Shown here one piece after another: positions 1-38,062 of a stretch of 38,062 nt of DNA. The notes beneath the pieces are model-generated. The model was not told where the DNA came from. It saw only the letters and a list, made by a program, of their open reading frames with translations, and ran no database searches. The number at the start of each line of letters is the position of its first letter. Positions within the stretch are counted from its first letter, which is position 1. The stretch lies in the NCBI RefSeq assembly GCF_015354405.1, contig NZ_JADKYP010000060.1, positions 1 to 38,062 of the forward strand, given 5' to 3'. Origin of the DNA: Nocardia sp. BSTN01. Its GTDB lineage: Bacteria; Actinomycetota; Actinomycetes; Mycobacteriales; Mycobacteriaceae. Position numbers and translations under genes: made by a program.

Positions 1-795
1 GAAGATGATGCAGGGGCTGTTCTGCTTGGCCTGGTCGAACAGGTCGCGCACGCGCGAGGCGCCGACACCGACGAACATCTCGACGAAGTCGGAACCGGAG
101 ATGGTGAAGAACGGCACCCCGGCCTCACCCGCGACCGCGCGGGCCAGCAGCGTCTTACCGGTTCCGGGCGGGCCGTAGAGCAGCACGCCCTTGGGGATCT
201 TGGCGCCCAGCGCCTGGTAGCGAGCCGGATTCTGCAGGAAATCCTTGATCTCGTACAGCTCTTCGACGGCCTCGTCGGCGCCGGCCACATCGGCGAATGT
301 GGTCTTCGGCATATCCTTCGACAGCTGTTTGGCCTTGGATTTGCCGAAGCCCATCATGCCGCCGCGGCCACCACCCTGCATGCGGGCCATCACGAAGACG
401 AACAGGCCCAGCAGAATCACCATCGGCAGCACGAACAGCAGTACCTGGGTGAACCAGGAGTCCTGCTTGACCGCGGTGTTGAACGGCGCTCCGGATTGCT
501 GCACGTCGCGCAGGATCTGCGCGGAGACCTCGCTGCCGCCGGGGTACTTGGCCATGATCTGGGTCTGGCCGCCGGTGGCGTCGTTGCCCTGTTTCAGGGT
601 GATGCGCAGCTGCTGTTCTTTGTCATCGATCTGGACCTGCTTGACGTTCTGCTTGTCGGCAAGCTGGGTGAGCGCCACCGAGGTATCGACGTTCTTCCAG
701 CCGCGCGTGTCGTTGCTGAAGTAGCTGACCAGATAGATCACGAGCAGGATGCCCGCGACTATGGCCAGGTTGCGAAACACTGTCTTGCGGTTCAT
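1..795 (-). CDS. ftsH: ATP-dependent zinc metalloprotease FtsH (5' part, runs off the left edge)
   Basis: This is the N-terminal 265 residues of FtsH, the membrane-anchored AAA+ protease that degrades misfolded and regulatory membrane proteins. The sequence shows a first TM helix at about residues 9-27, an extracytoplasmic domain to about 113, a second TM helix at 116-137, a Gly-rich linker ([16 protein letters not shown]), then the AAA domain with [10 protein letters not shown] at 167-176 and Walker A GPPGTGKT at 208-215. The pore-loop region follows ([17 protein letters not shown]). The catalytic HEXXH zinc site lies beyond the window edge. The ATG at 793-795 starts the typical MNRKT N terminus. 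In many actinobacteria ftsH follows hpt directly; here hpt lies about 10 kb away. Confidence 0.97.
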
Positions 796-1106
796 AGAGC
801 GTCGGCCGGCGGGCCAGTCCTTTCCGGTGTTTCCGGTGTATGCCTACTATGCGTCGGGCGGGGCCGTATCCATACCGGCACCGACCGGGTCGGGCAGAAC
901 GGATGCGGACAAGCCACGTTACCGCGTACGGTCTACTCGATACATCGCGCAGTTCGGCAGCTGGTGCAGTTCAACAGGTAAACGGTCGGAGAACGCTGGT
1001 GGTTCCCGATCTATCGGGCGATCACCTCGCGGTGTCCGTCCAAGTGGTCCCAATCATGGCATGCACGACCTATTGTGAGCGACAACACAGGACGAACGCA
1101 GGGGGT
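796..1106. other. Divergent intergenic region between ftsH and the PH-domain gene
   Basis: The 311-bp gap between the ftsH start and the next rightward gene must hold both promoters. A TATTGT hexamer at 1071-1076 fits an actinobacterial -10 (TANNNT) for the rightward gene, but no good -35 is visible. A short direct repeat TTTCCGGTG occurs around 820-840. Open frames through here have no recognisable product and are not called. Confidence 0.35.
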
Positions 1107-2030
1107 ATGGACATAGTCGAGCTACGGACACCCACAGCGATACTGCGCCACGGCGGCGGGCGACTCCAGGTTCTGCGGCCGGGCACCGATGGCGAGCGGG
1201 TGCTCGACGTTCCGGTGTCGGACCTGCTGAAGGTCCGGCTGAACCGGCGCGCCGACGACGCCGTCGTGATCGAGATCTACCTGCGCTATCCGAGTCCGGT
1301 CCTCACCGGCGTCCCGGCCGACCGCACCCCGCTCCCGGTGCTGATCGCCGAACACGACGTGCCGGCCGCGACCGTGATCGTAGAACGGATCAACTCCCAG
1401 ATCCTGGCCACCCAGCGCATCGATATGTCGGCGCCCGATCTGGTGCCACCCGCACCGGTCTGGGGTAAGTCCGGTCCGACCCGGGCCGACGTGGACCGCG
1501 CGATCCGGCGGATGGCGCCGCGGCGGGAGACCCGCTCGGCCGCCGGAGCGCTGCACACGATGGTCACGCCCGACGAGTTCATGCTGGAGACGGCGATGGT
1601 CACCGCGGTCCCGCCGGCCGGACGCGGGCGCGGGCTGCTGGCCGTGACCACCGGGCGGGTGCTGTTGCTCTCGATCGGTTCCACCCCGCGCTACGCGCAC
1701 GAGATGCCGGTCTCGGCGCTGATCTCGGCCGAGGTCGGCAAGGGTTCGGGCGACGAGCCGGGTGGCGATTACGGCATCGACCTGACCGACGGCAATACGA
1801 CGCTGAGTTTTCTCGGGACCGACCGGGCCGATACCGATCGGATCGTCGGCGCGGTGAACTTCGCGATTCAGCGCGAATCCGCCGACGGCGCCGTGGCGCC
1901 GCCGGATCCGGGCGTTTCACAGCTGTATTCGGAGTGGGAACTGCTGGTCGAGCGGCATTCGCTGGCGATGGTGGACGATGCGCAGTTCCAGCGCTACGGC
2001 CGCGGGATCCTGCGCTCGCTCCCCGACTGA
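1107..2030 (+). CDS. Hypothetical protein with PH-like domain and SHOCT-like C terminus
   Basis: A 307-residue protein with no signal peptide or TM segment. I start it at the ATG of MDIVELRTP because the frame upstream reads as low-quality Arg-rich sequence. AGGGGG lies only one base before this ATG, so the start is not certain. The middle (about residues 145-215) has the rhythm of a bacterial PH-like domain: a start like MVTPDEFMLETAMVTAV, then LLAVTTGRVLLLS, typical of bPH/DUF4429-like proteins. The last 35 residues (SEWELLVERHSLAMVDDAQF, then ILRSL) resemble a SHOCT motif, a short helical oligomerisation module that often ends such proteins. The function is unknown. It converges on the DUF1266 gene with a gap of only 4 bp. 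Confidence 0.75.
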   Translation: MDIVELRTPTAILRHGGGRLQVLRPGTDGERVLDVPVSDLLKVRLNRRADDAVVIEIYLRYPSPVLTGVPADRTPLPVLIAEHDVPAATVIVERINSQILATQRIDMSAPDLVPPAPVWGKSGPTRADVDRAIRRMAPRRETRSAAGALHTMVTPDEFMLETAMVTAVPPAGRGRGLLAVTTGRVLLLSIGSTPRYAHEMPVSALISAEVGKGSGDEPGGDYGIDLTDGNTTLSFLGTDRADTDRIVGAVNFAIQRESADGAVAPPDPGVSQLYSEWELLVERHSLAMVDDAQFQRYGRGILRSLPD

Positions 2031-2034
2031 GGCG

Positions 2035-2856
2035 CTACTCGCCCTGCAGCGCGATGCGCCGCCACGGACTGGTCGGCCGCATCCATAGTCGGACCAGTTC
2101 GAGCCGGCGATCGGTGCCGCCGGACTTGAGCACGGCCAGATCCTCACAGGCCTGCCAGTAGGTCCAGCCGGTGAGATAGGCGTCGCCGAACTGCCGCCAA
2201 TTGCGGTAACGCTTCTGCGCCGGCGGCAGCGCGCGCATCACGTAATCCCAGGCCGTATCGGCCTCGAGGTAACCGGCGGTGAAGGCCATCCGCGCCACCG
2301 CCACCACCCGGGCCAGATCCCAGGCCTGGATATCGGCGGGCAGCGGCTGCACCAGATGGCCGGTCAGATCGAGTTTGATCGCCTGGGACCAGATGTCGTA
2401 GTCGCGGACCAGCGCCTCCGGGTTGTCCATTCCCCGAAACGCCCCGACCTGCCGCAGGAAGGCGCGATGCCGATCGGCGCGCTCACCGAAGCGGTCTCGT
2501 TCGGGCGAATTGAGGGCCGCGTTCACCAGCGGATGGACCAGCGCGTACAGCGGTGCGTGCATCCCGTCGAGCAGCTGTTCCATCGACGCCATCGCCTCGG
2601 TCCCGTCGGTGATCCCCCAGGCCCCGGTCAGGGTGTCGATGGCCAGTTCGCGGCGGTCGCCGAGCGGATGTTCCCGTTCGGGTCCCAGCAGCAGGGCATC
2701 GTGGAAGGCGTCCCAGCGGGCGGAGTAGAACGCCCCCAGGGACAGCGCGCGCAATTCGTCGTCGGAAACCTGAGCGCCGGACCAGTGGTCGTCCTCGCGC
2801 TCGTCCAGTTCCGGATAGGGGAATGTGGTCAGGGTCGGCATGTCGCGGGCAGCCAT
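2035..2856 (-). CDS. DUF1266 domain-containing protein
   Basis: A 273-residue cytoplasmic protein. The stretch from LSLGAFYSARWDAFHDALL to the C terminus fits the DUF1266 pattern: Trp/Tyr-rich helices with GAWGITDGTEAMASMEQLL, YDIWSQAIKLDL, IQAWDLARVVAVARMAFTAG and WDYVMRALP. The region IQAWDLAR with WGITD is the most diagnostic part. DUF1266 proteins are found in bacteria as solitary genes of unknown function, sometimes near polymorphic toxin loci, but no such context is seen here. I chose the ATG at 2854-2856 (MAARDMPT); a second ATG lies five codons downstream. The gene ends 4 bp from the convergent upstream gene, so both share whatever termination occurs. Confidence 0.8.
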   Translation of the reverse strand: MAARDMPTLTTFPYPELDEREDDHWSGAQVSDDELRALSLGAFYSARWDAFHDALLLGPEREHPLGDRRELAIDTLTGAWGITDGTEAMASMEQLLDGMHAPLYALVHPLVNAALNSPERDRFGERADRHRAFLRQVGAFRGMDNPEALVRDYDIWSQAIKLDLTGHLVQPLPADIQAWDLARVVAVARMAFTAGYLEADTAWDYVMRALPPAQKRYRNWRQFGDAYLTGWTYWQACEDLAVLKSGGTDRRLELVRLWMRPTSPWRRIALQGE

Positions 2857-3027
2857 GGTTCCGATTGTGTCGCATCGGCCATCCGGGGGTTCGGTTATCT
2901 CCCGATGCCGTGTCGACTGTGACCTGGAAGGCCGGATTCCGGCGCTTCTGGACATACCGCCGCAGTCCGATACATACATTTTTCACATTTGCCGTTTCAT
3001 CGGGCGCCGTAAGCCCCTACCTAGGGC

Positions 3028-3033
3028 TACTCT
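3028..3033 (+). promoter_or_regulatory. Predicted -10 element (TACTCT) of a leaderless DUF2277 transcript
   Basis: TACTCT matches TANNNT and ends 7 nt before the ATG at 3041, so transcription would start at or next to the ATG. No Shine-Dalgarno sequence precedes that ATG. No convincing -35 is visible. Confidence 0.4.
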
Positions 3034-3040
3034 CGGCGCC

Positions 3041-3289
3041 ATGGGTAGCAACATCACCGTGCTGCGCGGGCTCGAACCCCGCGCCACCGACCAGGAAATC
3101 TTCGCTGCCGCACAGGAATACGTGCGGAAGGTGGGTGGCCTGACCGGTCTGTCGTATGTCACGAAACCGGCCTTCGACAAGGCGGTGGCCGCGGTGGCCG
3201 CGGCGACGACGACGCTGCTGGCCGAACTGCCCGACCATCCGGTGACCGCGGCCGCGGAACCGCCGCTGCGCGCGACCGACCGCGTCTGA
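3041..3289 (+). CDS. DUF2277 family small protein
   Basis: An 82-residue protein. The N-terminal half, with ITVLRGLEPRATDQEIFAAA followed by QEYVRKVGG, matches the DUF2277 family, whose members typically carry an N-terminal IRTL.N.EPPAT..EI..AA..YVRKVSG block. Family members often start MCRNIRTL; this one starts MGSNITVL and lacks that early Cys. The C-terminal half is Ala/Pro-rich and likely flexible. The function is unknown. The ATG lacks a Shine-Dalgarno sequence but has a -10-like hexamer just upstream. It converges on the PucR gene with 4 bp between the stops. Confidence 0.75.
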   Translation: MGSNITVLRGLEPRATDQEIFAAAQEYVRKVGGLTGLSYVTKPAFDKAVAAVAAATTTLLAELPDHPVTAAAEPPLRATDRV

Positions 3290-3293
3290 GCGC

Positions 3294-4703
3294 TCACACC
3301 CCGTAGACCGCGACGCATTCCAGCGCTAGCTCGAGCCGCAGGCCGCATTCCTCGATACGCCGCCCGAGCGTTTCCTCGATGCGCTGAATGCGGTAGCGGA
3401 CCGTGTTCTTGTGCACGCCCAGGCGCGCCGCCGCGCCCTCCGGGCTGCGGTGACAGCGCAGATAGGCGAGCAGCGTCTCGCGCAGCCGCGCCGAATTCGC
3501 ATCCGGCGCGGCCAGCGGTCCGAGTTCCCGCCGGATCAGCGCGCGCATCGCCGCGACGTCCGCACCGGCCAGATAGGCGGGTTCGACCCGCGCGTACGGG
3601 AGCACCCGGCCGAGATCGACGGCCGCCCGCTCGGCCACCTGTCTGGCCGCGATCGCATCGCGATGGCTCTGCCGGAACCCCGCCACACCCGTCGCGGACG
3701 ACCCCAGCGCGAGGCGCATCGGCGCGGCGACGATATCGGCGGCGACCGCGGCGACCGCCTCGGCGTCGGCAGCGAGCCACGCCCACAGCGCCGCCGATCC
3801 CGCCGGGACGGTGAGCACGCCCACCCCGCCGAGCGCGGTGGCCAGCCGCGTGGCCGTCCGTTCCAGCCGGCCGAGTTCGTCGCTGCCGGCCGCCAGCCGG
3901 TCGTCCGCGCCGAGGTCCGCCGCGACGCCGTCGGTTCCGGCGATACCGTCGCCCAGCGGTCCGGTCACGGGGTCGCCTTCCCGCCGGCCGTCGTCCGTGC
4001 CGGGGAGTTCGAACTGTCTCCCGGCACCGGCGAACCTGTCCGCCGCGGCGGACAGGAGCGCACCGGCACCGCGCGCGGCGGAATCGGTCCACAGCACGAT
4101 CGCGACCTGGCGTTGCGCGAGACGGAATCCCAGGCGCGCCGAGGCGTAGTCCGCGTCGACCTCCTCCTCCGACAGCAGGGTCCGCACGATCTCGGTGCGC
4201 TGGTTGAGCGCCGCGCGCAGGCCGCGCTCCCGCTCCTGCATGTAGGTGTCGGTCAGCGCCTCGACGGAGGTGTTCACCCAGCGGGTGGAGCGTTCGAACA
4301 GCCGGATCAGCGCCGAGCGTTCGAACTGCTCGGGTAGCCGGCGCTCGTCGATCACCTCGGTCATGTAGTCGATCGCGGCCTCCTGGCCGGCGTGGTAGAC
4401 GCGCAGCAGCAACCGCAGGTCGTAGCCGCGGCGGGCCAGCGTGCGGGCGAAGGCGTGCGCCTGTTCGGGGACCGCGTACTCCATCGCGTCCTGGGTGAGA
4501 CCGCTGAGGACGGCCAGGGCGTGGGCCCGGGTGCTGGATTCCAGATCGCGGCGCAGATCGCGATCGGTCAGTTCCTGGACGCGGCCGATGATCTGCGCGT
4601 CGAGCCGGGCCACCATCTGCTCGAGGGTCTCGCCGCGCAGTGTCTCGGCGACGAAATCGGCCATCCACTGCCGGACCGCCACATCGGACGGGGCTGTCGC
4701 CAT
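3294..4703 (-). CDS. PucR/CdaR-type transcriptional regulator
   Basis: A 469-residue regulator. Residues 10-170 form an all-helical sensor-like domain seen in many actinobacterial PucR regulators (AFARTLARRGYDLRLLLRVY, then FERSTRWVNTSVEALTDTYM). A central degenerate GGDEF-like domain spans about 185-370, interrupted at 230-285 by an acidic, Gly/Asp-rich insertion. The C-terminal HTH_30 domain (405-455) includes LRETLLAYLRCHRSPEGAA, then LGVHKNTVRYRIQRIEETLG, and is the DNA-binding part. GAGGGGG lies 8 nt before the chosen ATG. The gene is divergent from the aldehyde dehydrogenase/SDR operon, which it probably controls, since such regulators usually act on the neighbouring catabolic operon. 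The effector is unknown. Confidence 0.88.
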   Translation of the reverse strand: MATAPSDVAVRQWMADFVAETLRGETLEQMVARLDAQIIGRVQELTDRDLRRDLESSTRAHALAVLSGLTQDAMEYAVPEQAHAFARTLARRGYDLRLLLRVYHAGQEAAIDYMTEVIDERRLPEQFERSALIRLFERSTRWVNTSVEALTDTYMQERERGLRAALNQRTEIVRTLLSEEEVDADYASARLGFRLAQRQVAIVLWTDSAARGAGALLSAAADRFAGAGRQFELPGTDDGRREGDPVTGPLGDGIAGTDGVAADLGADDRLAAGSDELGRLERTATRLATALGGVGVLTVPAGSAALWAWLAADAEAVAAVAADIVAAPMRLALGSSATGVAGFRQSHRDAIAARQVAERAAVDLGRVLPYARVEPAYLAGADVAAMRALIRRELGPLAAPDANSARLRETLLAYLRCHRSPEGAAARLGVHKNTVRYRIQRIEETLGRRIEECGLRLELALECVAVYGV

Positions 4704-4824
4704 CACCGATCCCCCTCGTTCACCCGATCTCGTATCGCAGCCCGCCGGTGGCCGCGGATTTTTTGTGCTCTGGTGCCAAATTCCGGTCGAGTCCTTGACC
4801 GCAAAGACCAAGCAGCGCGCGAAT

Positions 4825-4865
4825 CATTGTGACACGATCATAGATCAGTGAAGTGATTCACAATG
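4825..4865. promoter_or_regulatory. Candidate operator: CATTGTGA / TCACAATG inverted repeat in the PucR-ALDH divergent region
   Basis: A perfect 8-bp inverted repeat, CATTGTGA (4825-4832) and TCACAATG (4858-4865), is separated by 25 bp. An inner shorter dyad ATCA-N6-TGAT lies between the arms. It sits between the divergent pucR-type gene and the aldehyde dehydrogenase gene, upstream of the preferred GTG start of the latter. TTGACC at 4795-4800 could be a -35 element, but no matching -10 is clear. Binding by the adjacent PucR-type protein is inference. Confidence 0.35.
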
Positions 4866-4907
4866 TCAACCGTTCGCAGCGCAGCGCACGTGGGGAGAGA
4901 CAGCATC

Positions 4908-6668
4908 GTGCCGAATACCGAACCGTCACCCGGCGAATCCACGGCCGGGAAATCGACCGGCGCAAACAAGCCGGCCGCCCGGAAGACCGCGGGCCGGACC
5001 GCGGCCAAGAAGACGCCCGCGAAGGCGGCGAAGTCCGCCCCGGCCGCGAAGTCGAGCACGTCGGCGGCGACGAAATCGGCCCCGGCGGCAACCGCGCGGA
5101 AGGATCCCGCGCCCGCGCGGCAGGCGACCGCGGTGGTCACCGAGATCGAGGTGCGCAACCCCGCGACCGGTGAGCTGGTGGGTACCGTCCCCGCCGAATC
5201 GGCCGACGCGGTGGCCGCCAAGGTGCGCGAATTGCGTCTCTACCAGCCCGAATGGGAAGCCATCGGGCCGGAGGGCCGCAAGGAATGGCTGCTGAAGCTG
5301 CAGGACTGGATCATCGATCACACCGATCATCTCGCCGATGTGCTGCAGTCCGAAACCGGCAAGGCCCGCGTCGACGCGCTGATCGATCCGAGCTTCTCGG
5401 TCGACCTCACCGGCTATTACGCCCGGCGCGCCGGTAAGTTCCTCTCCGACGGACATCCCTCCCCGCACAGCCCGCTGGCCCGGGTCAAGAAGTTGACCAC
5501 CGCCTACCGGCCCTATCCGGTGGTCGGCGTCATCACACCGTGGAACTTCCCGCTGGCGATGCCGGTGATCGACGTGATTCCGGCGCTGGCCGCCGGTGCG
5601 GCGGTCGTCCTCAAGCCATCCGAGGTGACTCCGCTGTCCGCGCTGGAATTGGCGCGCGGCTGGGCCGAAATCGGCGCGCCGCCGGTACTGGCCGTGGTGA
5701 CCGGGGCCGGCGAGACGGGTGCGGCGGTCGTCGACAACGTCGACTACGTGCAGTTCACGGGCTCGACCAAGACCGGTAAGCGGATCGCCGCCGCCTGCGT
5801 GGAGCGGCTCATCCCCTACAGTCTGGAACTCGGCGGCAAGGATCCGGCGATCGTGCTGGCCGACGCCGATATCGACCGCGCGGCCTACGGCGTCGCCTTC
5901 GGCGGTCTGTTCAACGCCGGGCAGGTGTGCATCTCGGTCGAGCGGGTCTATGTCGAGGCGCCGGTCTACGACACCTTCGTCGAGAAGCTGGCCGCGCACG
6001 TGCGCGAACTGCGGCAGGGCGCGGACGGCCGGGAGCCGAAATACGATGTCGGCGCGCTGGCCAACGACGCGCAGAAATCCATCGTCTCCAGCCACGTCGA
6101 GGATGCGATCGCCAAGGGCGCGCGGGCGGTGACCGGCGGCAAGGCGACGGGTGTGGGTACCTTCTACCAGCCCACCGTGCTGGCCGACGTCGACCACTCG
6201 ATGAGCTGTATGACCGAGGAGACCTTCGGCCCGACCATCCCGGTGATGAAGGTCGCCGACGAGGCCGAAGCCGTTCGGCTGGCCAATGATTCGATCTACG
6301 GCCTGTCCGCGTCGGTGTGGACCGGCGACAAGGCTCGCGGGGAACGCGTTGCGCGCCAGCTGAATGCGGGCGCGGTGAACATCAACGACGTCTTCGCCAA
6401 CATGTTCAGTTTCGCGCTGCCGATGGGCGGCTGGCAGCAGTCCGGTGTGGGCGCGCGCTGGGGCGGCGCCGACGGCGTGCGCAAGTACTGCCGCAAACAG
6501 GCCATCACCGTGCCGATTTTGCCCACGCAGGACAAAGAACTCATGTGGTTCCCGTACAACACCACCAAACTCGGTTTCGCGCTGGCAGCGATGCGCGCCG
6601 CGGGTGCGCGCGGCATGCGCCGGTTGGGCATCAAGGACGTGCTCGACACGGTCGGAGGGAAGAAGTGA
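4908..6668 (+). CDS. Aldehyde dehydrogenase (succinate-semialdehyde dehydrogenase-like) with Lys/Ala-rich N-terminal tail
   Basis: An NAD(P)-dependent aldehyde dehydrogenase of 586 residues. The core starts near residue 77 and is complete: VGVITPWNFP (cofactor site, Asn213), Lys236 in KPSE, QFTGSTKTGK, general base Glu307 in ELGGKD, and nucleophile Cys341 in NAGQVCISVERV. It resembles mycobacterial GabD2-like enzymes, but the substrate is not settled. The oddity is the N terminus. Residues 11-65 contain about ten Lys and many Ala/Pro/Thr with no acidic residue, like a histone-H1 or HupB tail. I prefer the GTG at 4908 because GGGGAGAGA lies 7 nt upstream; an in-frame ATG at 4863 would add 15 residues. 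The last 4 bases overlap the SDR gene, so the two are translationally coupled. Confidence 0.92.
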   Translation: MPNTEPSPGESTAGKSTGANKPAARKTAGRTAAKKTPAKAAKSAPAAKSSTSAATKSAPAATARKDPAPARQATAVVTEIEVRNPATGELVGTVPAESADAVAAKVRELRLYQPEWEAIGPEGRKEWLLKLQDWIIDHTDHLADVLQSETGKARVDALIDPSFSVDLTGYYARRAGKFLSDGHPSPHSPLARVKKLTTAYRPYPVVGVITPWNFPLAMPVIDVIPALAAGAAVVLKPSEVTPLSALELARGWAEIGAPPVLAVVTGAGETGAAVVDNVDYVQFTGSTKTGKRIAAACVERLIPYSLELGGKDPAIVLADADIDRAAYGVAFGGLFNAGQVCISVERVYVEAPVYDTFVEKLAAHVRELRQGADGREPKYDVGALANDAQKSIVSSHVEDAIAKGARAVTGGKATGVGTFYQPTVLADVDHSMSCMTEETFGPTIPVMKVADEAEAVRLANDSIYGLSASVWTGDKARGERVARQLNAGAVNINDVFANMFSFALPMGGWQQSGVGARWGGADGVRKYCRKQAITVPILPTQDKELMWFPYNTTKLGFALAAMRAAGARGMRRLGIKDVLDTVGGKK

Positions 6669-7504
6669 CCGACTTCGGCAAGATCAACGGCAAGGTCGTC
6701 GTCATCACGGGCGGCGCCCGCGGTATCGGGCTGGCGACCGCGACGCGGCTGCAGCAACTCGGCGCGAAGATCGCCATCGGCGATGTGGACGAGACGGCCG
6801 TCAAACAGTCCGGCACCGACCACGATTTCGATCACTACGGCCGGGTGGACGTCACCGATCAGCAGTCGTTCAGCAGTTTCCTCGACGAGGTGGAACGGGC
6901 GCTGGGACCGATCGATGTGCTGATCAACAACGCCGGCATCATGCCCACCGGCAAGGTGGTCGACGAACCGGATGCGTTGACCCGCCGCATCATCGATATC
7001 AATGTCTACGGCGTCATCCTGGGCTCGAAACTGGCACTGGCCCGGATGTTGCCGCGGCGCAGCGGCCACGTCATCAATATCGCCTCCCTCGCCGGTGAGA
7101 CCCACATCCCGGGTCTGGCGACCTACAACGCCACCAAGCACGCGGTCCTGGGCTTCACCGACACGCTGCGGGAGGAGTATCGCGATACGGGCGTGTCGTT
7201 CTCCTCGGTGCTGCCGACGCTGACGAATACCGAACTGGGATCGGGTGTTTCGGCGCCGAAGCTGATGCGCCCGGCCGAGCCGGAGGAGATCGCCGAGGCC
7301 ATCGCGAAACTTCTGGTGGCGCCGAAGTCGAAGGTCCGCGTGACCAGGGTGGCCGGCGCCATCTCGCAGGTGGTCGGACTGCTGCCGGAGTCGGTGGGCG
7401 ATGCAATCGGGCGCGCCCTGGGCGCGCAGCAGACCTTCCTCGGCGACGTCGATTCGGCCGCCCGCAAGGCCTACGAGGAGCGGGTCCGCAACGGCACCGA
7501 ATAG
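6665..7504 (+). CDS. Short-chain dehydrogenase/reductase (SDR)
   Basis: A 279-residue classical SDR. It has the Rossmann cofactor motif TGGARGIG at residues 15-22, Asp in the following strand (GDVDE, suggesting NAD preference), NNAG in NNAGIMPTGK, catalytic Ser in NIASLAG, and YNATK as the Tyr-X3-Lys pair. It begins with a GTG whose last two bases are part of the TGA stop of the aldehyde dehydrogenase (GTGA overlap), so the two genes form one operon. An SDR coupled to an aldehyde dehydrogenase suggests sequential oxidation of an alcohol through an aldehyde to an acid; this is inference. The C-terminal extension past residue 230 (VGLLPESVGDAIGRALG) is typical of actinobacterial SDRs acting on lipid-like substrates. 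Confidence 0.9.
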   Translation: MTDFGKINGKVVVITGGARGIGLATATRLQQLGAKIAIGDVDETAVKQSGTDHDFDHYGRVDVTDQQSFSSFLDEVERALGPIDVLINNAGIMPTGKVVDEPDALTRRIIDINVYGVILGSKLALARMLPRRSGHVINIASLAGETHIPGLATYNATKHAVLGFTDTLREEYRDTGVSFSSVLPTLTNTELGSGVSAPKLMRPAEPEEIAEAIAKLLVAPKSKVRVTRVAGAISQVVGLLPESVGDAIGRALGAQQTFLGDVDSAARKAYEERVRNGTE

Positions 7505-7782
7505 CGCGGTACCAGCGAAATCAGCTGTCCGGCCGCGGTGTCCAGTGGATACCGCGGCCCCCGTGCGTCCGGTACCGGCACGGTCGTGGTTTCGTGGCAC
7601 CATCCGCCACGCCCCGTGATCATCAACGGTGTGCGTCGCCGAAAGTGATAACTTGCGCGACAACATCGAAACAGCCCATATCGACCACAACGCGACGGGG
7701 GCTTTGACATATGCACAACGAGGGCACCGCACTGGCCGACGCGACATCGAACGCCGTCTCGCGCGCCACCCGGGAGGTAGCA

Positions 7783-9393
7783 GTGGACGCAGACGAAACC
7801 ACCGGCTCGGGATCAATGGATCCGGCCTCCGGCCCCGAATCAGAAACCGATGCGCCCCAGCGGAATTCCACCGCCGACACCGAGACGACCGCACCGCACG
7901 ACTCGTCGCAACCGTCCACCGCGGTACCGGCGGGGGACGCAACCACGGTGCGAGACGCCACAGCCCCCGAGCACCCCGCCGGCACAGGGCAGCCGGCGGA
8001 GAACGAGCCGCTCCCCGTCGGCGGTGCCGCGGACGCCGCCGACACCGTCCCGAATCCGGCGAAGTTGACGACCGCCGTCGCGATCGCCGCCGCGGTGCGC
8101 GATGGTCTGGTCACGGCCGGGCAGGTCGTCGACGCCGCGCTGGATCGTATCGCCCGGGGTGATACGCGGGTGGGCGCCTTCCACACCGTCCGCGCGGAGC
8201 GGGCACGGGACGAGAGCCGCGCCCTCGCCGACCGCGCCGACCTCGACATCCTGCCGTTGGCCGGCGTCCCCGTCGCGGTGAAGAACAACATCGATGTGGC
8301 CGGTGAGATCACCGACGCGGGTTCGCGCGCGGGGTCGGGCGTCCCGGCCGCCGCGGATCATCCGGTGGTTCGGCGGTTGCGGGCCGCGGGCGCGGTCGTG
8401 GTCGGGCTGACCGAGATGCCGGAGGGCGCGCTGTGGGGCACCTCCGACACGCCCGAGCGGATTGCTCGTTCCCCGTGGAATATTCGCTACAGCGCCGGTG
8501 GCTCCTCGGGTGGATCGGGCGCCGCGGTCGGCGCCGGACTCGTACCGGTGGCCCACGGTAACGACGGACTCGGATCGGTGCGCATACCCGCCGCCTGCTG
8601 CGGTGTGGTCGGCATCAAGCCGGGGCGCGGCGTGGTCCCGGCCCAGGTCGGTGTCGACTCGTGGAGCGGCATGACCGAGAACGGGGTGCTCGCGACCACG
8701 GTCGCCGATGCGGCGCTCATGCTGTCGGTGCTGGCCGACCGGCCGGCCCTGGCCGATCTGGAACCGCCGACGCCGCTGCGCATCGCGATCGCGCCCGGCT
8801 CGCCGTCCCCGCTGATCCGGGTGGACAAGCACTGGGCCGCGGCCGCGCAGACCGCCGCCCGGCTCGCCGGGGAGGCCGGTCACGGCGTCATGCCCGCCGC
8901 ACTGCCGTACCAGGGCGCGACGACCGCGCTGGCGTGGCGCTGGCTGGCCAATGCGGCGCGCGAGGCCGGTGCGGTCGCGAATCCGGAACTGCTGCAACGT
9001 CGTAGCCGCGTGCATATCGCGCTGGGCCGCGCGGTGCTGAAGGCCGGTCTGGTCCGGCCGAATCAGGTCGACCGGATCGAGGCGCGGCTGCTCGACTTCT
9101 TCGAGCAGCACGATGTGGTGATCACCCCGACGCTGGCCACGCCCGCCCCCGCGGCACGCAATTGGCACGCCCGGGGCTGGCTGGCCAATGTCGTTGCCAA
9201 CCTTCGCTTCTCGCCGTTCACGCCGCTGTGGAATCTGGTCGGCTGGCCCGCGGTGAGCGTCCCGATGGGACTGCACCCGCGCACCGGGACGCCGGTGGCC
9301 GCGCAGCTGGCCGGGCCACCCGGCAGTGAATCGACGCTGCTACGCCTGGCCGCCCAACTCGAGGCGGCCCAACCCTGGCAACGCACCGCCTGA
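7783..9393 (+). CDS. Amidase-signature family hydrolase with a disordered N-terminal extension
   Basis: An amidase-signature enzyme that hydrolyses a carboxamide by a Ser-cisSer-Lys triad. The Lys is in [11 protein letters not shown], the cis-Ser in [14 protein letters not shown], and the nucleophilic Ser in [16 protein letters not shown]. The usual DTGGS reads DGLGS here, which is a tolerated variation. The family core begins about 95 residues in. Before it lies a low-complexity segment rich in Asp, Glu, Thr, Ser and Pro without a signal peptide. I prefer the GTG at 7783 because GGGAGG lies 5 nt upstream. An ATG at 7711 would add 24 residues and cannot be excluded. The gene follows the SDR by 278 bp and may be separately transcribed. 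The substrate is unknown. Confidence 0.85.
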
Positions 9394-9456
9394 ACGTCCC
9401 TCGAACCCGCGGTTCGCCACGGACCGCGAGCTCCGGCCGACCGATCTCCGACTGCG

Positions 9457-10338
9457 TTACCCGTCGTCTTCGACGACGGAAAACCCTCCGGCCACAACGC
9501 GATTGGCGAAATCGAGAATGGTCGGCCGGTCGTCGTCCGCGCGCCACACCATGGCGAGTTCACACGGTGCGAGGCCGGCGACCGGGCGGGCGGTGAGCCC
9601 GGGCCACCGATACATCGGCACGTTGTTCTCGGCCAGCAGGCAGACGCCGAGTCCGAGGCTGACGGCCTCGAGCCGTTCCTCGGCGGTGGCGGCCTCGCCG
9701 CCGATCTTGGCCTGCCGCCCGCCGCGGGCGTCGCCGCCGAGCCAGAAGTCACGTGCCGCACCGGCTTCGGCGGGCATCGCGATGAACGGCTCGTCGATCA
9801 GATCGGCGAATTCGATGGCCTCCTGATCGGCCCGCCGGTGGTTCTCGGGGAGCAGCACCCACCTCGCCTCGGTCCGCAGCACCTGCCAGCGGTAGCGCCC
9901 GGAATCGGGCACCGGCAACCACATCAACGCCAGATCGGCCTGCCGGCCCGCGAGGCCGCTGGACGGATCGGTCCACGATGCCGAATGCAGGGCCAGCCGA
10001 TGTCCGCTGGCACTTTCCAGTTCGGCGATCAGACCGCGTCCGATCGAGCTCTGGATACCGACCCGCAACACCTCACCGGCTTCCTGGAGGGCCACGTTGG
10101 TGACCTCCCACAGCTCCAGGATGCGACGGGCGCCCTCGAGCAGTTCTTTACCGGCGACGGTCAGCGCGACACTGCGCTGGTTGCGATCGAACAGGACCAC
10201 GTCGAGCTGACGCTCGAGCTGGCGGATCTGCCGCGAGAGGGTGGGTTGAGCGATGTGCAGCCGCTGCGCGGCATTGGTGAAGTGCAGTTCCTCAGCGACG
10301 GCGACGAAGTACCGCAGGTCGCGCAAATGCGGGTCCAT
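9457..10338 (-). CDS. LysR-type transcriptional regulator
   Basis: A 293-residue LysR regulator. The N-terminal winged helix-turn-helix is clear: LRYFVAVAEELHFTNAAQRL, then HIAQPTLSRQIRQLERQLDV and LFDRNQRSVALTVAGKELL. The rest is a periplasmic-binding-protein-like effector domain in two lobes. The gene faces the amidase tail to tail, and hpt lies upstream in the same direction, so its target is not obvious; self-control is likely from the dyad at its start. The start ATG (MDPHLRDL) is preceded by AAGG at short spacing and lies inside that dyad. The C-terminal codons form a perfect hairpin. Confidence 0.9.
   Translation of the reverse strand: MDPHLRDLRYFVAVAEELHFTNAAQRLHIAQPTLSRQIRQLERQLDVVLFDRNQRSVALTVAGKELLEGARRILELWEVTNVALQEAGEVLRVGIQSSIGRGLIAELESASGHRLALHSASWTDPSSGLAGRQADLALMWLPVPDSGRYRWQVLRTEARWVLLPENHRRADQEAIEFADLIDEPFIAMPAEAGAARDFWLGGDARGGRQAKIGGEAATAEERLEAVSLGLGVCLLAENNVPMYRWPGLTARPVAGLAPCELAMVWRADDDRPTILDFANRVVAGGFSVVEDDG
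9461..9479. terminator. Hairpin at the amidase/LysR convergent junction
   Basis: A perfect 8-bp stem CCGTCGTC / GACGACGG with a TTC loop starts 2 bp inside the 3' end of the lysR-type gene and lies 67 bp after the amidase stop. It has no T-run. It may terminate both convergent transcripts, although it also encodes the VVEDDG end of the regulator. Confidence 0.35.
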
Positions 10339-10351
10339 AGCACCTTGCTAT
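10337..10351. promoter_or_regulatory. LysR-type T-N11-A dyad over the start codon of the lysR-type gene
   Basis: ATAGCA-CCT-TGCTAT is a perfect 15-bp inverted repeat containing the LysR-family T-N11-A signature. It covers the ribosome-binding site and the first bases of the start codon of the leftward regulator gene. It could be an autoregulatory operator or an RNA hairpin that hides the start. Confidence 0.45.
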
Positions 10352-10663
10352 CAGAATCGGTCAGGGAAATCCAGCCGCTTTAGACCTTCCAGTCCGAATA
10401 GAGGGTCATAAACAGCCAAACGGTTTGTTACCGACAGCATAGGGCTCCGCCATAACTCCAGCACAATCGCCTCGGACAATTTTCAGCGAACGCGACACCC
10501 GTCGCGAAAAGCCGAGGAAACGACTTCAGAGCATGCGTCGACCAGCGGTGATGTCACATCCAGACCGACGCGGAGAGTTCCACCGCCGATCCGGCCCGTC
10601 ATCGCGGCCGATCAGCAACTTCCATCGATAGCGATTGCGCAGGGAACATCGTCAAACGGTGAT

Positions 10664-10684
10664 TTCCGCCACACTCCGGCGGAA
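10664..10684 (-). terminator. Probable hpt terminator
   Basis: TTCCGCC and GGCGGAA form a perfect 7-bp stem with a 7-nt loop, 30 bp beyond the hpt stop. A looser outer pairing, GGTGA with TCACC, flanks it. The rest of the 376-bp gap between hpt and the lysR-type gene shows only the T-N11-A dyad and a 10-bp direct repeat (AATTCGGTCA, twice). Confidence 0.45.
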
Positions 10685-10714
10685 TTCGGTCACCAATTCG
10701 GTCATGTGCCCAGT

Positions 10715-11269
10715 TCAGGCGCTGTAGACCCGCGGGTTCAGAGTGCCGATGTAGGGCAGATCGCGGTAACGCTCGGCGTAGTCCAGTCCGTACCCGACGA
10801 CGAATTCGTTCGGGATGTCGAATCCGACGTGCGCGACGTCGATGTGGGTGCGCAGCGCATCGGGCTTGCGCAGCAGCGTCACCACCTCCAGCGAGGCGGG
10901 GTTGCGGCTGGAGAGGTTGCGCATCAGCCACGACAGCGTGAGACCGGAGTCGATGATGTCCTCGACGATCAGCACGTTGCGCCCGGCGATGTCCTTGTCC
11001 AGATCCTTCAGAATCCGGACCACGCCCGAGGACGAGGTGGACGACCCGTAGGACGAGACGGCCATGAACTCCATCTGCGTCGGAATCGGCAGCGCCTGCG
11101 CCAGCTCGGTCATGAAGAAGATCGCACCCTTGAGCACGCCGACCAGCAGCAGATCACCCTCGGGCGCGTCCGGGGGATATCGCTTCGCGATGAGTTCGGC
11201 CAGCTCGTCGACCTTGGCTCGGATCTGCTCCTCGGTGATCAGCACCGACGCTATGTCGTCCCCGTACAC
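10715..11269 (-). CDS. hpt: Hypoxanthine phosphoribosyltransferase
   Basis: A 184-residue purine salvage enzyme that makes IMP/GMP from hypoxanthine/guanine and PRPP. The PRPP-binding loop reads [14 protein letters not shown], the flexible-loop segment [20 protein letters not shown] is intact, and the base-binding end [20 protein letters not shown] is diagnostic for bacterial Hpt. It closely matches the mycobacterial enzyme. The start is GTG (read as MYGDD). It is the last gene of the leftward dacB-metalloprotease-tilS-hpt operon, 24 bp after tilS. In many actinobacteria ftsH follows at once; here a terminator-like hairpin and accessory genes follow. Confidence 0.96.
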
Positions 11270-11293
11270 GTGTGCTGGCTTCCCTTCGGGTCG

Positions 11294-12442
11294 TTATCGT
11301 GCGAACGCCAACGTCAGCCTGCCACGTTCGCGCCTGGCAACCAACCTGATCCCCGGCATTCCTCCGCCGACCGCGACACCGCCCTGTCCGCGCCAATCGG
11401 TGATCAAGGACTCCACCGCACGTAAATGCTTGTCCGTCAATGCCTTTGCGCCGCCATCGAGGAGCCAGGCCCGGATGACACGCCGACGGATCGCGGGCGG
11501 AACCGTGGCGAGTATCTCGACCGACAGCGACGAACCATCACGCGCGTCGATCAGCAATCGATCGGCAATCGCATCGAGCGCCTCGCCGTCCTCGCGCAGG
11601 TGCGCGGCCGTGCGAGCCAGCGCCTGCGCCACACCCCCACCCAGGACCTCTTCCAGCAGCGGGAGCACCTCGGTCCGCAGCCGGACACGGGTGAATTCGG
11701 GGGCGGCGTTGTGCGGATCCTCGTGCGGCACCAGGCCCAGATCCCGGCACATCTCCCGAGTGACCGCGCGCCGCACGCCCAGCAGCGGCCGGCCCCAGGG
11801 CTGGTCGAATTCCGTCATCCCCCGAATCGAACGCGGACCCGATCCGCGCGCCAATCCGAGCAGCACGGTTTCCGCCTGATCGTCGAGGGTGTGCCCGACC
11901 AGCACCGGGAGCCCGTCGCGCGCCGCGTCCAGGGCCCGATAGCGCGCCTCCCGGGCGGCGGCTTCCGGGCCACCCGCGCCGCTCACCCGCACCCGGCACA
12001 CCCGCGCGGATCGGCATCCCAGTCGCCGGGCGACGGCGGCCGCCTCGGCGGCGACCTCCGCCGACCCATCCTGCAGCCCGTGATCCACGATGAGCGCGTC
12101 GACCGCCGCGGCCTCGGCCACCGCCGCAGCCGTCAGTGCGAGCGAATCCGCCCCGCCGGAGAGCGCGACGGCAACCACTCCGTCCGGCGCGTAGCGCACA
12201 AGCCACTCCCGCACCGCGTGCCGCATGACCAAGACGGCACGGGTCTCGGGCAACCGCGCCGGGTCCGCTGCCCGCGCCTGCGCCGCGCCCAGCCGAACCG
12301 GCCCGGACGCCGACGGCGATTGCGCATGGTCGGGCGATCGGATCCGCGCCGCCGACACCGGATCCGTTCCCGGCGCCTTCGCGGGCAGATCCGCCGGGTT
12401 CACCCCAGGACCCGGGTTCACCCCAGGACTCGGTCGATCCAT
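11294..12442 (-). CDS. tilS: tRNA(Ile)-lysidine synthase
   Basis: TilS converts C34 of the CAU-anticodon tRNA-Ile to lysidine in an ATP-dependent reaction, and is essential for AUA decoding. The PP-loop SGGADS is at residues 95-100 of the chosen version, followed by LIVDHGLQDGSAEVA and GHTLDDQAETVLLGLARGSG. The FTRVRLRTEVLPLLEEVLGG motif and the C-terminal domain (AIRRRVIRAWLL) are typical. At 382 residues it is longer than the roughly 320 usual, because the ATG at 12442 adds a Pro/Gly/Ala-rich leader partly encoded by an 18-bp tandem repeat. A start nearer MRHAVREW (12226) is possible. The chosen start overlaps the metalloprotease gene by 25 bp. Confidence 0.93.
   Translation of the reverse strand: MDRPSPGVNPGPGVNPADLPAKAPGTDPVSAARIRSPDHAQSPSASGPVRLGAAQARAADPARLPETRAVLVMRHAVREWLVRYAPDGVVAVALSGGADSLALTAAAVAEAAAVDALIVDHGLQDGSAEVAAEAAAVARRLGCRSARVCRVRVSGAGGPEAAAREARYRALDAARDGLPVLVGHTLDDQAETVLLGLARGSGPRSIRGMTEFDQPWGRPLLGVRRAVTREMCRDLGLVPHEDPHNAAPEFTRVRLRTEVLPLLEEVLGGGVAQALARTAAHLREDGEALDAIADRLLIDARDGSSLSVEILATVPPAIRRRVIRAWLLDGGAKALTDKHLRAVESLITDWRGQGGVAVGGGMPGIRLVARRERGRLTLAFAR
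12396..12431. repeat. 18-bp tandem duplication at the tilS/metalloprotease overlap
   Basis: Two adjacent 18-bp copies (12396-12413 and 12414-12431) differ at one base. The second copy contains the TGA stop of the metalloprotease gene (12418-12420), and both encode the repeated PGVNP segment of the tilS leader. Confidence 0.7.
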
Positions 12443-13554
12443 CGCTGCGGGGTGCTGATCTCGTCGGGCCGCGGCAGGGTGTCCGCGTCGGTCCACACGG
12501 TGTTGAACCGCTGCATGCCGACCTTGCCGACGACCTCGTCGACGAACGCCTTGCCGCGCACGTACTGCGCGACCTTCGCGTCGACCCCGAGCAGCGCACG
12601 CAACAGACGCTGGATCGGATTGGCCGGGCGACGGCGACGCTGATCGAAGGCCTCGCGGATCTGCGCGACGGTGGGGATCACGGCCGGGCCGACGGCGTCC
12701 ATCACGTGGTCGGCATGGCCCTCCAGCAGCGTCCCGAGCATCAGCAACCGGTCCAGCGCATCGCGCTGCGGCGGCGGCTGGGTGGCGCGCAGCAGGCCGA
12801 GGATGCCGCGATCGGCGGGATCGTCGCTCACCCCGTTGTCGCGCCGGCGACGCATCTCCTCCAGCAGCCGGGTGAGTACCTCGTTCACCGATTCGTCGCC
12901 GACGGCGCCGAGGGTGTCGACGTTCTGCTTCATATAGTCGGCCAGCCAGGGTGCGGACGAGAATTGCACCCGATGCGTCACCTCGTGCAGGCACACCCAC
13001 AGCCGGAAATCGCTGGGCGAGACGCCCAGTGCGCGTTCCACGGCCATGATGTTGGGCGCGACCAGCAGCAGGGTGCCGTCCGGCCCGCTGAACGGATCGT
13101 ATTGGCCGAGAATCGCGGTGGACAGGAAGGCCAGCATCGCTCCGGCCTGGACGCCGGCCGGTTTCCCGGCGAAGCGGCCGCGGTCGTCGTCGGCGGATCC
13201 GGTGAGTTCGGACATGGATTCGGCGGCCGCGCGGATCCAGCCGCGGCGATCCACGATCGTGGCCTGCGGGACGGGCTGGTCGTCGAGGAGCAGACTCACC
13301 TCGCGCACCGGGCCCTCGGCCCGCACGGACGCCTCGGACAGTTCCTCGACGACCTGTTCGGCGGAATACCGCGTGGTGCGCGGACCGGACGGTACGACGG
13401 CGCTACCGGCCCGTGCGGCCAGCTGCCAATCGACCGAGCCGGCCAGCACCGAACGTTTCGCGGACGCGTTCTTCACCACGTCCGTGGCTTCGCGACCGGC
13501 GACCACGGCGTCGTCGGCGGTACGGCCATCGGCGGGGTCACCGGATCCGGTCAT
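12418..13554 (-). CDS. Zinc-dependent metalloprotease, DUF2342 (F420-associated) family
   Basis: A 378-residue member of the actinobacterial DUF2342 zinc metalloprotease family (equivalent of M. tuberculosis Rv3626c). Family features visible are VDWQLAARAGSAVVPSGP at 41-58, the zinc-binding HEVTH at 190-194 inside FRLWVCLHEVTHRVQFS, ESVNEVLTRLLEEMRR, LLEGHADHVMDAVGP (a likely third zinc ligand), and the C-terminal FNTVWTDADTLPRPDEI. The family is named for co-occurrence with F420 genes in profiles, but its substrate is unknown. It starts 14 bp after the dacB stop and overlaps tilS, so it is the second gene of the conserved operon. Confidence 0.92.
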   Translation of the reverse strand: MTGSGDPADGRTADDAVVAGREATDVVKNASAKRSVLAGSVDWQLAARAGSAVVPSGPRTTRYSAEQVVEELSEASVRAEGPVREVSLLLDDQPVPQATIVDRRGWIRAAAESMSELTGSADDDRGRFAGKPAGVQAGAMLAFLSTAILGQYDPFSGPDGTLLLVAPNIMAVERALGVSPSDFRLWVCLHEVTHRVQFSSAPWLADYMKQNVDTLGAVGDESVNEVLTRLLEEMRRRRDNGVSDDPADRGILGLLRATQPPPQRDALDRLLMLGTLLEGHADHVMDAVGPAVIPTVAQIREAFDQRRRRPANPIQRLLRALLGVDAKVAQYVRGKAFVDEVVGKVGMQRFNTVWTDADTLPRPDEISTPQRWIDRVLG

Positions 13555-13568
13555 CGCATTTCCACCCG

Positions 13569-15053
13569 TCAGGAGCATCCACAGTTGCGAAGCGTGGTGG
13601 CGACGGCGTCCAATGCCGGGCGGCTGGCCTCGGGGGGCCGGTCGTTCGACATCAGCGCGAAGGTCATGACGCGGCCGTCGCGATCCAACACATATCCAGC
13701 CAACGCACTCGACACCGACAGAGTTCCGGTCTTGGCACGCACCCAGCCCGCTCCGGCGCGTTCGGGGCCGCCGTCGACAAACCGCACCGCCAGCGAGCCC
13801 GTGCCGCCGGCGACCGGCAGATAGTCCAGCAGCGGCGCCAGCGGGGAGGCGACCGCGGCGGCGTCGCCGGTGTTCACGACCGCGGGCGGTGTGGTGCCGC
13901 CCGGGTCCGCACCGCCCGGCTGCGCGGACGCGGCCGATTCGGCGATGATCCGGTCGAGCAGTCGCGCCGGAACCCGGTCGTCGGTGGACAGTCCGCTGTT
14001 GTCGATCTGGGTGACGCCCGCGGTGTCGAAACCCGCCGCCTTCAACGCCGTCAGGGTGGCGGAGGCGGCACCGGCGAACGACTGCTCGCCACCGGTCGCC
14101 GCCGCGATCTCCCGGCCGATCGTCTCGGCGAGCACGTCGTCGGAGTGAATCATCATGTCCCGCAAGCGGTCCCGCAGTTCCGCGGAATCCACGTGGGCCA
14201 ATTCGGCGGCGCCGGGTGCGGCCTTGCCGAGCCGTACCTTCGCCGGGTCGGCGCCCAGTTCCAGCGCCAGCCGGCGACCCGCGTCGAGGGCGGGCGTGGC
14301 CGAGCGCGGCGAATATTCGACCAGCGGGTCGAGGCGGCCGCCATCGATCATCACCGGTTCGATCGGCGCCCACGAACCACCCGCGATATCGGCCGGATCC
14401 CAGCCGGCCGGCGAAGTCGGACCCGAATACAGCGAGGTGTCGACCACGACCGTGTCGACCGGATGCCCGGCGGCACGAATCTGAGCGACCAGATCCGACA
14501 ACTTGGGCCCGTTCGGGTAGTAGCCCTTGCCGTCGGCCTGCGCGGTCAGGGTCGGATCGCCGGCGCCGACCAGCACCACCTCACCGGGCGCCGAACCGGC
14601 CACCACCCGCGTGGTGAGCCGATGGTCCGGCGGCAACACCAGCAGCGCCGCCGCCGTGGTCATGACCTTCAGGGTGGACGCCGGGATCATCGGCTTGTCC
14701 GGATCGGCGCTCCAGAGCATGGCGCGGGTGTCGGGATCGGAGATCGAACCGGCGAAATTGCCCAGGTCCGGACTGGTCGCCACCTGGGCCAAGGCAGTGG
14801 CCAGGCCCTGGCGGCTGGGTTCGGGCGCACTCGCCGAGACGGGATTCAGCTGGGGAAAGGGCTTCACGGGGGCCGGGGGTGCGGCTATCGTCAAACCCCC
14901 GTGCCGGAATTCCTCGGTCCACGGCCGCACCGTCACCAGAGCGACCGTGGCCACGACGACGGCGACAACGGTTGCGACCAGCACCGCGACCCACATATTG
15001 CGGCGTCGGCGAGCGGCCAGCCCACCGATGTTCTTCCTACCTCGACCTACCAC
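13569..15053 (-). CDS. dacB: D-alanyl-D-alanine carboxypeptidase/endopeptidase (PBP4 type, S13)
   Basis: A 494-residue low-molecular-weight penicillin-binding protein that trims peptidoglycan stem peptides outside the membrane. It has a basic N terminus, one TM anchor at about residues 21-42, then the S13 catalytic domain. The SXXK motif is STLK with Ser126 and Lys129, and KTG is at 441-443. The second motif, normally SXN, reads SDD at 304-306 ([11 protein letters not shown]), so Asn is replaced by Asp. It equals M. tuberculosis Rv3627c by position. The C-terminal end is CGCS. It starts the leftward dacB-metalloprotease-tilS-hpt operon and is divergent from ppa with about 210 bp between starts. 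Confidence 0.94.
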
Positions 15054-15265
15054 GTGACAGCTGTCTCCCTATTCACCCGTGTGAGGCGGACGCTCCCTGC
15101 CGCACCCATGCGCGCATCGACCACACTATCCTCACCTCGCCGGCGTTCCACCGAACGAGCTGGCGCGTCGGCAGCCCACCGAAACCGGTCGGCGAGTCGG
15201 CCGCGGCACACGCCGGCGAGCAGCCGTACCGCATCAACGCATACGCATCGGACGAAGGAGATGAC

Positions 15266-15757
15266 GTGGAGTTCGACGTCACCATCGAGATCCCCAAGGG
15301 GCAGCGCAACAAGTACGAGGTCGACCACGAGACGGGTCGGGTGCGGCTGGACCGCTACCTCTACACCCCGATGGTCTACCCGGCCGACTACGGCTACATC
15401 GAGAACACTCTCGGCTCCGACGGCGACCCGCTGGACTGCCTGGTGCTGCTGCCCGAGTCGGTGTTCCCCGGAGTGATCGTCGAGGCTCGCCCGGTCGGCG
15501 TGCTGCTGATGAGCGACGAGGCGGGCGGCGACGAGAAGGTCGTCGCGGTGCCGGCCGGTGACAAGCGTTGGGATCACATCCAGGACGTCGACGACATCCC
15601 GGAGTTCGAGCGCAAGGCCATCGAGCACTTCTTCGAGCACTACAAGGACCTCGAGCCCGGCAAGTGGGTCAAGGTCGACGGCTGGGACGGCCGGGCCAAG
15701 GCCGAGACTCTCGCCGATGAAGCCTTCAAGCGGCTGCAGGAGCAGGGCGGCCACTGA
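15266..15757 (+). CDS. ppa: Inorganic pyrophosphatase, family I
   Basis: A 163-residue soluble pyrophosphatase that hydrolyses PPi to phosphate with Mg2+, pulling biosynthetic reactions forward. The motif [20 protein letters not shown] contains the Asp cluster that binds metal, preceded by the substrate Lys/Arg/Glu residues in [17 protein letters not shown]. The later [14 protein letters not shown] segment is also typical. The start is GTG at 15266 with GAAGGAG 5 nt upstream; it gives the usual [13 protein letters not shown] terminus. Position next to dacB matches M. tuberculosis Rv3628. It is followed by a strong bidirectional terminator. Confidence 0.97.
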
Positions 15758-15805
15758 GCGCGGCCGGCGCCCGCACAGGCGGACCACCGGTAGAAACTAT
15801 ATCGA

Positions 15806-15847
15806 GCGAGGGCGCTCGCGGGCGTATGCGTCCCGCGAGCGCCTCGC
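15806..15847. terminator. Strong bidirectional terminator between ppa and the crotonase gene
   Basis: A 12-bp perfect stem, GGCGCTCGCGGG with CCCGCGAGCGCC, has a 9-nt loop (CGTATGCGT). It extends to about 16 bp across a one-base G bulge. It lies between the convergent ends of ppa (15757) and the crotonase gene (15877), with no T-run, as is usual in high-GC actinobacteria. Confidence 0.8.
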
Positions 15848-15876
15848 CGATTCGCTTCAACCGTCCCGGAGCGCCG

Positions 15877-16698
15877 CTACTTGCCCTGGAAGTTCGGCTT
15901 GCGCTTCTCGAAGACGGCCTGAATCGCCTCGGTCAGATCCTCCGAGGGCAGGAAGGCCGCGTTCCACGCCGAGACGTACCGCAGCCCGTCGGCCACCTTC
16001 CCGGCCTTGGGCTGATCCAGCACGTCCTTGATGCCCTGCACGACCAGCGGCGGATTCGCGGCGATCTCCTCCGCCAGCGTGTGCGCGGCGGCCAGCACCG
16101 CCTCCTGGTCGGGGTAGACGTCGTTGACCAGGCCGATCTTCTCCGCACGCGCGGCGTCGATGTCCTTGCCGGTGTAGGCGAGCTCACGCACATGGCCCTC
16201 GCCGATGATGCCCGGCAGCCGGTGCAGCGACCCGATATCGGCGACGATGGCGACCTTGGCCTCGCGCAGGCTGAAACTGGCCTCCGCGCTGGCCAGGCGG
16301 ATATCCGCGGCCGCGATCAGATCGAGTCCGCCACCCACGCACCAGCCGGAGATCGCGGCGATCACGGGTTTGCGGCAGTCGGCGACCGCGGTCACCGAGG
16401 CCTGCATGCGGCGGATCTCGTAGAGGAAATCGGTGCGCGGTGCGGCCAGGGCCTTCTCCCCCAGCAGCGGACCGAAGGTCGGGCTCATCGCGGGCAGATC
16501 GAGGCCGTAGGAGAAGTGCTTACCGGAACCGGTGAGCACGATCGCGCGGATCTCCGGGTCGGCGTCCAGCTCGCCGAAGATCAGCGGCAGTTCACTCCAG
16601 AAATCCGGGCCCATGGCATTGCCCTTGCCGGGTCCGGTCAGCGTCACTCGCGCGACGTGACCGGTGCGCTCGACGTCGAAAGCCTTCCAATCACTCAT
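15877..16698 (-). CDS. Crotonase, EchA21-like, with a dienoyl-CoA isomerase-type active site
   Basis: A 273-residue enoyl-CoA hydratase/isomerase-family enzyme, very similar in layout to M. tuberculosis EchA21 ([49 protein letters not shown]). The oxyanion-hole Gly lies in [15 protein letters not shown]. Compared with rat delta3,5-delta2,4-dienoyl-CoA isomerase, all three catalytic acids appear present: Asp132 in AADIR, Glu146 in LREAK and Asp154 in [11 protein letters not shown]. This argues for a dienoyl-CoA isomerase acting on unsaturated acyl-CoA in beta-oxidation rather than a plain hydratase; it remains inference. It is divergent from the flavin reductase gene. Confidence 0.9.
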
Positions 16699-16746
16699 TT
16701 GTCCAGCGTATCGGGGCAGTTCTGCGGCGCCGGGACGGCGTCGGGA

Positions 16747-16774
16747 TTGCGGGAGGGCGGGTACGACGTAGGTT
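16747..16774 (+). promoter_or_regulatory. Predicted promoter of the flavin reductase gene
   Basis: TTGCGG (16747-16752) and TAGGTT (16769-16774) are spaced 16 bp. The -10 ends 6 nt before the GTG start, so the mRNA could be leaderless. GGAGG lies only one base from the GTG, too close for normal Shine-Dalgarno use. Confidence 0.4.
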
Positions 16775-16780
16775 GGAGGC

Positions 16781-17347
16781 GTGAGCAGTTCCCAGCGACC
16801 CGACGCCGAGCTGGCCGATCTCGACCCTCAGCATCTCGAATCTCAGCACGACGGCGTCACCGCAGCGCAGTACCGGGCGGCCATGCGCCACTATCCCGCG
16901 GGAGTGACGATCGTCACTCTGAGCCGGCCGGAACGCCCCGTGGGGTTCACCGCCACCTCCTTCGCCTCGCTGTCGCTGGATCCGCCGTTGATCTCGTTCA
17001 ACATCGCGCACACCTCCTCGTCCATCGACGCGATGAGCGAGGCCGATTCGATCGTCGTGCACTTCCTCGGCGAACATCAACAGCATCTGGCGCAACGGTT
17101 TTCGCGCGCCGCCGAACAGCGTTTCGCCGACCCGGAGTTGTGGTCGACGCTGGACACGGGCGAGCCGGTGCTGCACGGCACCCCGATCTGGGTGCGGGCC
17201 ACCGTGCACCGGTTGATTCCCATCGGCGACCACACCCTGGTGGTCGGATTGGTCACCCGGGTGCACGACGACACCGGTGGCGAGCCGATGCGCAACCCGC
17301 TGCTGTACTACAACGGCACCTATCATCGCCCGGCCGGATTGGACTGA
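16781..17347 (+). CDS. Flavin reductase family protein (FMN-binding split barrel)
   Basis: A 188-residue flavin reductase-like protein. After a variable N terminus (about 30 residues) the family core begins: [40 protein letters not shown] and FNIAHTSSS bind FMN. The centre ([16 protein letters not shown]) and the end ([24 protein letters not shown]) match reductase components of two-component flavin monooxygenases such as HsaB. No monooxygenase partner is adjacent, so its partner must be elsewhere or it acts alone. The GTG at 16781 is the natural start; the true mRNA may be leaderless. Confidence 0.88.
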
Positions 17348-17418
17348 GCCACAATCTCTTTCACGCGGCCCTCGATTTCGGGGTCGGCGCGGCGCCACTG
17401 CTCGCTCGAGTTCGGCGC

Positions 17419-17448
17419 TTGACAATGCGGGGCCGGTTCTGCCACTCT
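17419..17448 (+). promoter_or_regulatory. Predicted promoter of the SAM-IV riboswitch transcript
   Basis: A perfect -35 TTGACA (17419-17424) is followed after 18 bp by CACTCT (17443-17448), preceded by an extended -10 TG at 17440-17441. The riboswitch P1 stem begins 6 bp further on. Confidence 0.5.
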
Positions 17449-17453
17449 CGGCT

Positions 17454-17558
17454 CAGGTCACGAGTACCAGCGTCAAGCCCCGGCTAGCTGGTCGGCAACC
17501 CTCCTCCGCGGTGGGGTGCTCCGGGTGACGACCTGGCCGATGCTCGACCGAGCACGGC
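17454..17558 (+). promoter_or_regulatory. SAM-IV riboswitch
   Basis: An S-adenosylmethionine-sensing riboswitch of the actinobacterial SAM-IV class. P1 is CAGGTC (17454-17459) pairing with GACCTG (17530-17535). The core carries the class signature strings GTCACGAG, CAGCGTCAAGCCCCGGCTAG, GGTCGGCAACCCTCC and CCGCGGTGGGGTGCTCCGGG. After P1, a second hairpin GCCG-A-TGCTC / GAGCA-CGGC (17536-17558) matches the extra downstream helix that distinguishes SAM-IV from SAM-I. It controls the class V PLP enzyme 60 bp downstream. SAM binding should lower expression, as in other SAM classes. Confidence 0.9.
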
Positions 17559-17564
17559 AAGCGC

Positions 17565-17596
17565 GGACTCCGATCACCCCTCCACATCCGGAGTCC
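17565..17596 (+). promoter_or_regulatory. Expression-platform hairpin of the riboswitch
   Basis: GGACTCCG (17565-17572) and CGGAGTCC (17589-17596) form a perfect 8-bp stem with a 16-nt loop. CGATC at the 3' stem/loop edge (17571-17575), followed by CC, can pair with GATCG and GG in the Shine-Dalgarno region (AAGGGATCG, 17604-17612). No T-run follows, so translational control is more likely than termination. Confidence 0.5.
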
Positions 17597-17617
17597 CTGA
17601 ACAAAGGGATCGCCCCG

Positions 17618-19078
17618 ATGCGTACTGCTGTCTCGACCATTGCCGCCGCCGAAACCGTTGTCCCGCAACAGGTTTGCTCTCACCGGGGCTGCGCCTCCCG
17701 CTCCGGCGCCGGCTGCGCCTGCTCGGCGTCGGACTGCGCCGGCAATGCCACCCGTTCCTGCCGCACCGGTGAACCGATCGCGCGCGTCTCCGGGTGCGAT
17801 CTGCGAGTTCCGTTGGTACAGGGCGGTTTCCGCACCTACGCCAACTTCGACTACGCCGCCAGCGCCCCCGCCCTGGCCCAGGTCACCGACCGCGTGAACG
17901 AGCTGCTCCCCTACTACGCCAGCGTGCATCGCGGCGCCGGATACGCCTCCCGCATCAGCACCGATCGCTACGAGGCAGCGCGTGGTGCGGTGGCCCGGGC
18001 GGTGAACTGCGCCGACGACCAGGTGGTGGTGTTCACCCGCAACACCACCGACTCGCTGAATCTGCTGGCCTGCTGCGTTCCCGGCGACACCGTGGTGCTC
18101 GATATCGAACACCACGCGAATTTCCTGCCCTGGACGCGGCGCGGCCGCCGGGTGGTCCCCGCCGCCGAGACGATCGCGCAGACGCTGCGGCGGATCGAGG
18201 CCGAGCTGTGCGCCGAACCCGCTGCGCTGCTTGCGGTGACGGGCGCGTCGAACGTGACCGGTGAGGTGCTACCGCTGGCGGACCTGACCGCGATCGCGCA
18301 TCGCCACGGCGCACGCATCCTGGTCGATGCCGCACAGCTGGCCCCGCATCGCCGAATCGACCTGCAGTCGTTCGCGGAATCCGGCGGGACGGGCATCGAC
18401 TACCTGGCCTTCTCCGGGCACAAGTTGTACGCGCCCTTCGGCGCCGGTGTGCTGGTGGGACGCCGGGACTGGCTGGACGCGGCGCCGCCGTATCTGGCCG
18501 GCGGCGGAGCGGTCACCGCCGTCACCACCGAGCAGGCCCACTGGGCGCCCGCACAGCAGCGGCACGAGGCGGGATCACCGAACGTCTTGGGCGCGGCGGC
18601 CGTCGCGGCGGCCTGTGAAACGTTGTACGCCCTCGACGAACAGGCCGTGGTCGAGCACGAACACCATCTGATCCGCCGCCTGCGCGACGGACTGAAAGCC
18701 GTTGCGGGCGTACGGCAACTGCGAATCTTCTCCGACAGCGCCGACAGTGTGGGCATCGTGGCGTTCACCGTCGACGGGTTCGAGCCCGGCCGGGTGGCGG
18801 CGTATCTGTCGGCCGAATTCGGTATCGGCGTGCGCGACGGGCGATTCTGCGCGCATCCCCTGCTGCGGCGACTCGGTGTCGACGGCGCGGTGCGCGCGAG
18901 CGTCGGTCTGGGCACGTCGGTCGCGGATGTGGAGCGCCTGCTCGAGGCGCTGAGCCGACTGATTCGAGACGGCGCGTCGTGGAACTACACGTATTCCGGT
19001 GGTCAGTGGTCCCCGCTGCCGGAGACCCGGCCCGGCTTGACCGAGGCGGGACAGGGCGCGGCACCCTGCACGATCTGA
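17618..19078 (+). CDS. Cysteine-desulfurase-like class V aminotransferase with Cys-rich N terminus, SAM-IV controlled
   Basis: A 486-residue fold-type I PLP enzyme. The core matches the SufS/CsdA branch: FDYAASAPALAQV at 78-90, YYASVHRGAGYAS, FTRNTTDSLNLLACC, EHHANFLPW with the catalytic His, cofactor Asp237 in LVDAAQLAPH, PLP Lys269 in SGHKLYAPFGAGVL, EAGSPN, and Cys411 in RFCAHPLLRRLG where desulfurases keep the persulfide Cys. The first 70 residues are unusual, with seven Cys (20, 25, 33, 35, 40, 48, 60) among Ser/Gly/Ala and no signal peptide. The start ATG has AAGGGA 8 nt upstream. The SAM-IV riboswitch ties it to sulfur amino-acid metabolism. Its exact reaction is unknown; a Cys-derived sulfur transfer is inferred. 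Confidence 0.88.
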   Translation: MRTAVSTIAAAETVVPQQVCSHRGCASRSGAGCACSASDCAGNATRSCRTGEPIARVSGCDLRVPLVQGGFRTYANFDYAASAPALAQVTDRVNELLPYYASVHRGAGYASRISTDRYEAARGAVARAVNCADDQVVVFTRNTTDSLNLLACCVPGDTVVLDIEHHANFLPWTRRGRRVVPAAETIAQTLRRIEAELCAEPAALLAVTGASNVTGEVLPLADLTAIAHRHGARILVDAAQLAPHRRIDLQSFAESGGTGIDYLAFSGHKLYAPFGAGVLVGRRDWLDAAPPYLAGGGAVTAVTTEQAHWAPAQQRHEAGSPNVLGAAAVAAACETLYALDEQAVVEHEHHLIRRLRDGLKAVAGVRQLRIFSDSADSVGIVAFTVDGFEPGRVAAYLSAEFGIGVRDGRFCAHPLLRRLGVDGAVRASVGLGTSVADVERLLEALSRLIRDGASWNYTYSGGQWSPLPETRPGLTEAGQGAAPCTI

Positions 19079-19094
19079 TTCGGCACGATCCGAT

Positions 19095-19295
19095 TCACGG
19101 CACCAGGTAGCGGGCGGCCAATTCTTCGATCAGCGGATCGCCGTCGGGAACGGAATCGATGGCCTCGAGATCGTTCTCGATCGCGATCTGGCGCGGATCG
19201 TCCTGCTCGGCGTCGGGCGCGCCGTCCTCGTTCAATTGGCGCAGCATCTTCTCACGCACCCGAGCCTTTAGTGAATCAGCGATTTCCTGGGTCAT
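19095..19295 (-). CDS. Small acidic hypothetical protein
   Basis: A 66-residue protein without TM segment or known motif. It starts with a predicted helix (MTQEIADSLKARVREKMLRQ) and continues with an acidic stretch rich in Asp/Glu, ending IEELAARYLVP. The ATG at 19293-19295 precedes a clean frame. It is codirectional with and 17 bp downstream of the DUF2752 gene, so the two are probably cotranscribed. It converges on the PLP enzyme gene with 16 bp between. I do not recognise a family. Confidence 0.6.
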   Translation of the reverse strand: MTQEIADSLKARVREKMLRQLNEDGAPDAEQDDPRQIAIENDLEAIDSVPDGDPLIEELAARYLVP

Positions 19296-19312
19296 ACTCC
19301 CAGCATGCCCGC

Positions 19313-19774
19313 CTACACCGGGGCCAACCATGTACCCCACGGGGTATTCCGGACCACGGTGAACAACGCGAGCAGCCCGATCAACCACCATTGCGCCTGG
19401 CCACGAAGGGTGAACGGGAAGGCGGTGTCGGCTCGGCCGCGCCAGCGGCTCAGAGCCCACCGTCCCCACCACAGTGCCAGGGTGAGCAGCAGCGGAAGCA
19501 TGAACACGTTGCTGTGCAGCGCATCGAGCACCCGGCCTTCGGTGAGATTGTGCACAGCGCGCAATCCGCCGCAGCCCGGACACCACCATCCGGTCAGCGC
19601 ATAGAACGGGCATATCCCGTATGCCCCCTGGCTGTGCGGATCGTGGAAGTGCAGCACCGCGGCCGCGGCGACCACCGCACCGGCCGCCAGTAGCGGCCCG
19701 CCCTGACTACGCCATCCGGTGCGCGGCGCCGACCGTTCGCCGGGCAGTTCGCGCGCGATATCCACAGGGTTCAC
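19313..19774 (-). CDS. DUF2752 membrane protein
   Basis: A 153-residue membrane protein. The diagnostic DUF2752 segment is CPFYALTGWWCPGCGGLRA followed by VHNLTEGRVLDALHSNVF, with a CXXC-like pair in WCPGCG. TM helices are visible at about residues 27-42, 92-106 and 128-143. The N-terminal 20 residues are cytoplasmic and basic. The role of the family is unknown; the paired cysteines suggest metal or thiol chemistry, which is inference. It is the first gene of a short leftward pair with the 66-residue acidic protein. Confidence 0.85.
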   Translation of the reverse strand: MNPVDIARELPGERSAPRTGWRSQGGPLLAAGAVVAAAAVLHFHDPHSQGAYGICPFYALTGWWCPGCGGLRAVHNLTEGRVLDALHSNVFMLPLLLTLALWWGRWALSRWRGRADTAFPFTLRGQAQWWLIGLLALFTVVRNTPWGTWLAPV

Positions 19775-19831
19775 GGTAATCGGCGGGCGCGGTGAGCCGC
19801 CAGCCTCGGTGGACGGCGGCGCCGCCCGGTT

Positions 19832-20485
19832 TCAGCGGGTTCGGCTGGTGACCGGGGCGGTGAGGGTGCCGGCGAGCATGTCGATGACCTGGTGCCAGGC
19901 CTCGCGGTCGTCGGCGGCGATCCGCCCCGCCTCGACGGCCCGTTCGTGGTCGGCCAGCAGGGCGAACAGCACCGTGGTGAGGCTGCGCAGCCGGCGATGC
20001 CGCAGGCGCGGCGGCAGGTCCGAGAGGGCGCGGTCGAGCCCGCCCACGATCACTCGCACCGAGGTCCGTTCGGCGCTGTCCAGATTCGCCGCGTCCGATA
20101 CCGCGGGATGGGTGCGGATCTGTTCGAGAAACCTTGCGTAATGCGAACTTTCGTCACGCGCTCCCAGTTCGAACATGGGGATGACCAGCGCGTCGAGCAG
20201 AGTGTGCACATCGTCGGCGGCCGGGCGCTGCGCCAGCAACTCCAACCGGCGCACCTCCAGGGTCGCCAGCCGCTGCTGCACCACCGCCTCGACGAGTCCG
20301 TCGCGCGAGCCGAAGTGATACGGGATCGCCGAGTTGTTGCGCTGCCCGGCCGCGGCGGCGATATCGCGCAGCGGCACCAGATATCCCCGCTCGGCGATCA
20401 GCCGCTCCCCCGCCACCATCAATCGCTCCCGGGCACTCACTGCTTCCACGCTGAGCACGATACGTCCTACCAGGGGATTGAGCAC
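19832..20485 (-). CDS. TetR-family repressor
   Basis: A 217-residue TetR/AcrR regulator. The N-terminal HTH is clear: ARERLMVAGERLIAERGYLV, then PLRDIAAAAGQRNNSAIPYH and FGSRDGLVEAV. The ligand domain (residues about 70-217) is helical and variable. The N-terminal 17 residues before SARERL are not conserved in type, so a later start (a V or M near VLSVEAV) is possible. The gene is divergent from the SDR gene, and a perfect dyad lies 12 bp upstream of its start, so it very likely represses both the SDR gene and itself. The inducer is not known. Confidence 0.88.
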   Translation of the reverse strand: MLNPLVGRIVLSVEAVSARERLMVAGERLIAERGYLVPLRDIAAAAGQRNNSAIPYHFGSRDGLVEAVVQQRLATLEVRRLELLAQRPAADDVHTLLDALVIPMFELGARDESSHYARFLEQIRTHPAVSDAANLDSAERTSVRVIVGGLDRALSDLPPRLRHRRLRSLTTVLFALLADHERAVEAGRIAADDREAWHQVIDMLAGTLTAPVTSRTR

Positions 20486-20491
20486 TAGTCC

Positions 20492-20519
20492 TTGACAGTT
20501 AAGAGCTAATTCTTAACAC
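20492..20519 (+). promoter_or_regulatory. SDR promoter with TetR operator in the spacer
   Basis: TTGACA (20492-20497) and TAACAC (20514-20519) form a near-consensus promoter with a 16-bp spacer. The perfect dyad GTTAAGA-N6-TCTTAAC (20498-20517) fills the spacer and touches both boxes, so a bound repressor would block RNA polymerase. It sits between the divergent tetR-type and SDR genes. Confidence 0.65.
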
Positions 20520-20548
20520 TGCGAGGACCACAACCGAGAGGACTAGCG

Positions 20549-21337
20549 ATGATCCTGGACAAATTCCGACTCGACGGCCGCGCCGCCGTCGTCACCGGCG
20601 CCGGCCGCGGTATCGGCGCCGCCACCGCCCTCGCCCTGGCCGAGGCGGGCGCCGATGTCGCGATCGCCGCGCGCACGCAGTCTCAACTGGACGCGGTCGC
20701 CGAGCAGATCCGCGCGGCGGGCCGGCGCGCCCTCCCCGTGGCCTGCGATCTGTCGGACCTCGACGCCGTCACGGCACTGGCCGACGCCGCCGCCACCGAA
20801 TTCGGCCGCATCGACATCGTGGTCAACAATGTCGGCGGCACCATGCCGAACACCTTCCTGACCACCTCGCCGGAATTCCTCGAGGAGGCCTTTCGCTTCA
20901 ATGTCTCCACCGCGCACGCCCTGACCCGCGCGGCGGTCCCGCATATGCTCGCCGGCGAGGGCGGCTCGGTGGTCAACATCTCCTCGATGATGGGCCGGGC
21001 GCCCGGGCGCGGCTTCCTCGCCTACGGCACGGCCAAGGCGGCGCTCGCGCACTGGACCCGGCTGGCCGCCGCGGATCTGTCGCCGCGGATCCGGGTCAAC
21101 GGCATCGCGGTCGGTTCGGTGCTGACCTCCGCACTCGAGGTCGTGGCACAGAATCCCGAGGTCAAGGCGAAGATGGAGGCCGATACGCCGCTGCATCGGC
21201 TGGGCGATCCGACCGATATCGCGGCCGGCATCGTCTACCTGTGCTCCCCCGCGGGCAGTTATCTCACCGGCAAGATTCTCGAGATCGACGGCGGTATCGC
21301 CGCACCCAACCTGGAACTCGGTCTGCCCGATTTGTGA
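20549..21337 (+). CDS. SDR-family oxidoreductase under TetR control
   Basis: A 262-residue classical SDR, complete. Cofactor motif TGAGRGIG at 16-23, acceptor-strand [11 protein letters not shown] (Arg suggesting NADPH preference), NNVGG at 93-97, catalytic Ser145/146 in NISSMMG, Tyr159 and Lys163 in [15 protein letters not shown], and the C-terminal [15 protein letters not shown]. It resembles actinobacterial SDRs annotated as 3-oxoacyl-ACP or hydroxysteroid dehydrogenases, but the substrate cannot be assigned from sequence. GAGAGGA lies 8-9 nt before the ATG. The control region suggests a substrate-induced detoxification or catabolic role. Confidence 0.9.
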
Positions 21338-21509
21338 TAACAAGGCGGATTCTTCGGCACCATCGGGGCCCGCGGCGGGTCACAATGATCAACTATGCAC
21401 TGTGATCGAGCACACAGCGATCGCTGACGGTGCCGTCCCAGCTTGTCGACGAATGTGCCCGCCGCCCGGCTCGGCCGGACAGCGGGCCGGGTAGAGAGGT
21501 CGGACGCAT

Positions 21510-22025
21510 ATGAACTGCACGAGCATCACCCGATGGACGATCCGAGCGGCGGCCGCAACCGCGATCGCGGCCGCCGGATTCGCTGTCACGGTGCCCGCGG
21601 GCGCCGATCCGGTGTGGCCCGGCGGCCCCGACATCCCCGGCGTTCCGCAACTCGTACCTTCCCCGCCCGGCCAGATATCGGCTCCGTGTTCGGCCGCCGC
21701 GCGCGCCTGCCTGCGCCTGTCGACCAATGAGGGCTGGCTGATGGACAACGGCCGCGTGGTCTACGGCCCGACCCCCATCTCGCACGGGCGGCCCGGGTAC
21801 GAAACACCGCCCGGCACCTTCCACGTCGCGTTCAAGGAGCCGTATCACTGGAGCACCATGCACAACGCCGAAATGCGGTGGGCCGTCTTCTTCAACGGCG
21901 ATATCGCCACCCATATCGGGCCCATCGAGGAGCAGTCCCACGGCTGCATCCGGATGACTCCCGAGGGAGCCAAGGCCTTCTACGACTACGTCAATCCGGG
22001 TGACGTCTTCGAAGTCGTGCCGTGA
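21510..22025 (+). CDS. Secreted L,D-transpeptidase (YkuD domain)
   Basis: A 171-residue exported enzyme that forms 3-3 peptidoglycan cross-links or attaches proteins to peptidoglycan. A signal peptide covers about residues 1-32 (basic start, Ala-rich core, cleavage near AGADP). The YkuD domain follows: HGRPGYETPPGTFHVAFK, then the catalytic signature HIGPIEEQSHGCIRM with His135, Ser143, His144, Gly145, Cys146 and Arg148. It is a short single-domain form, without the Ig-like domains of mycobacterial LdtMt2. Its C terminus (AFYDYVNPGDVFEVVP) is nearly identical to a relic at 29.5 kb. Two extra Cys (60, 67) could form a disulfide. Confidence 0.93.
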   Translation: MNCTSITRWTIRAAAATAIAAAGFAVTVPAGADPVWPGGPDIPGVPQLVPSPPGQISAPCSAAARACLRLSTNEGWLMDNGRVVYGPTPISHGRPGYETPPGTFHVAFKEPYHWSTMHNAEMRWAVFFNGDIATHIGPIEEQSHGCIRMTPEGAKAFYDYVNPGDVFEVVP

Positions 22026-22032
22026 GCATGGG

Positions 22033-22144
22033 CGCCGGCCCGGCGCGCGACGAATTCGGACGCCGGCCCGGCGCGCAACGAATTCAGACGCCGGCCCGGC
22101 GCGCTACGAATTCGGACGCCGGGCCGTCGCACCTACGAATTCAG
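22033..22144. repeat. Four tandem copies of a 28-bp palindrome-bearing repeat
   Basis: Units start at 22033, 22061, 22089 and 22117. Each of the first three has the palindromic core GCCGGCCCGGC plus GAATTC, differing at one or two positions; the fourth is degenerate. The first three can fold into GC-rich hairpins. It fills the gap between the L,D-transpeptidase gene and the convergent YrdB-like gene, overlapping the latter's stop, and may act as a terminator. Confidence 0.85.
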
Positions 22145-22477
22145 GTGGCCCAGTTCGATCGCCAGCAGATTCGCGATCACGACGCCGGCGAAAACGACGG
22201 CCGCCACCCGATGGCCCAGTCCCCACAGTGCGGCCGCGGCGCCACCGAAGACCACGACCTTGGTGATCACCGCGAGCAGCGGAATATCGAAACTCGCCTT
22301 CGGCGCCGCGAACATTCCCCACGCCACCGCGGCGGCCAGCGGGATGCCCAGCGCCAGAACCACTTTCACCACGGTGCTGTCACCGGCGCGCCATCCCCAC
22401 AGTCCCAGCACCACCAGCGCGCCCAGTTCCACGGCGAACGCGACGGTCAGGTTGGCCCACTTCCACAGTTCCTGCAT
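22133..22477 (-). CDS. YrdB/DUF2568-like membrane protein
   Basis: A 114-residue integral membrane protein with four predicted helices at about 12-29, 36-56, 68-88 and 91-108. The layout (ANLTVAFAVELGALVVLGLW, then WGWRAGDS and MFAAPKASFDIP) matches the YrdB/DUF2568 family of four-TM proteins, of unknown function, often placed beside TetR regulators. Here GAGAGGG lies 6 nt before the ATG, and a 29-bp imperfect dyad lies just upstream, but no TetR gene is adjacent on that side; the next gene is the ArsR-type nmtR. The 261 bp between this gene and nmtR show nothing else I can support. Confidence 0.85.
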   Translation of the reverse strand: MQELWKWANLTVAFAVELGALVVLGLWGWRAGDSTVVKVVLALGIPLAAAVAWGMFAAPKASFDIPLLAVITKVVVFGGAAAALWGLGHRVAAVVFAGVVIANLLAIELGHLNS

Positions 22478-22490
22478 GACTGCCCTCTCG

Positions 22491-22519
22491 CTTACTTGAG
22501 AGCAGCGCTCTCTAATAAG
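22491..22519 (-). promoter_or_regulatory. 29-bp operator-like dyad upstream of the YrdB-like gene
   Basis: Two 13-bp arms centred on a 3-bp spacer (22504-22506) match in 11 of 13 positions; the inner six (GAGAGC / GCTCTC) are perfect. It lies 14 bp upstream of the start. The size and form suit a TetR-type repressor, but the cognate regulator is not adjacent. Confidence 0.55.
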
Positions 22520-22738
22520 AGCAGTGTGCGCGAGAGGTGGCAGTGTTGTCAACAGAAACGGGGATGGATCGCGCACGGGAGGCCGCGCTAGCGGCGCGAC
22601 ATCGGACGAACCGGGTCGACGGCCGCGCAGAGGGCTCGCATCTACCGACGCCACAGCAGGCCGGTTGCTGCCGGCGCAATTAAATCGGAGACACCGCGAG
22701 CCGGCTCGCCACGGGACCGAAGGCCCACGAAGGCGTCC

Positions 22739-23101
22739 TCAGCCGACCGTTCGCGGTCGATCGGACAGGCCGAGACGCAGATGCTCGCTGTGATACACCG
22801 CCTCGTCCAGCAATTGCGCGACGTGCGTGTCGTAGAGGCTGTAGACGATGCTGCGCCCGGCGCGCGTTCCGGTGACGAGCCCGAGGTTGCGCAGCAGACG
22901 AAGCTGATGAGAGACCGCGGACTGTTCCATCCCCACAGCCTCGGCGAGTTCGGAGACCGGCCGCGGCCCCTGGCGCAATTCACTGAGGATCAGCAGCCGG
23001 CTCGGCGTGGCCAGGGCCTGCAGGGTGGTCGCCACATGCGCGGCGGACTCACTGTCCAGCCGGGCAATCGGCCGATCGCGGCCCTCGACGCCATGTCCCA
23101 T
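22739..23101 (-). CDS. nmtR: Nickel/cobalt-sensing ArsR-family repressor NmtR
   Basis: A 120-residue winged-helix repressor, very like M. tuberculosis NmtR (MGHGVEGRDR start, LQALATPSRLLILSELRQGP, VGMEQSAVSHQLRLLRNLGL, AGRSIVYSLYDTHVAQLLDE, YHSEHLRLGLSDR). Metal binding releases it from DNA. The alpha-5 ligands Asp91, His93, His104 and His107 are all present, and so is N-terminal Gly2-His3. The C-terminal His109 and His116 of the mycobacterial protein are Arg and Pro here. It is divergent from ctpJ with a dyad operator between, the same arrangement as nmtR/ctpJ in M. tuberculosis. The ATG at 23099-23101 gives the conserved MGHGVEG terminus. Confidence 0.93.
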   Translation of the reverse strand: MGHGVEGRDRPIARLDSESAAHVATTLQALATPSRLLILSELRQGPRPVSELAEAVGMEQSAVSHQLRLLRNLGLVTGTRAGRSIVYSLYDTHVAQLLDEAVYHSEHLRLGLSDRPRTVG

Positions 23102-23125
23102 AACCGTGGAGTTTAGCCGACCAGG

Positions 23126-23161
23126 TATATATGAAGACCTCTTCACGTGTTCTGTTATTCT
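23126..23161 (+). promoter_or_regulatory. NmtR operator and ctpJ -10 region
   Basis: The perfect dyad TGAAGA-CC-TCTTCA (23132-23145) is the centre of a 12-2-12-type ArsR operator whose left half continues with ATAT, the right half less well. TATTCT at 23156-23161 fits a -10 for ctpJ, which puts the dyad over the -35 region. It lies between the divergent nmtR and ctpJ starts. Confidence 0.6.
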
Positions 23162-23195
23162 CGGGTTGTCCGCTCCCGACCTTCGGAGGTTCCTC

Positions 23196-25154
23196 GTGTC
23201 CGCACCGGCCGCCACGCGTCCCGCCGCGCTCACGGCGATACCCGCACGGCGGACACGATTGTTCACGCTTCCCGAAATACGTTGGGCCGCAGCGGCTCTC
23301 CTATTCTTCGCGGCCGGCTCGGTGGCCCGGCTCCTGCACACGCCTCCCGAGGTGTGGTGGTCGCTCTATCTGGCCTGCTATCTCACCGGCGGCTGGGAAC
23401 CCGCCCTGGCCGGAGTGCGCGCCCTGCGTGAAAGGACGCTGGACGTCGATCTGCTGATGGTGGTGGCCGCGATCGGCGCCGCCGCGATCGGGCAGATCAC
23501 CGACGGCGCACTGCTGATCGTCATCTTCGCCACCTCGGGCGCACTGGAGGCGTTCGCGACCGCGCGCACCGAGGATTCGGTACGCGGCCTGCTCGATCTG
23601 GCGCCCGACACCGCCACCCGGATCGACGACGGCGGCGAAACAACCGTCAGGGCAGCGGATCTGGAGGTGGGCGATATGATCCTGGTCCGTCCCGGAGATC
23701 GCATCGCGGCCGACGGCGCGGTCGTGGCGGGCGCGAGCGAGGTCGACCAGGCGACCATCACCGGCGAGCCCATGCCGGTGGACAAAACACCCGGTGACGA
23801 GGTGTTCGCCGGAACCTCGAACGGCACCGGCGTACTGCGCGTGCGGGTCGGGCGCCGGGCCGAGGATTCGGTGGTGGCCCGGATCGCCGCCCTGGTCGAA
23901 CAGGCCGGCCGGACCAAGGCGCGGGCGCAGCTGTTCATCGAGAAAATCGAGCAGCGCTATTCGGTGGGCATGGTCGCGGTGACGCTCGCCGTCTTCGCCG
24001 TGCCGTTGATCTTCGGTGCGGCGCTGCGCGATTCGCTGCTTCGGGCCATGACGTTCATGATCGTCGCCTCACCGTGCGCGGTGGTGCTGTCCACCATGCC
24101 GCCGCTGCTCGCCGCGATCGCCAACGCCGGCAGGCACGGCGTGCTGGTGAAATCCGCGGTCGTGATGGAACGGCTGGGCAGCACCACTCGCGTGGCCTTC
24201 GACAAGACCGGCACGCTCACCCGCGGCGTCCCGGAACTCACCGATATCCGAGTGCTGCCCGATTGCCCGGGTACGGCCGAGGAGGTCCTGCGCTGGGCGG
24301 CGGGCGCGGAATACTCCAGCGAGCATCCGCTGGCCAGCGCGGTCGTGCGCGCCTGTCACGAACGCGGGCTCGCCGTGCCTGCGGTCGACCACTTCACCGC
24401 GCACCCCGGGCGCGGTGTCACCGCCACCGTGGAAGGTCCGGTCATCGAAGTGGGATCGCCTGCGGCACTGCTGAATTCGGGTGACACGGACGCCGCGGCG
24501 GTCGTTGCCGAGATACAAGGCGCGGGACATACCGCGGTGATCGTGCGGCGCGAGCGCAGGCCGATCGCGATTCTCGGCCTCACCGATCAGGCGCGTCCCG
24601 AAGCGGCCGACTCCGTCGCGGCGCTCGCCGAAATCACCGGTGCCGCACCGGTTCTGCTCACCGGAGACAATCTCGCCGCCGCCCGGCAGCTCGCCGGCCG
24701 GCTCGGACTCACCGATGTGCGGGCGGAGCTGCTGCCGGAAGGTAAGGTCGCCGCGATCGAAGCACTGGAAGCCGCGGGCGACCGGGTCACCGCCGTGGGC
24801 GACGGCATCAACGACGCCCCCGCGCTCGCCGCCGCGCATGCCGGAATCGCCATGGGCGGCAACGGATCCGACCTCACCCTGCACACCGCCGACGCGGTCG
24901 TCATCCGCGACGACCTGACCACCGTCCCCGCAGTCATCGCCCTCTCGCGCCGCGCGCGCCGCACCGTGATAGCCAATCTGATCATCGCCGCGACCTTCAT
25001 AGCCGTCCTGATCACCTGGGATCTCGTCGGCCATCTTCCGCTCCCGCTGGGCGTGGCCGGTCACGAGGGTTCCACGGTCGTCGTCGGACTCAACGGTCTG
25101 CGCCTGCTTCGACGCCGCGCGTGGGACAGCGGGACGGCGCGCGGGAGCGACTGA
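23196..25154 (+). CDS. ctpJ: P1B-4-type metal-exporting ATPase CtpJ
   Basis: A 652-residue transition-metal P-type ATPase for efflux of Co2+/Ni2+-type ions. It has the P1B-4 signature SPC at 292-294 (IVASPCAVVLST) and HEGST at 623-627 in the last TM helix, which together define cobalt-type P1B-4 pumps. Also visible are TGE at 189-191 (actuator), phosphorylated Asp336 in DKTGTLT, EHPLAS, LTGDN and GDGINDAPALAAAHAGIAMG. No N-terminal CXXC metal-binding domain exists, as expected for the subgroup. The GTG at 23196 has GGAGG 6 nt upstream. It is divergent from nmtR, which represses it. Confidence 0.93.
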   Translation: MSAPAATRPAALTAIPARRTRLFTLPEIRWAAAALLFFAAGSVARLLHTPPEVWWSLYLACYLTGGWEPALAGVRALRERTLDVDLLMVVAAIGAAAIGQITDGALLIVIFATSGALEAFATARTEDSVRGLLDLAPDTATRIDDGGETTVRAADLEVGDMILVRPGDRIAADGAVVAGASEVDQATITGEPMPVDKTPGDEVFAGTSNGTGVLRVRVGRRAEDSVVARIAALVEQAGRTKARAQLFIEKIEQRYSVGMVAVTLAVFAVPLIFGAALRDSLLRAMTFMIVASPCAVVLSTMPPLLAAIANAGRHGVLVKSAVVMERLGSTTRVAFDKTGTLTRGVPELTDIRVLPDCPGTAEEVLRWAAGAEYSSEHPLASAVVRACHERGLAVPAVDHFTAHPGRGVTATVEGPVIEVGSPAALLNSGDTDAAAVVAEIQGAGHTAVIVRRERRPIAILGLTDQARPEAADSVAALAEITGAAPVLLTGDNLAAARQLAGRLGLTDVRAELLPEGKVAAIEALEAAGDRVTAVGDGINDAPALAAAHAGIAMGGNGSDLTLHTADAVVIRDDLTTVPAVIALSRRARRTVIANLIIAATFIAVLITWDLVGHLPLPLGVAGHEGSTVVVGLNGLRLLRRRAWDSGTARGSD

Positions 25155-25330
25155 CAGACTCGGCGGCCACATGCCCGGACCTCGGCCGATCCGCCGATCG
25201 CGTCCCTGCGCAGGAGCGAGAGGCGCATACTGGTCGAGCGCACATGGTGCGGCGGCCGGGTCGAACCCACCGCCGGGGTACCTCGTATCAGAGACAGGAC
25301 GTTTCCCGAAACCGACCATCAGAGGTCACC

Positions 25331-26188
25331 ATGACCGATCTGTCACCGTTCTACGCCGACGTGCAGGCCCACTACGACCTGTCCGACGATTTCTTCGCCC
25401 TCTTCCTGGATCCCACGCGCACCTACAGTTGCGCGTACTTCCGCGAACCGGACCTCACCCTGGAACAGGCACAGCTCGCCAAGATCGACCTGTCGCTCGG
25501 CAAATGCGATCTGTATCCGGGGATGACCCTGCTCGACATCGGCTGCGGCTGGGGTTCGACCATGCTGCGCGCCGTCGAGAAATACGACGTGCGCGTGATC
25601 GGCCTGACGCTGAGCCGCAACCAGTTCGAGCACGTGCGGGAGCTGCTGGACCGGCTGCCGCCCGGCACCGGCGAGGTGTATCTGCGCGGCTGGGAGGAAT
25701 TCGACCATCCGGTCGACCGGATCGTCTCGATCGGAGCCTTCGAACATTTCCGGCGCGAACGCTACGACGCGTTCTTCGACCGCTGTAACCACCTGCTGCC
25801 CCCGGACGGCCGCATGATGCTGCACACCATCATCGGCTTCCACCGCCACCAGCTCCGTGAGATGGGCATCCCCGTCACCCACGAATATCTGGCATTCAGC
25901 AAGTTCGTCATCGACGAGATCTTCCCCGGCGGTCAACTTCCGCAGCCCCAATGGATCGGCGAATACGCCGGACGGGCCGGCTTCACCCTGGACGACGTCC
26001 AATCGCTGCAGCCGCACTACGCCCACACCCTCGACCTCTGGGGACAGGCCCTCCGAGACCACCGGCCCGAAGCCGTCGCCCTCACCTCCCCCGCCGTCTA
26101 CGACCGCTATATCCGCTACCTGACCGGCTGCGCCGACCTCTTCCGCGACGGCTACATCGACGTCCGCCAGCACGTCCTGCTGGCATGA
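25331..26188 (+). CDS. Cyclopropane mycolic-acid-synthase-type methyltransferase
   Basis: A 285-residue SAM-dependent methyltransferase of the CmaA/MmaA/Cfa family. The start YADVQAHYDLSDDFFALFLD and TYSCAYF are diagnostic, the SAM-binding loop LLDIGCGWGSTM is at 67-78, then GLTLSRNQFEHV, DRIVSIGAFEHF and EYLAFSKFVIDEIFPGG. These enzymes add methyl or methylene groups to double bonds of mycolic acids or fatty acyl chains, so this points to a mycolate-making host. Which product it makes is not visible. The ATG has GAGG 5-6 nt upstream. It follows ctpJ by 176 bp, in which I see no other feature. Its downstream neighbour is a decayed hydrolase with a KstR-type site. Confidence 0.92.
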   Translation: MTDLSPFYADVQAHYDLSDDFFALFLDPTRTYSCAYFREPDLTLEQAQLAKIDLSLGKCDLYPGMTLLDIGCGWGSTMLRAVEKYDVRVIGLTLSRNQFEHVRELLDRLPPGTGEVYLRGWEEFDHPVDRIVSIGAFEHFRRERYDAFFDRCNHLLPPDGRMMLHTIIGFHRHQLREMGIPVTHEYLAFSKFVIDEIFPGGQLPQPQWIGEYAGRAGFTLDDVQSLQPHYAHTLDLWGQALRDHRPEAVALTSPAVYDRYIRYLTGCADLFRDGYIDVRQHVLLA

Positions 26189-26206
26189 CGGACGCCGCCA
26201 CCGAAC

Positions 26207-26220
26207 TGAAACCTGTTCTA
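26207..26220. promoter_or_regulatory. KstR-type operator
   Basis: TGAAACCTGTTCTA fits the KstR consensus TNNAACNNGTTNNA at every specified base. KstR represses cholesterol/steroid catabolic genes in mycolic-acid actinobacteria. It lies 10 bp before the start of a broken meta-cleavage-type hydrolase. Confidence 0.6.
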
Positions 26221-26230
26221 GTGTGGCGGC

Positions 26231-26489
26231 ATGGATGTGAGTTACGAGGGGACCGCGCGGGAGAACCTCCGGAGTGCCGCCGTACTGGTCCATGCTGGGC
26301 ACGGTGCAGTGCCCCACCCTGCTGACCTGGGGTCGCGACGACCGCCAGTGCCCACCCGATATGCCGATGATTCCCATGCGCCTGATTCCCAACGCCGAAC
26401 TGCACATCTTCCCGAACTGCGGGCACTGGGTGATGATCGAGGCCAAGGAGGCGTTCGAGCGGATCACCACGGAATTCCTGCTGCGCTGA
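26231..26489 (+). pseudogene. Internally deleted alpha/beta hydrolase (meta-cleavage product hydrolase type)
   Basis: Only the ends of a roughly 280-residue hydrolase remain. The 5' end encodes an N-terminal MDVSYEGTARENLRS, then the frame shifts by one. The 3' part in the other frame reads PPYWSMLGTVQCPTLLTWGR, DDRQCPPDMP and LHIFPNCGHWVMIEAKEAFE, the C-terminal third of MhpC/HsaD-like enzymes, with the catalytic Asp (GRDD) and His (GHWV). The nucleophile-Ser region and most of the core are missing. The KstR-type operator just upstream suggests that the intact gene belonged to steroid catabolism. It is probably not expressed as a working enzyme; a short C-terminal peptide starting at GTG 26274 is possible but would be inactive. 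Confidence 0.7.
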
Positions 26490-26508
26490 GACCCACCACA
26501 GATGTGAA

Positions 26509-26538
26509 ACCGCCCCGGAAATCGGCTTCCGGGGCGGT
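26509..26538. terminator. Strong bidirectional terminator
   Basis: ACCGCCCCGGAA and TTCCGGGGCGGT form a perfect 12-bp stem with a 6-nt loop (ATCGGC). It lies between the relic hydrolase (ends 26489) and the convergent DUF6131 gene (ends 26586). Confidence 0.8.
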
Positions 26539-26585
26539 CGCGTTGTCACGCCGCTGCCGCGCACGGTCCGCGGCGGACGAGTGCG

Positions 26586-26741
26586 TCAGTAGTAGTGCGC
26601 GCGGCCGGCCACCGGGCGGCCCAGCGCTCCCAGCAGAGCCAGCGCCGCCCCCACGACCAGCGCGATGATGCCCAGTGTCCACAGGATCGGAATCCCGAGC
26701 AGGAAACCGAGAACCAGAAGCACAACCCCGAGAGTGATCAC
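26586..26741 (-). CDS. DUF6131 small membrane peptide
   Basis: A 51-residue protein made almost wholly of two hydrophobic helices (about 2-18 and 22-41: ITLGVVLLVLGFLLGI and LWTLGIIALVVGAALALLGA) followed by a basic, aromatic tail GRPVAGRAHYY. This is the pattern of actinobacterial DUF6131 peptides, of unknown function. The start is a GTG at 26739-26741 with GGAG 6-8 nt upstream. It is codirectional with and 166 bp before the end of the kinase gene; the 166 bp in between show nothing else. Confidence 0.75.
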   Translation of the reverse strand: MITLGVVLLVLGFLLGIPILWTLGIIALVVGAALALLGALGRPVAGRAHYY

Positions 26742-26907
26742 AGCAATCTCCTCACTTTCGCTCACCTCGCACCGATCCGGCGACCGGCTGCGATCAGCGG
26801 TGGCTCGAACCATCCGATACCCGCATATCCGGGAGTGAAACGAACTCTCTTCATCACGTGGGCGATTCGCTGACCGGAGCGTCGAGAAGTCGGCGAGTTC
26901 CGGGAAC

Positions 26908-29310
26908 TCATCGCCGACCGGCAGCCGCCTGATGTTCGGGATCCACCACTCGCTCCAGTGCGCGCAGATCGGCCTCGAGCGCCCGGAACAGCACATAGGC
27001 GACCACGAAGGCGACGATGGACCCCACGCACAACACCCGCACCGCGACGATGATCTTCGGAGTATCGCTCAGCGGCAGGAATGTCACCCCGGCCACCGCC
27101 AGCAGGGGCACCGACGCCGCCACCGCGAGATATCCGTTGCAGCGGCGATCGAGCCGGCGCAGGTGCACCGCATCCTCGGGGCTGATGTCGCCGTGCCGGA
27201 GAAACAGCGGGTAGACGCAGCGGACCATGTAGAACGTCACCAGGAAGAACGGATATGCCACCGCCATCGCGCCGCACACCAGCAGCCCGCCCACGAAGTG
27301 CACCATCTCCTGTCCGGTGAGCTCGTGGGTCGCGAAGTGCAGCACGAGCGGGAACAGAATCGCCGACAGGCTCCAGAGCGAGAACGCCACCACCACACAC
27401 CGATCACCGAACAGCAGGGCATCGGATCTGGCTCGGGCGAGTATCCGGGAGTCATAGTCGCGTCCGCGCCGCATACCGCGCGGAACGGTGAGTAGATAGC
27501 GCGACAAGTACATCACGGTCACGATGCCCACCGGGAAGAAGACCGCGTTCACCGTGCTGGTGAAAATCCACCATGTATGTTGGGCGGGCTCACTCATCCG
27601 GTCGATTATCAGGGTTCGATTGTGCACCGTGTTGTACACGGCCGCAAGCACATTCGGGGTGCCATAGGCCAGCAGCACCAGCGGCACCAGCCACCTCCGC
27701 GCCCGGAAACGCCAGCTGGTGGGCGCCGGATCCACCAGTTCGCGGGCCCGCGCGTCCAGGCACAGTTCGAACTGCTGGGCCAGTTCGTTGCCGTTGGACC
27801 ACCGCTTGTCACGCGTGGGCGCCAGGCAGGTCCGCAACACCCTGCACAGTGTCGCCGGACAATCGGGCGGAACTCGTTGCAGCGCAGCCGAATCCACACC
27901 GGCACGACGACGTGCGAGCATCGCCCCCAGCGCGGTGGAGTCGCTACGCTCACCCGCGGTGCTGTCGTCGAACGGCTTGGCACCGGTCAACAGCTCCCAC
28001 AGCACCACACCCAGCGAGTAGATGTCGGAACGGGTATCCAGATCGTCGGCGGAACGGCGGTAGCCGGGATGGCAGGCCTCCAACTGTTCCGGCGACATGT
28101 ACGACAGCGACCCACCGAAGTACGCCACCGGATTGGCGCCGGCAACCTCACGGCTGAAACTGATGTTGAAATCGGCGAGTTTCGGCACCGCCTCCGCGGT
28201 GAGCAGCACGTTCGCCGGTTTGACGTCGCGATGCAGCACGCCGTGCTCGTCGGCGTAGGCCAGCGCCTCGGCGAGCCGGCGGCCCAGCCAGGCCACGGTT
28301 TCCGGCCACGACAGCGCCGCGATCTCGGCGCGCACGCTGGAATCGGTCGGGCGGATCTCACCCTTCTCCTCCATCGCGGCGTCGACCGCGGCCAGCAGCA
28401 ACCGACCGCTGCGCTGGTCGGCAGGGGTGGACCGGACCCGGCGCAACACATCCAGCAGAGTGCCACCAGGCAGAAACTGCATGTACAGCAGCCGCAGTCG
28501 GCGGCTGCGGGAATCGCCGTGCGGGTCCGGTTCGCCCAGCAGCCGCTGGTCGAAGATCCGGACGATGTAGTCGTGGTCGAGCTGGGCCAGCGTCTGCGGT
28601 TCGGTGCCGCGGTCGGCGGAGACCTTCACCGCCACCAGCCGCTGCAGCGAGCGCTGCCGGGCCAGGAACACCCGCGCGAAGGCTCCGCTCCCCAGACCGG
28701 TGAGCAGATCGAAATCATCGATGCAATCGCCTACCCGGATGCTGTCCAGCCGAGCGACCTGCGATCCCGTCGTCTCCTGTTCGGCGAACAGGTCGCCCGT
28801 GGTGCGGGTGCCTTCGGGGGAGACCATGGTCGAGGCGACGACAGTCGGGTCCGCACCGGCGCGTTGAGTGGTCCGATCCTCGTCGTCGGCATTGAGCAAC
28901 TCGCTCAGCTCGGGCGCTTGCGCGGGATATTCGCGCAGATATTCGCGCGGGTCGACCCGCTCGCCGCTGTGCCGGCGGATCACGAACTCCTCATAGACCA
29001 GGCTGGCCGGAACGCGGTCCGGCGACAGCTCGGCGAATTCCGCGCAGTAGTTCCGCAGCCGCTTGCGGGGCGGCTCGGGTCCGCCGGACGGCGTGAGCGC
29101 GGGCCGGCGCAGCCAGCGCTGGCGCAGGTCGACGCGGATCAGTTCGATCAACGCGTCCAAGCGCAAGGTCTCCGCGTCGGGCAGGTAATCGCTGATGGCC
29201 GGGGCGGGGGCAGCCGATTCCCACGCGGCTGCGAAGGCGGCCACCGCGCCGGAGCCGAGTCCGGCCGTTGATCGTCCGAAGCCGCTGTCTGAGCCGGAGC
29301 CGTCGGTCAT
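26908..29310 (-). CDS. Membrane Ser/Thr protein kinase with six C-terminal TM helices and DFN motif
   Basis: An 800-residue kinase. Residues 85-140 form a helical leader (LRNYCAEFAELSPDRVPASL, DPREYLREYPAQAPELSELL) seen in planctomycete-type kinases. The kinase domain spans about 198-520: GLGSGAFARVF (205-215), Lys229 in VAVKV, HRDVKPANVLL with Asp362 and Asn367, MSPEQLEA, and YSLGVVLWELLTGAKPF. The Mg-binding motif is DFN (380-382), not DFG. Instead of PASTA domains it ends in six predicted TM helices (about 540-558, 582-604, 636-660, 668-693, 726-746, 752-774). It lies downstream of an FHA-domain ABC transporter with only a transpeptidase relic between, suggesting a kinase-substrate pair as with PknF and Rv1747. 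AGGAG precedes the ATG. Confidence 0.9.
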   Translation of the reverse strand: MTDGSGSDSGFGRSTAGLGSGAVAAFAAAWESAAPAPAISDYLPDAETLRLDALIELIRVDLRQRWLRRPALTPSGGPEPPRKRLRNYCAEFAELSPDRVPASLVYEEFVIRRHSGERVDPREYLREYPAQAPELSELLNADDEDRTTQRAGADPTVVASTMVSPEGTRTTGDLFAEQETTGSQVARLDSIRVGDCIDDFDLLTGLGSGAFARVFLARQRSLQRLVAVKVSADRGTEPQTLAQLDHDYIVRIFDQRLLGEPDPHGDSRSRRLRLLYMQFLPGGTLLDVLRRVRSTPADQRSGRLLLAAVDAAMEEKGEIRPTDSSVRAEIAALSWPETVAWLGRRLAEALAYADEHGVLHRDVKPANVLLTAEAVPKLADFNISFSREVAGANPVAYFGGSLSYMSPEQLEACHPGYRRSADDLDTRSDIYSLGVVLWELLTGAKPFDDSTAGERSDSTALGAMLARRRAGVDSAALQRVPPDCPATLCRVLRTCLAPTRDKRWSNGNELAQQFELCLDARARELVDPAPTSWRFRARRWLVPLVLLAYGTPNVLAAVYNTVHNRTLIIDRMSEPAQHTWWIFTSTVNAVFFPVGIVTVMYLSRYLLTVPRGMRRGRDYDSRILARARSDALLFGDRCVVVAFSLWSLSAILFPLVLHFATHELTGQEMVHFVGGLLVCGAMAVAYPFFLVTFYMVRCVYPLFLRHGDISPEDAVHLRRLDRRCNGYLAVAASVPLLAVAGVTFLPLSDTPKIIVAVRVLCVGSIVAFVVAYVLFRALEADLRALERVVDPEHQAAAGRR

Positions 29311-29391
29311 ATCCGCTCCTGTCGAATCCGAACCGCACAGTGGCCGGTCGGATGCAATCCGCCACACCCAACACCATCATCCCCGAGAGGC

Positions 29392-29498
29392 GGTCCGATC
29401 GAGGAGAAATCGCACGGCTGCCTCCGGGCGCCCCTCGGGGCGCCGAGGCCTTCTATGACTACGTCGATCCGGGCGACGTCTTCGAGGTCGTGCCGTAA
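29392..29498 (+). pseudogene. Frameshifted 3' relic of an L,D-transpeptidase gene
   Basis: The relic aligns with the last third of the intact L,D-transpeptidase at 21.5-22.0 kb. In one frame it reads GPIEEKSHGCLR, keeping the catalytic Cys codon at 29419-29421. A one-base deletion shortly after puts the tail EAFYDYVDPGDVFEVVP into another frame, ending in TAA at 29498. Upstream of 29392 the match is lost, and the region is the 5' flank of the kinase gene. It is not a working gene. It is a duplicated or ancient paralogue decaying between the kinase and ABC genes. Confidence 0.8.
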
Positions 29499-29513
29499 TC
29501 GGTTTTGTCGGCG

Positions 29514-31979
29514 TCAAATCCGCGCGGGGCGGGCGCCGCGCCGCCGTGGACGCAGCTGATACAGCCGGTATCCGGCCAGCGCGAGGAAGACGGCCCCCAG
29601 GCCGGCGACGACCCCCATGTCGAGCAGCCACGTGCCCAGGGCATGTCGCCACAGCGGGTCGGGTGCGCCCTCGTGCGGCGACAGGGTGTCCAGGTCGAGG
29701 GTGGCCGCTGTCGCAGCGTAGCCCCAGCGGGACGGCGACAGGTAGGACAGCTGTTGCAGAACCGGGACGCCGGGCAGCCGTACCATACCGCCGGTGAACA
29801 CCAGTTGCGCCATGGACAGCACAATCAGCAGTGGCAGCGTCTTCTCCGAGGTGTTGACCGACACCGAGACCAGCAAGCCCAACGCCAGCGAGGCGATGCC
29901 GAGCATCGCCATCGCCAGGATCAACTCCAGCGGGACCGAGGTGAATACGCCTTCCGCCGGCATGCTCACCCCGATGGTGCCGATCACGAACAGCACCACC
30001 GCCTGCAGGATGGTGATCACGCCCAAGACCAGGAGCTTCGACATCAGGTAAACCCCTGCGGACAGTCCGGCCGCGCGTTCTCTGCGGTAGATCGTCCGCT
30101 CCTTGACGATCTCGCGAATCGAGTTGCCGGTGCCGATGAAACAGGCACCGAATGCCAAGATCATGAGCTTGGTGGGGGCATCGCTGTTGGTTCCGGGCGC
30201 CCCGGTGAAACCCTCGCCCGACGGCACCGCGGCGATCAAGCCACCGAGAATCAGTGGCATCACGCCGAGCAGCGCCAGGTAACTTCGGTCCGAGGCGATG
30301 ACCGCCACGTATCGCCGGCACACCGTACTGAGCTGGCTGAGCTTGGACTGCGACGCGGGCGGGGGTGCCGGTGCGTGTACGTCCGCCGGGCCGACATCGT
30401 CGGTCGGCCCGACCTCCACGTACTGCTCGAAGCGTGGCGATTCCCGGAATTCAGCAGCCCAGTCGCGGTCCTCCTCGCGGTCGAAGGACTGAAACACCTC
30501 GGCCCAACCGCGCTGCCCGAACTGCTGCAACCCCTCCGCGGGCGGTCCGTAATAGGCCAGCCGACCGCCGGGTACCAGCACGAGGAGGCGGTCGCAGGAA
30601 TCGAGGTTCGCGACACTATGGGTGACGACGATCACGGTGCGCCCGTCGTGGGCCAGTTCGGACAGCATTTCCATGACCGTCTTGTCCAGGCCCGGGTCGA
30701 GGCCGGAGGTCGGCTCGTCGAGGAACAGCAGGGACGGTTTGGTCAGCAACTCCAGTGCGACGCTCACCCGTTTGCGCTGGCCACCGGAGAGCCTGTCGAT
30801 GCGGGTGTCGGCATGCCGGGACAAGCCGAGCTCGGCGAGGACCTCATCGACCCGCTGCTCGCGCTCCTCGGGGCGCGTGTCACCGGGGAAGCGGAGTTCA
30901 GCCGCGTACAGTAGCGCACGCCGGGTCGGAAGTTGGCTGTGCAGGATGTCTTCTTGCGGAACCAGTCCGATGCGGTGGCGGAGTTCGTCGTAGTCGGTGT
31001 AGAGGTCACGTCCGTCGTAACGAACCGTCCCCTCTGTCGCCGGACGCAACCCGGTCACCGCGCCGAGCAACGTCGATTTGCCCGCTCCGCTGGGTCCGAT
31101 GACCCCGACGAGCGAGCGCTGCGGAATCGGGAAACTCACCTCGTCGAGGAGAACCTTGCCTTCCGGTGTCCGCACGATGAGGTTCTGCACCGAGACCGAC
31201 ACGTCACCGGTGTCGACGTACTCCCGCAGTTCATCGCCGACCAGCCGGTAGGTGGTATGCCCCATGCCGATCAGGTCGGATTCGGACAGGTCCGCCGAAT
31301 CGACCCGGGCGCCGTTGACGTAGGTGCCGTTGTGACTGTCGAGGTCGACGACCCGATACCGGCCTGCGCCGGTCACTCGCAGTTCGGCGTGATGACGGGA
31401 GACCATGAGGTCGGGCACGACGATGTCGTTGTCGGAGGCCCGCCCGATCCGGAGTGTGTCCGAGACGATCGGGACGACCGCGCTGGGGTGAGCCGCCGGA
31501 GGCGACGACCGCGCAATCCGCCGGGGGCGGCCCCCCGGATGGGGCGTCGTCACCGTGGCTTCATCGTCGAGCTGGTAGCCGGGATCGGGGACGAGCATCG
31601 TGTCGCCGCCGATATCGCCGGACGACTCGCGGCCGTGCTGTCCTTGTCGCCCCTCCACCGAACAGGCCAACTGCTCGCCGTTCACGGCGTGGCCGAGCTG
31701 GAACGTCTCGTCATGATCGATCAGCATCCGATCGACGCGCCGACCGTCGAAAAAGGTGCCGTTGAGGCTGTGCGCGTCCTCGATTTCCCAACCGTCCGAC
31801 CCGCGCTCCAAGACGGCGTGCACGGAAGATACCCGCGGATCGGTCACCACGACGTCGGCCGCCAGATCGCGGCCGACATTGTATGAACCTCCCGCGTGCA
31901 GCCGATAGACGCGCTCTCGCGTTTGCACCACCAGAACGGGCGCCTCGGGAAATTCTGTGGAGGACTGATCATCCGCCAT
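29514..31979 (-). CDS. ABC transporter with two FHA domains (Rv1747-like)
   Basis: An 821-residue fusion. FHA-1 spans about 25-105 (GR at 36-37, SSVHAVLE at 51-58, NG at 73-74). FHA-2 spans about 170-250 (GRASDNDIVV at 179-188, SRHHAEL at 194-200, NGTYVNG). A Thr-containing linker lies between (ATVTTPH). The ATPase follows: Walker A GPSGAGKS 295-302, signature LSGGQRKR near 397-404, Walker B LLFLDEPTSGLD 417-428 and switch His454. The last about 260 residues are an ABC-2-type membrane domain. FHA domains bind phosphothreonine, so a Thr kinase should control it; in M. tuberculosis PknF phosphorylates Rv1747, linked to lipid or cell-wall export. The kinase gene downstream is the obvious candidate here. 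Confidence 0.95.
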   Translation of the reverse strand: MADDQSSTEFPEAPVLVVQTRERVYRLHAGGSYNVGRDLAADVVVTDPRVSSVHAVLERGSDGWEIEDAHSLNGTFFDGRRVDRMLIDHDETFQLGHAVNGEQLACSVEGRQGQHGRESSGDIGGDTMLVPDPGYQLDDEATVTTPHPGGRPRRIARSSPPAAHPSAVVPIVSDTLRIGRASDNDIVVPDLMVSRHHAELRVTGAGRYRVVDLDSHNGTYVNGARVDSADLSESDLIGMGHTTYRLVGDELREYVDTGDVSVSVQNLIVRTPEGKVLLDEVSFPIPQRSLVGVIGPSGAGKSTLLGAVTGLRPATEGTVRYDGRDLYTDYDELRHRIGLVPQEDILHSQLPTRRALLYAAELRFPGDTRPEEREQRVDEVLAELGLSRHADTRIDRLSGGQRKRVSVALELLTKPSLLFLDEPTSGLDPGLDKTVMEMLSELAHDGRTVIVVTHSVANLDSCDRLLVLVPGGRLAYYGPPAEGLQQFGQRGWAEVFQSFDREEDRDWAAEFRESPRFEQYVEVGPTDDVGPADVHAPAPPPASQSKLSQLSTVCRRYVAVIASDRSYLALLGVMPLILGGLIAAVPSGEGFTGAPGTNSDAPTKLMILAFGACFIGTGNSIREIVKERTIYRRERAAGLSAGVYLMSKLLVLGVITILQAVVLFVIGTIGVSMPAEGVFTSVPLELILAMAMLGIASLALGLLVSVSVNTSEKTLPLLIVLSMAQLVFTGGMVRLPGVPVLQQLSYLSPSRWGYAATAATLDLDTLSPHEGAPDPLWRHALGTWLLDMGVVAGLGAVFLALAGYRLYQLRPRRRGARPARI

Positions 31980-31985
31980 AACGGG

Positions 31986-31991
31986 AGTATA
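31986..31991 (-). promoter_or_regulatory. Predicted -10 (TATACT) of a leaderless FHA-ABC transcript
   Basis: TATACT on the minus strand is a near-perfect -10 and ends 6 nt before the ATG at 31979, with no Shine-Dalgarno sequence between. Transcription should begin at the ATG. No clear -35 at 16-18 bp is present. Confidence 0.6.
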
Positions 31992-32365
31992 CGACTTGAC
32001 ACGCCCTGCCGCCGCAAAAGCCGGCGACCGGGAATTCCCTGGCAGTGTCCGCTCTGCTCCATTTTCGCGCCGCCCTAACCCCCGCTGACCAGCGAGAACG
32101 ACCTGCGAGTGGAGAGCCACCACCACCCGGCAGCCGCTGACGAGGCAGTACAGCCGCTGCACCGACACCCGACCGAACCAGCCGCGGAAATCACCGTGGC
32201 GGGGATCGGAAATATCAATTCGATCGAACCCGAGCAGAATGTCGAAGCTGAATATTCCCATTCATTCATCGCGCCGGAATTCCGACACATCCCATATTTT
32301 TCCCGCCGCCGTGACCGCGCTACGCGTCTTCCACGACGACAACGCCGCCGGCGACGAAGACACCC
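31992..32365. other. Intergenic region between FHA-ABC and the integrase relic
   Basis: About 370 bp with no supported gene. The part from about 32190 to 32310 is AT-richer than the rest of the window (for example CATATTTTTCCC near 32292). With the integrase relic next to it, this suggests remains of a mobile element, though no boundaries can be drawn. Confidence 0.35.
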
Positions 32366-32627
32366 GAGCACGCACCGCTGGAACCGTGGAACGTCAACCG
32401 GGCATTCACGGCATTAGTGAAGCGGGCCGACCTGCGGCCGATCCGCTTCCATGATCTTCGTCACTCCTGCGCGCCCCTGCTGTTCACTCAGGGCGCGGAC
32501 ATCGCGACGGTGCAGCGGATTCTGCGCCATGCCTCGATCACGACCACCACGCGGTTCTACTTGGAAGTGATCGAGAAGGTGCAGCGGGATGCGGTCGCCG
32601 GCATGGATGGATTGTTCGGTGGCGACG
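32366..32627 (+). pseudogene. C-terminal relic of a tyrosine integrase
   Basis: About 87 codons with integrase homology: PLEPWNVNRAFTALVKRADL, then RFHDLRHSCAPLLFTQGADI, VQRILRHASITTTTRFY and a helix ending GMDGLF. The second catalytic Arg (HDLRH), the LRHAS box and the nucleophile Tyr (codon at 32558-32560) are kept. The N-terminal arm-binding and core-binding domains and the first catalytic Arg are gone. The frame runs on without stop into the tRNA gene on the opposite strand. The gene points toward tRNA-Thr, a usual integration target, so it marks a lost prophage or island. Some annotation tools may call a short CDS starting at 32417. Confidence 0.75.
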
Positions 32628-32682
32628 CCTGGATTGTCGTCGACAACTGTCGTCAACGGCTCTCTGCGCGAGAAAAAGGTGG

Positions 32683-32755
32683 AGCCGCCTGGGGGAATCG
32701 AACCCCCGACCTTTTCATTACGAGTGAAGCGCTCTACCGACTGAGCTAAGGCGGC
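32683..32755 (-). tRNA. tRNA-Thr (anticodon CGT)
   Basis: A full 73-nt cloverleaf on the minus strand. Acceptor GCCGCCT pairs with AGGCGGC, the D arm is GCTC/GAGC, the anticodon loop is CTCGTAA (CGT, Thr ACG), and the T arm is GGGGG-TTCGAAT-CCCCC. The anticodon stem has a C-A mismatch at its outer pair (CTTCA / TGAAA). CCA is not encoded. A T-run follows the 3' end on the minus strand. An integrase relic lies beyond that end. Confidence 0.97.
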
Positions 32756-32812
32756 GTGCCTTTCGGCGGTGCGAGTCTATCGTCTTCGGTGACCGAACAC
32801 GAAAACGGCAGG

Positions 32813-33274
32813 TCATCGCTGCAGCGTCGACATGATCTCGGCCAAGCGGCGGGACTTGGTGGTCGGTGTCCGGGCCTTCAGCAGGGGTAGGACCAGTAGG
32901 TAGCGGGCGGTTCGGTCCAGAGCGGCGAAGCGATCGGCCGTCGCGGTATCCGCGGCCAGTGCCTCGGCCAGCTCGGGCGGGACGGGTGCCGAGCGCTGGG
33001 GCGCGTACGCGGCGTCCCAGCGCCCGTCGGCGCGGGCGGCCTCGATCGCGCGGAGGCCGGGTGGACGCATCCGGCCCGTGGCGATCAACGCCTCGGCTCG
33101 CGCGACGTTCACCTGGGACCAGGTGCTGCCGGGACGCCGGGGCGAGTAGCGCTGCAGGAACGAGCGGTCGTCGTGAGCGCGCCGGTGACCGTCGATCCAG
33201 CCGTAGCACAGGGCCACCTCGGCCGCCTCGTCGATGGTGATCAGGGGCGCGGACGAACCCTTGCGGGCGATCAT
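32813..33274 (-). CDS. YdeI/OmpD-associated family protein, N-terminally shortened
   Basis: The frame encodes the YdeI-type block ITIDEAAEVALCYGWIDGHR, SFLQRYSPRRPGSTWSQVN, ARAEALIATGRMRPPG and the C-terminal LLPLLKARTPTTKSRRLAEI. Such proteins are near 190 residues, but only 153 follow the first ATG (33274). Homology continues upstream of it (DAAWADWLDGHHTADGGAWL) right up to the TGA of holB, which is in the same frame, with no usable start codon between. The original start was probably lost by a deletion that joined this gene to holB. It may still be translated from ATG 33274 (MIARKGSS), or be a pseudogene. The family's function is poorly known. Confidence 0.65.
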   Translation of the reverse strand: MIARKGSSAPLITIDEAAEVALCYGWIDGHRRAHDDRSFLQRYSPRRPGSTWSQVNVARAEALIATGRMRPPGLRAIEAARADGRWDAAYAPQRSAPVPPELAEALAADTATADRFAALDRTARYLLVLPLLKARTPTTKSRRLAEIMSTLQR

Positions 33275-33349
33275 CAGCCAGGCGCCGCCGTCGGCGGTGT
33301 GGTGTCCGTCGAGCCAGTCGGCCCAGGCGGCGTCTGTCGTGCCGGTCGA

Positions 33350-34561
33350 TCAGGCGGAGCGGGCCGCGATGAGACCCGCGACCATCGCCGCGATGGCGAA
33401 GCGCGGCTTGACGTTCAGGTCGAGAGCCTCGCGGCAGGCGAGGACGGCCTCGATGGAACGCAACAGCCCCTCGGGTCGCACCTCGTCGGCCAGATCGCGG
33501 ATCTGATCCGACAGGTCGGGGTGGGTCAGAGTGATCGCCGGGGACGGATTCGTGGCGGAGGTGCCGAAACGCAGGGCCAGCGCGTCGCGGTACAGGCCCG
33601 CGACATCGATCAGCGCCCGGTCGAGGGCGTCGCGGCTGGTACGGGTCGCACGGGATTTCTGCCGGCGCTCGAGGTCCTTCAGCACACCCGCGGAACCGCG
33701 GGTCGCCGAGGCGGCGCCCTTCCCGGTGCCGCCGGCGCCCAGCGCGGTCGCCAGCTCGTCGCGTTCGCGCTCGTCGCGTTCCGCGCTGACCTGCTTGGCC
33801 TCCTCCTCGGCGGATTTGACCAGCTCGTCACCGGCGGCATAGGCGGCCGCCGGACGAGTGACCGCCGAGACCAGCGACAGTGCACGGGTCCGGCGGGTGC
33901 GGGCCTGCTCGTCGGTCGCGAGCCGGCGGGCGCGGCCGACATGACCGCCGCTCACCGAGGCCGCCCATGCCGCCTGGTCCGGACTCAGCCCGTCGCGCTC
34001 GCGCAATACCTGCGCGATGGCGTCCACGGACGGCGTGACCAGGTGGACATGCCGGCAGCGGGATCGCAGCGTGACCGAGATGTCTTCCGGGTCCACCGAC
34101 GGTGCGCACAGCAGGAATACGGTCCGTTCGGGCGGTTCCTCGACCACCTTCAGCAGTACGTTGCCCGCGGCCTCGGTCAATCGGTCGGCATCCTCGATCA
34201 CCACCACCTGCCACCGCCCGGTGCTGGGACGGCGGGCCGCGACCTGCACGATCTCACGCATTTCCTTGGTGCCGATGCTCAGCCCCTCCGGAATCACCCG
34301 GCGGACATCGCCGTGGGTACCGGCCATGGTGGTGGTGCAGGCATGGCAGTGACCGCAGCCCGGCGTGCCCTCGGCCGTACATTGCAGGGCGGCCGCAAAG
34401 CACAGTGCCGCAACGGATCTGCCGGATCCGGGCGGACCGGTGAACAGCCAGGAGTGCGTCATCGCCGAGGACGCGATCCCGGTGCGCGCCGCCACGGCGG
34501 CAGCGGTCAACTCGGACTCGACCGCGTCCTGGCCCACGAGCCGATCGAAGACACCTGCCAC
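33350..34561 (-). CDS. holB: DNA polymerase III subunit delta'
   Basis: A 403-residue clamp-loader subunit. It opens VFDRLVGQDAVESEL, with HSWLFTGPPGSGRSVAA at 36-52 (the P-loop Lys is Arg, normal for the non-hydrolysing delta' subunit), and the Cys cluster CGHCHAC at 69-75 with Cys61 as a fourth ligand, for zinc. KEMREIVQVAARRPSTGRWQ, VVVIEDADRLTEAAGNVLLK and VVEEPPERTVFLLCAPS are diagnostic, followed by LRSRCRHV. A Glu/Arg-rich linker at about 250-300 is coiled-coil-like. The start is GTG at 34561 (MAGVFDR). It is codirectional with and 86 bp from topA, as in mycobacteria. Confidence 0.94.
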   Translation of the reverse strand: MAGVFDRLVGQDAVESELTAAAVAARTGIASSAMTHSWLFTGPPGSGRSVAALCFAAALQCTAEGTPGCGHCHACTTTMAGTHGDVRRVIPEGLSIGTKEMREIVQVAARRPSTGRWQVVVIEDADRLTEAAGNVLLKVVEEPPERTVFLLCAPSVDPEDISVTLRSRCRHVHLVTPSVDAIAQVLRERDGLSPDQAAWAASVSGGHVGRARRLATDEQARTRRTRALSLVSAVTRPAAAYAAGDELVKSAEEEAKQVSAERDERERDELATALGAGGTGKGAASATRGSAGVLKDLERRQKSRATRTSRDALDRALIDVAGLYRDALALRFGTSATNPSPAITLTHPDLSDQIRDLADEVRPEGLLRSIEAVLACREALDLNVKPRFAIAAMVAGLIAARSA

Positions 34562-34647
34562 GCGCTACACCCTAATCGGCCGCACCGACAAGCCGACCGG
34601 CACCGAGCAGCCGCCTGCTGCGACGCCACCCGCTACGACGACGCCCG

Positions 34648-37590
34648 CTACGACTCGGCCGTCGACTTCGCCGCGGCCTTCTTCGCGGGTGCCTTCTTGG
34701 CCGCGGTCTTCTTCGCGGTGGTCTTCTTCGCGGTCGCGGTGGTCTTCTTGGCCGTCGACTTCGCCGCGGTCTTCTTGGCAGGCGCCTTCTTCGCGGTCTT
34801 CTTGGCCGCCTTCTTCACCGGCCCCTTGGCCCGGCGATCGGCGAGGAGCTCGGAGGCCCGCTCATCGGTGATCGACTCCACCTCGTCACCCTTGCGCAGG
34901 CTGGCATTGGTTTCGCCGTCGGTGACATACGGACCGAACCGCCCGTCCTTGATCACCATCGGCTTGCCGGTGGCGGAATCGTTGCCCATCTCACGCAGCG
35001 GCGCCGCACTCGCCGCCTGGCGTCCGCGCCGCTTCGGTTCGGCGTAGATCTTCAATGCCTCGTCCAAGGTCACGGTGAAGATCTGATCCTCGGTGGCGAG
35101 GGAGCGAGAGTCCGTGCCCTTCTTCAGATACGGGCCGTAGCGGCCGTTCTGCGCGGTGATCTCGTCGCCCGATTCGGGATCCTTGCCGACCACGCGAGGC
35201 AGCGACAGCAGTTTCAACGCGTCCTCGAGGGTGATGGTCGACAGATCCATCGACTTGAGCAGCGAGCCGGTCCGCGGTTTGGGCGCGGCTGCCTTCTTGG
35301 CGCCTTTCTTGGCGTCGAGATCGGCCTCCGGCTCGGGCAGGATTTCGGTGACATACGGCCCGAAGCGGCCCTCCTTGGCCACGATCCGATGCCCCGTTTC
35401 GGGATCCACACCGAGCGAGCGCCCCTCCTGTGGGGTCGCGAACAGCTTCTCCGCCACCTCGGGCGTCAACTCGTCCGGCGGCAGATCGTCGGGCAGATTG
35501 GCGCGCTGGGAAACCGGATCGCCATCCGGATCGTCCGGGTTCTGGACCATGCGCTCCAGATACGGACCGAAGCGCCCGACTCGGACCACGATGTCGCGGT
35601 CCTGATCGTCGGTGAACATCTTGATCGAGTTGACCTCGCGGGCATCGATATCGTCGAGCCGCTCACCGACCATCCGCTTCAGACCACCGGAGCGCGCCAC
35701 CGACCCCTCGGCGCCGTGGTCACCACCGAAGTAGAAGCTGGTCAGCCAGTTTCCGCGCTGCTCGCGACCGCCGGCGATGGCGTCGAGGTCGTCTTCCATC
35801 GCCGCGGTGAAGTCGAAGTCGACCAGGCGGCCGAAATATTCCTCCAACAGCCCGACCACCGCGAAGGCCACCCAGGACGGCACCAGCGCGCTACCGCGTT
35901 TGTAGACGTAGCCGCGGTCCAGGATGGTCTTGATGATCGAGGCGTAGGTCGACGGACGACCGATGCCCAGTTCCTCCAGCGCCTTGATCAACGAGGCCTC
36001 GTTGTAGCGCGGGGGCGGGTTGGTGGTGTGCCCGTCGGGCGTCAGCTCGGTGGCGTTGACGTTCTGGCCCTCGGTCAGCGCGGGCAGCCGCGATTCCGCA
36101 TCGTCGGACTGACCGCCCGCGTCCTCGTCGACACTTTCCACGTAGGCCTTGAGGAAGCCCGCGAAGGTGATGGTGCGTCCGGACGCGGAGAACACGCATT
36201 CCTCGCCGGTGCCGGCGCGGCCGGTGATCCGGACCGTCAGCGTGGTGCCGCGCGCGTCGGCCATTTGCGAGGCGACCGTGCGCTGCCAGATCAGCTCGTA
36301 GAGCCGGAATTCGTCCTGATCCAGCCGGGCGTGCAGCTGGCCCGGCGTGGCGAAGGTGTCACCGGCGGGCCGAATCGCCTCGTGCGCCTCCTGCGCGTTC
36401 TTGACCTTGCGGGTGTATTGCCGGGGCGTCGGATGCACGAACTCCGGTCCGTACAACTGGGTCGCCTGCGCCCGCGCCGCGCTGATCGCCGACTCCGACA
36501 GCGTCGTGGAGTCGGTACGCATATAGGTGATGTAGCCGTTCTCGTACAGCCGCTGCGCCACCCGCATCGTCCGCTCGGAACCGAACCGGAGTTTGCGCGC
36601 GGCCTCCTGCTGCAGCGTCGAGGTCATGAAGGGCGCATAGGGCCGCCGGGTGTACGGCTTGGACTCGACCGAGGTGACCTGGAAATCCGCCTTCTCCAGC
36701 GCGGCGGCCAGCCGCCGTGCCGCGGCTTCGTCGAGGATGGTGACACCGTTGCGGGTCTTGAGCTGACCGTCGGATCCGAAATCCCGGCCGCCCGCGACGC
36801 GGGAACCGTCGACGGTGACCAGTCGCGCACCGAAGATCCGCGGATTGGCCTCGTCGCTCTCCCGGCCGCCGGCGTCGAATTTCGCCGCGATATCCCAGTA
36901 CTCCGCGGAACGGAACGCGATGCGCTCCCGCTCGCGCTGCACGACGATCCGGGTCGCCACCGACTGCACCCGGCCCGCCGACAGCCGCGGCATGACCTTC
37001 TTCCACAGCACGGGGCTGACCTCGTAGCCGTAGAGGCGGTCGAGGATGCGCCGGGTTTCCTGCGCGTCGACCAGGTCGTTGTCGAGTTCGCGGGTATCGG
37101 CCGCGGCGGCGCGGATGGCCGGCTCGGTGATTTCGTGGAACACCATGCGCCGGACCGGAATCTTCGGCTTCAGCGTCTCGAGCAGGTGCCAGGCGATGGC
37201 CTCGCCCTCCCGGTCGGGGTCGGTGGCCAGATAGAGCTCGTCGGCGTCGCGCAGGAGCGTCTTCAGCTCCGAGACCTTGGCCTTCTTGTCCGGACTGACG
37301 ACATAGATCGGCTCGAAATCGTTGTCGACGTCGACACCCAGCCGGGCCCAGGACTGGCCTTTGTATTTGGCCGGCACATCCGCGGCACCGCGCGGAAGAT
37401 CCCGGATATGGCCGACGGACGCCTCGACCGTATAACCGCGGCCCAGATAGGGCGCGATCTTGCGTGCCTTGGTCGGCGACTCGACGATGACGAGACGACG
37501 CAGGGGACGCCCCCGGCCGACTGCGGCCGCATCGGGCCCGGCGGAGGCCGCATCGGGAGTCGGCGATGCACCGCGGTCTCGTGTTGCCAC
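34648..37590 (-). CDS. topA: DNA topoisomerase I with Lys/Ala-rich C-terminal tail
   Basis: A 980-residue type IA topoisomerase that relaxes negative supercoils. Toprim: VIVESPTKARKIAPYLG near 34-50 and DPDREGEAIAWHL with Asp124, Asp126 and Glu128. The active-site Tyr356 lies in GYITYMRTDSTTLS. It has no Zn fingers; instead, the C terminus carries the actinobacterial repeats ending RFGPYV/RYGPYL (for example DPETGHRIVAKEGRFGPYV). The last about 58 residues are Lys/Ala/Thr-rich with about 20 Lys, which in mycobacterial TopA raises DNA binding and processivity. The GTG at 37588-37590 is the preferred start, giving a roughly 30-residue Ala/Pro leader before RPLRRLVIVESP. Confidence 0.96.
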   Translation of the reverse strand: MATRDRGASPTPDAASAGPDAAAVGRGRPLRRLVIVESPTKARKIAPYLGRGYTVEASVGHIRDLPRGAADVPAKYKGQSWARLGVDVDNDFEPIYVVSPDKKAKVSELKTLLRDADELYLATDPDREGEAIAWHLLETLKPKIPVRRMVFHEITEPAIRAAAADTRELDNDLVDAQETRRILDRLYGYEVSPVLWKKVMPRLSAGRVQSVATRIVVQRERERIAFRSAEYWDIAAKFDAGGRESDEANPRIFGARLVTVDGSRVAGGRDFGSDGQLKTRNGVTILDEAAARRLAAALEKADFQVTSVESKPYTRRPYAPFMTSTLQQEAARKLRFGSERTMRVAQRLYENGYITYMRTDSTTLSESAISAARAQATQLYGPEFVHPTPRQYTRKVKNAQEAHEAIRPAGDTFATPGQLHARLDQDEFRLYELIWQRTVASQMADARGTTLTVRITGRAGTGEECVFSASGRTITFAGFLKAYVESVDEDAGGQSDDAESRLPALTEGQNVNATELTPDGHTTNPPPRYNEASLIKALEELGIGRPSTYASIIKTILDRGYVYKRGSALVPSWVAFAVVGLLEEYFGRLVDFDFTAAMEDDLDAIAGGREQRGNWLTSFYFGGDHGAEGSVARSGGLKRMVGERLDDIDAREVNSIKMFTDDQDRDIVVRVGRFGPYLERMVQNPDDPDGDPVSQRANLPDDLPPDELTPEVAEKLFATPQEGRSLGVDPETGHRIVAKEGRFGPYVTEILPEPEADLDAKKGAKKAAAPKPRTGSLLKSMDLSTITLEDALKLLSLPRVVGKDPESGDEITAQNGRYGPYLKKGTDSRSLATEDQIFTVTLDEALKIYAEPKRRGRQAASAAPLREMGNDSATGKPMVIKDGRFGPYVTDGETNASLRKGDEVESITDERASELLADRRAKGPVKKAAKKTAKKAPAKKTAAKSTAKKTTATAKKTTAKKTAAKKAPAKKAAAKSTAES

Positions 37591-37658
37591 CGGCGAACAC
37601 ACCTTTCCTGTCGACCCGCGCGGCGCAGGCGCGCGGCGCGCGGCTGGGGCAAGAGGGA

Positions 37659-37690
37659 GAGACAAATGTCTCCCGCCAGAGACGTTTATA
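37659..37690 (-). promoter_or_regulatory. topA leader: -10-like TATAAA and a GAGACA/TGTCTC dyad
   Basis: TATAAA (minus, 37690-37685) is the best -10 upstream of topA. Directly after it comes the perfect dyad GAGACA-AA-TGTCTC (37659-37672), so it would sit near the 5' end of a leader of about 85-90 nt. It could be an operator or a leader hairpin. Confidence 0.35.
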
Positions 37691-37833
37691 CCGTGTTTCG
37701 CTGTCGTGGAGTCCGCACTGCGGACCCGCGACCCAGGAGTCTCGGCTGTTCTGCGCGGCACTTCACCGTCGGTACCGTCCGAACCGAAATGGCTGCGAAC
37801 TGCAGAAAAACCCCCTTGTGGGCAACTCGATCA

Positions 37834-37858
37834 GATCGAAAAGCCCCGGTTTTCGATC
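37834..37858. terminator. Hairpin flanked by A and T runs
   Basis: GATCGAAAA and TTTTCGATC form a perfect 9-bp stem with a 7-nt loop (GCCCCGG). A/T-rich stem ends make it look like a second, factor-independent type of terminator downstream of the cold-shock gene. Confidence 0.4.
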
Positions 37859-37881
37859 GAGTCTACTTCCCCCGCAAATGA

Positions 37882-37917
37882 CTCGTCCCTCACCGCGTGC
37901 TCGCGGTGAGGGACGAG
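37882..37917 (-). terminator. Terminator of the cold-shock gene
   Basis: A perfect 16-bp stem, CTCGTCCCTCACCGCG with CGCGGTGAGGGACGAG, has a TGCT tetraloop. It starts 24 bp beyond the stop of the leftward cold-shock gene. Confidence 0.85.
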
Positions 37918-37941
37918 ATCAGACCTTGTTGGGTTACTCGC

Positions 37942-38062
37942 TCAGCTGAGCGCGCGAACTCCGGTGGCCTGCGGGCCCTTGGTGCCCTGGCCGACCTCGA
38001 ATTCGACCTTCTGGTTCTCCTCGAGGGTGCGGAAGCCCGAACCCTGAATCTCGGAGTAGTGG
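37942..38062 (-). CDS. Cold-shock protein (3' part, runs off the right edge)
   Basis: The last 40 codons of a CspA-type single-stranded nucleic-acid-binding protein. The translation [20 protein letters not shown], then [19 protein letters not shown], matches the second half of actinobacterial CspA, including the conserved [10 protein letters not shown] and GPQA segments. The start and RNP motifs are outside the window. In M. tuberculosis cspA also lies upstream of topA (with one gene between); here it is separated from topA by a strong terminator and about 350 bp. Confidence 0.93.

Follow-up and report, generated by a model that had tools for sequence, protein, structure and literature searches.

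A SAM-IV riboswitch ahead of a cysteine desulfurase-like enzyme in Nocardia and a possible role in methionine sulfur supply

The riboswitch, its leader and the enzyme gene

The window, by which we mean the whole stretch of 38,062 nucleotides of Nocardia sp. BSTN01 DNA that was analysed, carries a SAM-IV riboswitch aptamer (17456..17569) followed by a gene for a class V PLP enzyme resembling cysteine desulfurases (17618..19078); these and all features described below lie on the + strand. The aptamer was matched by the Rfam model RF00634 over its full length (model positions 1-116 of 116), scoring 113.8 bits (gathering score 38) with an E value of 1.8e-20, confirming the SAM-IV assignment originally made from the sequence by itself. 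It is the top-scoring of three SAM-IVs in the source genome, the other two lying ahead of rhodanese-MetZ and MetX. The end of the aptamer is separated from the start codon of the enzyme by 48 bases on the same strand, as in leaders of sulfur or methionine genes. In this riboswitch class the binding of SAM lowers expression, and SAM-IV is mostly treated as a regulator of methionine genes.

The open reading frame extends from an ATG at 17618 to a stop codon at 19078 and encodes 486 amino acids. A possible Shine-Dalgarno sequence, AAGGGA, ends 8 bases before the ATG, and at the place of this ATG the related loci L046 and L079 have TTG and GTG, respectively. The start at 17618 is thus supported, so the cysteine-rich part that follows it is probably translated; the original prediction had allowed for a true start downstream of that part.

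Two hairpins can be drawn in the leader. In hairpin A (17565..17596), whose 5' arm begins within the 3' end of the aptamer, GGACTCCG (17565-17572) pairs with CGGAGTCC (17589-17596). In the possible competing hairpin B (17593..17610), GTCCCT (17593-17598) pairs with AGGGAT (17605-17610) and covers the Shine-Dalgarno sequence. We examined 78 leaders, 74 of them distinct, leaving out L046, L079 and L107, where no start was found. A hairpin A helix of at least 6 bp was present in 63 of the 74 distinct leaders versus 15% of shuffled linkers, and a hairpin B of at least 6 bp in 60 of 74 versus 48% of shuffles; B overlapped the A helix in 46 of the 74. The helix count clearly backs hairpin A and weakly backs hairpin B. 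When the leader switch was tested by folding energy, the mean change was 0.04 for leaders and 0.01 for shuffles, and changes above 0.3 occurred in 7 of 78 leaders as compared with 15 of 390 shuffles. The two mutually exclusive hairpins weakly suggest that the switch may work at least partly on translation. According to the available text of a study of S. clavuligerus, the leader of this gene appears there as a premature transcript (PMC8269248), which argues for transcriptional control in that species.

Conservation of the arrangement and neighbouring genes

The linkage between riboswitch and enzyme was followed in other genomes with a covariance model built from 19 SAM-IVs, several of which came from the same loci that were then counted. 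All 80 of the closest loci (the best 80 of 209 confirmed relatives) and 14 of 18 distant loci had a SAM-IV shortly ahead of the enzyme, and Rfam's own SAM-IV model matched all six such sites given to it (L064, L148, L149, L158, L159 and L161). Covariance models or coordinates from the Rfam searches took the place of regular-expression searches for SAM-IV, which had missed many true sites and loci; L151, apparently frameshifted, was used as it is. Among 246 genomes sampled from the phylum, VRDGxFCA was matched 15 times, and 12 of these matches sit 1.1-1.3 kb behind a SAM-IV on the same strand. Of the 21 genomes in which a SAM-IV was found, 12 have the enzyme motif behind one. All seven f18/g31 genomes with the motif show the linkage, and in five of them this is the sole SAM-IV found; the family f18 genomes are presumably Streptomyces. 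The linkage also reaches a further class, where it was seen in six of seven recognisable newly fetched relatives. These genome surveys are samples, two of them comprising best matches only and two using stricter filters, and the counts are not independent, as G-numbered Nocardia genomes and L loci overlap (for example G002 and L039).

No SAM-IV was found beside the enzyme at L153, L156, L162, L163, L255 (G194) and L275 (G477), nor near the orthologue present in Nocardia G038. Two other Nocardia genomes, G033 and G055, have no orthologue (best matches of 38 and 37% identity) and keep the SAM-IV rhodanese-MetZ, so the rhodanese-MetZ module does not need the enzyme. Taken as a whole, the riboswitch–enzyme link has been kept far beyond the genus, a distribution consistent with mobilisation of sulfur for methionine under repression by SAM.

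The arrangement has precedents in print. A SAM-IV lies upstream of a gene annotated as a cysteine desulfurase or class V PLP enzyme at SLIV_26975 of S. lividans (PMC8079986) and at CRV15_21540 of S. clavuligerus (PMC8269248), and the f18 genomes show the same arrangement, with an RDGLFCA member behind a SAM-IV. Four f18 members that we read have a cysteine in GRCVP in place of a C-terminal PC tail, and the three with a start called at MSVST have no cysteine-rich N terminus. What had been suggested as a possible undescribed branch of sulfur supply is thus already on record as a riboswitch–gene pair in two Streptomyces, while the available text of the two papers gave no function for the enzyme. 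None was found elsewhere in our literature search, whose reach did not include the SAM-IV discovery paper. The same search returned no paper uniting cysteine desulfurase, rhodanese, O-acetylhomoserine and persulfide, and none uniting SAM-IV with rhodanese.

Pfam or NCBIfam is cited where one of them supplied the name of a neighbouring gene; all other names were read by eye from the first residues. A SAM-IV precedes rhodanese-MetZ in all 11 Nocardia genomes gone through in this way. A rhodanese gene follows the enzyme in G294 and G357, two genomes of one distant genus. In N. paucivorans (L064) the enzyme stands behind MetQ-, MetN- and MetI-like genes (best NCBIfam matches, all below the cut-offs), and the same order was recognised by eye at L270 of G517. 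In 88 of 98 loci no gene was called on the same strand in the first 100 bases after the enzyme gene, which therefore mostly stands alone. The flavin reductase gene at 16781-17347 was considered as a partner and rejected: such a gene adjoins the enzyme in the N. nova-group loci L037 and L045 (by eye), but it lies about 1 kb away in L046, and in L088, L104, L109, L112 and L115 it is on the other strand at a distance of kilobases. The SAM-IV-associated methionine genes, metX, metY, rhodanese-metZ and MetNIQ, share the riboswitch class and the genomes with the enzyme; they stand for established steps in methionine synthesis or uptake, whereas we found no step assigned to the enzyme.

Active site, family and additional cysteines

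Residues 76-441 of the enzyme match Pfam Aminotran_5 (E 3.3e-81), the fold family which it shares with E. coli SufS (NP_416195.1), CsdA and the Nocardia SufS (L005). Identity to the SufS/CsdA type is 33-34%. We compared 15 positions of E. coli SufS, among them the PLP lysine, the catalytic cysteine and substrate-binding residues, with 23 family rows of an alignment. Twelve of them (K226, H123, D200, Q203, H55, R359, C364, R379, T95, N175, H225 and S223) are identical in all 23 rows, and E96, H362 and H363 differ. The PLP lysine K269 in SGHK (18422..18424), invariant in 41 alignment rows, corresponds to K226, and the catalytic-type cysteine C411 in RDGRFCA (18848..18850) to C364, in agreement with the roles originally given to both residues. 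The motif R(D/S)GxFCA around Cys411 marks the enzyme clade, being present in 98 of 98 relatives (80 closest and 18 distant), and Arg426 is invariant as well. The 12 of 15 shared positions, including the PLP lysine and the catalytic cysteine, support an active site of the desulfurase type, and the enzyme looks able to take sulfur off cysteine.

The enzyme was originally described as SufS/CsdA-like, a label that suits its fold and active site but not its place in the family. In a tree with 23 family rows, which represent part of the family, the L006 row is very long and the two E. coli rows differ in composition; here the enzyme family forms a clade separate from SufS and CsdA with 100/100 support and a stem of 1.6. 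Its active-site loop is RDGxFCA (RDGRFCA in the window) and not the RxGHHCA of the SufS subfamily. At the second histidine of that loop (His363 of SufS) all 23 family rows have Phe, and E96 is Asp in 21 of 23. A further SufS histidine, which we take to be the SufU-docking residue and on which our literature search found no paper, is replaced by Gly in the window enzyme. Curated cut-offs ruled out membership in the four groups compared: the enzyme scored 276.3 bits with the NCBIfam sufS model TIGR01979 (cut-off 475.1), 206.6 with CsdA TIGR03392 (493.6), 256.4 with the family 2A encapsulin cargo desulfurase NF041166 (800) and 47 with EgtE TIGR04343 (400). Two far relatives reached 286.4 and 248.1 with TIGR01979, against 572.3 for the positive control L005. 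This score identifies L005 as the SufS of the source genome, a separate gene between apparent SufC and SufU genes in a SUF-like run recognised by eye; inspection by eye of the ORFs called in the window showed no SUF-like gene. Control by SAM-IV, the lack of SUF genes seen alongside and, in part of the family, a C-terminal PC tail set the enzyme apart from the SufS/CsdA type.

This tail (residues 449-486, 18962..19075) lies beyond the Aminotran_5 match, ends in APCTI and is common to part of the 41 alignment rows. Its cysteine C484 (19067..19069) has counterparts in 79 of the 80 closest relatives, which have a Cys in the last 12 residues, and 75 of the 80 have PC within the tail. A C-terminal Cys was found in 5 of 18 distant relatives and a PC tail in 7 of 14 further ones. 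By these counts Cys484, which was absent from the original prediction, is a better conserved extra cysteine than those at the N terminus.

The translation bears out seven cysteines within the first 70 residues, at positions 20, 25, 33, 35, 40, 48 and 60; the stretch of codons 20-60 (17675..17797) is characteristic of the N. nova group. It had been suggested that this part relays persulfide or senses metal and so sets the enzyme apart; we now regard this as very improbable. Besides the number of cysteines, the idea can draw on four Cys columns common to all 9 N. nova-group sequences, with the frame kept in the codon alignment. Against this, only 9 of the 80 closest relatives have at least four Cys between the start and VSG, while one has two, 67 have one and three have none, so the Cys spacing is not conserved among homologues; most relatives thus lack the N-terminal cysteines, whereas all 98 retain Cys411. 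Two of the window's Cys columns vary even within the N. nova group, where dN/dS is 0.72 for the part before ARVSG compared with 0.12 for the core, and no Pfam match to the enzyme starts before residue 76 at E ≤ 0.1. The N terminus thus evolves under weak constraint, and the cysteine-rich front end is a local peculiarity confined to a few Nocardia species. The N-terminal cluster was dropped as the key feature of the enzyme.

A candidate function and its alternatives

With moderate confidence we propose that the gene encodes a dedicated type II cysteine desulfurase, repressed through SAM-IV, which supplies cysteine sulfur for homocysteine when SAM and methionine fall. If the switch behaves like others of its class, plentiful SAM would repress synthesis of the enzyme, and a fall in SAM and methionine would allow it to be made. 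PLP on Lys269 would then take the sulfur of cysteine as a persulfide on Cys411, and this sulfur, as sulfide or as a carried persulfide, would enter homocysteine synthesis by MetZ or MetY. The enzyme would act alongside MetX and rhodanese-MetZ, which are under the same kind of switch, and the hand-over might pass through the rhodanese. A more specific form of this proposal seems unlikely to hold in full: a dedicated persulfide route from Cys411 to Cys484 on the flexible tail and on to rhodanese and MetZ, bypassing free sulfide and cystathionine, with SAM-IVs jointly gating the desulfurase, rhodanese-MetZ and MetX. As part of this unlikely form, the run of Cys codons early in the N. nova-group message could add a second gate, by which the enzyme, itself a consumer of cysteine, would be made only when there is charged cysteine tRNA.

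Several observations were counted against the desulfurase-for-homocysteine reading, namely the Nocardia genomes G033, G055 and G038, the unlinked relatives, the stand-alone gene, the premature transcript of S. clavuligerus and the slight outcome of the leader energy test. Another was that in Rhodococcus on dibenzothiophene, according to the available text of PMC8557817, MetY rose and MetZ did not.

It is possible, although we consider it rather doubtful, that the enzyme is a C-S lyase of sulfur salvage, whose main substrate is another sulfur amino acid (an S-substituted cysteine, cystine, cysteine sulfinate or selenocysteine). Cells short of sulfur would take this compound up, and the enzyme would belong to a SAM-IV-controlled scavenging regulon. 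In G059 and G086 the enzyme lies in islands with four SAM-IVs each. Besides two SBP_bac_3-type ABC transporters, these contain DUF1684, a DAO-family oxidase and a GNAT (L148; partly L149). A luciferase-like monooxygenase of G059 falls just below the NtaA/DmoA cut-off (273.7 vs 279.7), and other SAM-IV targets, read by eye, include luciferase-like monooxygenases and amino acid transporters. The island resembles the ytm and yxe operons of B. subtilis, which serve S-modified cysteines. However, no such island was seen around the enzyme in the other loci with genes listed, and Cys411 and Arg426 are invariant, while plain C-S lyases need neither a catalytic-type cysteine nor that arginine. That the enzyme is one more housekeeping desulfurase serving Fe-S clusters, thiamine or tRNA thiolation, with SAM control mirroring SAM demand (for example of radical SAM enzymes or methyl transfer), seems improbable. 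SufS is the best curated match, and the S. lividans homologue is labelled 'Cysteine desulfurase (Thiamine metabolism)' in the available text of PMC8079986. The score is nevertheless far below the SufS cut-off and below that of the genome's own SufS, the changes at His363 and at the docking histidine also speak against such a role, the genome has its separate SUF-like run, and no Fe-S or thiamine genes were noticed beside the enzyme in the loci read by eye, without a dedicated search.

The enzyme motif stands behind a SAM-IV in more than half of the SAM-IV genomes of the phylum sample, and behind the sole SAM-IV found in five presumed Streptomyces, yet we found no function assigned to it. If the desulfurase does feed homocysteine synthesis, actinobacteria would own a methionine-responsive tap on cysteine sulfur distinct from the supply for Fe-S clusters, and perhaps an alternative to transsulfuration that works through persulfide.

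SAM-IV riboswitches and the gene that follows them

The original prediction of a SAM-IV riboswitch ahead of a PLP enzyme was confirmed by Rfam, whose whole model matches at 17456-17569 (+) and scores 113.8 bits (gathering score, 38). The next gene, at 17618-19078 (+), encodes a class V PLP enzyme of 486 residues with Aminotran_5 at residues 76-441. A possible Shine-Dalgarno sequence, AAGGGA, ends 8 bases 5' of its ATG, and at the same position TTG is found in locus L046 and GTG in locus L079, which makes the start codon credible. The nearest homologues (best 80 of 209) are those of Nocardia kruczakiae, N. mikamii, N. cerradoensis, N. aobensis, N. elegans and N. nova, which makes the N. nova group the probable source of the window.

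To scan the loci we used a covariance model of 19 SAM-IV sequences, part of them from these very loci. A SAM-IV was found immediately 5' of the enzyme in 80/80 of the closest loci (best 80 of 209) and in 14 of the 18 distant ones. The pairing is not invariable: the model found no SAM-IV at L153, L156, L162 and L163, and none is linked to the relative in genome G194 (L255) or lies near the orthologue in Nocardia G038 (71% identity). Rfam's own model was concordant at three of the four loci lacking the site and at six loci with it that were checked. Nocardia G033 and G055 have no orthologue. Among 246 genomes of the phylum, RF00634 was detected in 21, and the pattern VRDGxFCA occurred at 15 places in 14 genomes, 12 of them 1.1-1.3 kb 3' of a same-strand SAM-IV. 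One of the three unlinked matches is the G194 relative; those in G127, where the sequence encodes Ser in place of the expected Arg, and in G003 contig 102, which has no gene of this kind among those called, look like chance. The class of genome G294 gave 11 motif matches, two of them already in the phylum sample; of the nine newly fetched, seven encode the enzyme (six behind a SAM-IV) and two are chance-like.

Hairpin A can be drawn by complementarity between the aptamer 3' end, GGACUCCG, and CGGAGUCC farther 3'; 63 of 74 distinct leaders can form it with 6 bp or more, compared with 15% when linkers were shuffled. Hairpin B (GUCCCU with AGGGAU), which masks the Shine-Dalgarno sequence, reached at least 6 bp in 60/74 leaders versus 48% for shuffles. 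These helix counts, and the overlap of A and B in 46 of the 74 leaders, suggest a SAM-dependent exchange, in which SAM binding would prevent hairpin A, and hairpin B would form and conceal the ribosome site. The effect in an energy calculation on the switch was small (mean change 0.04 vs 0.01). A premature transcript was observed at the enzyme's leader in S. clavuligerus, according to the available part of PMC8269248.

Residues and termini of the enzyme family

Lys269 and Cys411, proposed as PLP lysine and catalytic-type cysteine, occupy the positions of K226 and C364 in an alignment with E. coli SufS. Homologues keep Cys411, as R(D/S)GxFCA was present in 98/98 relatives, the 80 closest (best 80 of 209) and 18 distant (RDGRFCA in 81, RDGKFCA, RDGAFCA and RDGLFCA in 5 each, RSGCFCA in 2). 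In a 27-row tree with E. coli SufS, E. coli CsdA and two further desulfurase-like enzymes of the same genome as outgroups, the 23 family members formed a single clade (100/100, stem length 1.6); the outgroup row L006 was very long and its placement unsure. Twelve of 15 compared SufS positions were identical in all 23 rows, including the PLP Lys and catalytic Cys that the family shares with E. coli SufS; the others we take to be PLP- or substrate-binding residues. The family departs from SufS at E96 (Asp in 21/23), H362 (variable) and H363 (Phe in 23/23), and the presumed SufU-docking His is Gly in the window enzyme. The latter fell short of the curated SufS, CsdA, EgtE and encapsulin-cargo cut-offs, whereas the genome's own SufS passed (572.3 vs 475.1). 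The separate clade, the missed cut-offs and the replacement of H363 and the SufU-docking His led us to reject a SufS or CsdA label. Judged by its residues, the window enzyme would work like a cysteine desulfurase.

The third desulfurase-like enzyme of this genome (L006:1189-2577, +, contig C110) has a Pro/Ala-rich N terminus and was under the curated cut-offs of its listed matches, the best being sufS (300 vs 475.1). It overlaps a 438-aa ORF without NCBIfam match at E <= 1e-20.

The first 70 residues of the window enzyme do hold seven Cys, but homologues do not conserve their spacing: from the start to the VSG motif, at least four Cys occur in only 9 of the 80 closest relatives (best 80 of 209; L037-L045), the rest having two (1), one (67) or none (3). 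In the 9 sequences from the N. nova group, the window's included, this stretch is in frame throughout with four invariant Cys columns, two columns that hold Cys in the window enzyme are variable, and dN/dS was 0.72 compared with 0.12 for the remaining protein. From the dN/dS values, the variable columns and the 9/80 count, we conclude that the Cys-rich N terminus, proposed as a persulfide relay or metal sensor, is a loosely conserved extension specific to this lineage rather than the key to function.

At the other end, Cys484 is the third residue from the C terminus, in APCTI. Of the 80 closest relatives (best 80 of 209), 79 have a Cys among their final 12 residues, as PC in 75; in the exception, L043, PC is slightly farther from the end, ahead of an extension. 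Five distant relatives have a Cys so placed and 13 do not. In a 41-row alignment the column is Cys in 28 of the 29 rows reaching that far, and 12 rows stop short. A PC tail was present in 7 of 14 further relatives, every one from another class of the phylum; four rows, presumably from Streptomyces, lack it, but their tails contain a Cys within GRCVP. The tail has the look of a flexible arm and might carry sulfur. Catalysis as such would not depend on it, since tail-less relatives exist, provided that these are active.

Genomic company

The search of the genome gave three SAM-IVs, the window's included. The second precedes a gene with a rhodanese-like product (PF00581) and one for an O-succinylhomoserine sulfhydrylase, which passes its cut-off on partial sequence (641.9 vs 618), and the third precedes MetX (608 vs a cut-off of 475). 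By eye, rhodanese-MetZ followed a SAM-IV in 11/11 Nocardia genomes whose SAM-IVs were gone through. In G294, from a genus of another class of the phylum, a short rhodanese gene lies about 60 bases after the enzyme (L253:7760-8101, +; Pfam, 39 bits), and a similar rhodanese-like gene just follows it in G357 of the same genus (L269); both enzymes are SAM-IV-linked. MetQ-, MetN- and MetI-like genes precede the enzyme in N. paucivorans, all under curated cut-offs, and apparent look-alikes do so in G517. At 88 of 98 loci the first 100 bases 3' of the enzyme gave no gene call on its strand.

Several other arrangements were seen. At L072, L075, L079, L091 and L096 (5/98) an alike same-strand gene starts 75-91 bases past the enzyme, its protein beginning with WATDPGALLITEEGY or nearly so. 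In G059 (L149) and G086 (L148) the enzyme lies in each case inside an island with four SAM-IVs, two SBP_bac_3-type ABC transporters, DUF1684, a DAO oxidase and GNAT, and in G059 a luciferase-like monooxygenase; such an island resembles a gene set for salvaging organic sulfur amino acids under SAM control. In Nocardia G050 and G011, a SAM-IV (L212:1501-1613, + and L213:1501-1614, +) precedes a non-methionine-type pair, an unknown protein of ~246 aa and, by eye, a HAD-like protein. At L209, L211 and L234 (Nocardia G006, G001 and G050) it precedes an apparent branched-chain-type ABC transporter substrate-binding protein, and at two of these loci the gene after it is permease-like. In the window, the ORF list viewed by eye gave an apparent ArsR-type repressor gene divergent from a P-type metal ATPase gene (22739-25154).

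Published pairings and a proposed role

The enzyme had been proposed as an undescribed branch of sulfur supply. The pairing is already in print, for the annotated cysteine desulfurase gene SLIV_26975 of S. lividans (PMC8079986) and the class V PLP enzyme CRV15_21540 of S. clavuligerus (PMC8269248); in the available parts of these two papers no tested function was found, so 'undescribed' holds only in part. The enzyme is a conserved and apparently uncharacterised variant of a familiar type of enzyme, linked to SAM-IV. SAM-IV also lies ahead of cg1478 in C. glutamicum, as seen in part of PMC3890552. Our literature search found no paper joining cysteine desulfurase, rhodanese, O-acetylhomoserine and persulfide, or SAM-IV with rhodanese.

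The enzyme might salvage some other sulfur amino acid, which we consider unlikely, and a housekeeping role seems more doubtful still. We lean towards the view that the predicted desulfurase supplies sulfur from cysteine for homocysteine under SAM control. At low SAM homocysteine is needed, and MetZ and MetY require sulfur at the sulfide level; the desulfurase under SAM-IV would take it from cysteine and deliver it as sulfide or as rhodanese-carried persulfide. The rhodanese link favours persulfide, although such a relay is not obligatory, as G033 and G055 have rhodanese-MetZ without the enzyme. In Rhodococcus IGTS8 on dibenzothiophene, MetY was up and MetZ unchanged (PMC8557817, available part), so MetZ is not favoured as the starvation route there.
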